From positions 1 to 53,732 of the forward strand of contig JBFMGR010000005.1 of assembly GCA_040753135.1 (NCBI GenBank): a stretch of 53,732 bases of DNA, in the 5' to 3' direction. The translations under genes were made by a program, and so were the position numbers. Of this stretch, positions 1 through 53,732 are shown one piece after another. The notes under the pieces were generated by a model. That model was given only the letters and a program-made list of their open reading frames with translations, searched no databases and was not told the DNA's origin. The stretch's first letter is position 1. Every line of letters begins with the position of its first letter. This DNA is from Patescibacteria group bacterium (GTDB taxonomy: Bacteria; Patescibacteriota; Minisyncoccia; UBA6257; Brennerbacteraceae).

Positions 1-100
1 AAACAATCTTTTCTGGATCTGGATTATGAGTTCCGCACAACTCGCAGACCCAACCCTTCTTTGTTACTCGCTGGGGACCATCCGGCTCGTAGTGACACAT
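1..100 (-). CDS. Small zinc-ribbon protein, 3' end cut by the window edge
   Basis: The ATG at 100 is preceded by a strong GGAGG Shine-Dalgarno (106-110) that overlaps the stop of the upstream ORF, so the two are probably translationally coupled. The visible 33 residues contain a Trp-Val-Cys-x2-Cys-Gly knuckle followed by Asn-Pro, which looks like the first half of a zinc ribbon. The second Cys pair, if present, lies beyond base 1. It resembles the neighbouring zinc-finger ORF (110-343) in size and motif, so the two may be paralogues. Function is unknown. It could bind RNA, DNA or protein through the zinc finger. Confidence 0.55.
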   Translation of the reverse strand, partial: MCHYEPDGPQRVTKKGWVCELCGTHNPDPEKIV

Positions 101-109
101 CTTAACCTC

Positions 110-343
110 CTATGGCCTTGAGAATCGCAACCAGTTCAACCCCCAAGACTTTGACTGGTGAACCGAACCAACTATTCCTGGCTCACTAGGAGCTTGAGGG
201 CTAGCTGATCCTGCTGGTTTTTCTCCACCGCAGCTAGTACAGCACCAGACCGGATTTGCGTTTTGGTTCTTTGCTCCGCATTTTGAACAAATCCAGAAAT
301 CCGGCTCGTCCAGATCCAGGGCGCCATGGGCATTAAAGTCCAT
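110..343 (-). CDS. Small RanBP2-type zinc-finger protein
   Basis: Encodes 77 residues. Around residues 17-40 there is a Trp-x-Cys-x2-Cys-x3-Asn-x6-Cys-x2-Cys pattern, the layout of RanBP2-type or zinc-ribbon domains, which often bind single-stranded RNA or ubiquitin-like partners in other organisms. The C-terminal half is Ser/Pro-rich and probably disordered. A perfect AAAGGAGG site stands 5 bases before the ATG at 343. The in-frame GTG at 346 is only 2 bases from it, so ATG is preferred. Strong Shine-Dalgarno sites are unusual in this window. It is followed directly by another zinc-ribbon ORF. The specific function is not known. Confidence 0.6.
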   Translation of the reverse strand: MDFNAHGALDLDEPDFWICSKCGAKNQNANPVWCCTSCGGEKPAGSASPQAPSEPGIVGSVHQSKSWGLNWLRFSRP

Positions 344-371
344 CACTGCCTCCTTTATGGTAGAATAAGGA

Positions 372-414
372 GGACACAGGCAGGCGCCTTAGGGTATTTG
401 GCCTGCCTGTGTCC
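372..414 (+). terminator. Strong hairpin upstream of the zinc-finger ORF
   Basis: A perfect 14-bp stem (372-385 with 401-414) has a 15-base loop and is followed on the plus strand by a short T run (TTTTAT). On the minus strand it lies between a micro-ORF and the zinc-finger gene and has no T run, so there it would act as an mRNA processing or stability element. On the plus strand it could be a terminator, but no plus-strand gene precedes it. Confidence 0.4.
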
Positions 415-430
415 TTTTATAAGAACTAAT

Positions 431-512
431 TTATATACCGGTTAGTTCTCTGATCCGGTCAGGATCAACATCAACGATGATCCCATTTCTCATAGCGATC
501 AAAATCGCACAT
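431..512 (-). CDS. Micro-ORFs behind a perfect Shine-Dalgarno
   Basis: An AAAGGAGG site sits upstream of an ATG at 512 that opens a 13-codon ORF ending at 471. A second ORF in another frame starts at ATG 493 and runs 20 codons to 431 (peptide begins MRNGIIVDVDPD). Only the first has its own Shine-Dalgarno. Such short frames can occur by chance. The consensus ribosome site and its location just upstream of the zinc-finger ORFs make a translated leader or micropeptide plausible. No family is recognised. Confidence 0.25.
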
Positions 513-560
513 GATTTTTACCTCCTTTCTTTTAAGAATGCCTGTTGGTTTCGCAACAGG

Positions 561-625
561 TTATTAATGACTCTTTCGCCTATTCTAATGTTCTTAAGAA
601 CATTAGAATAGTTAATCATTAATAA
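561..625. repeat. Nested perfect palindrome (32 bp core)
   Basis: Bases 580-611 form a perfect 32-bp palindrome with no spacer, centred on CTTAAG. A second inverted pair (TTATTAATGA at 561-570 and its complement at 616-625) flanks it, so the region can fold as a two-tier cruciform or hairpin on either strand. There is no T run. It could be an operator or a bidirectional structural element. Confidence 0.55.
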
Positions 626-671
626 TCTGCTGTGAAAAATCCTCTAATTGCGCTTAAAAATAAATAAAAAT

Positions 672-754
672 CCTCTCGTTGCTTGAGAGGTTTTTGGTTT
701 AGTTAAATAAATTATTCGCCTAAAAATCAGCTGAAATCAAAAGACCTCTCAAGC
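672..754 (-). promoter_or_regulatory. Attenuator-like terminator with competing antiterminator
   Basis: Read on the minus strand, CCUCUC (690-685) pairs with GAGAGG (677-672) and is followed by AUUUUUAU, a compact terminator. The 11-base segment 691-681 can instead pair with 754-744, which lies inside the upstream 36-codon ORF. The two pairings share 681-690 and exclude each other, which is the geometry of a translational attenuator. The hairpin also has a T run on the plus strand. This is inferred from base pairing alone. Confidence 0.4.
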
Positions 755-837
755 GCTGGGAAACGATAAGCATGATCCCATCGGCAAACGAGGTTTCTAA
801 TATCTTTAATCTTTAATTGGTTTAGTAAGCTATTCAT
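727..837 (-). CDS. Possible 36-aa leader peptide, nearly leaderless
   Basis: The ATG at 837 lies about 8 bases after the predicted start site of the promoter at 851-878. The ORF encodes 36 residues (begins MNSLLNQLKIKD) and stops at 727. It has no Shine-Dalgarno. No single amino acid dominates, so no control codons stand out. Its last third overlaps the distal arm of an alternative hairpin that competes with the terminator at 672-690, so ribosome position here could decide termination. It may instead be a chance frame in a non-coding leader. Confidence 0.35.
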   Translation of the reverse strand: MNSLLNQLKIKDIRNLVCRWDHAYRFPALERSFDFS

Positions 838-850
838 TGAAGATATAATT

Positions 851-878
851 ATTTTAAGCTATTTTTTGGGGTTGTCAA
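851..878 (-). promoter_or_regulatory. Sigma70-type promoter for the zinc-finger leader
   Basis: A perfect TTGACA (878-873), a 16-base spacer and TAAAAT (856-851) point leftward. The transcript would start near 845, cover the 36-codon ORF and the attenuator-like hairpin, and run towards the zinc-finger ORFs. Confidence 0.65.
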
Positions 879-879
879 T

Positions 880-1017
880 CCCGCACTAGATTTTCAGCGT
901 TCTTTCAACTATTGCGTTTATTAGGAATAATTATAAGTTTAGGTTTAACAAAGTTTTTAGTCTGCCTTTTCAACTTAATCATTCAGAAACAATAATTTGC
1001 TGAAAATTCAGTGCGGG
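880..1017. repeat. Inverted repeat spanning the hisS stop codon
   Basis: Arms at 880-898 and 999-1017 are inverted 19-mers beginning CCCGCACT and ending TTTTCAGC, differing only in the central bases. The right arm contains the hisS stop codon. The arms are separated by 100 bp of AT-rich DNA without genes, too far apart for a normal terminator. It may be an inverted duplication of the hisS 3' end or the ends of a small element. Confidence 0.45.
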
Positions 1018-2264
1018 GTAAACTTTTTGATTAGGTCGTTTTTCTTAACTTTTTCCTGTTTTCCGGATTCAAGCCAGCGGACTGAAACACAATTATCTTT
1101 TATTTCTTCTGAACCGAGAATAACTATTGCTGGAATTTTTTTATTATCAGCATATTTTATCTGTTTAGCTAAAGAGTCTTCTGGATTTGGGTATAACAAA
1201 ACATTGATTTTTTTCTGCTTCAGCCAAGAAAATAATTTTATTGATTCATTAACAAAATTATTATCAAAAATCGTGATTAAAACCTTACTTTGTTCTTTGA
1301 TTTTTTGTTTCCATAGTCCGGTTTCCTCAATCACATCACAGATCCGGTCTAAACCAATCGTGGTTCCGGTCGCTGGGATCTCTGGTCCGCCCAACTGGTT
1401 GATTAAATTATCATACCGGCCGCCGCCAGTAATTGAACCAATCTTTGGCTTTTCCACATAAGTTTCAAAGATCGGGCCGGTATAATAATCCAAGCCCCGA
1501 ACCAAAAACGGAGTAAATTGATAATAATTCTTATCCACCTCAAAATCATTTAAAAAACCAAAGAGCTGGCTTAAATCTTTATCCGGCCCAGCTTCAGCCA
1601 AAACTTTAAAGGCTCTGCTGATAAAATCTTTATCAAAACCTTTAGTCAAAAGCTCTTGCTCTGCTCCGGTTTTACCAATTTTTTCCAGCTTATCAATTAT
1701 CTGTAAAATTAAGAACTGCTGTCCTTGATTTTTAACTCCTAATTTTTCCAGCAAAGAAAACAGTACCTGCCGGGAGTTAATCTTAATAGTAAACTTCTCA
1801 AAGCCAAGCTTTTTCAACGCCTGATAAATCACGGCAATAATCTCGGCATCAGCCAAAACCGAGTTAACCCCAAAAGTGTCAACATCGCATTGGGTAAACT
1901 CGCGATACCGGCTTTTCTGGGGTTTTTCCGCTCGCCAGACCGGCTGAATCTGGTAGCGTTTAAACGGCAGTTTCAGCTCATTCTGATACTGCGCCAAAAC
2001 CCGGCTGGTCGGCACAGTTAGATCATACCTTAAGCCAACCTGGCGCTTGCCTTTGTCTTTAAAAGTATAGACCAGCTTATCTGCTTCTGCGCCGTATTTA
2101 CCTAACAAAACCTCAGCGTATTCCAAGGCCGGAGTTTCCAGCGGCTCAAAACCAAAATCCTCGAACACGCTGACAAATGTTTTAATCACCTGATTTCTGA
2201 TTTTCATCTGTTCGGGCAGAAAATCCCGAAACCCTTTTAATGTTTGCGGTTTTTGCTTGTTCAT
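1008..2264 (-). CDS. hisS: Histidyl-tRNA synthetase
   Basis: Attaches histidine to tRNA-His in the cytoplasm. The 418-residue protein begins MNKQKPQTLKGFRDFLP, the usual HisRS start. It has class II motif 2 (a stretch around YREFTQCD near residue 115), the HisRS-specific LVRGLDYYTG motif near residue 258, the GGGRYDNL motif, motif 3 (GTTIGLDRI) and a C-terminal HGTP anticodon-binding domain. Length is normal. The reading frame is open for 30 more codons upstream, but that stretch has no family similarity, so ATG 2264 is chosen. There is no Shine-Dalgarno. The tRNA-His gene lies just upstream on the same strand, and both are probably transcribed from the promoter at 2772-2800. Confidence 0.96.
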   Translation of the reverse strand: MNKQKPQTLKGFRDFLPEQMKIRNQVIKTFVSVFEDFGFEPLETPALEYAEVLLGKYGAEADKLVYTFKDKGKRQVGLRYDLTVPTSRVLAQYQNELKLPFKRYQIQPVWRAEKPQKSRYREFTQCDVDTFGVNSVLADAEIIAVIYQALKKLGFEKFTIKINSRQVLFSLLEKLGVKNQGQQFLILQIIDKLEKIGKTGAEQELLTKGFDKDFISRAFKVLAEAGPDKDLSQLFGFLNDFEVDKNYYQFTPFLVRGLDYYTGPIFETYVEKPKIGSITGGGRYDNLINQLGGPEIPATGTTIGLDRICDVIEETGLWKQKIKEQSKVLITIFDNNFVNESIKLFSWLKQKKINVLLYPNPEDSLAKQIKYADNKKIPAIVILGSEEIKDNCVSVRWLESGKQEKVKKNDLIKKFTPH

Positions 2265-2339
2265 ATTTATTTTTACAAAGATAGCCTCTGTTTTAAATAA
2301 ATCTGAGGCGACTAAGGAGATTTGGCCACAAGTCCGCTC

Positions 2340-2424
2340 CGCCGTATCAAACACGGCTCCGCGGCTCGCGATCCCGCCTCGCGTCCCTCGCCTATGGCTC
2401 GGGACAAGCTCCGGTTTTCAAATC
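2340..2424 (-). other. GC-rich structured leader between tRNA-His and hisS
   Basis: This stretch is far more GC-rich than its surroundings and holds several small hairpins, including CCGTATCAAACACGG at 2343-2357 and a GTCCC/GGGAC stem around 2379-2405. The TCAAAC-loop hairpin resembles ones at 2687-2701 and 38345-38359. It could be a 5' leader of hisS or part of an intergenic repeat family. No T-box consensus was found. Confidence 0.3.
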
Positions 2425-2428
2425 CCTG

Positions 2429-2454
2429 AAAAAAGCAAAGCAGTTTGCTTTTTT
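2429..2454. terminator. Bidirectional terminator after tRNA-His
   Basis: Eleven-base arms AAAAAAGCAAA (2429-2439) and TTTGCTTTTTT (2444-2454) have a 4-base loop just beyond the tRNA 3' end. The T tract in each orientation makes it a likely terminator or tRNA processing signal. Confidence 0.65.
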
Positions 2455-2458
2455 CTTG

Positions 2459-2535
2459 GGTGGCTGAGGGGATTTGAACCCCCGACCTTCAGGGCCACAA
2501 CCTGACGCTCTGGGCCGGACTGAGCTACAGCCACC
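2459..2535 (-). tRNA. tRNA-His (anticodon GTG)
   Basis: The acceptor GTGGCTG pairs perfectly with CAGCCAC. The extra G at -1 faces C73, the identity pair of bacterial tRNA-His. The anticodon stem TCAGG/CCTGA encloses a loop with anticodon GTG. The T arm carries TTCAAAT. The D loop is unusual (AGTCCGGCCCA). The sequence after C73 is CAA, so the CCA tail is not encoded and must be added. It lies just upstream of hisS, a meaningful pairing of tRNA and its synthetase. Confidence 0.95.
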
Positions 2536-2544
2536 ATAAATTAA

Positions 2545-2765
2545 AAAAGACCTTGGCGGCCTAATCTTTGCTTATAAAGCTGTTGCTTTATAATTTTAGA
2601 TCAGCTCCGCCTAAGCGACACTGATTGCTGGATTTTCTGCCTTCTTAAACGCTTCTGCCTAAGAAGGGTTACGGTTCAGCTTCCGTCCTCGTTTGACGAG
2701 GCAGCCTCGCGGATCGTGACTCCGCTTATTCGTGTTCCCACGAAACGCTTTATATTAATTGTCAA
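2545..2765 (-). ncRNA. Structured RNA leader or ncRNA upstream of tRNA-His
   Basis: About 220 nt between a strong promoter and tRNA-His contain consecutive hairpins: TTCGTG-GGAA-CACGAA, GCGGA/TCCGC, CCTCG-TCAAA-CGAGG, CCTTCTTA/TAAGAAGG and TTATAAAGC/GCTTTATAA. A T run on the minus strand near 2545-2550 could end it. I compared it by eye with SRP RNA, tmRNA, RNase P RNA and T-box motifs and saw none of their hallmarks. It may be an independent small RNA or a processed tRNA precursor leader. Confidence 0.4.
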
Positions 2766-2771
2766 TGATTT

Positions 2772-2800
2772 AGTATAAATTTAATAATTATTTTTGTCAA
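2772..2800 (-). promoter_or_regulatory. Strong promoter for the tRNA-His/hisS transcript
   Basis: TTGACA (2800-2795), a 17-base spacer and TATACT (2777-2772) face leftward. Transcription would start near 2765 and pass through the structured leader, tRNA-His and hisS. Confidence 0.7.
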
Positions 2801-3088
2801 GAACTTGTACGATTCTACTTTCTTTTTAGTGACATTCTGCCCGATAAAATCTCCTATCCTTCGGTCATTCATCAACTCTCAGTTCTTGACCGAGAGTTTG
2901 GTTGGGTTTTTATTTACTTTATTTGTTTACCTTCTTTGTTTAGCTTTTTGCTTATTTTTTACTTATTTTACCTGTTAAAGATTGCCTATTGTCTACTATC
3001 TGTCCGATCGGACAGATAGTAGACAAATCAAGTTTTAGCAAGCAAAAAGATTAGGGATTAAAGTTAAACCAATAAAAACCAATTAAAA
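2801..3088. other. Intergenic region with a 38-bp perfect palindrome
   Basis: No gene is seen. A weak plus-strand hairpin AACTCTC/GAGAGTT (2874-2898) is followed by TTGGTTGGGTTTTT. Bases 2989-3026 are a perfect 38-bp palindrome centred on CGATCG (arms start TTGTCTACTATC). Since hisS and the PBP gene diverge here, the palindrome could be an operator or an insulating hairpin. Confidence 0.5.
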
Positions 3089-3160
3089 TGGAAAACTCCG
3101 CAAAAGCGGAGTTTTCCAGTGTCTTCGGGTTCTGGGCCGAAGCCTTTCGCCTGAAGACAT
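3089..3160 (+). terminator. Tandem hairpins before the PBP promoter
   Basis: A 13-bp stem (3089-3101 with 3106-3118, loop AAAA) is followed by a second stem formed by TGTCTTCGGG and CCTGAAGACA near 3120-3160, itself enclosing GGC-CGAA-GCC. Together they are a compact structured element just ahead of the PBP promoter, perhaps insulating it from upstream transcription. Confidence 0.45.
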
Positions 3161-3201
3161 TGTTAGTATAGCAGAGAATTGAAAAATGTCAATATCGATA
3201 T

Positions 3202-3230
3202 TTGGCACTGATTGTTTTACACGTTATAAT
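3202..3230 (+). promoter_or_regulatory. Leaderless promoter of the PBP gene
   Basis: TTGGCA (3202-3207), a 17-base spacer and a perfect TATAAT (3225-3230) place the start site near 3237, about 3 bases before ATG 3240. This rules out the upstream in-frame ATG at 3186 and implies a leaderless mRNA. Confidence 0.75.
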
Positions 3231-3239
3231 GAACAAACA

Positions 3240-5624
3240 ATGAAAGAGTTAATCAACAACCTTAAACAAAACTGGGTAAAAAATCTCGGTTTAGCCATTC
3301 TAATCGGCGCCGGCTTGTTTTCTGTTTGGCTTTTAGCCCTGACCTATAACCTGCCCTCGCCAGAAGGCTTTGACCAGAGAATCATCAACCAATCAACCAA
3401 GATTCTTGACCGGACCGGAAAAACAATCCTTTATGAAGTTCATGGCGAAGAGAAAAGAACAGTTGTCAGTTTTGACCAAATCCCGGAAATAATGAAACAA
3501 GCAACTTTGGCGGCTGAAGACGCCGAGTTTTATTCCCATCCAGCTTTTGACATTAAAAGCATGTTCCGGGGCTTATTCATCAATCCGATTTTCCGAGGCA
3601 CCAGCGTCCAGGGCGGTTCAACCATTACCCAACAGCTGGTCAAAAATGTTTTTTTGACTCCGGAAAGAACTGTCGCCAGAAAAATTAAAGAATTAATCTT
3701 GGCAATTAAATTAGAGAAAAAATATTCCAAGGACCAGATTTTAGAGTTTTATCTGAACCAGATTCCTTACGGTTCAAATGCTTATGGAATTGAATCTGCC
3801 AGCCAGACTTTTTTTAACAAACCTGTTGCTGAACTTAATTTGGCTGAAGCCGCTTTACTTGCTTCTTTGCCTAAAGCGCCGAGTCTTTACTCACCATACG
3901 GCAGCCACACAGACAAATTAAAACAACGGCAAGAATATATTTTAGACCGAATGACTGAACTTAATTGGATTGCTCAAGAGCAAGCAGACCAAGCCAAGCA
4001 AGAAAAATTAAACTTTCCAAAGCAAAGATTTCCGATCAAAGCGCCGCATTTTGTTTTTTATGTCCGATCGCTGTTAGAAGAGATGTACGACCCGCAGTTA
4101 ATTGAAACCGGCGGCTTGAATGTTCAAACCACTCTGGATTGGGAGCTCCAGCAAATTGCTGAACAAGCAGTTTATGACGGCGCTTTACGCAATGATCAAA
4201 ACTGGCACGCTGATAATGCCGCTCTTTTAGCTCAAGACCCAAAAACCGGAGAAATTTTAGCCATGGTTGGTTCACGCGATTGGTACAATTTAGAAAAAAA
4301 CGGTCAAGCTAATGTCGCTTTATTAACAAGACAACCGGGTTCGGCATTTAAACCGTTTGTTTATTTAAAAGCGTTTGAGAAAGGCTATACTCCGGAAACA
4401 ATTTTATTTGATGCCTGGACTGAATTTAACACCGGCTGCAATTTAGATCCCGCCTTAAATCCAAGTTCTTGTTATCATCCGCAAAACTATGACAATCAAT
4501 TCCGCGGCCCAGTCAGTTTAAGAAAAGCCTTAGCTCAATCTCTTAACGTCCCGTCGGTTAAACTGCTTTATTTGGTTGGAATTAAAGACGCGATTGAAAC
4601 CGCAAAAAGCTTTGGCATTACCACCTTAACTGAAAACCCGAATTATTACGGTTTATCCTTAATCTTGGGCGGCGGCGGGGTCCGATTAATTGATATGGTC
4701 CAAGCTTACAGCGTCTTTGCTAATGATGGCCTTTGGCGCAAACAAACCGCGATTCTGAAAATCACTGACAGCCAAGGTAATGTTTTATACGAAAACAAGC
4801 CTGAACAAAAACAGGTTTTTGAGGGCAAATATATCCGGGTGCTAAACAATGTTCTGTCCGATGATCTGTCCCGGACGCCGACTTTTCAACTTAATGGACC
4901 TTTAACTGTGCCCGGCTATCAAGTTGCGGCTAAAACCGGCACCTCCCAAGATTATATTGACGCCTGGACTTTTGGTTATAGTCCTAATTTGGTTGCCGGC
5001 GTTTGGGTTGGCAATAACGAATACAAGCCAATGCAAAGAGATGCGGCTGGCGGCATGGCCGCGGCGCCGATCTGGAACGACTTTATGAAACAAGCTTTAA
5101 CTCATTTCCCTAAAGAAAATTTTCCTCCGGCAGAACCCTTACCTGCGCCAAAACCAATCTTAAGCGGACAATATCTAATCAATTCAGAGATCCATAATAT
5201 TCTTCACTGGCTTGATAAAAATAACCCTTTAGGGCCCCAACCGATCAACCCCCAAACAGATCCCCAATATAATTATTGGGAATTTGGTTTGCAAAAATGG
5301 CTTAGCCAGAACCCTGGTTTAATTAATCAAACTCCGGACAGCTCCAATCCCTCAATCATCTTGCTCGAACCAAAAGAAAATACCAAAATCAAACCGAATC
5401 AGTCATTAAAAATCAGCTTTAAATTGAATCCGAATATTTTGCTGGAAAAAGTTGAGCTTTACTTTAACCAAAGCTTGGTGGTAGTTTTCCAGCCGAATGA
5501 ACAGAATCTTTATTCAGTGTTTTTTGTCCCTTCAGAGCTTAACCAGACAAACAAAATCCTGATCAAAGCCATAACCAAATCCGGAGATGTTTCAGAACTG
5601 GAAAAAGAACTTTTTAGCGAATAG
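3240..5624 (+). CDS. Bifunctional class A penicillin-binding protein
   Basis: Polymerises glycan strands and cross-links peptidoglycan outside the membrane. The 794-residue protein has an N-terminal membrane helix (about residues 14-36), a GT51 glycosyltransferase domain with the catalytic Glu in AAEDAEFYSHP (near residue 93) and the GGSTITQQL motif, then a transpeptidase domain with SxxK (SAFK, near 368), SxN (SLN) and KTGT (near 565). A C-terminal beta-rich extension of about 90 residues resembles Ig-like or BiPBP-C domains. ATG 3240 was chosen because the promoter ends just before it. It is a stand-alone gene ending about 50 bases from convergent dnaN. It is probably PBP1A/2D-like. Confidence 0.95.
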   Translation: MKELINNLKQNWVKNLGLAILIGAGLFSVWLLALTYNLPSPEGFDQRIINQSTKILDRTGKTILYEVHGEEKRTVVSFDQIPEIMKQATLAAEDAEFYSHPAFDIKSMFRGLFINPIFRGTSVQGGSTITQQLVKNVFLTPERTVARKIKELILAIKLEKKYSKDQILEFYLNQIPYGSNAYGIESASQTFFNKPVAELNLAEAALLASLPKAPSLYSPYGSHTDKLKQRQEYILDRMTELNWIAQEQADQAKQEKLNFPKQRFPIKAPHFVFYVRSLLEEMYDPQLIETGGLNVQTTLDWELQQIAEQAVYDGALRNDQNWHADNAALLAQDPKTGEILAMVGSRDWYNLEKNGQANVALLTRQPGSAFKPFVYLKAFEKGYTPETILFDAWTEFNTGCNLDPALNPSSCYHPQNYDNQFRGPVSLRKALAQSLNVPSVKLLYLVGIKDAIETAKSFGITTLTENPNYYGLSLILGGGGVRLIDMVQAYSVFANDGLWRKQTAILKITDSQGNVLYENKPEQKQVFEGKYIRVLNNVLSDDLSRTPTFQLNGPLTVPGYQVAAKTGTSQDYIDAWTFGYSPNLVAGVWVGNNEYKPMQRDAAGGMAAAPIWNDFMKQALTHFPKENFPPAEPLPAPKPILSGQYLINSEIHNILHWLDKNNPLGPQPINPQTDPQYNYWEFGLQKWLSQNPGLINQTPDSSNPSIILLEPKENTKIKPNQSLKISFKLNPNILLEKVELYFNQSLVVVFQPNEQNLYSVFFVPSELNQTNKILIKAITKSGDVSELEKELFSE

Positions 5625-5676
5625 CAAGCTGCCAGCCTTGCCTAAAAATCTATAATCTAAACTCTAAAATTTTTGT

Positions 5677-6795
5677 TCAAATTCTTAGCGGCATCAAGAT
5701 ATAGAAATAAGAACTGTCGTTTTCCTGGCGGATTAAAGCCGGTTTTTCCGCGGTGGTAAAGCCAATAAAAATTTTATCCTTTGGGTCTAAAACCGCCAAG
5801 CTGTCAAGCAAATAGCGATAGTTGAAAATTATTTCCCGATCCTGGCCTTTAGCTGAATCTAATTCAATCTTGCCCTGATTTTGGCCAATAAAACTGTCTG
5901 AAGCAGAAAGGCTGATTTTCTTTGCTTTAATATCAAGATTGAGCTTGACATCGTTTAATTTGGAAGCAAAGATTCCGGTAATCTTCAAAGACTCAAGCAA
6001 TTTCCCATAACTGACAATTGCCTGGGCTTCAAAAGATTTTGGCACCACTGAATCATAATCAGGAAACTCGCCTTCCAAAAGTCGAGAAACTAATTTAGTT
6101 TCTTTCCAAGAAAACTGAATCTGATTCGGGTCAACCGAGATCTCCACTGGCTCAAGCTTTTCTTTGGCAATCCGGATTATTTCTTCGGCAGTCTTTAAGG
6201 GGATCAAACATTTAAAATCATTTTTAGTCAAGGGTTGAAAATCTTCAAAATTTAAGGTTTTTTCTGCCAAACGAAAAGTGTCAGTGGCAGTTAATTTTAA
6301 ACCTAAGCTTTGATCCAAGAACAAAAAAAGACTTGCCAGTTCAGGCCGAAAATCAGATCGGCTTGAAGCAATGATTACTTGTTCCAAAGCCGCGGCTAAA
6401 AGCGGACTTTCCATCTTTAAAATTTTGTTGTCTTTTACTTCAGGAATTATTGGAAATTCTTCTGTTTCATAGCTTTGAAATTCAGCTTGGTAAGATTCGG
6501 TTGAAATCTTTAATTTTTTTTCATCTGAAATAACCTCAATTTTAGGTTCGTTTAACTGACTTAAAAAGGCAATTAAAGGCCGGGCAGCAACAACAATTTT
6601 ACCCTCTTTCTCAACTTTTCCTGAAAACGAGGTTTTTATTCCCAGCTCTAAATTAGTTGAAGAAATATTAATTTCGCTTTTATTTACTTCAATTAAAAAA
6701 GAACTTAAAACCGGCAAATTATTGCTTTTGCCTAAACCCTTTTCAGCAATCAAAAAAGCTTTTTTTATGTTTTCCAATAAAGCAGTAAAACGCAT
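5677..6795 (-). CDS. dnaN: DNA polymerase III beta sliding clamp
   Basis: Ring-shaped clamp that tethers the replicative polymerase to DNA. The protein is 372 residues, the normal length, and begins MRFTALLENIKKAF. The three repeated clamp domains are recognisable, and it ends in the typical MPLRI-type tail that closes the third domain. It follows dnaA on the same strand, separated by 184 bp of AT-rich DNA. TATAAT stands a few bases before the ATG (reverse strand), suggesting its own promoter with a very short leader. Assignment is secure. Confidence 0.96.
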   Translation of the reverse strand: MRFTALLENIKKAFLIAEKGLGKSNNLPVLSSFLIEVNKSEINISSTNLELGIKTSFSGKVEKEGKIVVAARPLIAFLSQLNEPKIEVISDEKKLKISTESYQAEFQSYETEEFPIIPEVKDNKILKMESPLLAAALEQVIIASSRSDFRPELASLFLFLDQSLGLKLTATDTFRLAEKTLNFEDFQPLTKNDFKCLIPLKTAEEIIRIAKEKLEPVEISVDPNQIQFSWKETKLVSRLLEGEFPDYDSVVPKSFEAQAIVSYGKLLESLKITGIFASKLNDVKLNLDIKAKKISLSASDSFIGQNQGKIELDSAKGQDREIIFNYRYLLDSLAVLDPKDKIFIGFTTAEKPALIRQENDSSYFYILMPLRI

Positions 6796-6979
6796 AGTTA
6801 TTATAAATTATATAAATTTTAATTATTTATTACTATTATTAGTGATTGAATTTTGTTGATATCTTTAATTTTTGCTTTTGTTATTGGTTTTTTTATTAAC
6901 AGCTTTGGTTAATAAATTTGGGGATTACTTAGGATGAAAATTTAATAATTTTTTTATCAACTTTTTTTACCCAACTAAT
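6796..6979. other. AT-rich spacer between dnaA and dnaN
   Basis: A 184-bp AT-rich spacer without genes. It contains TTATCAACT (6954-6962) and a TGTTGATAT near 6854, both close to the DnaA-box consensus. It could be a secondary DnaA-binding or unwinding region, or simply the dnaN promoter. Confidence 0.35.
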
Positions 6980-8356
6980 TCAGGCGTTTTCAACAAAGAT
7001 TTTTTCTTTGATTGAGTTGATTTCTTGGGATAATTGAGTGTCAAAGCGAAGCTCCTTTTCTATTTTTGAGCAAGCGTGGATTACGGTGGTATGGTCTTTG
7101 CCGCCGAACTTTTCGCCAATGTTTGGATAAGACATCTTTAAAACTTCTCTCATCAGATACATGGCAATCTGCCGGGGACGAACCAGTTCTTGGGACCTTG
7201 ATTTTTTAAACAGTCTGTCTTCGGTTAAATCATAAAAACTTGAAACAACTTTGATTACCTGTTTAGGATTTAAGGTTTTGTGAACCGGCCGGGCAAGATC
7301 AGCCAAAAGAGCTTCTATTTCTTTTAAGCCGGGCTGTTTTTGTTTGACTTTGGTATAGGCCAGAACTCGGTTGAAAGCCCCCTCTAATTCGCGAATGTTT
7401 CTTTGGATTGTTCGGGCAATTAACTCCAAAATTTCCTCATCTAAAATCGCTTTCTCTCCTCGGCTTTTCGCTTTTAGAATTGCCATTCTGGTTTCAAAAT
7501 CAGGAATGCCGACATCAGCAATCATTCCGCCTTCAAATCTGGAGCGAACCCGTTCTTCAATTGAAGCGATTGCCTTTGGCGGACGATCAGAAGTAAAGAC
7601 AATCTGCTTATTTTTTGTGTAAAGGGTGTTAAAGATATGGAAAAGTTCTTCTTGGGTCTTTTCTTTGCCGGCAATAAATTGAATGTCGTCAATTAAAAGC
7701 GCGTCCAGGTTTCTGAACATATTTTTTAACTCGCTGATAGTGTTTTTCCTGATTGCGGTAACAATATCGCTGACAAATTTTTCCGAGGTAATATACTGAA
7801 TTTTTTTCTTGTTCTTGTATTTTTGCCTTAGAGCGTTGCCGATGGCGTGTAAAAGATGGGTTTTGCCCAAACCAACGCCGCCGTAAATAAATAAAGGATT
7901 GTATTTGATTCCCGGATCTTGGGCGGCAACCAAACTGGCCGCATGGGCAATTTCATTGCTTGAACCGACAATAAAGTTGTCAAAAGTATAACGGAGATTG
8001 AGATTTGTCTCTTTGTCAATTACATAACCGCCGAGTTCAAGCGGAATCGCCTCGGCAACAGTAAAGGTTTTAGCCGGAGCTCGGGGAGCGGTCTTAGCCG
8101 GACCGGCTTTTATTACGTATTCAATTGTTTTAATTTCATTGTCTATTTGCCGGAGAGTTTTTAAGACCAGTTTGTTGTATTTATTTTCCAGCCATTCTTT
8201 GGTAAAGCTGTTGTGGCAAGCGATTACCGCTTTGCCATTTTCTTTTTTAATCAAAGCAGAGCTTTTAAACCAAGTAATAAAATTTGCCCTGGAAATATTG
8301 AGCTCAATTTCAGCTAAAGCGGTTTGCCAGATTTGTTTTAATTCTAAATCATTCAT
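6980..8356 (-). CDS. dnaA: Chromosomal replication initiator DnaA
   Basis: Binds DnaA boxes at oriC and opens the duplex. The 458-residue protein shows domain I at the N terminus, a short linker (about 95-115), the AAA+ domain III with Walker A GGVGLGKTHLLHAIGN and Walker B LLIDDIQF, and domain IV with the helix-turn-helix signature ending GGKDHTTVIHACSKI. Length is typical. A TATAAT lies 11 bases upstream of the ATG on the reverse strand, giving a very short leader. It diverges from rpmH across the probable origin. Confidence 0.97.
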   Translation of the reverse strand: MNDLELKQIWQTALAEIELNISRANFITWFKSSALIKKENGKAVIACHNSFTKEWLENKYNKLVLKTLRQIDNEIKTIEYVIKAGPAKTAPRAPAKTFTVAEAIPLELGGYVIDKETNLNLRYTFDNFIVGSSNEIAHAASLVAAQDPGIKYNPLFIYGGVGLGKTHLLHAIGNALRQKYKNKKKIQYITSEKFVSDIVTAIRKNTISELKNMFRNLDALLIDDIQFIAGKEKTQEELFHIFNTLYTKNKQIVFTSDRPPKAIASIEERVRSRFEGGMIADVGIPDFETRMAILKAKSRGEKAILDEEILELIARTIQRNIRELEGAFNRVLAYTKVKQKQPGLKEIEALLADLARPVHKTLNPKQVIKVVSSFYDLTEDRLFKKSRSQELVRPRQIAMYLMREVLKMSYPNIGEKFGGKDHTTVIHACSKIEKELRFDTQLSQEINSIKEKIFVENA

Positions 8357-8522
8357 TTTATTTTTATATTATATCCTTAACGAGTAAAGGAAGGGCAATT
8401 TAAAACAACTAACTCTGTGGCTAAGCTGTTGATAACCTGTGAAATAAGTTTTAGTTAAATTGACCAAATCTAAAATTAATGATAGATTAATTCAATAATT
8501 ATTTTGTCTTTTTTCTGAAAAG
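8357..8522. other. Probable replication origin (oriC)
   Basis: This AT-rich gap lies between divergent dnaA and rpmH, the usual oriC position in bacteria with the rpmH-rnpA-yidC order. It contains sequences close to the DnaA-box consensus: TTATCAACA (8435-8427, minus) and TTAGCCACA (8424-8416, minus). A further TTATCAACC lies at 8534-8542 inside rpmH. The boxes are few and imperfect, so the call rests mainly on gene context. A GC-skew switch could not be computed here. Confidence 0.5.
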
Positions 8523-8657
8523 ATGTCAACGACTTATCAACCGAAAAAACGGAGAAGAGCGAAAAAGCACGGATTTTTAAAGCGCCAAAAAACCAAATCC
8601 GGGCAGGCAATCCTTAAAAAGAGGCGGCTTAAAAAAAGAAAAAAGCTGATTCCTTAA
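8523..8657 (+). CDS. rpmH: 50S ribosomal protein L34
   Basis: Encodes 44 residues, a normal L34 length: very basic, beginning [21 protein letters not shown] and ending in a run of Lys/Arg. The first residues are extended compared with the common MKRT start, but the core YQPKKRRR...HGFLKR pattern is diagnostic. It is the first gene of the rightward rpmH-rnpA-yidC-khpB operon and ends 4 bases before rnpA. L34 sits in the large ribosomal subunit. Confidence 0.93.
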
Positions 8658-8661
8658 TTTT

Positions 8662-9021
8662 ATGATTTTTAAGAAAAATCGCCTGATAAAAAAGGCCGAT
8701 TTTCAAAGGGTCATTTCAAAAGGAAAAAATTTGCCCGGAAACGAAATCAAGATTTTTTGGCTTGAAAATCAACTGGCTTATTCTCGGTTCGGCATTGTTT
8801 TGGCGAGAAAAGTCTTTCCGACTGCGGTTTTGCGCAACCGGTGCAAACGTTTGATTCGCGAGGCAATCAGAAAAAACTTGCCGATGTTGAAAACCGGGTT
8901 TGATGTAGTCGTTTTAGTTAGAGAAAATTTTTTCGCTTTAAGTCCGAAAAAAGATTTTTTCGACCAATTCTTGCTCCCGCTTTTCAGAAAAGCCGGCTTA
9001 TTAGTTGAAAGCAATGTTTGA
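8662..9021 (+). CDS. rnpA: Ribonuclease P protein component
   Basis: Protein subunit of RNase P, which trims the 5' ends of tRNA precursors. The 119-residue basic protein carries the conserved RNR box (LRNRCKRLIREAIR near residues 56-70) and the N-terminal FKKNRLIKKADFQ pattern. It lies 4 bases after rpmH, and its stop overlaps the yidC start (shared ATGTTTGA), so translation is probably coupled. The RNase P RNA gene is not in this window. Confidence 0.93.
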   Translation: MIFKKNRLIKKADFQRVISKGKNLPGNEIKIFWLENQLAYSRFGIVLARKVFPTAVLRNRCKRLIREAIRKNLPMLKTGFDVVVLVRENFFALSPKKDFFDQFLLPLFRKAGLLVESNV

Positions 9022-9700
9022 AAAATTTTTTATCCAACCAATTTATAATATTTTAGTTTTGATTGCGGCTAACCTGTCTCAACCGAATCTTGGTGTCAGC
9101 GTGATTGTTTTAGTAATTTTTTTGCGCCTACTTCTTTGGCCGTTTTTCCATAAAGCGATTGTCTCCCAGGCAGTGATTAAAAAAATCCAGCCCGAAGTTG
9201 AAAGGATTAGAAAAGTTTATAAAAATGACCAGGTTGCCCAGACAAAAGAGCTGTTGGCTTTGTATAAAAAAAATAATTTTAATCCTTTCTCAAGTTTTCT
9301 TGGCCTTTTGATTCAGCTGCCGGTTTTGATTGCTTTATATCAGGTTTTCTTAAGAACAACTAACGGAGTTGAGCTGTCTTTGCTTTATCCGGGCGTGCCC
9401 CGGTTAGGAGAACTCCAAACCCTATTTTTGGGAGCGTTTGAATTGACCCAAGCAAATCTAATTTTTTCCCTAATCGCGGCTTTGCTTCAAGGCGGCTATT
9501 CTTTTTTGCTTTCTAAAACCCAGAAGCAAGGTTTGACTGAGATTACAATGCTTTTGCTTTCTCCTTTGATTACCTTTGCAGTTGTTTCCCGCTTGCCTTC
9601 GGTGATTGCCCTTTACTGGTCAGTCACAACCATTATCTCAATTTTCCAGCAATTAATTACTGAACGTTTAATTAAAAAAGCCAATGAACGAGTTAGTTGA
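9014..9700 (+). CDS. yidC: YidC/Oxa1-family membrane protein insertase
   Basis: Inserts and folds membrane proteins, alone or with SecYEG. The 228-residue protein is the short form without the large periplasmic domain. It has about five membrane helices and a cytoplasmic Lys/Arg-rich loop after the second (about residues 60-95). The conserved hydrophilic-groove Arg is probably that in FLRLLLWPF. ATG 9014 was chosen over an in-frame TTG at 9005 because it overlaps the rnpA stop by 8 bases. It overlaps khpB by 17 bases. Confidence 0.93.
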   Translation: MFEKFFIQPIYNILVLIAANLSQPNLGVSVIVLVIFLRLLLWPFFHKAIVSQAVIKKIQPEVERIRKVYKNDQVAQTKELLALYKKNNFNPFSSFLGLLIQLPVLIALYQVFLRTTNGVELSLLYPGVPRLGELQTLFLGAFELTQANLIFSLIAALLQGGYSFLLSKTQKQGLTEITMLLLSPLITFAVVSRLPSVIALYWSVTTIISIFQQLITERLIKKANERVS

Positions 9701-10136
9701 CAAAATAAAAAATTTTTCTTCTTCTCTTTTATCAGTTGCCGGTTTTACCTTAAAAAGCATTGAGGCCCGGGAAGAGGACCAAACGGTTAAGCTTGACATT
9801 TTTATAGAAAACGCCGGTCTAGTAATCGGCGAAAATGGAGAAAATCTGTTTTATTGGGAGGCTGTTTTGAGTCAATGGGCCAGGCAGCAGTTTGATCAAG
9901 AAATCAGGGTGATTGTTGATATTAATAATTACCGCTGGCAGCACGAACAAAGGTTAAGAGAGTTGGCAAAAAAATCCGCCCGCCAAGTTGTTTTGAGTAA
10001 AAATTTAGTCAAGCTTCAGCCAATGTCAAGTTATGAAAGGAGGGTAATTCATACTGAATTGGCTCTGCACCCGGGCGTCGCAACAGAAAGCGAAGGCGAA
10101 GGCAGAGATAGGCGCGTAGTAATTCGGCCTCTTTAG
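9684..10136 (+). CDS. khpB: KhpB/Jag-type RNA-binding protein
   Basis: RNA-binding protein usually encoded after yidC and linked to cell division and cell-wall control in Gram-positives. The 150 residues contain a KH-like domain (IGENGENL loop near residues 52-60) and a C-terminal R3H domain (SSYERRVIHTEL near 115-126, with the Arg and His spaced as in R3H). The N-terminal Jag_N domain is absent, giving a reduced form. It overlaps yidC by 17 bases. Confidence 0.88.
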   Translation: MNELVDKIKNFSSSLLSVAGFTLKSIEAREEDQTVKLDIFIENAGLVIGENGENLFYWEAVLSQWARQQFDQEIRVIVDINNYRWQHEQRLRELAKKSARQVVLSKNLVKLQPMSSYERRVIHTELALHPGVATESEGEGRDRRVVIRPL

Positions 10137-10185
10137 GATTACGGGTAGACAAATATTTACAAATTTACCAGTTACAAATTCCAAC

Positions 10186-10308
10186 AAAACCCTGCTAATT
10201 TACGAATTATTACCGATATTTATCAATCAATCTTATTAGTATAATTGGTACCAATTACTAAATTAGCAGGATACAACAATGAAACAATGTGGCGATGAGA
10301 CAATGACA
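10186..10308 (+). repeat. Dispersed intergenic repeat, copy A
   Basis: Begins with AAAACCCTGCTAATTTACG, continues through TCAATCTTATTAGTATAATT, and ends with CAATGAAACAATG-type octamers. CCTGCTAATTTA and its complement form an inner inverted repeat. The same block occurs reversed at 38131-38268 and 38830-38924, and in part at 36159-36185. Confidence 0.65.
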
Positions 10309-10314
10309 TTAAGG

Positions 10315-10342
10315 TTGATTTTTATCGGTTTTGTGCTAAGAT
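10315..10342 (+). promoter_or_regulatory. Promoter of the LysM/M23 gene
   Basis: TTGATT (10315-10320), a 16-base spacer and TAAGAT (10337-10342) put the start site near 10349, only about 7 bases before the TTG start at 10356. This again implies an almost leaderless mRNA. Confidence 0.5.
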
Positions 10343-10355
10343 ACTCGGTACTGAT

Positions 10356-11534
10356 TTGTGTACGCAGATAAAGGCCTTTTTTCTTGAAAAAATCAGAGCT
10401 TTTAAATCTCAACTTAAAAATCGGCCTAAAAACCTAATAAAAAAGACAAAGCTTGGTAATCAAGCGCGGATTTTTATTTTAAAGCGGGTTGAAAAACTTA
10501 ACTTTATTTTAAGGTTTTATCCGGCAAGAGCTTTGGCAATGGATTTTTTAGCCAAACCGCTTGTTTTTGTTGGTCTGGCAGTAATAATTAACTTATTTGG
10601 GTCAGAAAAACTTTTCAGCCTTGGTTCAAACAGGGTTTTTGGCGGACCGGCTGATTCCGGTTTTGACTTGGCTCAAGTTAAACAGATAGACTCAGCTTTT
10701 GCTGCTGGCCAGGCGGATTTTTCTCTGCCTTTTTCTTTTTCAATCCAGTTTTACCGGGGCGCGGTTTTAGGCTGGTCTCAGCCTTTAATTAAAGACAGCG
10801 AAGACGAGGTTGAGAACGAGTCTTTTGCTAATCGGGTTTTATTCAGTTATTTGGTTCAAGAAGGAGATACTTTAGAATCTCTGGCCGCCAAATTTTCAAT
10901 TGATAAAGATACGATTATCTGGGCGAATAATTTAAAAGATTCGGAAATTCAGTCCGGAGATTATTTGATTATTTTGCCGATTTCCGGTGTTTTGCACGAG
11001 GTTGATCAGGGTGAAACCTTAGCGGGCTTGGCTGAATATTATAATGTTGCCGAAGAAAGAATCGTTTTGGCTAATAATCTATTTGACCAGGAACAGGTTA
11101 TGCCCGGAGAAAAATTAATCATCCCCGGAGGTTTGAAAAAACAGAAATTGAGCTTAAATCAGACAACCGGCTCTTTTCAAGGGTTTTTCCGGATGCCGAC
11201 AACCGGCTGGAACTGGGGCCGGCTGCATAGTGATAACGCGGTTGATATTGCCAATTCTTGCGGCACGCCGGTTTATGCTTCTGCTGATGGTTATATTGAA
11301 CAAGCAGATTCTGTTGGCTGGAATAATGGTTATGGCAATTATATTTTAATTAGCCACAGAAATAATTTAGAAACTCTGTACGCCCATTTATCAGCCATTT
11401 TTGTTTCTCCGGGAGCTTATGTCAGCCAGGGTGATTTGATCGGCGCGATTGGCAATACTGGTAAAGTTGATGGTTATACCGGCTGCCATCTGCATTTTGA
11501 AGTCCACGGCGCGGCTAATCCGTTTGCGAGATAG
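10356..11534 (+). CDS. LysM-domain M23 metallopeptidase
   Basis: Probable cell-wall endopeptidase of the envelope. The 392-residue protein has a basic N terminus, a membrane segment near residues 67-84, two LysM peptidoglycan-binding repeats (about 165-207 and 213-258) and a C-terminal M23/LytM domain. The zinc ligands are visible: His and Asp in LHSDNAVD and the HLHFEV motif. The start is uncertain. TTG 10356 is the only in-frame start near the promoter, and the next ATG (about residue 62) would remove the basic N terminus. It converges on comM. Confidence 0.88.
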   Translation: MCTQIKAFFLEKIRAFKSQLKNRPKNLIKKTKLGNQARIFILKRVEKLNFILRFYPARALAMDFLAKPLVFVGLAVIINLFGSEKLFSLGSNRVFGGPADSGFDLAQVKQIDSAFAAGQADFSLPFSFSIQFYRGAVLGWSQPLIKDSEDEVENESFANRVLFSYLVQEGDTLESLAAKFSIDKDTIIWANNLKDSEIQSGDYLIILPISGVLHEVDQGETLAGLAEYYNVAEERIVLANNLFDQEQVMPGEKLIIPGGLKKQKLSLNQTTGSFQGFFRMPTTGWNWGRLHSDNAVDIANSCGTPVYASADGYIEQADSVGWNNGYGNYILISHRNNLETLYAHLSAIFVSPGAYVSQGDLIGAIGNTGKVDGYTGCHLHFEVHGAANPFAR

Positions 11535-11547
11535 CCAGCGAATTAAT

Positions 11548-11599
11548 ACGAATTTACGAATAAGCGAATTTGTATATTCGTTTATTCGTAAAAATTCGT
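11548..11599. terminator. Inverted repeat between convergent genes
   Basis: Imperfect arms rich in ACGAAT/ATTCGT (11548-11569 and 11576-11599) lie between the convergent M23 and comM genes. They probably act as a bidirectional terminator and resemble the AT-rich intergenic repeats seen elsewhere in the window. Confidence 0.4.
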
Positions 11600-11613
11600 T
11601 ATTCGTTGATTTT

Positions 11614-13143
11614 TTATTCTTCTCGGTATTGCAATGCCTCAGCGAGATGAGGCATTTTTATATTTTCTGAACCATCTAAATCAGCGATTGTCCGGCTGAC
11701 TTTTAAGATTCGGTGGATTGCCCGAGGCGATAAGATAAATTGTTTTTCCGCTTTTTCAATTAATTGTTCGGAGCTTGAATCAAGCTGGCAGAATTTTTCA
11801 ATCTGCTTTAATTTCATTTCGGAGTTAGTTAAAATTTTCTCATTTTCAAATCTTTGTTTTTGCTGTTCTCTTGCCCTCCGGACTTTTTGCTTTATTTTTT
11901 CTGTTGCCCGGCTGTCTTTTTCCGCTTTTAACTGGGCAAAGTTTATTCTCGGCACCTTGACAATTAAATCAATCCGGTCTAAAAGCGGGCCGGAAAGCTT
12001 TTTTTGGTATTTTTGGATTGAAGACATTGAGCAGGAACAATCGTGTCTTGGGTCGCCGAACCAGCCGCAAGGGCAAGGATTCATTGCCGCGACTAGACTG
12101 AATTTAGCCGGGAAAATAAGATTTTTTCTTGCCCGGGAAACAGAGATCATCCCTTCTTCTAAAGGCTGGCGCAGGCTTTCTAAAACTGGCCGGTTAAACT
12201 CTAAAATCTCGTCCAGAAACAAAACCCCCCGATGAGCTAAACTGATCTCGCCCGGTTTTGGATTTTGTCCGCCGCCAACAATAGCTACAGCAGAAGCGGT
12301 ATGATGCGGGTTTCTGAATGGCCTGGTTTTGATTAGGGGTTGGTTTTTGTTTAAAAGTCCGGCAACGCTGTAGATTTTGGTGATCTCGGTTGCTTCCTGG
12401 ATAGTCAAAGGCGGCAAAAGCGAAGGCAGAGCTTTGGCTAATAAAGTTTTACCTGTCCCTGGCGTGCCCTTGAGCAGAAGATTGTGGCCTCCGGCTGCGG
12501 CAATCTCCAGCACCCTTTTAACTGAATCTAATCCGGCAATTTCATGAATTTCAAATTCAGGCTCAAAGAAATCTGTTGAAAAACTATGCTTAACCGGCTC
12601 AACCAATTTAGTATTTTCTAAATGAAGAATTAATTGCTCTAAGGTTTTTATCGGAATAATTTTAATTTGATTAGCCAGTAGAGACGCTTCTGGGGCATTT
12701 TCTTCTGGAATAAAAACCGCTTCAAACTTGTTTTTTGCCGCCATTTCCACAATCGGTAAAATCCCCGGGGTTTTTCTGGTGCTGCCGTCAAGCGCCAGCT
12801 CGCCGACAAAGACTTTATTTTTTGCTTCAAATTTTTGGATCTGCTCGCTGGCTAAAGCAAAACCAATTGCCATAGCCAGGTCATAACCGGCGCCTTCTTT
12901 TTTGATGTCTGCCGGCGCCAAGTTGATAATTAGCTTTTTATGAAAAGATAAAGGCGGCTTGATGCCGCTATTTTTTAAAGCCAAAGAGATTCTTTCTCTT
13001 GATTCTTCAATTGCTTTGTCAGCCAAACCAATAATCTGGAAAGAGTGGAGTCCTGACGAGAAATCAACTTCAACCTCTATGGGCAAAGCCTCGATTCCAA
13101 AGGTTGACGCTGAACGAACTTTGATAGGCACAATAAAAGTCAA
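11614..13143 (-). CDS. comM: ComM/YifB-type Mg-chelatase-like ATPase
   Basis: AAA+ helicase-like protein that promotes branch migration during natural transformation in other bacteria. The 509-residue protein has the N-terminal ChlI-like domain (IIGLADKAIEESRERI), a Walker A GTPGTGKTLLAKALP, the GEISLAHRGVLFLDE Walker B region, a Cys-rich PCPCGWFGD motif and the C-terminal Mg-chelatase region. TTG 13143 is the first in-frame start. GTG 13131 would give a more typical PIKV start, and neither has a Shine-Dalgarno. Presence fits DNA uptake by CPR cells. Confidence 0.93.
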   Translation of the reverse strand: MTFIVPIKVRSASTFGIEALPIEVEVDFSSGLHSFQIIGLADKAIEESRERISLALKNSGIKPPLSFHKKLIINLAPADIKKEGAGYDLAMAIGFALASEQIQKFEAKNKVFVGELALDGSTRKTPGILPIVEMAAKNKFEAVFIPEENAPEASLLANQIKIIPIKTLEQLILHLENTKLVEPVKHSFSTDFFEPEFEIHEIAGLDSVKRVLEIAAAGGHNLLLKGTPGTGKTLLAKALPSLLPPLTIQEATEITKIYSVAGLLNKNQPLIKTRPFRNPHHTASAVAIVGGGQNPKPGEISLAHRGVLFLDEILEFNRPVLESLRQPLEEGMISVSRARKNLIFPAKFSLVAAMNPCPCGWFGDPRHDCSCSMSSIQKYQKKLSGPLLDRIDLIVKVPRINFAQLKAEKDSRATEKIKQKVRRAREQQKQRFENEKILTNSEMKLKQIEKFCQLDSSSEQLIEKAEKQFILSPRAIHRILKVSRTIADLDGSENIKMPHLAEALQYREE

Positions 13144-13164
13144 AAATCAAAATTTGCCATTAGT

Positions 13165-13527
13165 TTAACTGGCGCAGTCAATGCAAGCGGTAGCGGCGGG
13201 ATTGAGTTTTAATCGTTCCCAGGGGATTTGTTTCCGGCAGTTTTGACAGACGCCAAAATCATCTGAATCAAGTCTTTCTAAAGCTTGATTGATTTCTTCC
13301 AAACGTTGTTCAAAGATCTGTTCCAGAGACCTCATTCTTAGATAACGCTCTTCTTGAGCTGCCTGGTCTTCAGGGTTGATTTCTTTTTCTTTTTGGAAAA
13401 ACACTGTCTCGTGCCCGCCCGGGGAAGAGGGGTTTTCAATCGTAAAAGAATGGAGTTCTTTCTCGATCCTTTGTTTTTCGTCTAACAAAAGTTTTTTTAA
13501 CTCTTGTTTTTGCGCTTGGGTAATCAT
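13165..13527 (-). CDS. DksA/TraR-type zinc-finger protein
   Basis: The 120-residue protein has a coiled-coil N-terminal half (about 1-75, with conserved DxAxxEE-like residues) and a C4 zinc finger CxNCRK...CIDC at the end. DksA-family proteins bind the RNA polymerase secondary channel and modulate initiation. The tip residues of true DksA are not clearly preserved, so the exact role is open. It ends 22 bases upstream of comM and follows the membrane protein gene by 1 base, so it is probably in one operon with it. Confidence 0.8.
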   Translation of the reverse strand: MITQAQKQELKKLLLDEKQRIEKELHSFTIENPSSPGGHETVFFQKEKEINPEDQAAQEERYLRMRSLEQIFEQRLEEINQALERLDSDDFGVCQNCRKQIPWERLKLNPAATACIDCAS

Positions 13528-13528
13528 T

Positions 13529-14539
13529 TTACCGGTTTATTAACGGAATAATTGTTTTAAAAACTTGCTCATTCGAGCTGATAATTAAATAATTATCCAA
13601 AAAGCCATAAATGAATTCAGAAAAACCAAGTTTTATCTTTCTGGCCGAGACTGAATTTATTATAACATCTTTAAAGGTTTCTTGCCCTCTTTTTTGGGGA
13701 GATTCAGGCAAGAAAACAAGCGGGAAATATTCTTCTACATTGGCCGTTTCCCAGCTTTTCAGAATTGACTTAACCGAGGCTAAGGTTTCCGGCCGAAGAG
13801 ATAAAACTAAACCGGTTTTTGATTCGCCTGTTTCTAACCAATAGGTAAAAATTAAGTAATCTTTATCCGGAGCAGATTTAAAGCTTGATAAAGCATCAGG
13901 CGCAATCAGTTCAATTAAGCTTAAAGAGTCTAGGTATTTCCCCTGGCTGTTTAAAAAGTCATAAGTTACTAAACTGCCCGATTCTTTGGGTAAAAGAGTT
14001 TCTATTTTTAGTTTTTCCAGCAACTCTGATGAAGTCTGTTTTTGCAGGACTAAATTGACTTTTTCCGCTTCGGTTAGTTTGATTGACGGGCTGATCGGGC
14101 TTGGGCTTGGGCTGGGGCTTGGCTGTTCGGTAATAACTGGGCTTGGAGACGGCTGCTTTATTCCAACCAGTTTTTTGCTGATCTCTGGGTAAATGACCCA
14201 GAAAACCAAGCTGCCGATAAAGATCGCGCCTAAAACAGAACCGGCAATAATTAAAATGAGATTGGTTTTATCTCCTGGAGAGACCGGCGCTTGCTCTTGG
14301 GGCGCGGTTGATTTTGGCTCCGGTATCGGCTGAGCTTGAAGATCAAGCTCAGGCGGTTTTATCTCTGCTTCAGCCGGTTTTTGCTCTTCAAACAAAAAAT
14401 CAGTTTTATCTTTGAGCTTTTCTTCCGGTTTTGACTGAAATGTTCCGCCGCCTTCTTTTAACTCTTTAAGGTCAGAGCTCATTGTTCTGATCTTGATGTT
14501 GGGAAAGTATTGGCGGATTTTATTGTTTTCTTGGGCCAT
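13529..14539 (-). CDS. Single-pass membrane protein of unknown function
   Basis: A 336-residue protein with a charged, Pro/Glu-rich N-terminal part (1-90), one membrane helix (about 93-117, NLILIIAGSVLGAIF), a Ser-Pro repeat linker (about 130-150) and a C-terminal globular domain of about 180 residues, presumably outside the cell. No family is recognised. It overlaps the pnp stop by 20 bases and abuts the DksA-like gene, so it is co-transcribed with both. Similar TM plus SP-linker proteins are common in CPR genomes. Confidence 0.75.
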   Translation of the reverse strand: MAQENNKIRQYFPNIKIRTMSSDLKELKEGGGTFQSKPEEKLKDKTDFLFEEQKPAEAEIKPPELDLQAQPIPEPKSTAPQEQAPVSPGDKTNLILIIAGSVLGAIFIGSLVFWVIYPEISKKLVGIKQPSPSPVITEQPSPSPSPSPISPSIKLTEAEKVNLVLQKQTSSELLEKLKIETLLPKESGSLVTYDFLNSQGKYLDSLSLIELIAPDALSSFKSAPDKDYLIFTYWLETGESKTGLVLSLRPETLASVKSILKSWETANVEEYFPLVFLPESPQKRGQETFKDVIINSVSARKIKLGFSEFIYGFLDNYLIISSNEQVFKTIIPLINR

Positions 14540-16682
14540 GGTTTTGATGGTTTTCCGGATGAGTTACCTGTTTTAATGATAACCTGATTTTTCCGTCAGG
14601 CAAGACCTCAATTATCTTGACTGGCAAAACCTGGCCGATCTTAACTACTTCGTCCACGCTTTCAACTCGGCGCGGAGCTAATTCAGAGATATGAATCATG
14701 CCTTCTTGGTTCGGACCCAACTCAACAATTGCGCCAAAATCAAGTATTTTTGATATTTTGCCTTCAACTACTTCACCAACCTCATATTCTTTGGTAATCT
14801 GCTCGACTAACTTAACTGTTTTTTCAGCCGCTTCTTTGGTTTCAGCGGTAATGTAAACCGTGCCGTCTTCTTCAATGTCAATGACAGCGCCAGTTTGGTC
14901 AGTAATGGCGTGAATGGTTTTGCCGCCGGTGCCAATCAGCCCGCCGATTTTTTCTTTAGGAATTGAGACGATTAACACCCGAGGCGCGTATTGGGATAAT
15001 TCCGGACTCGGCTTGTCAATTGCCCGCTCCATTTTTTCAATAATCTGAAGCCGGGCTTGCTTAGCTCTATCCAGAATCTCGGTTAAAATCTTTGAGTCAA
15101 TCCCTTCAATTTTTACATCCATCTGGATTGCGGTGATGCCGTTTTTTGTCCCGGCGACTTTGCAGTCCATATCGCCATAATGGTCTTCCGGACCCTGAAT
15201 GTCAGTCAGGATTTTATAGTTGCCTTTTTCATCAACAATCAAGCCTAGAGCAATGCCGGCAATGTGAGTTTTGATTGGCACACCTGCGTTCATTAAGGCC
15301 AGAGAACTGCCGCAGACCGAAGCCATTGAAGTTGAGCCATTAGAAGAAAGGATTTCGGTTACAATTCTAATTGTATAAGGGAACTCTTCTTGGCTTGGGA
15401 TTAGCGGAGCAAGGGCTTTTTCCGCCAGAGCGCCATGGCCGATCTCGCGCCGGCCCGGGCCCCTTAATGGCTTGGTTTCTCCGGTTGAGTAAGGCGGGAA
15501 ATTATAGTGGTGCATAAACCGCTTTTCTCCGGTAATTTCCATGCCCTGCATTAACAGGATGTCTCCGGGCGCGCCTAAAGTCAGCACTGACAAAGCATGG
15601 GTTGAGCCGCGCATAAACAGGCCTGAACCATGGGTTCTTGGCAAGACGCCAATAAAAGCCTCAATCGGCCTAATTTCGTCTAATTTTCTGCTGTCAACCC
15701 GCTTTTCTTCGGTTAAAACTTTTTCGTGGACCAATCTGTCAATCATTTTGTCCAAGATTCTTAGGGCAATCGGTTCTAGTTCCGGTTTTTCTTGGTTTTC
15801 CAGCATTTCTTTTAACTCTATTTGAAGAGCCTCTAAACCGGCCGGTTTTTCAGAGCTGTTTTTTTCCTGCTTGCTGAAAATTGCCGGCTCTAATCTTTGG
15901 TTAATAAACTCTTTGATTAATTTTTCTTCTTCTGAAGTCAGTTTTTCTGCCGGCGCCTTGACTTCAATTTTGTTTGTTCCGAGTTTGGTTGAGGGATCGG
16001 CGGAGAGCTCTTTAATAATTTCTTCTTGCCAAGCAATTAATTCCTGGATCTGTTTGTGACCCAGAAGACTAAGTTCAGCAATCTCGTTTTCTTGAGCTTC
16101 TTGGCCGGAAACCTCAATCATATTGATCTTGTTTTTAGTGCCGCCCCAGAAGCTGTCAATTTTAGCTGTTTCTCTTTGTTCATAAGCTGGAGAGACAATT
16201 GTTTGGCCATTGGTTTGGGCAATTCTCACTCCGGAGACCGGTCCTTGGAACGGAATTGGCGATAAGCAGGAAACCAAAGACGCGCCTAAGAGTCCGACAA
16301 ACTCCGGGTCGTTTTCTCCGTCAATTGAAAGAACGGTAATGACAATCTGGACTTCCCGCCTAGTGTTTTTGTCAAATAAGGGTCTTAGAGTCCGGTCAAT
16401 CATCCGGCCGGTTAAGATGGCCGCTTCGGTTGGCCGAGTTTCTCTGCGGATAAACCGCGAGCCATAGATCTTCCCCGCGGCATAGTATTTTTCTTCATAA
16501 TCAACGGTTAAAGGAAAGAAATCAATTTCCTGCCTGTCTTGCTTGCCGGAAACAAAAGTAACCAAAGCGACGGTTTCTCCGTACTTAATTAAACAAGAAG
16601 CATCTGCTTGTTCAGCCAAAGGCGAGAACTCAATCTCAATGGTCTTGCCGGCAAATTCCTTTTTAAATGTTTTTTTATCCAT
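14520..16682 (-). CDS. pnp: Polyribonucleotide nucleotidyltransferase (PNPase)
   Basis: Phosphorolytic 3'-5' exoribonuclease of RNA turnover. The 720-residue protein has the first RNase PH-like domain (with GSRFIRRETRP), the helical linker, the second catalytic PH domain (GRREIGHGALAEKAL and GDMDCKVAGT), a KH domain (IGGLIGTGGKTIHAI near 565) and a C-terminal S1 domain (VVEGKISKILDFGAIVEL). Length is standard. It lies two genes downstream of rpsO, a variation of the classical rpsO-pnp pair. Its ATG is at 16682, after the intergenic repeat at 16692-16780. Confidence 0.96.
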   Translation of the reverse strand: MDKKTFKKEFAGKTIEIEFSPLAEQADASCLIKYGETVALVTFVSGKQDRQEIDFFPLTVDYEEKYYAAGKIYGSRFIRRETRPTEAAILTGRMIDRTLRPLFDKNTRREVQIVITVLSIDGENDPEFVGLLGASLVSCLSPIPFQGPVSGVRIAQTNGQTIVSPAYEQRETAKIDSFWGGTKNKINMIEVSGQEAQENEIAELSLLGHKQIQELIAWQEEIIKELSADPSTKLGTNKIEVKAPAEKLTSEEEKLIKEFINQRLEPAIFSKQEKNSSEKPAGLEALQIELKEMLENQEKPELEPIALRILDKMIDRLVHEKVLTEEKRVDSRKLDEIRPIEAFIGVLPRTHGSGLFMRGSTHALSVLTLGAPGDILLMQGMEITGEKRFMHHYNFPPYSTGETKPLRGPGRREIGHGALAEKALAPLIPSQEEFPYTIRIVTEILSSNGSTSMASVCGSSLALMNAGVPIKTHIAGIALGLIVDEKGNYKILTDIQGPEDHYGDMDCKVAGTKNGITAIQMDVKIEGIDSKILTEILDRAKQARLQIIEKMERAIDKPSPELSQYAPRVLIVSIPKEKIGGLIGTGGKTIHAITDQTGAVIDIEEDGTVYITAETKEAAEKTVKLVEQITKEYEVGEVVEGKISKILDFGAIVELGPNQEGMIHISELAPRRVESVDEVVKIGQVLPVKIIEVLPDGKIRLSLKQVTHPENHQNHGPRKQ

Positions 16683-16691
16683 AATTAAATG

Positions 16692-16780
16692 TCAGATACC
16701 AATATACCAATGAATGCGAATGATACGAATTTATTTATTAGTATCATTAGTACCCATTTGTATATTAGTATCTTTTATTA
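16692..16780. repeat. AT-rich inverted repeat of the intergenic family
   Basis: GATACCAATATACCAATG near 16692 pairs with CATTTGTATATTAGTATC near 16765, and an inner AATGATAC/GTATCATT pair lies between. The TTATTAGTATC and CGAATTTA words are shared with the dispersed repeats. A small palindrome (ATTGCTTAAGCAAT) follows near 16807. No gene is seen here. Confidence 0.5.
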
Positions 16781-16832
16781 ATAGATTATTTTTTTCGACT
16801 TTTGTTATTGCTTAAGCAATAATTTAATTTAT

Positions 16833-17354
16833 TTAATTTTTTGAACCAGGCAGTAAAAAAGTCTTTGGTTTTTCGCCTAAATCGATAAAACTGTCAGCTT
16901 GCTCTTTTAATTTTGAAGAAGCGCTTTTAGAAAAAGCCATTACTTCAACGAATTTTCCTTGGGCTTGTAAGTATTCAACCAGCGGAGTAAAGTCGCCGTC
17001 GCCGGTAGCCAAGACTACCGCATCAACTGACGGCGCCAAGCGAATCGCGTCAACGGTCATACCCACATCCCAGTCGCCTTTTTTCATTCCCCCGGGGAAG
17101 ATTTGAAGGTCTTTGATTCTCAATTCAATACCAAAGCTTTTTAGGGCGTCAAAAAAAGCCGTTTCTCCCGGCGTGTCTTCGGTTTTGACCACATAGGCAA
17201 AGATGCGCAAAAGAGCCCGGTTTTTTATGGCGTATTTGATCGCGTTCTCAAAATTGACTTTTGCTTTGAAAAGATTTTTTGCCGAGTGATAAAGGTTCTG
17301 GACATCAATAAAGATTGCCACTCGCTGGGCTTGATGGGAAAAATTTGGTCTCAC
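16833..17354 (-). CDS. NYN/LabA-like PIN-fold ribonuclease
   Basis: A 173-residue single-domain protein. It shows the NYN hallmarks: an early acidic strand (FIDVQNLYHSA), an internal conserved Asp region (KKGDWDVGMTVDAIRLA) and the TGDGDFTPLVEYL motif. These Asp residues coordinate metal in PIN-like nucleases. The start is GTG 17354, 11 bases after the rpsO stop, without a Shine-Dalgarno. Its position between rpsO and pnp suggests a role in RNA degradation or ribosomal RNA quality control. Confidence 0.85.
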   Translation of the reverse strand: MRPNFSHQAQRVAIFIDVQNLYHSAKNLFKAKVNFENAIKYAIKNRALLRIFAYVVKTEDTPGETAFFDALKSFGIELRIKDLQIFPGGMKKGDWDVGMTVDAIRLAPSVDAVVLATGDGDFTPLVEYLQAQGKFVEVMAFSKSASSKLKEQADSFIDLGEKPKTFLLPGSKN

Positions 17355-17365
17355 AATGTTTGTTT

Positions 17366-17626
17366 TTAAAGCCCAAGAGATTGGGTCAGCTTTTTATGCC
17401 TTTTAGGGTTATTGGCTTTAAGCCAGGTTAAAAGCCGTTTTCTTTTAATCACCATTTTCAATAGCCCCCTTCTTGAAGAAAAGTCTTTTTTATGGTCTTT
17501 TAAATGGTCAGAAAGCTCATTGATTTTCTTGGTGAGCAGAGAAACCTGAACCTCTGGAGAGCCAGTGTCTTTGGTGTGAGTTCTGGCCTTGATAATGATT
17601 TTCTCTTTGACAGATTTTTTCAGCAT
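17366..17626 (-). CDS. rpsO: 30S ribosomal protein S15
   Basis: Primary 16S rRNA-binding protein of the small subunit platform. The 86 residues match the S15 layout, with the THTKDTGSPEVQVSLLTKKI motif and the basic SSRRGLLKMVIKRKRLL helix. Length is typical. It is the first gene of the leftward rpsO-NYN-pnp group. The 100-bp upstream region carries short heptanucleotide repeats. Confidence 0.96.
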   Translation of the reverse strand: MLKKSVKEKIIIKARTHTKDTGSPEVQVSLLTKKINELSDHLKDHKKDFSSRRGLLKMVIKRKRLLTWLKANNPKRHKKLTQSLGL

Positions 17627-17703
17627 TAAACCATTCTAACACGAAAGAAATAAAATTTCCACTTTGTTTCATTGCTGCATTATTCGTTGACGAATTATTG
17701 AAA

Positions 17704-17724
17704 ATTGGAAATTGGAAATTAGAA
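17704..17724. repeat. Heptanucleotide tandem repeat
   Basis: Three 7-bp units, ATTGGAA, ATTGGAA and ATTAGAA, lie between rpsO and yraN. Similar 7-bp tandem runs occur at 20941-20961 and 38053-38087, all in intergenic DNA. Confidence 0.6.
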
Positions 17725-17727
17725 ACT

Positions 17728-18087
17728 TTACTTGGTTTCTATATTTTGATAATGCCGGAGAGCTTTTAATGAACCATTATCCAGTTCAATCGCGACTAAA
17801 TCTAATCTGATTGCCTGTTTTTCCAGCTTGATTTTTTCAGAGATTAGATAAATCTCGATCGCTTTTTTCAGCTTTTTAATTTTCGCTTTGTTAAAATGCT
17901 CTTCTGGGAAGAAGTTTTGGTTAGTTGCGCCCGCTTTAACCTCAACAAAAACTAAAACCCGGCCTTTTTTTGCGACAAGATCCAGTTCGCTTAATTTGGT
18001 TTTAAAGTTGCGAGCCAGGATTTTATAACCTTGTTTTTTCAGATAATCAGCCGCGATCTGCTCGCCCAATTGACCGATATTTGCCAT
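17728..18087 (-). CDS. yraN: YraN/UPF0102-family nuclease-like protein
   Basis: The 119-residue protein begins MANIGQLGEQIAADYLKKQGY, the standard UPF0102 start. ATG 18087 is therefore chosen over a TTG 24 bases upstream. It has the restriction-endonuclease-like core with the Glu-x-Asp-Leu motif (LSELDLVAKKG) and VFVEVKAG (EVK). The biochemical role is not firmly established, with links to DNA recombination or competence suggested in other bacteria. A TAAAAT lies 7 bases before the ATG, consistent with leaderless transcription. Confidence 0.88.
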   Translation of the reverse strand: MANIGQLGEQIAADYLKKQGYKILARNFKTKLSELDLVAKKGRVLVFVEVKAGATNQNFFPEEHFNKAKIKKLKKAIEIYLISEKIKLEKQAIRLDLVAIELDNGSLKALRHYQNIETK

Positions 18088-18142
18088 TAAAATTATTTTA
18101 TCAATTGTCAAACGTTTTTAAATCAATTAAAATGGATTTACT

Positions 18143-18155
18143 GCGGGTGTAGTTT
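18143..18155 (+). pseudogene. 5' tRNA fragment (acceptor plus D-arm start)
   Basis: GCGGGTGTAGTTT matches the 5' end of a common bacterial tRNA-Gly. Its first seven bases pair perfectly with CACCCGC at 18372-18378. After 13 bases the tRNA similarity stops and a GC-rich hairpin (TCCGCCA...TGGCGGA, 18155-18184) begins. Confidence 0.45.
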
Positions 18156-18218
18156 CCGCCAGGGGCGGATCCGCCTTTGGCGGACAGTGTATTTTTTGAA
18201 ACAAAACATTATCTTTTT

Positions 18219-18294
18219 GCGGTGGTAGCTCAGTTGGTAGAGCGGCTGCCTTCCAAGCAGCAGGTCGCGGGTTCGAGACCCGTCCGCCGCTCCA
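18219..18294 (+). tRNA. tRNA-Gly (anticodon TCC)
   Basis: A complete 76-base cloverleaf. Acceptor GCGGTGG pairs with CCGCCGC, the D arm is GCTC/GAGC, and the anticodon stem GCTGC/GCAGC has loop CTTCCAA, anticodon TCC. The T arm contains GTTCGAGAC. T73 is followed by an encoded CCA, unlike tRNA-His in this window. It lies between two fragments that look like the halves of another tRNA. Confidence 0.95.
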
Positions 18295-18335
18295 GTCATA
18301 GGTGATGCTAGCAAGATTTACTAAATTTGGATTTT

Positions 18336-18379
18336 TGCGGGACAAGGTTGAGATGGGAGTTCGACTCCCTTCACCCGCT
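18336..18379 (+). pseudogene. 3' tRNA fragment (T arm and acceptor strand)
   Basis: A T-arm-like GGGAG-TTCGA-CTCCC hairpin is followed by CACCCGC and a T at the discriminator position, then CAA. The acceptor strand pairs with GCGGGTG at 18143-18149, about 190 bases upstream, and more weakly with the adjacent GCGGG at 18337. There is no D or anticodon arm between them. The stem register of the T arm is imperfect, so it is probably a decayed tRNA. A minimal tRNA-like element is an alternative. Confidence 0.45.
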
Positions 18380-18435
18380 CAAATTGGGGAATTTCGATTG
18401 GGATTATTCCGGAATCAATTTAATTAAAACTCCGC

Positions 18436-18441
18436 TATAAT
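18436..18441 (+). promoter_or_regulatory. -10 element of leaderless ddl promoter
   Basis: A perfect TATAAT is followed by six bases and ATG 18448, so transcription should begin at or next to the start codon. No good -35 is seen. Confidence 0.55.
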
Positions 18442-18447
18442 ATTCTT

Positions 18448-19452
18448 ATGGCTAAGCAAAAAATTGCTCTAGTTTGCGGCGGACCATCATCAGAACACGA
18501 AGTCTCGCTTAAAAGCACTGCCGCAATTTTAAAAAACATAAACTCGGACAAATACGAGATCTTTGTTTTTTATTTGGATAAGCAGTTAAACAGCTGTTTT
18601 TTTGAAGTTAAAGCTGGTCAAGATTTAGTCATTCCTCAAGACAGATCTTTGTATCTACCATTTTTAGACGGGATTCAGAAAAATTTAACTCAATGCGATA
18701 AAGCAGTGCTAATGGGAATCCATGGCGAGTTTGTTGAAGACGGCCGGCTGCAAAATATCTTAGATTTTTTTGGGATTAAATATACTGGTTCAGGAATGGA
18801 GGCCAGTGTTTTGGCAATGGATAAATACGATTCGATGAATTTAGCAGAAAAGCTGGTTGGGATAAAAATGCCCAAAACAATTATTTTTAATTCCCAAAAT
18901 CCTGTTGATCTTAGCGGTTTTGAATTTCCTTTAGTTTTAAAACCAAATAACGCTGGCTCAAGCGTGGGTGTCAGGATTATTAAATCAAAGAATGAGCTTG
19001 AACAAGCGCTTGAACAGATAAAAACCGAGTTTAAGTTTGATTACTGGCTGATTCAGGAATATATTACCAACGCTTTAGAGATTTCTTGCGGCTGTTTGGA
19101 GAAAACTAATGGCGAGTTTATTCAACTGCCGCCAATTGAGATTATCCCCAAAGTCTCAAGCTTTTTTGACTATTCAGCCAAATATCAAGTTGGCGGGTCA
19201 AAAGAGATTACCCCGCCCCAGAGTATTTCTAAAGAGTTGTCAGATAGAGTTTCAAAATTAGCTTGCCAAATTCATCAAGTTTTACGTTGTAAAACCTATT
19301 CCCGGTCAGATTTTTTAGTTCAAGGAGAGCAAGTGGTTTATTTGGAGACCAACACCTTGCCCGGAATGACCCAGACCTCGCTTTTGCCCCAAGAAGCTAA
19401 GGCCGCGGGCATCTCATTTTCCGAGCTGATTGATTTTGTGATTGAGAATTAG
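18448..19452 (+). CDS. ddl: D-alanine--D-alanine ligase
   Basis: Makes the D-Ala-D-Ala dipeptide for peptidoglycan precursors in the cytoplasm, using ATP. The 334-residue protein has the N-terminal LVCGGPSSEHEVSLKSTAAI, the GIHGEFVEDGRLQNIL motif, ATP-grasp residues (VLKPNNAGSSVGVRII) and the C-terminal LETNTLPGMTQTSLLPQEAKA signature. Length is normal. Together with the PBP it indicates that the cell builds or finishes its own wall. It is followed immediately by convergent trmB-like DNA with no gap. Confidence 0.95.
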   Translation: MAKQKIALVCGGPSSEHEVSLKSTAAILKNINSDKYEIFVFYLDKQLNSCFFEVKAGQDLVIPQDRSLYLPFLDGIQKNLTQCDKAVLMGIHGEFVEDGRLQNILDFFGIKYTGSGMEASVLAMDKYDSMNLAEKLVGIKMPKTIIFNSQNPVDLSGFEFPLVLKPNNAGSSVGVRIIKSKNELEQALEQIKTEFKFDYWLIQEYITNALEISCGCLEKTNGEFIQLPPIEIIPKVSSFFDYSAKYQVGGSKEITPPQSISKELSDRVSKLACQIHQVLRCKTYSRSDFLVQGEQVVYLETNTLPGMTQTSLLPQEAKAAGISFSELIDFVIEN

Positions 19453-20274
19453 TTATTTTTCATTTTCCCGATTTTTTAAAGCCTGCTCCGGGGTTTTAGC
19501 CATTGGCCAAAGCATTTCAAAAATCTGTTTTTGGAGTTTGGTAATTGATTGGTTGCGGATCTCAACCCCGAAGATTTCTTCGTCCAGCCATTGATAAAAA
19601 GCAATCGTATCACTATAGATAATCAGGTCGTGGTTAATGTTTATTCTGCTGGCTGGCAGATATCTGGCTTGATAATACTGAAAAACCGGCGATTGTTTGA
19701 TTAATAACAGGTTTTTTCTTGAAAGGTACTTATCATTGTCAGAGATTAAGTCGCGGATCTTGATTTTTCGGCGCCACCTTTCTTCTCTGAACTGCTGGGC
19801 AAATTTTTTATCTGTACTATCTTCATAGCTTAAAAAAGCATAGCCAGCTACCTCTTTTGTTTTAAGTGAGTTCCATAAAAGCTGTTTAATTCCGTTTTTG
19901 CCCCGATAAAAAACAACTTTTGTTTCTCCTTGTTTAACTGATCTTTGCTTTTTTAGAATGTTTTTAATCTCAGGCAGTGCTAATTCCAGATTTTTAGCTT
20001 TTTGTTTTCGTTCGGCAATCAACCATTCTAAATGAGAAAAATTACTTGCTTTAGCTAAAGTCCTTTTTTGGTCAATTATCTCTTCGACTAATCCCAGGTT
20101 TTTTAATCGTTCTAAAATCCGGTAAATGTTAGTTCTGGGTATGTTTGTTTTTCTGGCAAGTTCCAGAACAGACAAAACTTCCTGTTCTAAAAGAGATAGA
20201 TAAACTGAAGCCTCGTCTTGGTTTAAGTCAAGATTAAGAAAAAATCGGTTGATTTTAATATTTCTGTCCTCCAT
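19453..20274 (-). CDS. TrmB-family transcriptional regulator
   Basis: A 273-residue protein whose first 75 residues form a winged helix-turn-helix of the TrmB type (EASVYLSLLEQEVLSVLELARKTNIPRTNIYRILERLKNLGLV), followed by a coiled segment and a C-terminal domain that may bind an effector, often sugars in TrmB proteins. It is divergent from a small gene at 20357. A TCTGGACAA/TTGTCCAGA pair flanks the shared control region, one arm overlapping its own start codon, suggesting autoregulation. TrmB is more typical of archaea but also occurs in CPR. Confidence 0.8.
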   Translation of the reverse strand: MEDRNIKINRFFLNLDLNQDEASVYLSLLEQEVLSVLELARKTNIPRTNIYRILERLKNLGLVEEIIDQKRTLAKASNFSHLEWLIAERKQKAKNLELALPEIKNILKKQRSVKQGETKVVFYRGKNGIKQLLWNSLKTKEVAGYAFLSYEDSTDKKFAQQFREERWRRKIKIRDLISDNDKYLSRKNLLLIKQSPVFQYYQARYLPASRININHDLIIYSDTIAFYQWLDEEIFGVEIRNQSITKLQKQIFEMLWPMAKTPEQALKNRENEK

Positions 20275-20336
20275 CTGGACAACAATTTAATAGTTTTTAT
20301 ACTTAATTATAAAATTTATCCAGAACTTTGTCCAGA
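20274..20336. promoter_or_regulatory. Candidate operator between the TrmB-like gene and its neighbour
   Basis: TCTGGACAA (20274-20282) and its exact complement TTGTCCAGA (20328-20336) face each other across 45 bp that also contains TATAAT-like boxes and an extra TCCAGA (20319-20324). One arm covers the regulator's start codon. The other lies about 20 bases before the divergent ATG. This is the layout expected for a self-controlling local regulator. Confidence 0.45.
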
Positions 20337-20356
20337 TTATAAACAAGGAGGTTGAT

Positions 20357-20773
20357 ATGAATTCTATTCAGGATTGGCGGGAAAAGATTGGGAAAGTCAA
20401 AATAGTCAAAGGGGGCAATTTTCGGGTAATTAAAGGGCATTTGATTGCTGCCACTACCTTGATGGAAATTCTCGGTTTCGAAGAGTTGAAATATAAGCGT
20501 CAAGGAGACGAGATTCAAGGCAGGCGAGTTTTTCACCATCCATCAAGATTTTTGTTCGGAAGGACAGTGATACTGACAACAGTCGAACAAGAATCTGAGA
20601 TTAATGGCGAGCTGGTTTTGCAGGCTTCTGACCCAGAGCGAGTTGAGAAAACGCTTGGGAGATGGGCTTGGCACGGTGGTCTTGACTATTGGTCTTTTAT
20701 TAACCATCAAGAAAAGTGGATTAATATCGGAATTGGCGGAGTCCTGTTCTTTATCATCAGGTTAATTCCTTAA
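20357..20773 (+). CDS. Small protein of unknown function next to the TrmB-like regulator
   Basis: A 138-residue protein with no recognised family. It begins MNSIQDWREKIGKVKIVKGG, is mostly soluble in character, and ends in a short hydrophobic segment (GIGGVLFFIIRLIP) that could touch the membrane. A strong AAGGAGG sits 5 bases before the ATG, rare in this window. The divergent TrmB-like gene and shared operator-like repeats suggest that it is the regulator's target. A strong terminator follows at once, so it is transcribed alone. Confidence 0.7.
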   Translation: MNSIQDWREKIGKVKIVKGGNFRVIKGHLIAATTLMEILGFEELKYKRQGDEIQGRRVFHHPSRFLFGRTVILTTVEQESEINGELVLQASDPERVEKTLGRWAWHGGLDYWSFINHQEKWINIGIGGVLFFIIRLIP

Positions 20774-20780
20774 CCTTCTC

Positions 20781-20815
20781 AAGCAGCGGATTTAAATCCG
20801 CTGCTTTGTTTTTGG
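20781..20815 (+). terminator. Rho-independent terminator
   Basis: A perfect 26-bp palindrome (arms AAGCAGCGGATTT, 20781-20793 and 20794-20806) is followed by TGTTTTTGG. It ends the small gene at 20357-20773. Confidence 0.8.
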
Positions 20816-20940
20816 GCTAGTTAATAATTGTTTTGAGTTCGCTTTCGTGATAAAATAAGACAGATTCTTAGAATTTTTTGCTTTGAAACTCAGAAACAGG
20901 TTTTGGATTTTTTATTTTCGGATTTAGAGTTTATTTAGAA

Positions 20941-20961
20941 ATTAGGCATTAGGAATTAGGA
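20941..20961. repeat. Heptanucleotide tandem repeat
   Basis: Three 7-bp units, ATTAGGC, ATTAGGA and ATTAGGA, lie just before the MBL-fold gene. It belongs with the other 7-bp intergenic runs in this window. Confidence 0.6.
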
Positions 20962-20971
20962 TTTTCATCAG

Positions 20972-21622
20972 ATGGTTATTACTTATTACGGTTTATCTTG
21001 TTTTAAAATAGAGACCAATGATTTGGTGATTGGTCTAAGTCCGTTTGCCAAGAATGAAAAATTAGGCACTCCTCGGGCGCCGCGGTTCAAAGCCCAAGTG
21101 GTATTAATTTCCCAACCAGCCAGCGAGCTTTATAACTATACTGGTTCAATTGAAGGCGAACAGTTAACTTTTGATTCTCCGGGCGAGTATGAGGTCGGCG
21201 GCGTGTTTATTTACGGCTTTTCCGGCCAGCCAAAGTTTGCCAAGGCAAAAACCAAGCAGAGTACAATTTTTATGATTAAATCCGAAGGCCTAACCTTAGC
21301 TTATTTAGGCGGCTTTAGCGGCAGTAATATCTCTGAAGGCGTTTTGGAGAGCTTGGGTGATGTTGATTTATTGATTTTACCGATCGGCGGCGGCGAAGTT
21401 TGCGATTCTGAACAGGCAGTCAGTTTGGTTAGCCAGATTGAGCCGAAGATTGTTATCCCGATGCACTATCAGCTCAAAGGTTTGAAAATAAAGCTGGGCC
21501 CATTAGAAGATTTTGCCAAAGAAATAAACTTAAAACCGGAGAGTCTGGATAGGCTTTCAATTAAAAAAATCGCTCCTGCTGAAGAATTAAAATTTATCAG
21601 TTTGGAGCCGCAGAATTTTTAA
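20972..21622 (+). CDS. MBL-fold metallohydrolase (UlaG-like)
   Basis: A 216-residue protein of the metallo-beta-lactamase superfamily, in the subgroup of short UlaG-like proteins common in CPR. Visible landmarks are the N-terminal MVITYYGLSCFKIE, the LTFDSPGEYEVGGVFIYG strand pair and the IVIPMHYQL segment with a metal-binding-type His. The classical HxHxDH motif is not seen: the corresponding site reads VLISQPASEL, so metal binding or catalysis may be lost. The substrate is unknown. It is followed by a small membrane protein and gyrA in one direction. Confidence 0.8.
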   Translation: MVITYYGLSCFKIETNDLVIGLSPFAKNEKLGTPRAPRFKAQVVLISQPASELYNYTGSIEGEQLTFDSPGEYEVGGVFIYGFSGQPKFAKAKTKQSTIFMIKSEGLTLAYLGGFSGSNISEGVLESLGDVDLLILPIGGGEVCDSEQAVSLVSQIEPKIVIPMHYQLKGLKIKLGPLEDFAKEINLKPESLDRLSIKKIAPAEELKFISLEPQNF

Positions 21623-21630
21623 TCTAAAAA

Positions 21631-22008
21631 ATGCCAAGGTTAAAAGAAAAATTAAAAGAGTTGAAAAAAAAGCCAAAATCAGTTAAGCAAAACCTTTCTT
21701 TTTTGATTTTGGTTTTAATCGTGCCAATAATAATATTTTTTTGGTTTATTGGCTTGAAATCGAATTTGGAACGAGTCTCTTTGTCCGGAGAACAAGAATT
21801 TTTTGGCGAGAAAATCATTGAGTTAATCAAGCTGTTTTTTAGTTATGTTAGCCAGGGATTTGTTTTGCTTTATTCGCGGTTGACCGAGCTTATCAGCAGG
21901 GTTGATTGGTTAAGCTTCCTGAAAAATCTTGGCCGGTTAATCTTGGGCAAGCCAAGAGTTGAATTTTTAGAGCCGGGGCAGCCGATTGATCTGCCAATTA
22001 GCAGTTAG
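21631..22008 (+). CDS. Small membrane protein upstream of gyrA
   Basis: A 125-residue protein with a very basic N terminus (residues 1-20), one clear membrane helix (about 24-44, [20 protein letters not shown]), an amphipathic segment (about 62-100) and a short acidic/Pro tail. No family is recognised. It starts 8 bases after the MBL gene and ends 8 bases before gyrA, so it belongs to the MBL-gyrA-tig-clpP transcription unit. Confidence 0.7.
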
Positions 22009-22016
22009 AAGGTAAA

Positions 22017-24485
22017 ATGGCAAAAGAGCAAAAACCAGAGATAAGAGAAAAAATCAAAGAACAAGGCATTATTAGCGAGATGCGCGAGTCTTATTTGGCT
22101 TACGCGATGTCAGTGATTGTTTCCCGGGCTTTGCCTGATGTTCGGGACGGTTTGAAACCGGTTCAGCGCCGGATTTTGTATTCAATGTACGATTCTGGTT
22201 TGCGCCATAATTCAAAAACAGTTAAGTCAGCCAGGATTGTTGGTAATACTATGGGGAGATTTCATCCGCATGGCGATGCCGCGATCTACGATGCTTTGGT
22301 TAGAATGGCCCAGCCGTTCAGTTTACGTTATCCTTTAATTGTTGGCCAGGGCAATTTTGGCTCAATTGACAATGACCCGCCTGCGGCCCAGCGATACACT
22401 GAAGCCAAACCCTCTGCTTTGGCTGAAGAGATGCTTCAGGATATTGAAAAAAACACCGTTGAGTTTAGGCCTAACTATGATAATAGCTTAGAAGAGCCAG
22501 CAGTTCTGCCGGCAAAACTGCCCAATCTTTTGATTAATGGTTCAATGGGAATTGCGGTTGGTATGGCAACTAATATTCCGCCTCATAATCTTTCCGAAGT
22601 TGTTGAAGCAATGCAGCATCTATTGAAAAATGAAAAAGCCAAAACCGAAGACTTGCTGAAGTTTATTAAGGGTCCGGATTTCCCTACCGGCGGAACGGTT
22701 TTTGACCAAGGCCAGATGCTTTCTGCTTACAGCACCGGCAAGGGTTCGGTTTTAATCCGGGGCAAGGCGGAGATTGAACAAAGGCAGGCAAAGAAAAAAA
22801 CCGTTTCCGGCTGGGACATTGTTATCTCGGAAATTCCCTATGAGGTTAACAAGGCCAGCCTAATTGCCAAGATTGCTGATTTGGTTGAGAGTAAAAAAGT
22901 TGACGGAATTCGGGATATTCGCGACGAATCAAACAAAGACGGGATTCGGGTTGTCGTTGAGCTTAAAACCGATGTTCAGCCCCAGAGAATCCTGAACCTG
23001 CTTTATAAATATACGGATCTTCAAAAAGCTTATCATTTTAATATGGTTGCTTTGGTAAACGGAATCCAGCCGAAAATTTTGTCTTTGAAAGAGTTTTTAG
23101 AAGAGTTTTTAAACCACCGGAAAATTGTGGTTACCCGCAGAACCGAATACGATTTGGCTAGAACCAAAGACCGAATCCATATTCTTGAAGGTTTAGCCAC
23201 GGCGCTGGACCATATTGACGAGATTATTGAACTGATTAAAAAATCAAAAGACAAGCTCCAGGCAAGAGAGAATCTGATGAAAAAATTCAAGCTTTCAGAG
23301 AAGCAGGCCGAAGCAATCTTGGCGATTCGTTTAGAAAGCTTGGCTAAGCTGGAGAGTGAAAAGATTTATGCTGAATTAAGAGAAAAGAAAAAATTAGCCA
23401 AGGAGCTGCAAGCAATTCTTGATGATCCGAAAAAAGTTATCCAAGTGATTGATGCCGAGCTGGCTGAGGTTAAAGAAAAATTTGGCGACTCCAGAAAAAC
23501 CCAGATCGATTCGGGCCAAATTAAAGAGTTTAAAGACGAGGATTTAATCAAGCAAGAATCAGTGATTATTACTTTGTCTCAGGAGGATTATATCCGCCGC
23601 CTTAATCCGGAATCTTTTCGAGTCCAGAAGCGGGGCGGCAAAGGCGTAACCGGATTTGAGACCAAAGAAAAGCAGGATATTCCTCTGTTGGCCAAAGTTT
23701 GCCAAACTCATGATTTGCTTTTGTTCTTCACCAATACCGGCAAAGTTTTCTTTACCAAAGCTTATGAGATTCCAGAATCAAGCCGGTTAAGCCGCGGCAA
23801 GCCAGTAAACAATTTTCTCAATATCTCTGCAGATGAAAAGGTTGTCGCCTTAATCTCTTATCAGGAAAAATCCAGCCAAGCCAAATATTTAATTTTGGCA
23901 ACCGAAAAGGGTGTGGTTAAAAAACTGAAAATAGACCAAGTTTTGGGCCGGCGGCGCAATGGCTCCCGGGTGATTAGTTTAAAAAAGAACGATTCTTTAA
24001 TTGGGGCAGATTTTTCTTCCGGACAAGACCAGGTAATTTTAATTAGCCAATCAGGCCAGTCAATTAGGTTCGCTGAAACTAATATCCGGGCCCAAGGTAA
24101 AGCCTCTCAGGGAGTCAGGGGCATGGGCTTAAAAAAAGACGACAAAGCTATTAGTTTGAATGTGATTGAAAAAAATAAAGCCAAAACCCAGAAAATTTTA
24201 GTAATTACTGAAAAGGGCTTTGGCAAATTTTCAGCTTTAAAAGATTATCGGCTTCAAACCCGGGCCGGTTCAGGAATCAAAACCGCGAAACTTAACGAAA
24301 AAGTTGGCCGTTTGATTTTGGGCAAAGCGATTGACAATGAAGAAGAATTGATTATACTTTCTCATTCTGGCCAAGCGTTGAGAATTCAGCTTGAGTCAAT
24401 TCCGGTTTTAAGCCGGGCAACCCAAGGGGTAAAACTGATCAACTTAGCGGAGAAGGACAGGGTTGCCACTGCTGCAGTTTTATGA
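22017..24485 (+). CDS. gyrA: DNA gyrase subunit A
   Basis: Cuts and rejoins DNA to introduce negative supercoils, with GyrB. The 822-residue protein has the winged-helix and tower domains, the catalytic Tyr127 (AAQRYTEAK), and a C-terminal beta-pinwheel of repeated strands. The GyrA box reads QKRGGKG, marking gyrase over topoisomerase IV. At the position of E. coli Ser83 it has Ala88 ([10 protein letters not shown]), while the Asp87 equivalent is kept. The stop overlaps the tig start by 4 bases (ATGA). gyrB is not in the window. Confidence 0.95.
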
Positions 24486-25777
24486 AATCTGAATTTAAAA
24501 ATTTACCCGGTTCAAAAATCAGTTTAAAAATTACTCTTCCTCAAGAAGAATTTAAGGTTTTTGTTGACCAAGCTTTAACAGAGTTGGCAGCGGAAACTGA
24601 ACTGCCGGGTTATCGGAAGGGCAAAGCGCCAAAAGAGTTAGTTCAGCAAAAACTCGGCGAGTTTGCGATTTACCAAAAAGCCGCTGAAAAAGCAATCGAA
24701 AAGCTTTATTGGCAGGAAGTTGAGAAAAACAACTGGGAAGCGATTACTAAACCGGAGATTGCTATTACCAAGTTAGCGCCAAATAATCCTTTGGAGTTTG
24801 AAGCAGTATTTGCTATTGTTCCTGAACTGAATTTGCCGGATAACTATAAAGATTCTTTAAAATCTCTTAAAAAAGAAAAAAAGCCGGTTGAGGTTCAAGA
24901 TAAAGAGATTCAGTCATCGCTTTTATGGCTTCAGCGGTCCCGGAGCAGCTTTAAGGAAGTTGATCGTCCGGCTGAAGAAAAAGATTGGCTGACCATTGAT
25001 CTGTTAATCAAACAGAACAATCAAGCGGTTGAAGCCGGAGAGCAGAATGATTTTCGGTTTGTTTTAGAAAAGGACGCTCTAATGCCCGGATTTTTTGAGC
25101 AGGTTTTGAACCAAAAAAAGGGCGACCAGCTGAATTTTTCTTTATCAGCGCCAAAAGATTATTGGCAAAAAGACTTGGCCGGCAAAAAGCTTGATTTTAA
25201 GGTTTTGATTAAAAAAATTGAGCAAGAGATTCTGCCCGAACTTAATGATGAGTTTGCCAAAACTCTGGGCAAGTTTAATTCTTTGGCTGAATTAAGGCAG
25301 AGCATTGCTCACGGATTGAAGCATGAGGCGGAAGAAAAAGAAATCCAAAGATTCCGTTTGGTTTTGCTCAATCATTTGAGCGAGATGGTTGAACTTGAGC
25401 TGCCCGAAGCATTGATTGACCGGGAGGAAGAGATTATGCTTGAAGAGCTAAAATCTTCAATTGCCAATTCTGGTTTGGCTTGGCAGGATTATTTAGGCCA
25501 GCTGAAAAAATCAGAAGCGGATCTGAAAAAAGAATTTAAATCAGAAGCAGAAAAAAGATTAATCTATGCTTTGATTTTGGCAAAGGTGGCGGAAAAAGAA
25601 TCAGTTGAGCCGGACAAACAGGAAGTTGAACAGGAAGCAGACAAGTTTTTAGCCAGGTTTAAAACCACCGGACAGGCGGAAAAATCAATTGACGTTTATA
25701 AGCTGATTGCTTATACTAAAGAAAAGCTTAAAAATGAAAAAACTTTACAATTACTTGAACGGATCGCCCTATCCTGA
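24482..25777 (+). CDS. tig: Trigger factor chaperone
   Basis: Ribosome-associated chaperone that shields nascent chains. The 431-residue protein has the N-terminal ribosome-binding domain with a [17 protein letters not shown] signature (about residues 40-56), a central PPIase-like domain (about 150-245) and a helical C-terminal domain. Length is normal. It is translationally coupled to gyrA by ATGA, and clpP begins inside its 3' end, giving a tig-clpP order as in many bacteria. Confidence 0.93.
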
Positions 25778-26405
25778 ATCAGGCAAAAAGCAATACAACC
25801 AGCTGATTCCGATGGTGGTGGATAAAACCCCCTTTGGCGAAAGGGCTTATGATATTTATTCCCGTTTATTAGAGGACCGAATCATTTTTCTTGGCGGGCC
25901 GATTAATGATGCGGTGGCAAATACGATTATTGCCGAATTCCTGTTTTTAGAAAGTCAAGATCCAGAAAAAGATATTCGTTTTTATATCAACTCTCCCGGC
26001 GGCGAAGTGCCGGCCAGTTTGGCAATTTATGATGTCATGCAGTTGGTTAAGCCGGATGTGGAAACTATCTGTATTGGCACGGCTGCTTCTGGCGCCGCCG
26101 TTTTGTTAGCCGCTGGCAGTAAAGGCAAAAGATATGCTTTGCCCAATGCCGTAGTAATGCTTCACCAGCTTTGGGTGCCTGGAGTTGGCGGCCAAGCCAG
26201 CGATGTCGAGATTTATACCAAACATATCTCAAAAACAAAAAAACAGTTGAACCAGATTTTAGCTAACCATACCGGCCAGTCTTTAGCTAAAATTGAAAAA
26301 GATACAGACAGGGATTTTTTTATGACCCCGGACGAAGCGAAAACCTACGGCGTGATTGACAATGTTTTAAAAGAACCGCCAAAGACAACAAAAAAGAAAA
26401 AATAG
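25734..26405 (+). CDS. clpP: ATP-dependent Clp protease proteolytic subunit
   Basis: Serine peptidase of the Clp barrel that degrades unfolded proteins with a ClpX/ClpA partner. The 223-residue protein has the [23 protein letters not shown] segment of ClpP, the catalytic Ser in [13 protein letters not shown], His in VMLHQLW and Asp in [10 protein letters not shown]. The N terminus is longer than average. ATG 25734 was chosen because ATG 25812 would remove the conserved LIP segment. It overlaps tig by 44 bases. The Lys-rich tail is unusual. Confidence 0.93.
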
Positions 26406-26424
26406 CTCTTGTTGCTAATAAAGT

Positions 26425-26464
26425 AAAAAACTATTGCTTCAGTATACTGAAGCAATAGTTTTTT
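26425..26464. terminator. Perfect 40-bp palindromic terminator after clpP
   Basis: Arms AAAAAACTATTGCTTCAGTA (26425-26444) and its exact complement give a hairpin ending in T7 on the plus strand. It ends the gyrA-tig-clpP unit. Confidence 0.85.
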
Positions 26465-26554
26465 TGTAAACTTCTTCTGATTTTTGTATTTACTCGATTT
26501 TTAAATAGAGTTTATTTTTCCTAAAACTAAAATAACTGAAGCCAAATCAAAACA

Positions 26555-26598
26555 AATGTTAACAAAAAGTTCGCGGCCGCGAACTTTTTGTTAACATT
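26555..26598. terminator. Perfect 44-bp palindrome with a GC-rich centre
   Basis: The core GTTCGCGG/CCGCGAAC contains GCGGCCGC and is flanked by AAAAA/TTTTT and GTTAAC on both sides, with no mismatch over 44 bp. It lies between convergent clpP and the GH1 gene. It probably terminates transcription in both directions. Together with the upstream palindrome it makes a double terminator. The rest of 26406-26739 contains nothing else recognisable. Confidence 0.7.
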
Positions 26599-26739
26599 GT
26601 CAAGAAGCCTCAAAAACCCTGAAAACAGAAAACAAAAGTAAAAGCATTAGAAGCAGACTGCCAGCTGTTGGTTCCAAGCAAAATCAGGAGATCGGTTATC
26701 GGGTTGGTTTTACTTACTTTATTACTTACCACTTTTTAT

Positions 26740-27915
26740 TTAAACCCTTTCAGTGTAGCTCTCAACGATTTTTTTGTAGAACCAAAAGCTTTGCCTTGGT
26801 TTGGCAGTTATTTTTTCATAATCCATTTCTAAGAGTCCAAAGCGCGGCTCTTTGCCCAAAGCCCATTCAAAGTTGTCTATTAAAGACCAGTGAAGATAAC
26901 CAATGATTGGCACGCCTTGTTTCATTGCTTGGTCAAGCCCCAAAATATGGTCTTGAATAAACTTTGGTCTTTTTTCGTCTTTTTTATCAGCCAAGCCGTT
27001 TTCAGTGATTAAAATCGGTTTTTTTGCCAGCCGATAAACTTGTTCAGCCACTTTGGCAATGCCTTGGGGATAGATCTCCCAACCAAGATCAGAAAAAATT
27101 TTGTTCTTTTTCCTCGAAATTAACGGGTTAATCTTAATTAAATTGTGAAAATAATAATTAATTCCAATAAAGTCAAGCAGCTCTTTGTTTTTAAGCTCTG
27201 CTAGCACGCCCCAATCAGTATAGTTTTGAAATATCTTTACCAGCAGATTCCCTAAAGGATAAAACTTAAAACCCGGTTCGTCAAAAGAAAGATTTAACGC
27301 CAAACTGATTTGGTTCTGTTTGGTTTTTAGGATTTGATAAGCCAATTGATGAGCTTGAATCAATTTTCTCCTGATTCTTAAGGCTTTAAATAAAGCGATT
27401 TTTTTTCCTGGCGGCCAGTTGCCTTCAAGATAGCCTTTATAAAGATAAATACTCGGCTCATTAAGCGTTAGCCAGTAGCGGATTTCTTGGCCAAAATATT
27501 CTTTAATTTTTTCAATATAATCTTGCCAGTGTTTTAACGAATCTTTGTTCAGCCAACCGTCTTTTTGGGCTAGCCATTCAGGTAAAGTAAAATGCCACAA
27601 AGTAATAATCGGCTCAATCTTGTTTTTTTTCAGTTCTTCAATGATTTTTAAATAATGCCTCAAAGCTTTTTCATTCCAGATATTTTTTTCCGGATTAATT
27701 CTGGCCCATTCTAAAGACAGGCGGAAAGCGTTTTGTCTGCCTTGTTTTAAATAATCAATGTAGATCGGGTATTGGTTCCAGAAATCGCAAGCTCGGCCTG
27801 ATTGCTCTTTTTTATTTTTTATTTCCCAATGCCACCAATCAGAAAATCGGTTATTGCCTTCAACTTGATAAGCTGAAGTGGCTGAACCCCAGAGAAAAGA
27901 TTTAGGAAAACTCAT
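26740..27915 (-). CDS. Family 1 glycoside hydrolase (beta-glucosidase-like)
   Basis: Hydrolyses beta-glycosides, probably in the cytoplasm since no signal peptide is seen. The 391-residue protein begins MSFPKSFLWGSATSAYQVEG, the GH1 N-terminal signature. The acid/base Glu is in TLNEPS and the nucleophile Glu in LITENG, both intact. It ends with the HWSLIDNFEWALGKEPRFGL region. It is shorter than the common 440-480 residues. An in-frame ATG six codons earlier was rejected. No transport or sugar-catabolism genes adjoin it. Confidence 0.93.
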   Translation of the reverse strand: MSFPKSFLWGSATSAYQVEGNNRFSDWWHWEIKNKKEQSGRACDFWNQYPIYIDYLKQGRQNAFRLSLEWARINPEKNIWNEKALRHYLKIIEELKKNKIEPIITLWHFTLPEWLAQKDGWLNKDSLKHWQDYIEKIKEYFGQEIRYWLTLNEPSIYLYKGYLEGNWPPGKKIALFKALRIRRKLIQAHQLAYQILKTKQNQISLALNLSFDEPGFKFYPLGNLLVKIFQNYTDWGVLAELKNKELLDFIGINYYFHNLIKINPLISRKKNKIFSDLGWEIYPQGIAKVAEQVYRLAKKPILITENGLADKKDEKRPKFIQDHILGLDQAMKQGVPIIGYLHWSLIDNFEWALGKEPRFGLLEMDYEKITAKPRQSFWFYKKIVESYTERV

Positions 27916-27916
27916 A

Positions 27917-28021
27917 AAGTTACAAAAATACAAATAATTACAAATTTACGAATTATTTTTTTGGACTTAATAGCGGCCGACTGATTTTTATTTGTATATT
28001 GGCGATTATTCGCACGTTAGC
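27917..28021. repeat. AT-rich intergenic repeat copy
   Basis: ACAAATTTACGAATTATT and a later TATTTGTATATTGGCGATTATTCG share words with the dispersed repeat family (CTAATTTACGAATTATT, ATTTGTATATTAG). The block fills the gap between the GH1 gene and the next upstream ORF. Confidence 0.4.
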
Positions 28022-28025
28022 AGCC

Positions 28026-29624
28026 TTACAGGTTTTGTTTTTTCTCCCGGATAAAACCAAACCATTCTTCTAAGATCTGGATAACGGTTTTGAACGGGGT
28101 TTCAATTAAAAAGTCAAAAATAAATGCGGTTAGGTTGATTGAGGCAACGCCCCTGGAGATCCATTTGCCCACCTCAATAATTGGGAAGAAGAAAAATTCA
28201 ACTACAGCGGTGATTAAATGCTCTTTCTCCTCAACCGCGGCTAACTGATTGGCAGTTTTTCTTAGCCGGATGGCAAAAAAACTGATTAAGCTCAAAAATA
28301 AAACAAAGATAAAAGCATCAGCTAAGTTAAAATCAAATGCCTTGAAGAGCAAATTTAAAAGCCAGGCAGTAAAGCTGATATTCAAAACATAGATTGAGCC
28401 CAAAGCAATCCTCATTGGCCAAGACCTTTGCCTTTTGTTTTTAACAATATCTAAAGCAGGCATTTCTTGATGATAGCGAATCATCCGTTCAAACTCAGAA
28501 ACAATTCTGATAAAGTTCTGCTCTTCGCCAGGCATTTTAATAATTAGAGAAGAGATGATTAGTAGTAATGGCGGAATGATTGTGTTGATGCCTAAAACTA
28601 AGTAATTAACCGTCTCGGTCAAAATCTGATAAGGCACTTCAAGAGCAAACAAAAACAGCATTTTGGTCAGGATAATAAAAACTACGGCCCGGATCGCTGA
28701 AGTTTGGAGCTTTTGCCGGCTTTTTTGATAATGGGTCTCATAGATTGTTCTTAGTTTTCCCTCAAGCAGTTCCGGATCATTAAGGACCGCCGAAGCATTT
28801 TCTTTTTCTTGGTTAATCAAGTCTTGAAGCATAAAGACAAACAAACTTCTCCGTTTCATAATTCGGTCTAGCTCCTGCCTTAAAGGATATTTAAGCGCGG
28901 TTTCCAGCTCTTGTTTTATTTTTGGCAGTTGCTGGCTGATTTCGGCGATGGCTTGGTTAGGCGGATTTTCAAACCAATCCGAGTATTTAAGACGGAAGAT
29001 TTCATACTGCTCCATTTGAGTATCAGCTTTGAAAAAATTTCGGAAGATTCCCAGATAAAGCTGTTGGTCAAACTCTTGGCCAAGTGTTTCCGGAGAAGCC
29101 AAGGTGGCTTGTTTGGCTGTTTGCCAGAAATAATTGATAAATAGGCGGTCGGTTTGGCTTTTGGGAAAAAGATCAACTATCTCTAAAGCGGCAAAGCCCA
29201 AGAACCATTCCTCCAGCTTGTTCAGTTGTTTTTCCGCCAGATTTTGGCTGGTTTCAAACAATTCAAAAGCTCGGCAATATTTGTCCAGAATCTCATTTAT
29301 CTCAAAAGCTTTGCTTTCCGGATAATAACTGTTTTCTAAATATCGGCCCCGGATTAGCTCTTCAACCACTTCCCGGCCGATTTTTTCTTTAGCTAAGATC
29401 TCAAAAAATCTGCGTTTAAGGATGCGCAAAACCGCATCTTTAAGCCAAAGATGCTCTTCTCGGTATTCTAAAGCATTGCGGATTTTTTCGTATAAGAACT
29501 CAATCCCGCTGGTTAAGTTGCTGACAGAAATAGTATTAGCAGAATATTGTTCTGGTTCTTTTCTTGAACCGATTTTTTTTAGGTCTTCCAGAAGCTGTTT
29601 TGTTTGTTCAGAAAGCGGCTGCAT
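28026..29624 (-). CDS. Multi-pass membrane protein downstream of nusA
   Basis: A 532-residue protein with a large soluble, helix-rich N-terminal part (about 1-300), then two membrane helices (about 303-358), a short loop, and two more (about 400-455), followed by a C-terminal amphipathic stretch. No catalytic motif or known family is recognised. It starts 29 bases after the nusA stop on the same strand, so it is probably co-transcribed. Proteins of this kind are often restricted to CPR lineages. Confidence 0.7.
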   Translation of the reverse strand: MQPLSEQTKQLLEDLKKIGSRKEPEQYSANTISVSNLTSGIEFLYEKIRNALEYREEHLWLKDAVLRILKRRFFEILAKEKIGREVVEELIRGRYLENSYYPESKAFEINEILDKYCRAFELFETSQNLAEKQLNKLEEWFLGFAALEIVDLFPKSQTDRLFINYFWQTAKQATLASPETLGQEFDQQLYLGIFRNFFKADTQMEQYEIFRLKYSDWFENPPNQAIAEISQQLPKIKQELETALKYPLRQELDRIMKRRSLFVFMLQDLINQEKENASAVLNDPELLEGKLRTIYETHYQKSRQKLQTSAIRAVVFIILTKMLFLFALEVPYQILTETVNYLVLGINTIIPPLLLIISSLIIKMPGEEQNFIRIVSEFERMIRYHQEMPALDIVKNKRQRSWPMRIALGSIYVLNISFTAWLLNLLFKAFDFNLADAFIFVLFLSLISFFAIRLRKTANQLAAVEEKEHLITAVVEFFFFPIIEVGKWISRGVASINLTAFIFDFLIETPFKTVIQILEEWFGFIREKKQNL

Positions 29625-29653
29625 ATGGTTTTATTTTACCACGCTGACGAGTT

Positions 29654-30874
29654 TTATTCGCTGTTAGAATCTTTGCTCGTTTCTTGCTCTTGCTCTGGTT
29701 TTATTGGTTGGTCAGCTTCAGATTGTTCTTGGTAATCCGGTTCTTGTTCGTAAATTTCTGGCTGGCCCTGGTCAATTATTTCTTCTGGTTTAGCGCTTGA
29801 GCGAACCTCGATTCGCCAGTTAGTCAGCTTGTGGGCTAACCGAACATTTTGGCCGTTTCTGCCGATTGCTAAAGATTGCTGGTCAGCCGGGACAAAAACT
29901 CGGGCCTCTTTATTGGGCCGAATCTGGACTTCGGCGATCTTTGCCGGCGCCAAAGCATTGCTGATAAAAGTCGCCGGATCATCAGACCAGAGAATAATAT
30001 CAATCTTTTCATTGCCCAGCTCATTCATAATTGTTGTCACTCGGGTTCCCTTCTGGCCAACGCAAGCGCCGATCGGGTCAATTGATTCGTTATTCGAGCT
30101 GACCGCGATTTTGGTTCTTTCACCCGGTTCCCGGGCGATTGATTTTATCTCAACAATGCCTTCAGCGATTTCCGGCACTTCGCTGGCAAAAAGTTTAGCC
30201 AGGAATTTTGGATGGGATCGGGAAAGCAGGATTGAAAGCCCGCGGCTGCCTTGTTCAACTGACAGAACATAAAATTTTAATCTTTCGCCAGGCCGGTATC
30301 TTTCCCCGGGGATAGTTTCATCGCTGAACATTACCCCAACGTTTTTGCCCAAATCAACAAAAACATTGCCTTTATCAATTCTTTGGATAATCCCGCTGAC
30401 AATTTCATTTTCTTTAGTTTTGTAAAAATCAAACAAGGTTTCTTTTTCTGCTTCGTGGAGTTTTTGCAGAATTACTTGTTTGGCCGTCTGGGCGGCAATT
30501 CGGCCGAACTCTAACTTTGCCTCTAAGGGGAACTCAAGCTCTTCGCCGGTGAAAATCTCCGGTTTAATTTCTCGGGCCTGGTCAAGCAGAATGTGCCGGT
30601 CTTCATTAAACCGAATCTTTTTTTCATCTTCTTTTGGCTCTTCATCTTCTTCTAAAAGCATTGATGGGTCAACCACCTGCTTGATTTGAAAAAACTCAAC
30701 CAGGCCGGTTTTCGGGTTAAAATCAGCTTTGATAATCTCGCTTTTATTCCGGTATTCTTTTTTATAAGCATGAGCCAAAGCGGTTTCAATGATTTCTTTG
30801 ACTCTTGCTTCCGGAATCTCTCTTTCTTCAGCAATTTGCTGGATCGATTGGATAATGGTTTTTAAATCAAACAT
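29654..30874 (-). CDS. nusA: Transcription termination/antitermination protein NusA
   Basis: Binds RNA polymerase and nascent RNA to control pausing and termination. The 406-residue protein has the N-terminal polymerase-binding domain (AEEREIPEARVKEIIETALAHAY), an S1 domain (about 140-205), two KH domains (PIGACVGQKGTRVTTIMNEL and IGRNGQNVRLAHKLTNW) and an acidic Gln/Glu-rich tail. The usual rimP and infB neighbours are absent, unlike in most bacteria. Confidence 0.95.
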   Translation of the reverse strand: MFDLKTIIQSIQQIAEEREIPEARVKEIIETALAHAYKKEYRNKSEIIKADFNPKTGLVEFFQIKQVVDPSMLLEEDEEPKEDEKKIRFNEDRHILLDQAREIKPEIFTGEELEFPLEAKLEFGRIAAQTAKQVILQKLHEAEKETLFDFYKTKENEIVSGIIQRIDKGNVFVDLGKNVGVMFSDETIPGERYRPGERLKFYVLSVEQGSRGLSILLSRSHPKFLAKLFASEVPEIAEGIVEIKSIAREPGERTKIAVSSNNESIDPIGACVGQKGTRVTTIMNELGNEKIDIILWSDDPATFISNALAPAKIAEVQIRPNKEARVFVPADQQSLAIGRNGQNVRLAHKLTNWRIEVRSSAKPEEIIDQGQPEIYEQEPDYQEQSEADQPIKPEQEQETSKDSNSE

Positions 30875-30885
30875 ACTCCTGATAA

Positions 30886-30990
30886 TTTGCTAATTCCCAC
30901 TAATTTACTAATGGCTGCGAATTTACTAATAATATCAATGGGATATTATTAGTATCTATTCGTACAAATTAGTATATTAGCAGGATTGTT
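30886..30990. repeat. Dispersed intergenic repeat, diverged copy
   Basis: Contains CACTAATTTACTAATGG, TATTATTAGTATC and ACAAATTAGTATATTAGCAGG, words shared with the repeat family at 10186 and 38131. It is followed by a small palindrome TTTCCGCCA-GAT-TGGCGGAAA (31001-31021), like the one inside the hairpin at 18155-18184. No gene lies in 30875-31092. Confidence 0.5.
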
Positions 30991-31092
30991 AATTAAAATT
31001 TCCGCCAGATTGGCGGAAAGGACTTAAGTAAATATAACATTAATCATCAAATTGTCAAACCTTGATTTTTTAAGCTTTTATCCTAATTTAGT

Positions 31093-31419
31093 TTAGCGAA
31101 AGAAATTTCCAATCGCCATAACAATTCCTTTGGCTAAAAGGACAATGACAAAGCCTAAAACCGCATAGACAATTGTTTGCCAACCCTTGTTAAACTTAGC
31201 CGGATCCCCGGCTGCGGTAATAACAATAAAACCTCCGTAAATTACCGCTCCGGTTAACAGAGGGAAAGAGATAATCATTAAAAAAGTGATAATCGCGTCA
31301 ATCACTTCGGGGATGGTGCCGTATTTAATTGGATTTTGGATTGTAATCGCAGAAGCCGGCGTAATTAAAGCAGAATAAAGAATTATGAATAACGAATAAA
31401 GAGTTAATAACTTTTTCAT
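31093..31419 (-). CDS. VirB2/TrbC-like pilin
   Basis: A 108-residue protein with a signal-peptide-like N terminus (helix 4-22, cleavage likely after an Ala-Ser-Ala motif) and two long membrane helices around a short loop (AAGDPAKFNKGWQTI). This two-helix layout with a polar turn is the pattern of VirB2/TrbC pilins of type IV secretion systems, often found in CPR genomes. It lies downstream of a similar gene and probably forms a filament or envelope subunit. Confidence 0.75.
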   Translation of the reverse strand: MKKLLTLYSLFIILYSALITPASAITIQNPIKYGTIPEVIDAIITFLMIISFPLLTGAVIYGGFIVITAAGDPAKFNKGWQTIVYAVLGFVIVLLAKGIVMAIGNFFR

Positions 31420-31467
31420 TTTTCTATTTATTTTATCATAATTTACTGCCCATCGTCGGTATTAATT

Positions 31468-31848
31468 TTAACAGTTTATTTGGTTCCAGAAAGTCGGCGG
31501 CGAACCCGGACTGGCCAAAAACCAGATAATTGTATTAACAATTGCCCAAGCAGCTAAAACAATAATAATGCCCACGACTACTTTTAAAATTCCTTTCATC
31601 GCCCCTTGGACTTTTCCCGGATCTCCGCCGGTGAAAAACATATCAAAGCCGTATTTGGCCAATAAAATCACTGCGCCCATAAAAGCCAAGCCAATAATAA
31701 AGTTAATTACTGCTTGAATCGTGGCTAGAAAAGAGCAAAAATCGCACAAGGCGTTCTCGGGTGAAACGAAACACTGAACCAGGCCGGCAGAAGCAATCTT
31801 TATCTGGCCAAGAAAAAAAACCAGGCCCAATAAAACTTTTAACTTCAT
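31468..31848 (-). CDS. VirB2/TrbC-like pilin, second paralogue
   Basis: A 126-residue protein with the same layout as its downstream neighbour: signal peptide (about 1-21), Cys-containing short domain (four Cys in the first 45 residues including CDFC), and two membrane helices separated by a loop (FTGGDPGKVQGAMKG). The GDPxKxxxG turn is shared with the other copy, supporting gene duplication. Its ATG overlaps the stop of the solute-binding protein gene by 4 bases, so the three genes form one operon. Confidence 0.75.
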   Translation of the reverse strand: MKLKVLLGLVFFLGQIKIASAGLVQCFVSPENALCDFCSFLATIQAVINFIIGLAFMGAVILLAKYGFDMFFTGGDPGKVQGAMKGILKVVVGIIIVLAAWAIVNTIIWFLASPGSPPTFWNQINC

Positions 31849-33119
31849 AATTGTTTGTAAAGCTTGTCTAATTGATTGGCAACGCTTGAGATAATCATAT
31901 CAAGCGGCTGGGTTTCTGCAAGCGATTGGGAAATCGCGCTTTTAAATATCTGGTCAATTATTATTGGGTCAGCCTGGGGCCAAGACAGGGCGGTATAAGC
32001 TTGTCGGGAAAAAATATCCATAATCGGCTGGTTTTTAAATCTGTCCAAAAGAATTCTCTTGGCTGGCGGCAGATTGACTTTTCTGGCAAAACTTTCTGCG
32101 GTTTCGTTTTGAGACAAAAAAGAGATTAACTCCCAAGCTGCTTGCTTGTATCTTGACTGTTTATTAACAGCCAAGCCGTAATAAGAAGCATAATCTTTTC
32201 TTAACTGGCTTGTTTCAGGCTGGGGCATTAAAGCGATTTTGAAGTTAAAATAAGGGGAAATTGAGCGGATAATCGGAATATCGCTAGCGTAGCCAATTGC
32301 TATTGCCGCTTTGCCTCGGGCAAATTCTTCAATTGAGTTACCCATTTTTTCGTCCCAAGAATAAACTTGATTTTTTGATTTAGCGAACTGGGTGTAAAAA
32401 TTCAGAGCTTGGGCGCCGGCATTAGTTTGATGAAGCGTAATTGTAAAGTCGTTGCTGATAATGTTTGAGCCGGCTTGGAGCATTAATAAAGATAAGATGT
32501 CAGTCGCGTGGCTGACATTGGCGGCTGAGCCTAAAGCAAAGCCAGAATACAGAATGTCTCTTCGTTCATTAAATTTGGTTAATTTTGGCGCCATCTCAAC
32601 CAACTCTTCCAGGGTTTTCGGCGGGAAAGGAATTGCCGCTTGGTCTAACAAATCTTGGTTGTAAAAAAGAGCCAAACTGTCAAGAAAAAGCGGAATAGCG
32701 TAAACATTGTCAGCTGAAGTGAAATCTCTGACAACCACTTGGGGATAACTCTGCTCAACTGCCGAGACAGTAAAAAGAGATTTTGGCGCCGGCTGAATTT
32801 TATTATAGTGTTTTAACAGCCAGGTGTTTTCAAAAAAGAAAATATCCGGTCCGGCGCCGGCTGCCAGAGCATTAATCAATTCCTGCTCATAAGTTTTTGG
32901 GTCCTTTGGCACATAGGTAATTTCAGCTTTGGTTTGCTGGGTAAAGGGTTTGATTAAATCAGAAAAAAGCTCTGGATTTTCAAATGTTCCCCAGATAATT
33001 AATTTAGCCGCGCCGCTTTTGCTTGGCTTTAAGCCAACAAAAATAATTAAAAGCAGAACCAGCGCTGCTCCGGCGATTCCGCCAATGATTAATAATTGCC
33101 TTCGGCTTAGATTACCCAT
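31845..33119 (-). CDS. Extracellular solute-binding protein (ABC family 1 type)
   Basis: A 424-residue sugar-type substrate-binding protein. It has an N-terminal membrane anchor (about 9-29) instead of a lipobox, then the IIWGTFENPELF opening, the AAGAGPDIFFFENTWL motif, and the two-lobed fold typical of MalE-like proteins. No ABC permease or ATPase genes are nearby, and it is linked by a 4-base overlap to two pilin-like genes. It may feed a transporter encoded elsewhere or serve as a surface capture protein. Confidence 0.85.
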   Translation of the reverse strand: MGNLSRRQLLIIGGIAGAALVLLLIIFVGLKPSKSGAAKLIIWGTFENPELFSDLIKPFTQQTKAEITYVPKDPKTYEQELINALAAGAGPDIFFFENTWLLKHYNKIQPAPKSLFTVSAVEQSYPQVVVRDFTSADNVYAIPLFLDSLALFYNQDLLDQAAIPFPPKTLEELVEMAPKLTKFNERRDILYSGFALGSAANVSHATDILSLLMLQAGSNIISNDFTITLHQTNAGAQALNFYTQFAKSKNQVYSWDEKMGNSIEEFARGKAAIAIGYASDIPIIRSISPYFNFKIALMPQPETSQLRKDYASYYGLAVNKQSRYKQAAWELISFLSQNETAESFARKVNLPPAKRILLDRFKNQPIMDIFSRQAYTALSWPQADPIIIDQIFKSAISQSLAETQPLDMIISSVANQLDKLYKQL

Positions 33120-33121
33120 AA

Positions 33122-33646
33122 TTAAGCTTGTTTTTGAAAGATTAAGCCATAATGGCTTTGACTTGGTTTTAATTCTTTAACCGGAATAAAGTTGTTTGCA
33201 GTTAGGATTTTTTTTATCTCATCTGGCTGATGAAAAAAATGCCCTTGTTGGGAGATTAGTTTTTCCGGCAGCCACTCAATCGCCAAGATTTTTCCGCCTG
33301 GCTTCAAGATTCTGTTTGCTTCTTTAATGATTGTTTCTGGGTTTTCAATCTGGAACAAGAGGTTAGCCACTAAAACCCAATCGCAGGAGTTTGGTTCTAA
33401 AGTTGAGCCATTGGTTTTTTCTAAGTCAGACTTGATGGTTTCTATCTGGAAAAACTTTTCTGTTTTGGCTCTGGATTCAAGCGCGTCTAACGGATCTTCT
33501 AAAATATCAATTGCGTAGACCTTGCCATTAGGGCCAACTGCTTTAGCCAGCTCCATAGCAATAAATCCCGAACCAGCGCCAAAATCAGCAATTGTTTCAG
33601 CCGGAGAGATACCGGCTTGTTGGATAACCTGAACAAGATTAATCAT
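33122..33646 (-). CDS. Class I SAM-dependent methyltransferase
   Basis: A 174-residue UbiE-type methyltransferase. Motif I is IADFGAGSGFIAMELA (about residues 18-33), the acidic motif II YAIDILEDP follows, and a LKPGGKILAIEW strand marks the end of the core. The substrate is unknown. ATG 33646 is preferred over 33694 because TTGCAA-17-TATAAT ends seven bases before it, giving a leaderless mRNA. The next gene downstream starts 2 bases later (solute-binding protein), so they may be co-transcribed. Confidence 0.82.
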   Translation of the reverse strand: MINLVQVIQQAGISPAETIADFGAGSGFIAMELAKAVGPNGKVYAIDILEDPLDALESRAKTEKFFQIETIKSDLEKTNGSTLEPNSCDWVLVANLLFQIENPETIIKEANRILKPGGKILAIEWLPEKLISQQGHFFHQPDEIKKILTANNFIPVKELKPSQSHYGLIFQKQA

Positions 33647-33653
33647 TAAAATA

Positions 33654-33682
33654 ATTATAGTTTTTAAAAACTTATTTTGCAA
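33654..33682 (-). promoter_or_regulatory. Leaderless promoter of the methyltransferase
   Basis: TTGCAA (33682-33677), a 17-base spacer and TATAAT (33659-33654) are followed by TATTTTA and ATG 33646. The same TATAATTATTTTAATG string occurs before the gene at 42772. Confidence 0.7.
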
Positions 33683-33686
33683 CTTT

Positions 33687-34541
33687 TTAAGCAATATCTA
33701 AAAATCCTTTGAAAAAATTTTTCGCGCCTTCTCCGATTTTGTTTGAATAACCGCCTTCTAAAACAAAAAACATTGGCAGGTTTAAACTAGCTAACATCTT
33801 TCCGATTTCAAAATAGTTTTTTAAATCAAGATTTAGGTCAGCCAGGGGGTCTGCTTTGTAAGTATCAAAACCAAGAGAAACGGCAATAATCTTTGGTTTG
33901 AATTTTATGGTTAAATCAAGCGCCTTTTCTAATTTTTGTTTATAGATGTAAAAGTCCGAGCCGGGAGTTATTGGAAAGTTATAACAGTTTTTTATTGATT
34001 TTAAGCCAGTGCCAGGATAAAGCGGTGATTGATGAATTGAACAAAATAAAATATTAGGTTGATCTAGGACAATTTCTTGAGTGCCGTTGCCATGATGAGC
34101 ATCTAAATCAAGAATACTGGCTTTATTCCTCTTTTGGGCTAATTTTAATGAGGCAATTGCCAGGTTGTTAAAATAACAAAATCCAGCTATTGAGTTTTTG
34201 CCTGCATGATGGCCGGGCGGCCGGGCTAAGGAAAAAGCTGGTTCGCCCCTCAGGGCAATTTCTGAAGCTGTAATTGCGCTTCCTGCTGATAAGACAGCAT
34301 AGGGATAAATATTTTCAAGATTTGGCGTGTCTGGGTCAAAAAATCGGTTATTTTTAACTGTTTGAATCTGGGCTTTTGTGTGAGCAATTAATAAATCTTT
34401 TTCAGAAGCTGGTTTTGGTTCAATGAACTTGATTTTTGGCAGGTTTTTTAGTGCTTGATAAATAACCAGAATTCTTTCAGCAGACTCTGGACGATCTGGG
34501 TCGGAAAGCTCTGTAAATTTTTTAGAGTAAACGATTTTCAT
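33687..34541 (-). CDS. HDAC/acetoin-utilisation family deacetylase
   Basis: A 284-residue zinc-dependent deacetylase of the arginase/HDAC fold. The active-site motifs are present: RPPGHHA, the ligand stretch ILDLDAHHGNGTQ, GFDTYKADPLA and the closing VLEGGYS. Such bacterial enzymes act on acetylated proteins or polyamines. The true substrate cannot be told from sequence. It starts next to the parS cluster and its 3' end carries the promoter of the next gene. Confidence 0.88.
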   Translation of the reverse strand: MKIVYSKKFTELSDPDRPESAERILVIYQALKNLPKIKFIEPKPASEKDLLIAHTKAQIQTVKNNRFFDPDTPNLENIYPYAVLSAGSAITASEIALRGEPAFSLARPPGHHAGKNSIAGFCYFNNLAIASLKLAQKRNKASILDLDAHHGNGTQEIVLDQPNILFCSIHQSPLYPGTGLKSIKNCYNFPITPGSDFYIYKQKLEKALDLTIKFKPKIIAVSLGFDTYKADPLADLNLDLKNYFEIGKMLASLNLPMFFVLEGGYSNKIGEGAKNFFKGFLDIA

Positions 34542-34564
34542 AGATTTTCGATAATTTTAAGCCC

Positions 34565-34830
34565 GTGAAACATGTTTCACAGGCTTTTGTTTCACGTGAA
34601 ACATTTTATAACTTAAAATCTTTGGGAAATAGATGTTTCACGTGAAACATTTTCGCGTGAAACATGTTTCACAAGCATAATTAACACTATTTTTAAGTCT
34701 TTGTGAAACATTTTATCCAAATTGTTTCACAAGATTAGGATGTTTCACGTGAAACATTTTTCTGTGAAACATGTTTCACAAGCTTAACCGAATGGTTTTG
34801 TGAAACATCTTGTCAAAATGTTTCACAAAA
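34565..34830. other. parS: Cluster of parS-type centromere sites
   Basis: Three perfect copies of TGTTTCACGTGAAACA lie at 34588-34603, 34634-34649 and 34741-34756. This is the consensus ParB (Spo0J) binding site. Between them are three copies with the half-sites in reverse order, GTGAAACATGTTTCAC (34565-34580, 34657-34672, 34764-34779), single half-sites at 34703 and 34723, and a spaced pair at 34800/34819. In all, sixteen 8-base half-sites fall within 262 bp. No parA or parB is in the window. The cluster is about 26 kb from the predicted origin, where parS sites normally are. Confidence 0.85.
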
Positions 34831-34843
34831 GTGAGTATAATAT

Positions 34844-35278
34844 TTATGCTTTAGAATCTCTGTATTTAACTATCCATTCATTTAAACTTATACCCGGGCA
34901 TTCAGTCACTGAACCAATTACTTCATTATGGCCAAGAATATTGTTTTTAGGAATCTGGTATTTTGAAGCTAAAAAATCCAAGATTTTAGCTAAGGCTTCT
35001 AATTGTTCTGAATTCGGGTCTTCATAATTAAAATCCCCGGCCAAGCAGACGCCCAAGCTTTTTAGATTCATCTGGCTGGCTTTAGTATGAGTGCCGGCAG
35101 TGGACTCATTCCTGCCCTTGCGCAGTTTGCCATTAGCTTCAATAAAATAATGATAAGCAATATTGCCCATGCCCTGTTTTAAATGGAATTTTTTTATTTT
35201 TTCAAAACTGGTTTCAGCTTTGGGCGTAGCGCTCTGGTGGACAATCAGGTATTTAACATTTTCTCTTGGCAGTTTCAT
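34844..35278 (-). CDS. N-acetylmuramoyl-L-alanine amidase (PGRP/amidase_2)
   Basis: Cleaves the amide bond between the glycan chain and the stem peptide of peptidoglycan, or recognises wall fragments. The 144-residue single-domain protein has the zinc-binding His in YLIVHQSAT, the Tyr in NIAYHYFIEANG, the second His in LGHNEVIG and a C-terminal Cys ligand in TECPG. No signal peptide is seen, so export or release is unclear. TATAAT lies 9 bases upstream of the ATG, consistent with a near-leaderless mRNA. Confidence 0.85.
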   Translation of the reverse strand: MKLPRENVKYLIVHQSATPKAETSFEKIKKFHLKQGMGNIAYHYFIEANGKLRKGRNESTAGTHTKASQMNLKSLGVCLAGDFNYEDPNSEQLEALAKILDFLASKYQIPKNNILGHNEVIGSVTECPGISLNEWIVKYRDSKA

Positions 35279-35287
35279 CTTAGCTAA

Positions 35288-35333
35288 ATTATAACAAATC
35301 TTGTTGGCATTAAGATTAAGAAACGATTATAAT
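35288..35333. promoter_or_regulatory. Divergent near-leaderless promoters
   Basis: In the 62-bp gap, TATAAT on the minus strand (35293-35288) serves the amidase, and TTGGCA (35304-35309), 18 bases and TATAAT (35328-35333) on the plus strand serve the methyltransferase, with ATG seven bases after the -10. Confidence 0.6.
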
Positions 35334-35340
35334 TGGCTAT

Positions 35341-36083
35341 ATGAGTTTTTACGATAAAATTGCTAAAAAGTTTGGCGACTACCATTCTGATGCCAGGTAT
35401 GTTTCAGATTATCCGAACAAAGATCCGGAAAAAGTTTTTAAAGAAAAGTTGTTAGAGTTAAGCAATAAAAATGCGGTTGCCCTAGATCTGGGCTGCGCTG
35501 ATGGGCGTTTTACCCTTTCAGTTGCGCCTTATTTTCAGAAGATTGTTGCCATAGATTTATCTCGGGGTATGTTAAAGGCAGCAAAAAAATTCCAAAATCA
35601 AAAAAAATAAAAAATGTTAGTTTTGAGAAACAAAACGCTTTCAGGACGATCTATCCAGATAATAGTTTTGACTTGGCTTATAGCCGCCGCGGGCCAACGC
35701 CTTTTTCTGAACTTCAAAGATTATTAAAACCAGATGGTTATTTTTTGACTATAAACATTGGCGAGAAAGATGCCCAAGCGATTAAAAAAATTTTTGGCCG
35801 GGGCCAGAATTTTGGCCAGGAAAAAATTTCTAGGTTAAGAGAAGATAGAGAAGCATTAAACCGAATTGGTTTTGAGATCGTTTTTGGCCAGGAGTATTTT
35901 CACGATGAGTATTACCTAAGCTATGAAGATCTTGATTTATTTTTGCAAGGAGTGCCGATATTTGAAGATTTCGATTCGGAAAAAGACAAGAAATTCTTAA
36001 AAACCTACGCAGAAAAATACAAAACAGACAAAGGGATTAAGCTTTCTCGGCATCGGATAGTGATTGTGGCAAAAAAGATTTAG
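35341..36083 (+). pseudogene. SAM-dependent methyltransferase split by a -1 frameshift
   Basis: The first frame (35341-35610, 89 aa) carries motif I AVALDLGCADGRF and the next acidic strand VAIDLSRG, then stops at TAA 35608. The rest of the fold continues in the -1 frame from about 35602 to 36083 (NVSFEKQNAF..., then the ERLLKPDGYF-type strand of the methyltransferase core). The junction is an eight-A run ending A-AAA-AAA-TAA, a classic slippery site. The joined protein is about 247 residues, a normal length. It may be a programmed frameshift or polymerase slippage, a sequencing error, or a real pseudogene. It has its own leaderless promoter. Confidence 0.7.
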
Positions 36084-36471
36084 ATTTAAGTTTTAGACAA
36101 AAATCTATCTGGTTGGGCGGGGTTGGGCCAAAAGCGGCAACTCTAAATTACTAATAAAACCCTACTAATTTACGAATTATTGCTAATATCTGCCAATAGC
36201 TTCAGATTATAGATTTTAGAAAAACCTTATTCATAATTCATTATTATAATTTTTGGGGTTGATTTCCCCTTTTTTTAGTTTTATAATAATCAAGGTTTTG
36301 ATTATTAATTAATTTTTAAGTTTTTCTGACCCTGCCCCAGTTTCGGTTTTGCCAGCCAGATTAATTCTTTTTCGTGATTCTTTATCTTCCAATTTTTAAA
36401 ACTGTTTTATTCGGCTTGGAAAAGCTTAGTTAAACTTTTTAATCCGGCAAGGTTAGAAAACTGGCAAATTT
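36084..36471. other. Intergenic region before RNase Y with repeat fragment
   Basis: No gene is seen. Bases 36159-36185 hold AAACCCTACTAATTTACG and GAATTATTGCTAATATC, a fragment of the dispersed repeat family. Small G/C-rich words such as GGTTGGGCGGGGTTGGGCC (36113-36131) stand out. A weak TTGGAA-16-TTTAAT (36416-36443) could be the promoter of the RNase Y gene. Confidence 0.4.
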
Positions 36472-37998
36472 ATGTCGATTAATTTTTTTATTGCCGGCGT
36501 TTTCGGTTTAGCTTTAGGCGGAACCGCCGGCTTTTTTTTGAGAAAATATTTAGTCCAGAAAAAATTAGCTAATCTGGAAAAAGTTGTCCGGGAGAGAATT
36601 TCTAAAGCCGAGGAGCAAGCCAAACAGATCTTGCTAGAGGCAAAGAACAAAGCTATCAGTTTGATGGCCGAGACCGAGGAGGAGATAAAAAACGAGAAAA
36701 AGCAATTAAGAAAAACCCAGGAACGTTTGCTTTCAAAAGAGGCTTTTTTAGATGAGCGGACAAAAAAATTAGACGCCAAAGAAGAAAAGCTTTTGTCCCA
36801 GGTTGAGAAGGTGAAGTCTTTAAAACAAGATTTAGAAGCCCATCAAGAAAAGCAAATTAAAGAATTGGAACAGATTGCCGGCTTGAGCAAAGAGCAAGCC
36901 AAGCAGAACTTAATTGAACAGGTTGAGCGGGCTTATCAAGCCGATCTTTTCAACACGATAAAAAAACTCGAACAAGAGCGGTCTGAAGAACTGGAGAAAA
37001 AAGCTAATGAATTAGTTAACACTGTTGTCCAACGTTATTCCCGATCCCATATTGGCGAGGTTTCCACTTCAATAGTTTCTTTACCCAATGAAGACGTTAA
37101 AGGAAAAATTATTGGCAAGGAGGGTCGGAATATTCGCCATTTTGAAAAATTAACCGGGGTTGAGTTGGTAATTGATGATACGCCGGACTCAATTATGCTT
37201 TCTTGTTTTGATCCGGTCAGGCGCGAGATTGCCAAGATTGCTTTGGAAGATTTAATTCAGGACGGCCGGATTCAGCCAGCCAGAATTGAAGAAAAGATTG
37301 AATCAGCCAAGAAAAAAGTCAACCAGAAAATCAAAGAAGCGGGCGAGCAAGCAGTTTATGAGCTGGGAATTATTGATTTCCCTCCGGAGATTGTCCATCT
37401 TTTGGGCCGGCTTCATTTCCGAACCAGTTATGGTCAAAATGCTTTGGTTCATTCGATTGAGGTGGCTCATCTCTGCCAGATGTTAGCTGAAGAACTTGGG
37501 CTTAATTCTGAAATAGCCAAAAAAGCCGGGCTTTTGCATGATATTGGTAAAGCAGTTGACCATGAAATTGAGGGCAATCATTTGGAGCTGGGGATTAAGA
37601 TTTTGCGGAAATATAAACTTGACGAGCAGATAATTTTAGCGATGCGATCTCACCATGAAGATTATCCAGTAGCGATTCCTGAGGCCTATGTGGTTAACAC
37701 TGGAGATGCCATCTCTGCGGCCCGACCTGGCGCCAGAAAAGAGTCTTTAGAGAGCTATGTCAAGCGCTTGGCTGATCTGGAGAAAATCGCTTTGGAATTT
37801 AAAGGTGTAGAAAAAGCTTATGCGATTCAGGCTGGTCGGGAATTAAGGGTTTTTGTTTCTCCGGAGGAAATTAATGATTATGACGCGGCTAAATTAGCCA
37901 GAGAAGTGGCAGAGAAAATTGAAAAAGAGTTGAGATATCCCGGAGAGATTAAAGTGGCCGTGTTTCGTGAAACCAGGGCAATTGAGTATGCCCGGTAG
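36472..37998 (+). CDS. rny: Ribonuclease Y
   Basis: Membrane-anchored endoribonuclease that starts mRNA decay. The 508-residue protein has an N-terminal membrane helix (about 2-24), a long coiled coil (about 30-175), a KH domain with GKIIGKEGRNIRHFEKLTG, and an HD domain with His327 in HSIEVAHLCQM and His356-Asp357 in LLHDIGK. It ends in the typical ETRAIEYAR tail. Together with PNPase and the NYN protein it forms the RNA-decay toolkit of this window. Confidence 0.96.
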   Translation: MSINFFIAGVFGLALGGTAGFFLRKYLVQKKLANLEKVVRERISKAEEQAKQILLEAKNKAISLMAETEEEIKNEKKQLRKTQERLLSKEAFLDERTKKLDAKEEKLLSQVEKVKSLKQDLEAHQEKQIKELEQIAGLSKEQAKQNLIEQVERAYQADLFNTIKKLEQERSEELEKKANELVNTVVQRYSRSHIGEVSTSIVSLPNEDVKGKIIGKEGRNIRHFEKLTGVELVIDDTPDSIMLSCFDPVRREIAKIALEDLIQDGRIQPARIEEKIESAKKKVNQKIKEAGEQAVYELGIIDFPPEIVHLLGRLHFRTSYGQNALVHSIEVAHLCQMLAEELGLNSEIAKKAGLLHDIGKAVDHEIEGNHLELGIKILRKYKLDEQIILAMRSHHEDYPVAIPEAYVVNTGDAISAARPGARKESLESYVKRLADLEKIALEFKGVEKAYAIQAGRELRVFVSPEEINDYDAAKLAREVAEKIEKELRYPGEIKVAVFRETRAIEYAR

Positions 37999-38279
37999 TA
38001 GAAATTCATCGCTACATTGCCACATCAGCTTTATCAGCTTAGTTTGAATAATGAATCATGAATCATGAATCATGAATTATGAATTATAAAATGGGAACTA
38101 TGAATTATGAATAATGATACTTTATCAACGAATAACAGGGTTTCACTGCTTCATTGTCTCATTGTTTCATTGCTATGTCCTCCTGCCAATTTACTAATCT
38201 GTACTAATAATACTAATAAGATTGATTGGTGATTATTAGCAATAATTCATAAATTAGTAGGGTTCTGCGCCGGGTGGGC
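37999..38279. repeat. Heptamer run and dispersed repeat, copy B
   Basis: Five 7-bp units (GAATCAT x3, GAATTAT x2) lie at 38053-38087. Bases 38131-38268 are a minus-strand copy of the intergenic repeat seen at 10186: read in reverse they start AACCCTACTAATTTATGAA, pass through TCAATCTTATTAG and end in CAATGAAACAATGAGACAATG octamers. Confidence 0.6.
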
Positions 38280-38413
38280 CCCGTTAGAGATTTGCGTCGG
38301 TTAATTCTTCATTCAATCATACCAAGACCATAGTCGGCTTCGCCCCGTCAAACGCGGCTTCGCCTTGGTTGAAAACTTATTCCGTCTGATTATCGCTGAA
38401 TCTCTAACGGGGT
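38280..38413. repeat. Structured element with perfect 14-bp terminal inverted repeats
   Basis: CCCCGTTAGAGATT (38280-38293) and its exact complement (38400-38413) enclose about 106 bases with inner GC-rich hairpins: CCAAG/CTTGG around CCCGTCAAACGCGG. The whole folds into a closed multibranch RNA or DNA cruciform. It has no coding content. It could be a small non-autonomous element or a structured RNA upstream of the HU gene. Confidence 0.5.
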
Positions 38414-38498
38414 GGACAACTTTTTAATTTCGCTTTATAATTTAGACAGCTTTATTATTTTTTGGGCTTGGTCGTCTTAATTAAATTTTTTTAAAAAC

Positions 38499-38771
38499 AT
38501 GAACAAAAAAGAACTGGCCGACAAGGTTGCGGAGCAGTTTGGCTTATCCAAAAGGCAAGCCGGAGAGATCGTTGACTTTGTTTTTGGCGATCTGATCAAC
38601 ACGGTCAGGTCTGGCAACGAAGCCTCTCTTGCCGGATTTGGCTCTTTTTCTTTGGCTTACCGCAGAGCAAGAAAAGGAATTAACCCGCGGACCGGAGAAA
38701 GAATTAACATCTCGGCAACCAGAGTGCCGAAGTTCAGGCCAGCCAAGGCCTTTAAAGAAGCGGTTAAATAA
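38499..38771 (+). CDS. hup: HU-family DNA-binding protein
   Basis: Histone-like protein that bends and compacts DNA. The 90-residue protein begins MNKKELADKVAEQFGLSKRQ and contains the GFGSFSLAYRRARKGINPRTGERI beta-arm signature and the FRPAKAFKEAVK end. Length is exactly typical. It is a stand-alone gene with its own terminator. It may also assist origin function, although the predicted oriC is 30 kb away. Confidence 0.96.
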   Translation: MNKKELADKVAEQFGLSKRQAGEIVDFVFGDLINTVRSGNEASLAGFGSFSLAYRRARKGINPRTGERINISATRVPKFRPAKAFKEAVK

Positions 38772-38786
38772 AACAGCTGGGGCTGG

Positions 38787-38823
38787 AAATTAAAAAGCGC
38801 TTAGTTTAAGCGCTTTTTAATTT
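38787..38823. terminator. Terminator after the HU gene
   Basis: 17-base arms beginning AAATTAAAAAGCGCTTA (38787-38803) pair with 38807-38823 across a short GTT loop and continue with T4 on the plus strand. The A/T tracts on both sides make it bidirectional, shared with the convergent S1-domain gene. Confidence 0.8.
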
Positions 38824-38829
38824 TCCCGG

Positions 38830-38924
38830 TAGTAGATTCATTGCTTCATTGTCTCATTGTTACATTGCTATGTCCTCTTACCAATGTACTAATCAGTACT
38901 AATTATACTAATAAGATTGAACGG
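38830..38924 (-). repeat. Dispersed intergenic repeat, copy C
   Basis: Reads, in reverse, TCAATCTTATTAGTATAATT, then GTACATTGGTAAGAGGACATAG, then CAATGTAACAATGAGACAATG octamers, matching copies A (10186) and B (38131). It begins just upstream in the minus sense of the S1-domain gene's stop. Confidence 0.65.
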
Positions 38925-38926
38925 AG

Positions 38927-39952
38927 TTATTCGGTCAGCTCGAGATCAATCTTTTTTTCTTTTTTGTTTATCTGGCTGATTTTAAATTGATAAGTTTTTT
39001 CCGGCTTAAGCTCTTTTTCTGTTTCGCAGATTCCGTAGATATATTCATCTAAAGAAACCAAAACACCTTGCTGGATTGACTTAACCACCCTGCCCGGATA
39101 AGTTTCTCCTTTTAAATATTTTTTTTCAATTGATTCCCAGGGGTCCGGCTTAAGGGATTTTAGAGAAAGAAAAACCCGGTCATCGGCAATATTGATAATC
39201 TCGGCTTTGGTTTTGTCGCCGATCTGAAAATATTCAGCCGGATCTTCAACTAATTTGTGGTCAATTTCAGAGATGTGAATCAAGCCCTCCAGGGTCGGTT
39301 CGCCGAACTTAATAAAAGCGCCGAACGGAGCCAAGCCGGTGATCTCGCCTTCAACAATATCATTGATTTTGTATCGTGAAATTAAGTTCTGGAGCCTCTC
39401 TTGCTCCGCTTCTTTTTCGGAAAAAATTAATTTTCCTTCTTCCGGGCTAAAATCCAAAACCCTGACTTTTAATTCTTTGCCAACAAAAGACTTAAGCTCT
39501 TCTAAAATTTTTGCTTTATCCCCGCCCTCAACTCTTGGATAATGTTCAATAGAAAGTTGTGATACCGGCAAAAATCCCTCAACCTCTTCATACTGCATTA
39601 ACAGCCCGCCTTGATTGGCTCCCGAAACCGGCAAAACCAGATCTTCTTTGCTGTTTTTGGCTGATTGGACTTTTTTCCAGCCGGCTTCTTTATCCGCTTG
39701 ATTAAGCGAGAGTTCCCAAAATCCGTTTTCATCAACTAAACCGATGATTTTAGCGGCAACCTTATCTCCGGGATTGAGATTTTTGATTTTGTCTTGCGAG
39801 GACAAGAATTCCCGGCCTAAGATTATGCCGGTGCCTAACTCGCCCAAATCAACAAAAGCCATTCGCCGCTCTTTTTTCAAGAGTTCTCCCTCAACGATAT
39901 CGTTGATACCCGGGACAACTTGTTTTTTAATTGTTTCTAAAACTTGTTGCAT
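38927..39952 (-). CDS. rpsA: S1-domain RNA-binding protein (ribosomal S1-like)
   Basis: A 341-residue protein with four S1-type repeats (about 16-90, 100-170, 190-265 and 275-340), including a well-preserved third repeat (IVEGEITGLAPFGAFIKF). It resembles bacterial ribosomal protein S1, which helps mRNA bind the small subunit, though shorter than the usual 400-560 residues. That is in keeping with many leaderless mRNAs here. ATG 39952 (MQQVLETIKKQVVPG) is chosen over a 53-codon upstream extension with no S1 similarity. Confidence 0.88.
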   Translation of the reverse strand: MQQVLETIKKQVVPGINDIVEGELLKKERRMAFVDLGELGTGIILGREFLSSQDKIKNLNPGDKVAAKIIGLVDENGFWELSLNQADKEAGWKKVQSAKNSKEDLVLPVSGANQGGLLMQYEEVEGFLPVSQLSIEHYPRVEGGDKAKILEELKSFVGKELKVRVLDFSPEEGKLIFSEKEAEQERLQNLISRYKINDIVEGEITGLAPFGAFIKFGEPTLEGLIHISEIDHKLVEDPAEYFQIGDKTKAEIINIADDRVFLSLKSLKPDPWESIEKKYLKGETYPGRVVKSIQQGVLVSLDEYIYGICETEKELKPEKTYQFKISQINKKEKKIDLELTE

Positions 39953-39995
39953 CTTGGTTAGAGTTATAATATAAAATAAAACAGTTAGAAAATCA

Positions 39996-41918
39996 ATGAT
40001 TAGTTCAGAACAAAAGATTCTTGAGTCTTTAAATCTCCAGCAAAGAGCCGCGGTTTTAAACCTGTCCGGCCCGATGATGATTATCGCCGGGCCCGGTTCG
40101 GGAAAAACCAAAACCCTGACTCATCGGATTGCTTATTTGATTAGTCGGGGCGTTAAGCCGGAAAAAATTCTTGGTTTGACTTTTACTAACAAGGCCGCTC
40201 TGGAAATGAAAAAAAGAGTTTTTAATCTTTTAGATTTGTCCCAAGACAAACAGGTCCGGCCGCCTTTTTTAGGGACCTTTCATAAATTAGGGGTTGAGAT
40301 ATTAAGAAAACAAGCCCGGCTTTTGGGTTTTAGTTCGGGATTTTCTATTTACGACCAAACTGACAGCTTGCTGATAATGAAACAGGTTTTAAAAAACCTC
40401 GGTTTTAATGATTCGCCGGCCAAGATCTTGGCTAGAGTTTCTTTTTTGAAAAATCGGGGCGATTTCTTAGACCCGGAAGAAACAGAAAACATTCCGGAAA
40501 AGATAAAGCTTTGTTTTGAAGAATATGAAAAACTCTTAAAGCAGAGAAACGCTTTTGATTTTGACAACTTGGTTTTGAAAGTGGTTGAGCTGTTTAAAAA
40601 CCAGCCTCAAATTTTAAGCAAATATCAAAGCAAATGGGACCAGATTCTGGTTGATGAATACCAAGACACGAATAAGCCCCAATATCTTTTAATTAAACTG
40701 CTTGCCCAGAAGCACCAGAATCTTTGTGTGATTGGCGACGATTGGCAATCGGTTTACTCGTTCCGAGCCGCTGATTTTCGCAATGTTCTGCGGTTTGAGA
40801 AAGATTGGCCCAAGGCAAAGGTCTTTTTTCTTGAACAAAACTATCGTTCAACCAAAACCATTGTTTCTGCCAGCCAAGAGCTAATCTCCAAGAATGTTTT
40901 TCGGACCGAAAAAAGGCTCTTTACTGAAAACCAAGACGGCGAGCTGATTTTTTTGGCTAAGTTTGCTGATGAGTTGGAAGAAGCCCTTTGGGTTAAGGAA
41001 AAAGTGCTGGAAAAATTAAACCAGGGTTGTTCGTTGGCCGAGATGGCGATTTTATTCCGGACCAATGTTCAGTCGCGCATCTTTGAAGAGGTGTTTTTGC
41101 AGCAAGGCCTGCCCTACCAGTTAATTGGTGCGTTTAAGTTTTACAAGAGAAAAGAAATTCAAGACTTAATTTCCTATTTGCAAGCAATCCTTAATCCCAA
41201 AGATTTTGTTGCTTTGGAACGGATTATTAATGTTCCCAAAAGAGGCATTGGCAAAGTCAGCTTGGCTAAGCTGCGCCAAGCCGGTTTTGACCCCAAAAGT
41301 TTAAACCACTCGGAAATAAATAATTTTTTCAGTCTTTTAAATCAGCTTCGCCAATCAGCTAAAAAACAGCCTCCATCTGCAGTTTTAAAAACATTGCTGA
41401 AAAAAATCGGCTATGAAAATTATATTTTGAACCTGGACAATTCAGAAGAGCGCTGGGAAAATGTTTTGGAGTTTATAAATGCGGCGAAAAACTTTGATTT
41501 GGAAACTCCGCCAAAAGGCCTGGAAATGTTTTTAGAAAACATTCGGCTTTTGCAAGAAGCTGACAGCTATGAAGCCGAAGCGGAAAAAATCACTTTAATG
41601 ACTCTGCATTCTGCTAAGGGCTTAGAGTTTTCTCTGGTTTTTATTGTTGGTTTGGAGCAAGGGTTGTTGCCGCATGAACGGTCTTTGTATAACCAGGAAG
41701 ATTTGGAAGAAGAGCGCCGGCTCTTTTATGTTGGCATGACCAGATCTAAAAAAGAACTTTATTTAAGCTGGGCAAAAATCAGATTTGTCCGGGGCGATTA
41801 TCAAAACAACCAACCCTCCCAATTCTTGGAAGATCTGCCGGGAGATCAGATTAATTATGTTGACCAAACCGGATTAGAGGCAAACAATGGTTTTGATGAA
41901 TTGATTTATCTGGACTGA
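39996..41918 (+). CDS. pcrA: UvrD/PcrA-type DNA helicase
   Basis: ATP-dependent 3'-5' DNA helicase of superfamily 1A for repair and replication restart. The 640-residue protein begins with the Q-motif region LNLQQRAAVLNLSGPMMIIAGPGSGKTKTL (Walker A), and has DEYQDTN, the QNYRS motif, GDDWQSVYSFR, and the C-terminal TLHSAKGLEFSLVFIVGLEQGLLPH and EERRLFYVGMTRSK motifs. It is shorter than the usual 720 residues, lacking part of the C-terminal extension. It is separated from rsmA by 2 bases. Confidence 0.93.
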   Translation: MISSEQKILESLNLQQRAAVLNLSGPMMIIAGPGSGKTKTLTHRIAYLISRGVKPEKILGLTFTNKAALEMKKRVFNLLDLSQDKQVRPPFLGTFHKLGVEILRKQARLLGFSSGFSIYDQTDSLLIMKQVLKNLGFNDSPAKILARVSFLKNRGDFLDPEETENIPEKIKLCFEEYEKLLKQRNAFDFDNLVLKVVELFKNQPQILSKYQSKWDQILVDEYQDTNKPQYLLIKLLAQKHQNLCVIGDDWQSVYSFRAADFRNVLRFEKDWPKAKVFFLEQNYRSTKTIVSASQELISKNVFRTEKRLFTENQDGELIFLAKFADELEEALWVKEKVLEKLNQGCSLAEMAILFRTNVQSRIFEEVFLQQGLPYQLIGAFKFYKRKEIQDLISYLQAILNPKDFVALERIINVPKRGIGKVSLAKLRQAGFDPKSLNHSEINNFFSLLNQLRQSAKKQPPSAVLKTLLKKIGYENYILNLDNSEERWENVLEFINAAKNFDLETPPKGLEMFLENIRLLQEADSYEAEAEKITLMTLHSAKGLEFSLVFIVGLEQGLLPHERSLYNQEDLEEERRLFYVGMTRSKKELYLSWAKIRFVRGDYQNNQPSQFLEDLPGDQINYVDQTGLEANNGFDELIYLD

Positions 41919-41920
41919 CA

Positions 41921-42697
41921 ATGAAAACAAGAAAATCTTTAGGCCAGCATTTTTTAAAAAACAAGCGGATCTTGAGAAAAATTGTTTTTGCAGGAGATTT
42001 CCGCTCCGGCGAGACGGTGATAGAGATCGGCTCTGGTTCGGGCAGCTTGACTCAAGAGCTTTTGAAAGCCCGAGTCAAAATAATCGCGGTTGAAAAAGAC
42101 GCCAACCTTTGTTATCTGCTTGAACAAAAATTTGCTGACCAAGAAAACTTTCAGCTTATTTGCGGCGATGTTTTAAAGTTTGAGCCGGAAAAATATGTTA
42201 AAGCCAATCAATACAAAATCATCGGCAATATCCCTTATTATTTAACTGGGAAAATTTTAGAGCTGGTTTTGGAAAAATGGCCCAGGCCGGAAAAAATTGT
42301 TTTGACCGTTCAGAAACAGGTTGGGGAAAAATTAACTGCCCGGCCGTCCAAGCTGTCTGTTTTAGGAACAATTAACCAGTTATTGGCAGAGATAAAAATT
42401 TTATTTTCTATTTCTAGAGCCGAATTTTTTCCAAAACCCAAAGTTGATTCTTGCTTAATTGAGATAACTCCTTATCAAAAAAATCTTTTCCGCCAGCATC
42501 CGGAATTAAAGCAGTTTATTAAACTGGGTTTTTCCCAGCCAAGAAAATATTTAATTTCGGTTCTGGCAAACAAGTTGGGAAAAGACAAAGATTTAATCGG
42601 GCAAAAATTTCTTCAGCTGGGTTTAGAGCCAACGAGGCGGGCAGGAGAGTTAACGCCAGAAACCTGGCTTGAGCTTTTTAAGTCCTTGATTGATTAA
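41921..42697 (+). CDS. rsmA: 16S rRNA dimethyladenosine methyltransferase
   Basis: Dimethylates two adenines near the 3' end of 16S rRNA during ribosome assembly. The 258-residue protein begins with KSLGQHFLKN, has motif I VIEIGSGSGSLTQELL, the acidic VAVEKDANLC-like strand, the NIPYYLTG catalytic motif and the C-terminal small domain. Length is normal. It starts 2 bases after the helicase stop, so both are in one operon. Confidence 0.95.
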   Translation: MKTRKSLGQHFLKNKRILRKIVFAGDFRSGETVIEIGSGSGSLTQELLKARVKIIAVEKDANLCYLLEQKFADQENFQLICGDVLKFEPEKYVKANQYKIIGNIPYYLTGKILELVLEKWPRPEKIVLTVQKQVGEKLTARPSKLSVLGTINQLLAEIKILFSISRAEFFPKPKVDSCLIEITPYQKNLFRQHPELKQFIKLGFSQPRKYLISVLANKLGKDKDLIGQKFLQLGLEPTRRAGELTPETWLELFKSLID

Positions 42698-42758
42698 AAG
42701 GATTTAAAAAGCTGCTTGTTTTTGTTAAAATTATTATTGTTGAAAATTAATTTCAGGG

Positions 42759-42764
42759 TATAAT
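42759..42764 (+). promoter_or_regulatory. -10 box of leaderless promoter, start of the membrane-protein block
   Basis: TATAAT at 42759-42764, preceded by TTGTTG 16 bases upstream, is followed by TATTTTA and ATG 42772. This begins the long rightward unit to 53513. Confidence 0.6.
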
Positions 42765-42771
42765 TATTTTA

Positions 42772-43578
42772 ATGAAATCGGTTTTACTTAAGGTCTTGAA
42801 AGCAAGCGCTTTGATTTTAGCAGCGGCTTTATTTTTATCTTTGCTTTCTTTTTCTTCCGGCTGGAGCTTAAGCTTTGATTTAGAAAACAAAACTGGCACA
42901 GGCAAATATCAGCAAGACGGCTTGTTTACCGAGCCAGTGATTGAGCTGGACGCGGAAAAAATCTTTGGTGAAAATATGACTTTGATGCTGTCTAAAACCG
43001 TACTTAATTATTTAATGGTAAAAAATCCAGAGGGGCCGGAGACGGTTTCTACCTCTACCCTAACTGATTTAGATCGTTTGAAAATAAGAACCGCCGGCAA
43101 TCTTTTAATTACTGCCCGGGCAAATCAGGAATTAAAAATCTATCAAGAAACCGATTTAAGCTTAGTGCCAGATTCACAGCAGGCAACTGATAATTATCTC
43201 TTATCTTTAAAAAAGATATTTGAAGAACATCTGATGCAGTTTGACGGAGAAGACCTGGCAACTCTTTCCTATCAGGCCGAAACTCAGAATGATACTGAAG
43301 CAAGAAAGAAATTAATCGAGTTTATTAACCAAACCCAGCTGGCCCTAGATGGCTTTGTCCAGGTGCCAGTGCCCCAATCTTGGAAAATTTATCACCTTGG
43401 CTTGTTGAATCTTTATTCAGAGATGCAGTACACCGCTTTGGGATTTTTGCTGGTTGATGATGATCCTTATCGAGCAAAGTTAGTTTATGGCAATTACGAT
43501 GATTTGGCTTACCGGTTTTATGCTTTTAAAAATGATTTTGAAGTCAAACAAGCAGAGTATTTTAAGATAAGGCAATAA
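42772..43578 (+). CDS. Membrane-anchored extracellular protein of unknown function
   Basis: A 268-residue protein with one N-terminal membrane helix (about 9-28) and no lipobox Cys. The remaining 240 residues, presumably outside the cell, are mixed alpha/beta with no recognised family. It is leaderless and lies 4 bases before the next gene. It heads an apparent CPR-type pilus or T4SS-like block whose members are linked by short gaps or overlaps. Confidence 0.75.
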   Translation: MKSVLLKVLKASALILAAALFLSLLSFSSGWSLSFDLENKTGTGKYQQDGLFTEPVIELDAEKIFGENMTLMLSKTVLNYLMVKNPEGPETVSTSTLTDLDRLKIRTAGNLLITARANQELKIYQETDLSLVPDSQQATDNYLLSLKKIFEEHLMQFDGEDLATLSYQAETQNDTEARKKLIEFINQTQLALDGFVQVPVPQSWKIYHLGLLNLYSEMQYTALGFLLVDDDPYRAKLVYGNYDDLAYRFYAFKNDFEVKQAEYFKIRQ

Positions 43579-43581
43579 ACC

Positions 43582-45546
43582 ATGAAGCTCAAATTAGACG
43601 AAAGATTTCTTAAAAAAGCGTTTTGGCTGATTTTGATTATTGTTTATATCTTTGTTTTAGCCAAACTTTTTGTTTCTTGGAAAAAAACCGCTCAAGCCCA
43701 GACAACCTGTAATTGTACGGTAAGTATCAAAGGCCCAATAGGAGTAAATATTGAAAAACCAACCATGGCTTCTGGCGGAGAAGACAACGCTGTTTCTGTT
43801 TATACCGCTAATCCTAGTAAACCAGAGTTTAGCGTTCGGGTTTGGTCCCCGGGCGGCGAGGGGTCAGATAAAAGTCCGGGTTTTGGCGTTTATGTTTATA
43901 ACGCCCATGACGACCCCTTGACTGTTAGATGTTATCCGCAGGATCCAATCTGCGCTTACTTTACTCGTTTATCTACGCAAGAAAAGGACAAACAGACGCA
44001 GATTGAAAATCTTGATGATGCGGTCAAGAAGGATTTAATGACTGAATTTACTACTGATTGTCCGACCTATGCCAAGATCGCTGGTGTTGGCGAGCCGGAA
44101 GAAGAAGGCGGCGACCCAGCCGTGGTTGATAATATTAAAGAATCAATTTGTCGGATTGCGGTTGACAACTGGGCTGATATTGTTGTTGGTGGAAGTAAGG
44201 CAGTTAAGATGAGCATAGCTGAAGCTTTTGAGGGACTTGATTTTATTGATGCAATTACCAGAAAATTTTTAATCAAAAATACAATTAATAGCGCTAACCG
44301 TTATCAAGAAGCGCCAGAGCAGTTTCGAGCTGGAGTGTTTTTTTATGACACGATCGGCGGCACCTGGGTTGAGCCAGGCACTGGATTTTTGGCTTTAAAC
44401 CGGCGCTTGACCCGGCCGATGTCAACTGCAAGGTTGGTTTTGTCAACCCAGCAATATTTAGGGGGCGAGTTTAACCGGGCTGAATCTGGCTTAATGGAAG
44501 AGCTTCGGTCTGGCGGCGGCTATTTTGGCAAATATCGCTGTGCCAGTGAAGTAACTAACAAGCAGACTGGAGAGAAATCCTGCGGCAAAATGGAGATCAA
44601 TGCTTTATCCGGAGACATTCAACACTTGCTTCAAACTTTAACCGAAGCATCTTTGGATGTTTTTGTTAACACGGTAGACTATAACCAGGATATAGCTAAT
44701 GAGCTTTTACCAAGCAGGGATCCCTATACCGGCTTAGTCCATGGCGGCTGGCCCGGGTACCGGGATTTGTTAAATAGTTTTAGCGGCGGCCCGGGATTTT
44801 TCCGCTACACTCCTTCTGGTGGATTTCAGCCCAAACCAGAAGAGCCAGTTTCTTTTTGTGAGATTTCTAATTACGATCCGGATATCGTGATGGGGCTGGA
44901 CGAGCAGAGAAAAGTTAATTTTAAAGTTTATGTTGGTTTAAGTAATGGCCTGGACGGTTTAGTTTCTGATTTGGAGCAGATAATTATAAGTTTGCCAAAC
45001 AGCAGTTTTGCCACTACTAGCCCGTCTTTGCTTCGGCCAACCGGAGCCACTTCTTCGGAAATATTCTTAACTGAAGTTGTTTCCAGTCCGAATCAGCGAG
45101 GCACAACCAAAATTAATATTTTAGCTGAACTGAAAGAATCTGCCGGCGGCAATAACTGTACTGCCAGCATTGATCTGGAAGTTTTAGGATTCGAGCGCTA
45201 TCTGTGTGACTCCCAAAGATGCAAGAGTCCGTTGATTAATAATGACCCGGACGAACCGGTTTATACCTGCGTTGGCACGCCAAACGATGATTTGAATAAC
45301 GACTGCACCCCCTTGGGCTCAAATGCCATAACTGAATGGTGCGTTGATATTGGCGACAAAGATGGCGATGGTTATAATGCTTATTGTTATGATTCTGCTC
45401 CGGCTGACCAGCAATTAGCCTGTCAAGCCAGAGGCTACATCTGCCAGGCAACCACCAGTGCTGTTTTTGCTCCAAGGAAAATCGGACTTTTTGAGTCAGC
45501 CAAGAAAATTTCTTACGAGTTTTTGAATTTGTTTAAGTTTGAATGA
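43582..45546 (+). CDS. Large Cys-rich surface protein, pilus/T4SS locus
   Basis: A 654-residue protein with an N-terminal membrane helix (about 13-30), then a long extracellular region with a Cys-x-Cys start (TCNCTVSIKG) and a Cys-rich C-terminal part (about 530-640, roughly a dozen Cys). The C terminus ends in an amphipathic helix. A GDKDGDGYNAYC stretch resembles a calcium-binding DxDxDG loop. No family is recognised. Its stop overlaps the next gene's start by 4 bases (ATGA), so the two are co-translated. Confidence 0.75.
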   Translation: MKLKLDERFLKKAFWLILIIVYIFVLAKLFVSWKKTAQAQTTCNCTVSIKGPIGVNIEKPTMASGGEDNAVSVYTANPSKPEFSVRVWSPGGEGSDKSPGFGVYVYNAHDDPLTVRCYPQDPICAYFTRLSTQEKDKQTQIENLDDAVKKDLMTEFTTDCPTYAKIAGVGEPEEEGGDPAVVDNIKESICRIAVDNWADIVVGGSKAVKMSIAEAFEGLDFIDAITRKFLIKNTINSANRYQEAPEQFRAGVFFYDTIGGTWVEPGTGFLALNRRLTRPMSTARLVLSTQQYLGGEFNRAESGLMEELRSGGGYFGKYRCASEVTNKQTGEKSCGKMEINALSGDIQHLLQTLTEASLDVFVNTVDYNQDIANELLPSRDPYTGLVHGGWPGYRDLLNSFSGGPGFFRYTPSGGFQPKPEEPVSFCEISNYDPDIVMGLDEQRKVNFKVYVGLSNGLDGLVSDLEQIIISLPNSSFATTSPSLLRPTGATSSEIFLTEVVSSPNQRGTTKINILAELKESAGGNNCTASIDLEVLGFERYLCDSQRCKSPLINNDPDEPVYTCVGTPNDDLNNDCTPLGSNAITEWCVDIGDKDGDGYNAYCYDSAPADQQLACQARGYICQATTSAVFAPRKIGLFESAKKISYEFLNLFKFE

Positions 45547-47750
45547 ACTATTTTCTTAAAAAAGCATTAGTTGGCGTTTTGGTCGGCCTTTTCGTTTTTC
45601 AGCCAATAATTTTTAATCGGGTTGTTTGGGCTAATGATGAACCTAACCCCACTTGGGGAATTTCAGAGCAGGAAAAAACTCCTTGGCAGGAAATTCAGGA
45701 AAAATGCGGCAATGGCGGTTGGAAAGGCCGGGCGGCGCTTTGTTTGGCTGGCTATGCCAGCGCCGCGGCCTTAATGGCATCCCAGGGAACAACGGATCTG
45801 GTTGAAAAAGCGGTTGAAACCTTTGAAAAAATTACCAACCTTAGTTTAGAAGGAATTTTCTCTCGTTTGCTTGAGATTATTGGCGATATTTTAGGTTTTA
45901 TTGTCACTCAAGAAATTGTGATTGTGGCTTTTCTTTTGAGTCCGGACACTTTTCAGTATGCCACTTCGCCGGCAGTCCAGGCCGGGTTTTATGTTTCTTT
46001 ACAGATTGCCAACGGCTTGCTGGCAATTGGTTTGGTAGTTCTGGCCAATCGGTTTATTTTGGGAATTGAAAGCTATGGCGATTTAAAAAACTTAACCAAG
46101 TATGTTGCCACTGCTTTGCTGATTAATTTTTCTTTGGTTTTTGCCTCTTACGCAGTCGGTATCGCTAATTTTTTGACCATCGGGTTTTTAAATTTTGCTA
46201 CCTTGCCGGAAACCGGCGCCGCTGGCGGCGCTGGAGTTGATTACGCCACCCGTTTGATTGCTACTATGGACCAGTTTTCCGAGGTTTTTTCTGGTTTAGC
46301 AGCAGATTATGGCGATGCCAGCCAAAGTTTAGCAGGTAACTTAAGCGTTTTACTAGTAGTAATTTTGTTAAGCGTGTTCTTGGTAATGATTTTGGCGGCA
46401 ATGATTGTTTCTTTGCTCGCCCGGGTTGTTGCTTTATGGGTTTTAATGATGACTGTGCCATTAGCAATTGCCAGTGACACGGTTTTTGGCGGTCTGAATA
46501 TCCCGGGTATCAGCGGCAAACTGGGCGGACTTTTTAATAAGTGGACGAATGATTTTGTTAAGTGGATCGCTTTTGGCCCAATTATGGCTGGAGTAATTTG
46601 GTTTACTTTTTTGATTCTTGGCAATATGAATGATTTTTACGCCGCCCAACCAGAAGCTGAAGTTGGCGTGGTAATGAATATGTTGGGCAGGACTTTGGGG
46701 GTGATTGCCGCCCTGATTATTCTTTATAAAGGATATAAGTTTGCTCACGAGAGCTCTGCTTGGGCACCGGGCTTTGTTGATAAGGCGGTTGCTGGTGCTG
46801 GGAAGTGGGCCGGCCAGACCGGTTTGAAATATCCAGGCAAAGTTATTGGCCAAGGGGCGACCCGGTTTGGTAAATGGGCAGCTGATTCTAAAGCTGGCCG
46901 AAGCATTCAGAGGGCTTTTGCTAATGTACCGGGTTTGTCTGCAGTCAGTCACGGGTTGAGCAATCTTTCTGCTAAAGGCGATGAGCTGGTCAAACAAAAA
47001 GCCCAAAAACAGATTAGTTTATATCAAAGAATGCACGACAGAGCCAGAACTGAATCTGAAAAAGAAGCGATTATTAATAAAGCCAAAGACGCTATGCTGA
47101 CTTCGGGGATGAAAGGTCTAAGGCCAGACGAGTTTGGAGCAATGTTTAGCTTTTTGGCAAAAAATGATAAAAAGGCATTGGCCCAGGTGATTGAACAGAA
47201 AGTAAGCAGCAGCAAAGATCCTGAAAAAGCAATCGGCGATTTGATTGCTATGGGTAAATCATACGGAGCGGAAATCAGCGCTGACGATGTTTATAAAATC
47301 AACCCAATGCTTTTGAAAGAAGAAAAAGAGATTGCCAAGTTTGTCAGCGGTATGTCATCAGAGGAGATTTCCAAGCTAAAAACCGAAACCCTTAAAGAAG
47401 CTTTGTCAATGGTTTCCAAACAGGGAATGGCTTTAAGCGCCGGCAAAATGAAAGATTTGATGCGGCGAACAGCTGACGATACAGAAAAATCCGCGGCGAT
47501 GTTGGATTATGTTTCTCAAGCTGCGGCTGACAGCCAAGCAATGGCAGAGTATTTGGGCAAAGACGGCGAAACGCTTTGGGTTTTAGAACAACAGGTGCGT
47601 GAATTAACCAAGAGAGCTTCTCAAGAAAGAACTAAAGATAGAGAAAAAGCTAAAACATATATAGAACAAGCCAAGAAGGCGAGAGGGTTGCACGAACAGG
47701 TTAGAACTGCCGCCGCAGAGAAGAAAAAGAAAGCTAAAGAAACAAAATAA
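45543..47750 (+). CDS. VirB6/TrbL-like multi-pass membrane protein
   Basis: A 735-residue protein with a signal-like N terminus, about seven membrane helices between residues 110 and 420, and a 300-residue charged helical C-terminal tail. The helix cluster with the paired stretches LLARVVALWVLMMTVPLAIASDT and WIAFGPIMAGVIWFTFLIL is the pattern of VirB6/TrbL-family channel proteins of type IV secretion systems. It is the best hint that the surrounding genes form a secretion or pilus apparatus. Confidence 0.75.
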   Translation: MNYFLKKALVGVLVGLFVFQPIIFNRVVWANDEPNPTWGISEQEKTPWQEIQEKCGNGGWKGRAALCLAGYASAAALMASQGTTDLVEKAVETFEKITNLSLEGIFSRLLEIIGDILGFIVTQEIVIVAFLLSPDTFQYATSPAVQAGFYVSLQIANGLLAIGLVVLANRFILGIESYGDLKNLTKYVATALLINFSLVFASYAVGIANFLTIGFLNFATLPETGAAGGAGVDYATRLIATMDQFSEVFSGLAADYGDASQSLAGNLSVLLVVILLSVFLVMILAAMIVSLLARVVALWVLMMTVPLAIASDTVFGGLNIPGISGKLGGLFNKWTNDFVKWIAFGPIMAGVIWFTFLILGNMNDFYAAQPEAEVGVVMNMLGRTLGVIAALIILYKGYKFAHESSAWAPGFVDKAVAGAGKWAGQTGLKYPGKVIGQGATRFGKWAADSKAGRSIQRAFANVPGLSAVSHGLSNLSAKGDELVKQKAQKQISLYQRMHDRARTESEKEAIINKAKDAMLTSGMKGLRPDEFGAMFSFLAKNDKKALAQVIEQKVSSSKDPEKAIGDLIAMGKSYGAEISADDVYKINPMLLKEEKEIAKFVSGMSSEEISKLKTETLKEALSMVSKQGMALSAGKMKDLMRRTADDTEKSAAMLDYVSQAAADSQAMAEYLGKDGETLWVLEQQVRELTKRASQERTKDREKAKTYIEQAKKARGLHEQVRTAAAEKKKKAKETK

Positions 47751-47768
47751 AAAATAAAACTTGAAATT

Positions 47769-48653
47769 ATGCCTATTTCAGATTTTTTAGAAAAATTTTC
47801 CAGCCAAGAGGTGATTAAGAAAATCGCTGAACTTGATCCAGCTCTGAAAGACATTCTTGACGGCGAGATTGGCGGCAGCTTGATGGAAACAATTTTAGCC
47901 CGGTATGATTTTGATTTTGAATATTTTTCAGAGTTAATGATGCTTTTGGCGCTATACCTGACTAGATTGATTTCTAATCAAGAGTTTGCTGACGAGTTAG
48001 CCCAGTTAGTGCCGGAAAAATATTTTTTCCAGTTTTTGCAAGAACTGGAAGATAAACTTTGGTCGCCTTATGATGTTTATTTGAATCAAGCCGGAATTGT
48101 TTATAAGCAATTGGTTAAATTAACGCCCCGGCCGGTAGAAACTCAACAAACAACAGATGATTTACAACCAACAACAGGGCCAGAAACCGCTTCAGCTCAA
48201 CAAAGCGCCGGCCAGGCTTTAAAATCAGAGCCAGTTTTAGCCGAGACAGAATTGCAAGCTAAACAGGGAACAGAAGCATTGCCAAAAACTGAAGAAATTA
48301 TTATCACTGCGCCTCAAGCTGGACAAGCTGAAAAAATTGAACCTTCGGCTGAATCGCCCAAACCAAAGGTCTTTCAGGAAAGCGCCAGAATCAGCTTTGA
48401 AGCGCTAAAAAACTTTGTTCCCAGGCAAACAGCCGAGCCGCCAGCCGAGCCGGTTAAAACTGAGCCGGAAATAAAATCAGTTAAGTTTGAAGCGTCCAAG
48501 CCTGCTCAAGATTTATCCCGGGAAATTCAGGCGAAAACCGAAGAAAAGCCGGTAGAGATTCCCAAGCCGCCAACAGTGCCAAAAACCGAAGTTCAGGGTA
48601 AAGAGGTGATTGACCTGTCTGATTTTGGCGTCTCTGAACCGGGCAAAAAATAA
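47769..48653 (+). CDS. Soluble protein with disordered Pro/Glu-rich tail
   Basis: A 294-residue protein with a helical N-terminal domain (about 1-120) and a long low-complexity Pro/Glu/Thr/Lys tail, ending in VIDLSDFGVSEPGKK. No family is recognised. The last 16 codons (48606-48653) are repeated at 49578-49625 on the far side of a toxin-antitoxin pair, so the original gene end is probably the downstream copy and the module was inserted near its 3' end. Confidence 0.75.
   Translation: MPISDFLEKFSSQEVIKKIAELDPALKDILDGEIGGSLMETILARYDFDFEYFSELMMLLALYLTRLISNQEFADELAQLVPEKYFFQFLQELEDKLWSPYDVYLNQAGIVYKQLVKLTPRPVETQQTTDDLQPTTGPETASAQQSAGQALKSEPVLAETELQAKQGTEALPKTEEIIITAPQAGQAEKIEPSAESPKPKVFQESARISFEALKNFVPRQTAEPPAEPVKTEPEIKSVKFEASKPAQDLSREIQAKTEEKPVEIPKPPTVPKTEVQGKEVIDLSDFGVSEPGKK
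48606..48653 (+). repeat. Direct repeat flanking the toxin-antitoxin insertion, left copy
   Basis: The last 48 bases of the preceding gene. They match 49578-49625 with 8 mismatches and a 22-base identical core (GTCTGATTTTGGCGTCTCTG plus AA). Confidence 0.8.
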
Positions 48654-48682
48654 TTTAATATTTTTTGTGTTATCATTCTTTA

Positions 48683-48988
48683 ATGCCGAATAAAAGCGAT
48701 TTAATCAAAAATCTACGCCCGAGTTTGTTTTGGGATGTTGATTCAGCTAAACTTGATTTTGAAAAAAACGCTGATTTTATTATTGGCCGGGTTTTAGATT
48801 TTGGCAATTTAAGAGAGTGGCAGGCGGTAAAAAATTTTTACGGTTTGATAAGAGTGAAAAAGGCGGCCCAAAAACACATCTTTGCTGATGACCGGAGCGT
48901 TAATTTTTGGGCAATGATTCTTAATCTGCCGGCAAAATATTTAAAATGTATCAAGAGACCCTCACTAAAAATACCCAAAGCGTTCTAA
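48683..48988 (+). CDS. Antitoxin-like partner of an AbiEii-type toxin
   Basis: A 101-residue protein with a compact helical fold (LRPSLFWDVDSAKLDFEKNADFIIGRVLDFG), resembling the small DUF6922-type proteins found beside AbiEii-type nucleotidyltransferases. ATG 48683 was chosen because TATCAT lies six bases upstream (leaderless). The next gene begins inside its 3' end (43-base overlap), the usual arrangement for toxin-antitoxin partners. Assignment is by context and remembered similarity. Confidence 0.6.
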   Translation: MPNKSDLIKNLRPSLFWDVDSAKLDFEKNADFIIGRVLDFGNLREWQAVKNFYGLIRVKKAAQKHIFADDRSVNFWAMILNLPAKYLKCIKRPSLKIPKAF

Positions 48989-49581
48989 AGATCTTAGCCG
49001 CATCCGGGATCGCTAAAGATTTTTATCTGGCTGGCGGGACTGCTTTGGCGCTTTATCTTGGCCATCGCTTTTCTGTAGATTTAGACTGGTTTGCCCCAAA
49101 ATTTTCTCTTTCCGCGTCTTTTCGCCAAAAACTAGAAAAACTTGGGGAACTGGAAATAGACAGCGAATCAGAAAATACTTTTAATGGCGCCCTAAACGGA
49201 GTAAGGGTGAGTTTTTTTGAATATCCTTATCGCTTGATTGCGCCGACAAAACTATTTCAGAAAAATGTCTATCTTGCCGGAATTCCGGACATTGCGGCAA
49301 TGAAGATTGAGGCGGTTTCAAGAAGGGGTTCTTACAAGGACTTTATTGACCTTTATTTTCTTTTGGAAGACTACTCTTTGGCTGAGCTGTTGGGGTTTGT
49401 CCGGAAGAAATTCGCCAGTTTAAATTATAATGAAGCCCATCTTTTAAAAGCTTTGACTTATTTTAAAGACGCGGGAACAACGGCAATGCCAAAGTTGATA
49501 AAGCCAGTGAGTTGGCAGGAGATTACTAAAACTATAAATAGTAAGGTAAAAATATATTTGAATCAAGAAATAAACAAGTAA
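48946..49581 (+). CDS. AbiEii-type nucleotidyltransferase toxin
   Basis: A 211-residue protein with the nucleotidyltransferase core of AbiEii/MenT-type toxins: the Gly30-Gly31-Thr32 motif (LAGGTALALYLGHR), the metal-binding pair Asp45 and Asp47 (SVDLDWF), a Lys-containing VSRRGSYKDFIDLYFLL segment and a C-terminal helical part. Such toxins transfer nucleotides to tRNA or other targets and stop growth, sometimes as phage defence. Its stop codon lies inside the right-hand copy of the flanking repeat. Confidence 0.8.
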   Translation: MYQETLTKNTQSVLKILAASGIAKDFYLAGGTALALYLGHRFSVDLDWFAPKFSLSASFRQKLEKLGELEIDSESENTFNGALNGVRVSFFEYPYRLIAPTKLFQKNVYLAGIPDIAAMKIEAVSRRGSYKDFIDLYFLLEDYSLAELLGFVRKKFASLNYNEAHLLKALTYFKDAGTTAMPKLIKPVSWQEITKTINSKVKIYLNQEINK

Positions 49582-49625
49582 TAGACCCGTCTGATTTTGG
49601 CGTCTCTGAATCGGGTAAAGGATGA
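49578..49625 (+). repeat. Direct repeat flanking the toxin-antitoxin insertion, right copy
   Basis: Still reads as codons ending VIDPSDFGVSESGKG and TGA, so it looks like the displaced original 3' end of the gene at 47769. The two copies bracket 924 bp holding the toxin-antitoxin pair. Confidence 0.8.
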
Positions 49626-49700
49626 TAATTTATCAACAGTTATTGTTTTACAGATTTGATTTGTGCTAAAATTGTTAAGAAAAGATTTGCCTAAAACACC

Positions 49701-49729
49701 TTGAACAATTTAACTTTTTATGGTATAAT
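49701..49729 (+). promoter_or_regulatory. Promoter of the coiled-coil gene cluster
   Basis: TTGAAC (49701-49706), a 17-base spacer and TATAAT (49724-49729) put a start near 49736, about 20 bases before ATG 49757. Unlike most promoters here it leaves a short leader, AT-rich and without a Shine-Dalgarno. Confidence 0.65.
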
Positions 49730-49756
49730 TATAGTATAATTAAATCTTATAAAAAT

Positions 49757-50602
49757 ATGCTTGATTTTAAACCAGAACAAAAACCCACAATAAGCGAAGC
49801 TTTGCAAACAGCTCGAGAAAAAGGCAGAGAAATGAAAACCGCTGGTATAGACAGAACAAAAGCTTTATTTAACAAAGTTTGGCAAGACGCTAAAAAAATC
49901 GGTTCAGCAATGCGCACAGTCGGCGAAGTCAGTTTGGGGCTAACAAGCCGCGAGACAAGAGTTGTATTACGAGAAGCGATTTCAGCAGAGCTTGAAAAAG
50001 CTCAAGACGCTGTTATTGATAAGATGTTTAGCCTTGGCGAGGATTTTTACATAAAAAAAAGAGCTGTTGTTGAGGGCGCCAAAGAGAAATTTAGGGCATT
50101 TGATCAGGAACATTTAGTGCCTTTAAATAATAATCTGGAAGATATTTTTAAAATTGTTCAAACCACAGTTCGTGAACTGCCCGGGTTTGCCGCTGAAAAA
50201 GCAGAAGAGCAGCTGGATAAATATGCGGCAATGAGCCGAGATTGGGTTGATGACCAAACTGAAAAGGCCAGGCGAGTTGTTGAAAATGCGGTCGGAGTTT
50301 TGGATATTGCGGCAACCACTGCAATTGAGTTGCCGGGTTTTGCGGTTCAGGATATTCAGAGTTCAGTTAAAAACCTATCTGAACAAACGATTGCTGGCCT
50401 CCAAGAATTCTTAGCTGAACGAAAAGAGCGCGAAGCAGTTAAAGCTTATGAGCAGTATGTGGAGGCTTGGGAAAAAGTAGTTGATCTGCGTTCCCGAGCC
50501 GAGGGACATAAAAAGCAAGCAGTTAGGGCAGATGGCGGCCTTTTTGGCGCTGGTACTCAATTAAGGCAACAAGCTGTTAGCTTGGAAACAGCTGGGGATT
50601 GA
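49757..50602 (+). CDS. Coiled-coil/amphipathic helical protein with internal repeats
   Basis: A 281-residue, highly charged helical protein. An ELPGFA motif followed by helical segments appears twice (about residues 138 and 197), suggesting an internal duplication. No membrane helix or catalytic motif is seen. The function is unknown. Its amphipathic helices could wrap a membrane or filament surface. It is the first gene after the toxin-antitoxin insertion and has its own promoter. Confidence 0.7.
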   Translation: MLDFKPEQKPTISEALQTAREKGREMKTAGIDRTKALFNKVWQDAKKIGSAMRTVGEVSLGLTSRETRVVLREAISAELEKAQDAVIDKMFSLGEDFYIKKRAVVEGAKEKFRAFDQEHLVPLNNNLEDIFKIVQTTVRELPGFAAEKAEEQLDKYAAMSRDWVDDQTEKARRVVENAVGVLDIAATTAIELPGFAVQDIQSSVKNLSEQTIAGLQEFLAERKEREAVKAYEQYVEAWEKVVDLRSRAEGHKKQAVRADGGLFGAGTQLRQQAVSLETAGD

Positions 50603-50619
50603 AATTAAATCTAATTATT

Positions 50620-50946
50620 ATGAACAAACAAGAGCTTATTGAGTTTATTAAAAACCTTCAACTGGAGAGCAAATTTGAGCAGATGGTCTTGGAAATTATT
50701 AACGATACTCAAGAAATTACCCCCCAACTGCTTAACAGCTTGGCTGATATTTTGGAGCAATACGCTGAATATCAGAATAATCTGGCTAATCTTTATGATC
50801 AAGCCGCCAATGAGATTGGCAAAACAGTCAGCCGGCTCCAAGATCTGGATAAACAAGAGCTTGAGCAAAAATTGATTGCTGTTGATCAGATTCAAGAACA
50901 AGCTTTACAAGCAATTCAGGCGAAAATTAACGAAATAAAAAAATAA
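50620..50946 (+). CDS. Small coiled-coil protein
   Basis: A 108-residue, Gln/Leu-rich, strongly coiled-coil protein starting at ATG 50620. An in-frame upstream start at 50599 would overlap the previous gene. No family is recognised. It lies between two larger coiled-coil proteins with short gaps and may bridge them in a complex. Confidence 0.65.
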   Translation: MNKQELIEFIKNLQLESKFEQMVLEIINDTQEITPQLLNSLADILEQYAEYQNNLANLYDQAANEIGKTVSRLQDLDKQELEQKLIAVDQIQEQALQAIQAKINEIKK

Positions 50947-50965
50947 AGATTTAAATCAATAATTT

Positions 50966-53029
50966 ATGGCAAAATCTTTTGGTAAAAACAAGGAGTCAAT
51001 TAATAAAGAAGGACCTGGCGAGAAATTAAGAAGGTTAGAAAAGGGCGAACTTCCTGAAGGGGAGAAACGGCCGGAAATTGAGGCAGTACTCCAACTTGAG
51101 CAGATGCAGACTCTTATACAGACTCTTGAAGAATTAAAAAAGCAGAACGAACAATTAAAGCAAGAACTTGAAGAGTTAAAGCGAGAAAACCAAAAACTTC
51201 AAGAAGAAAACAAAGCGTTGCGAGAGAAAGAAACATTGCGTTCTAATGTTGAGACGCGCGCTTTTGTTGATTTTTGGGTTAATTATTTAATTAACACAGA
51301 TTATTTAATCAGTCGTTTGGCAATGCCTGGATACAGCTTTGCCACTATGGATAGGGGCGCGTTAATCTGGCGTTTACCTGATATGGTTTGGTCAAGAATG
51401 TCAGCAGCTTATGGAGGCAATTATGATCCCTCGCTGGCTCATTTGGTTTACAGGGGCTTAATGGATAGAATTTTGTCAGTCGATTATCAGCCGCAGGTTC
51501 CAGCTGGTTATCCGCCTGTACCAAATATTTCAAATATAATAGCAGGAAGAGATTTTAATATCGGTAATATCTATGGCGCTGGTGGTTTACCGCAAGCAGA
51601 ACAAAGAGTTGGTCAAGCGTTTGAATCAGGCCAACAGCCCCGTGAAGAGGCTGAAGCCCCAGCAGAAGAAGCTGCAGAAGAGCAGCCGGTTGAATCAGAG
51701 CAAGCGCCAGAGCCAGAGGCTGAATCAGCTGAACCTGAAGATTCTGCTGTTGCCGGCGCCTTGGAACAGCTTATTAATAAATACAGTCTAGAGGACGGCC
51801 GAGGCAGGATCCGGGGCGGAGTGCTGCCGATTGCCGGCGCAGTTGGCGGCGGAATGACTTTTTCCACAGCAATGGGCTTGGCTGGGTTGTCTGGTCCGAT
51901 TATTGGCGCGGCTTCGGTTGGACTTGGTTCTTTAGCCGGTTCAGGTATTAGAAGAATGGCAGGGGAAAACTCTTTTAATCTTTGGGCAAGGTATTCTCAT
52001 GTTGAAAAAGAAAAAGGTATTTGGGGTGGAATAAAAACCGCTTTCAGATATTTTGCTCGCGGTTTAGAAAGGCAGACAATGAAAAAAATTATTGGCTTAG
52101 AAGGTCGGTCAAAAAAAATTCAGGAATTAGAACATTGGGCTGATACTGCTGTGCCAACCGCAGTGATGCAAAGATTGAGAGCTAACCCGGAAGAATTAAG
52201 ACATTATATTGCCGAAGCCCTTTGGTATGTCACTGCGGTAAATACAGTTCAGCAATCAGGCGGTTATCTTCATGAAGACGAAAGAACAGACTGGAATGCC
52301 AGGGCATTAAAAATGAGCGAGATCGCAGATACAATTTTTAGGTCAGCTGGATATAATCTTGGACAAGATAATGCCGCTGAATTTTTAGAGGAAGTGGTTA
52401 AAGAAATTGAGCAAAAAGAAAAGAATAAGTACGGCTGGCAAATAAGCGCCATGGCTGGTTTGGGCGCGGCTAAAGCTTTTGTTGGTGCCACGATTATTGG
52501 TTCAATAAAAGAAGTGATTTCTAATATTTCTTCTGCCGGACCAGCCTCAACTCCTCCCAGTAGCGGACCGGTTCCAAGCGGGCCAGGCATTCCGCCTGTT
52601 CCTGTTGCTGAAACAGTTAACCCGGGCGGTGATTCTTTTGGCCATGTTTTTGAAAGAGTAACTGGTTTAAGCGCAGATCATTTGTGGAGTGATTTTCATG
52701 GCGAAGCAGTTTTAGATAAATTTTTTTCTGCTAATACAGGCAACCATGAATATTGGCGATATTTAGCCGGTCTTGCTAAAGGCGGATATCTGGATAATCT
52801 TTCTGAAGTCAGTAAAATTGGCGAGATCTTGAAAAAAATCGGGGTTGATGCCGCGACTGGCGATTTTTCTCCGGATGCCGGCGCTTTGGCAAATTTAAGC
52901 CATCAAGACCAGCTGACTTTAGTCCGGTATGTTGGCTATCCGGGCTGGGCCCAAAAGATTCTTGGCCACCCGCTTGGTTTGGGCTTTCCGGACAAAAGCG
53001 AATTTATTAGCGCCATACCAACCCCTTAA
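50966..53029 (+). CDS. Large coiled-coil protein with Ala/Pro/Glu linker and membrane-like segment
   Basis: A 687-residue protein with a coiled coil (about 50-95, LKKQNEQLKQELEELKRENQK), a globular part with many Asn/Tyr (100-215), a low-complexity Glu/Pro/Ala linker (215-260), a Gly/Ala-rich hydrophobic segment (about 288-325) that could insert in or pierce a membrane, and a long C-terminal part. No family is recognised. Its size and layout fit a surface or injector component of the locus. Confidence 0.7.
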   Translation: MAKSFGKNKESINKEGPGEKLRRLEKGELPEGEKRPEIEAVLQLEQMQTLIQTLEELKKQNEQLKQELEELKRENQKLQEENKALREKETLRSNVETRAFVDFWVNYLINTDYLISRLAMPGYSFATMDRGALIWRLPDMVWSRMSAAYGGNYDPSLAHLVYRGLMDRILSVDYQPQVPAGYPPVPNISNIIAGRDFNIGNIYGAGGLPQAEQRVGQAFESGQQPREEAEAPAEEAAEEQPVESEQAPEPEAESAEPEDSAVAGALEQLINKYSLEDGRGRIRGGVLPIAGAVGGGMTFSTAMGLAGLSGPIIGAASVGLGSLAGSGIRRMAGENSFNLWARYSHVEKEKGIWGGIKTAFRYFARGLERQTMKKIIGLEGRSKKIQELEHWADTAVPTAVMQRLRANPEELRHYIAEALWYVTAVNTVQQSGGYLHEDERTDWNARALKMSEIADTIFRSAGYNLGQDNAAEFLEEVVKEIEQKEKNKYGWQISAMAGLGAAKAFVGATIIGSIKEVISNISSAGPASTPPSSGPVPSGPGIPPVPVAETVNPGGDSFGHVFERVTGLSADHLWSDFHGEAVLDKFFSANTGNHEYWRYLAGLAKGGYLDNLSEVSKIGEILKKIGVDAATGDFSPDAGALANLSHQDQLTLVRYVGYPGWAQKILGHPLGLGFPDKSEFISAIPTP

Positions 53030-53051
53030 ATAAAATAAAGTATAAAAATTT

Positions 53052-53513
53052 ATGAAACAAGATTTAGCTAAATACGATTTAATTGAATTGCTTGCCGGAG
53101 AAAGTTGGCCAGAAACAGAGCAAGCCAAAGTGGTAATTGGTTTTACCCGGGCTTTGTCGGGCTATGTGGCAGAAAAACTTAACCCTTATTTTAAAGATGA
53201 AGATGCAGACGAACTGAAAAAATTAGCCGAACAGCCAGAGATTACCCCTGAACAGGTAATTGATTTTTATAAAACCAGGTTGCCGAATTTAGAGGAAGTG
53301 CTTGACGAAGCGATTCTGGAACTGAAAAAGATTTTTTTGGTTGATGTTTATCAGCGCAAAATAAATGAGTTTGAACAGAAATTAGCCCAAGCAGATGAGG
53401 ATAATCGCCCAGCTTTTGAATCCCAGTTAAAAGCTTGGCAATCAGCGTTGGAATTCAGCCAGCAGGATGATTGGGATAAAGTTAAACAAGTTTTGGTTGT
53501 TTTGCCAAGATAA
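53052..53513 (+). CDS. Small helical acidic protein of unknown function
   Basis: A 153-residue, acidic, mostly helical protein (LIELLAGESWPETEQAKVVI... and a C-terminal LKAWQSALEFSQQDDWDKV). No signal peptide or membrane helix is seen, and no family is recognised. It begins 22 bases after the large coiled-coil gene and is the last member of the block before two terminators. Confidence 0.7.
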   Translation: MKQDLAKYDLIELLAGESWPETEQAKVVIGFTRALSGYVAEKLNPYFKDEDADELKKLAEQPEITPEQVIDFYKTRLPNLEEVLDEAILELKKIFLVDVYQRKINEFEQKLAQADEDNRPAFESQLKAWQSALEFSQQDDWDKVKQVLVVLPR

Positions 53514-53521
53514 GTATGCGC

Positions 53522-53606
53522 GACATCGCAAACCCTTTGAACTTGCGATGTCATAACATTTTTACAAATTAAAACCCCTCTGCCAGCTGGCAGAGGGGTT
53601 TTAATT
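53522..53606. terminator. Hairpin plus 40-bp palindromic terminator
   Basis: GACATCGCAA (53522-53531) pairs with 53543-53552. A perfect 40-bp palindrome (53567-53606, arms AATTAAAACCCCTCTGCCAG) with TTTT on each side follows. Together they end the long rightward block. Confidence 0.8.
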
Positions 53607-53632
53607 GCATGGTGGTTAAATAAAAGAAAACG

Positions 53633-53656
53633 CCCCCGCTAAGAGCGGGGGTTTTT
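53633..53656 (+). terminator. Second terminator, GC-rich with T5
   Basis: CCCCCGCT (53633-53640), loop AAG and AGCGGGGG (53644-53651) are followed by TTTTT. It may insulate the next region, which holds another nested hairpin at 53699-53732 (GTTTTCC/GGAAAAC around GCCTAC/GTAGGC) that runs to the window edge. Confidence 0.75.
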
Positions 53657-53732
53657 GTGGCTAAGGTGCCGTTGCCGTATTCGGTGCCCAACCCCCAAGT
53701 TTTCCCTCGCCTACAACGTAGGCCAGGAAAAC

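Follow-up and report, generated by a model that had tools for sequence, protein, structure and literature searches.

A parS array with reversed palindromes at a fixed 7 bp: a probable ParB centromere in a Patescibacteria family without detectable ParA

The window, by which is meant the whole 53,732-nt stretch of DNA that was analysed, was found to contain a compact array of ParB half-sites that is best read as a chromosomal ParB centromere, in which every parS is accompanied, at exactly 7 bp, by a palindrome of the same half-sites in reversed order. An exact search of both strands of the 53.7-kb window returned 16 copies of the half-sites TGTTTCAC/GTGAAACA, all of them between 34565 and 34826; the shuffled window gave a mean of 1.4 and a maximum of 5. 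Three perfect parS sites, TGTTTCACGTGAAACA, in which the halves converge, start at 34588, 34634 and 34741. Three reversed-order palindromes, GTGAAACATGTTTCAC, in which the same half-sites diverge, start at 34565, 34657 and 34764. This search confirmed the counts of three, three and sixteen that had been given by an earlier sequence-only reading of the window. The leftover half-sites had been described there as singles plus a spaced pair. The spaced pair was upheld and the singles were not, as the remaining four half-sites pair up as GTGAAACA-N12-TGTTTCAC (34703 to 34730) and GTGAAACA-N11-TGTTTCAC (34800 to 34826), both spaced and divergent and neither of them assigned a strand.

The elements follow one another as reversed, parS, parS, reversed, spaced, parS, reversed, spaced, so the alternation previously claimed is not a strict one; in arrows and gaps (bp) the array is <>7><30><7<>30<12>10><7<>20<11>. 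The regular feature of the array is the 7 bp between each reversed palindrome and a parS, which together make a 39-bp unit. Unit A (34565 to 34603) is in inverted orientation on the minus strand, with the parS at 34588 to 34603 and the reversed palindrome at 34565 to 34580. Unit B (34634 to 34672, plus strand) has its parS at 34634 to 34649 and its reversed palindrome at 34657 to 34672, and unit C (34741 to 34779, plus strand) has them at 34741 to 34756 and 34764 to 34779 respectively. Units B and C are like-oriented, unit C lying 107 bp further along than unit B. A longer inverted repeat, AAGCCcGTGAAACATGTTTCACaGGCTT, encloses unit A; neither of the other two units is part of a longer stem. 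No half-sites with one mismatch were found between approximately 34400 and 34950.

The source genome (622,592 bp in 18 contigs, with a listed completeness of 100%) contained no parS or reversed palindrome beyond these six when it was searched with up to two mismatches. The three exact copies of the 16-bp consensus are in excess over chance, as expected of a chromosomal parS. The sequence-only reading had proposed such a search, with a generic repeat as the alternative; a generic repeat was not supported, and a generic dispersed repeat was rejected on the single-locus distribution. A search for parB, proposed in the same place, revealed a single locus, on contig C15 and so on another contig than the array. 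The encoded protein has ParB_N, HTH_ParB and ParB_C domains and has kept the GERRxRAA and ENLQRED motifs, and its best PDB matches were Spo0J/ParB chains. Because the sites are unique in the genome and the only parB has intact domains and motifs, the array is taken to be a chromosomal ParB centromere, a reading that we grade as strong on the sequence evidence. A Noc-type protein was considered as a second reader of the sites and rejected: only one ParB-domain protein is encoded by the genome, TIGR04285 scored 207 bits against a cut-off of 315, and the sites fit the parS consensus.

The dnaA gene (6980 to 8356, minus strand; TIGR00362, E 2.7e-154), which marks the probable origin region, lies 26.2 kb from the array, and the GC skew of the contig turns near dnaA. 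The DnaA box TTATNCACA did not occur in the 53,732-nt window, and it is from dnaA and the skew turn that we infer an origin near the array. Of the earlier proposal, the chromosomal parS array and its closeness to dnaA were supported.

An N-acetylmuramoyl-L-alanine amidase gene (Amidase_2, Pfam PF01510; 34844 to 35278, minus strand) flanks the array, and its 3′-end adjoins the array in all five family genomes where an array was located. Past the amidase lies a conserved neighbour encoding RNase Y (Pfam PF12072; 36472 to 37998, plus strand), and this gene pair flanks the arrays of all five genomes. Four of the five arrays also have a methyltransferase and a binding-protein gene in common as neighbours; the fifth, that of G005, sits at a contig end. 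Comparison of this locus in related genomes, which had been suggested as a check, revealed an array kept in the same neighbourhood in five family genomes. The amidase search was without a match in the sixth family genome, G002, so its array, if it has one, was not located. On the other flank of the array a gene for a histone-deacetylase-fold protein (Pfam PF00850; 33687 to 34541, minus strand) adjoins it in the source genome only among the genomes compared; no such gene was seen next to the relatives' arrays.

With up to two mismatches allowed, the 39-bp unit (parS-N7-reversed) was found nine times in five of the six family genomes, in the same gene neighbourhood. The gap was 7 bp in 9/9 units. 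All nine reversed palindromes of the family had a parS partner, and nine of the ten family parS had a reversed partner. Changed letters in the nine units numbered 1 in 144 positions for the reversed site and 4 in 144 for parS, so that the reversed palindrome is preserved no less well than parS. The letters of the spacer vary, with three A or three T beside parS followed mostly by CCT. Distances between units also vary among the family arrays, and the gap from parS to the reversed palindrome is constant. Within the family the paired unit is conserved; as the nine units are homologous, they represent one design related by descent and not nine independent cases. Since the 7-bp link to parS is fixed across the family, it is likely, judging from this conservation, that the reversed palindrome has a function, which may be the second binding mode suggested by the earlier reading.

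The exact reversed palindrome was present in four of the six family genomes compared to two of 238 other genomes of the order (Fisher p ~1.5e-6, ignoring kinship). Neither of the two outsiders has the 39-bp unit: the reversed palindrome of G022 is a hairpin followed by eight T, and in G056 it arises from a half-site abutting a variant parS. A phylum sample of 380 genomes contained no reversed palindromes except in the source genome, so no wider family of them was found. A search of GTDB contigs for the exact parS-reversed composite, with gaps of 0 to 30, returned one contig, apparently that of G004 itself, from a collection that may omit near relatives of the source.

Compact arrays were also analysed across the order, in a comparison set of 81 genomes made up of the source genome and relatives from its family and order. 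Exact parS was found in 27 of the 81, and 23 of these 27 carried at least two copies. At 22 of 27 loci at least two parS lay within 68 to 731 bp (median ~226 bp), and the compact arrays of the order have two to seven parS with extra half-sites. Around parS, 99 half-sites outside perfect palindromes were counted in the 27 loci, whereas decoys (shuffled 8-mers with the same letters as the half-site) averaged 2.6 and never exceeded 13. For genomes of the order that have exact parS, the usual form is therefore a compact array with satellite half-sites around it, and the window is no exception; the earlier view that such compactness is unusual does not hold. The isolated half-sites have an A-rich 5′ flank before TGTTTCAC, as at the half-sites of parS, and a purine is nearly always next. 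These shared flanks suggest that ParB would read isolated half-sites too.

In 12 of 30 loci, same-direction tandems of half-sites recur in the vicinity of parS, their halves separated by 4 bp (L005, L006, L007, L017, L018, L024 and L035) or 5 bp (L009, L011, L019, L022 and L034); these are perhaps another ParB arrangement. Additionally, a second cluster, with four exact half-sites and without any parS, was located on contig C2 of G001 (L081: 16789 to 16861), ~8.4 kb away from where G001 has its main array.

The ParA domain PF13614 had no match in the source genome or in the five other family genomes; in the comparison set it matched 39 of the 81 genomes, and every one of 14 control genomes matched as well. 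An N-terminal LGRGL-type motif of ParB, which we take to be the ParA contact, was present in 10 of 12 ParB from genomes with ParA and in 1 of 20 from genomes without, relatedness being ignored. This motif was absent from the five family ParB that were examined (G000, G001, G002, G003 and G005), all of which begin close to the ParB_N domain. Thus neither the ParA Walker ATPase nor the LGRGL-type ParB motif of a type I ParABS system was found, and a classical ParABS motor and centromere is unlikely because no ParA was detectable and the family ParB lack the ParA-contact motif. An association between exact parS and the presence of ParA was considered for the comparison set and rejected, as 13 genomes with exact parS had ParA and 14 did not (Fisher p = 1). 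In G012, G035, G053 and G069 (family f8) the ParB-family matches were weak and partial (E ~1e-10 to 1e-13), and these genomes had neither ParA nor exact parS; divergence or loss of ParB may have taken place there.

An SMC-family protein of 729 aa (PF02463), as expected where SMC, ParB and parS organise the origin, is encoded on contig C8 of the source genome (L090: 192 to 2381). Its TIGR02168 score of 551.7 bits is just under the cut-off of 567. It is shorter than the SMC model (1181 positions), and an SMC hinge domain was not detected in it by Pfam. SMC-family open frames of ~700 to 770 residues were observed throughout the order (source genome and loci L075 to L078). With ParA not found, what is left for ParB and parS to do is likely to be the organisation of the origin region, probably via SMC loading.

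ParB dimers in general close to form a CTP-dependent sliding clamp when their HTH domains occupy two convergent half-sites that abut, and loading of this clamp is thought to need half-sites that both converge and abut. It has been proposed that parS acts as a catalyst, with two ParB subunits on the abutting convergent half-sites clashing to give the closed sliding clamp (PMC8494293). When 1 to 8 bp were placed between the parS halves, binding was almost unchanged and the stimulation of CTP hydrolysis was gone; spacings of 2 to 5 bp inhibited hydrolysis (PMC8494293). The ParB of Pseudomonas aeruginosa has no need to spread in order to bind half-parS, and a role for half-parS in keeping ParB on the nucleoid has been proposed (PMC10419367), whereas the ParB of Bacillus subtilis and Corynebacterium glutamicum showed no half-site binding in ChIP data (PMC7022226).

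Applied to the array, this would make the perfect parS the loading sites of ParB clamps. The reversed palindromes would be bound by the HTH domains of ParB but would not bring about the head-to-head clash by which the clamp is driven shut; ParB should not close there because the same half-sites face apart. They would keep ParB open and non-sliding 7 bp from each loading site, acting as a local reservoir or anchor (the favoured role) or, second, as a barrier to sliding. The output would be the loading of SMC in the origin region, in place of movement driven by ParA. We give a little better than an even chance to this ParB centromere without ParA, in which parS would load clamps, the reversed sites would hold open ParB and SMC loading would be the output. 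ParB binding to the reversed sites, their holding role and the SMC-loading output are the parts that we infer. Several points count against it: half-sites are not bound by every ParB; the constant gap comes from homologous units; intermediate spacings inhibited the published reaction, and holding sites could in the same way lower loading; and normal SMC loading is not to be taken for granted with a short SMC in which no hinge was detected. A bolder formulation, that the 39-bp unit is a new directional two-part centromere element, is put forward tentatively and with more doubt than confidence. ParB clamps would be loaded by one half of the unit, and the second half, set at an unvarying distance, would hold or block ParB, as the adaptation of a ParA-losing lineage that uses ParB only for SMC recruitment.

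The blocking role may also be considered on its own. ParB, or another protein, on the reversed palindromes would then stop clamps, and the outward sites would limit or polarise spreading and protect the neighbouring genes. In all three genomes that have at least two units (G000, G003 and G004), parS lies on the inner side and the outermost reversed palindromes point outward, but these three arrays are homologous, the single unit of G005 has its parS on the amidase side, and unit B of the window is internal. We regard such a barrier as unlikely to be the main role of the sites. The extra half-sites that surround parS in many arrangements throughout the order allow a simpler account, namely that the reversed palindrome is two of these half-sites chancing to abut, with ParB binding any arrangement and the order being meaningless. 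This is quite unlikely given the gap of 7 in every unit, the almost unchanged sequence of the reversed palindrome across five genomes and the concentration of its exact form in the family compared to the rest of the order.

It is very improbable that the reversed palindromes form stem-loops at which transcription of the amidase gene terminates. Unit A does lie within a longer inverted repeat and the G022 copy combines a hairpin with eight T, but no terminator-like site (a G+C-rich stem and T run) was found between 34450 and 35000, copies B and C have no T-tract after the stem on either strand, and the 7-bp link to parS would be left unexplained. A mobile or dispersed repeat unrelated to segregation is scarcely credible: the similarity of units B and C at 107 bp would allow a local duplication, but a search that allowed up to two mismatches found no further copy in the genome, the locus is the same in five genomes and the parS consensus is exact.

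The reading that we retain is that of a ParB centromere without ParA, in which reversed sites would hold open ParB beside the loading sites. What is new here is the pairing of a reversed palindrome with parS at exactly 7 bp, and the absence of detectable ParA from all six family genomes; no description of parS organisation in CPR/Patescibacteria, a placement that agrees with the small genome and its gene content, was found in the literature searched. A natural centromere that pairs parS with divergent half-sites at a constant distance offers a ready-made test of the clamp-loading model and of the role of half-sites. Additionally, a family that keeps a ParB centromere, with a ParB that is short at its ParA-contact end and with no ParA found, helps to separate the ParA-dependent from the SMC-dependent roles of centromeres.

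The plasmid centromeres sopC of F and parS of P1 are also compact, with several half-site-like boxes in varied or opposite arrangements; they are of plasmid type, have other proteins and operate with ParA, unlike the array described here. Streptococcus pneumoniae has been reported to be without parA (PMC7022226) and, like the family, has kept parB without it. It belongs to an unrelated lineage, and the five family ParB differ in beginning near ParB_N without the ParA-contact motif. The cluster of Myxococcus xanthus, with 22 parS in 3 kb and parAB ~4 kb away (PMC3899335), resembles the array in having many 16-bp parS of two half-sites crowded into a single locus near the origin, which for the array is the probable one marked by dnaA. 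M. xanthus has ParA; here parB is on another contig, ParA was not found, and reversed palindromes lie 7 bp from parS. The isolated half-sites resemble the half-parS of P. aeruginosa (PMC10419367, PMC7022226), which are likewise of the GTTTCAC type and are candidate non-spreading, ParB-retaining sites. Half-parS of P. aeruginosa number in the hundreds and are distributed genome-wide, whereas those described here keep to the few hundred bp around parS and, in the family, take the form of a fixed divergent palindrome.
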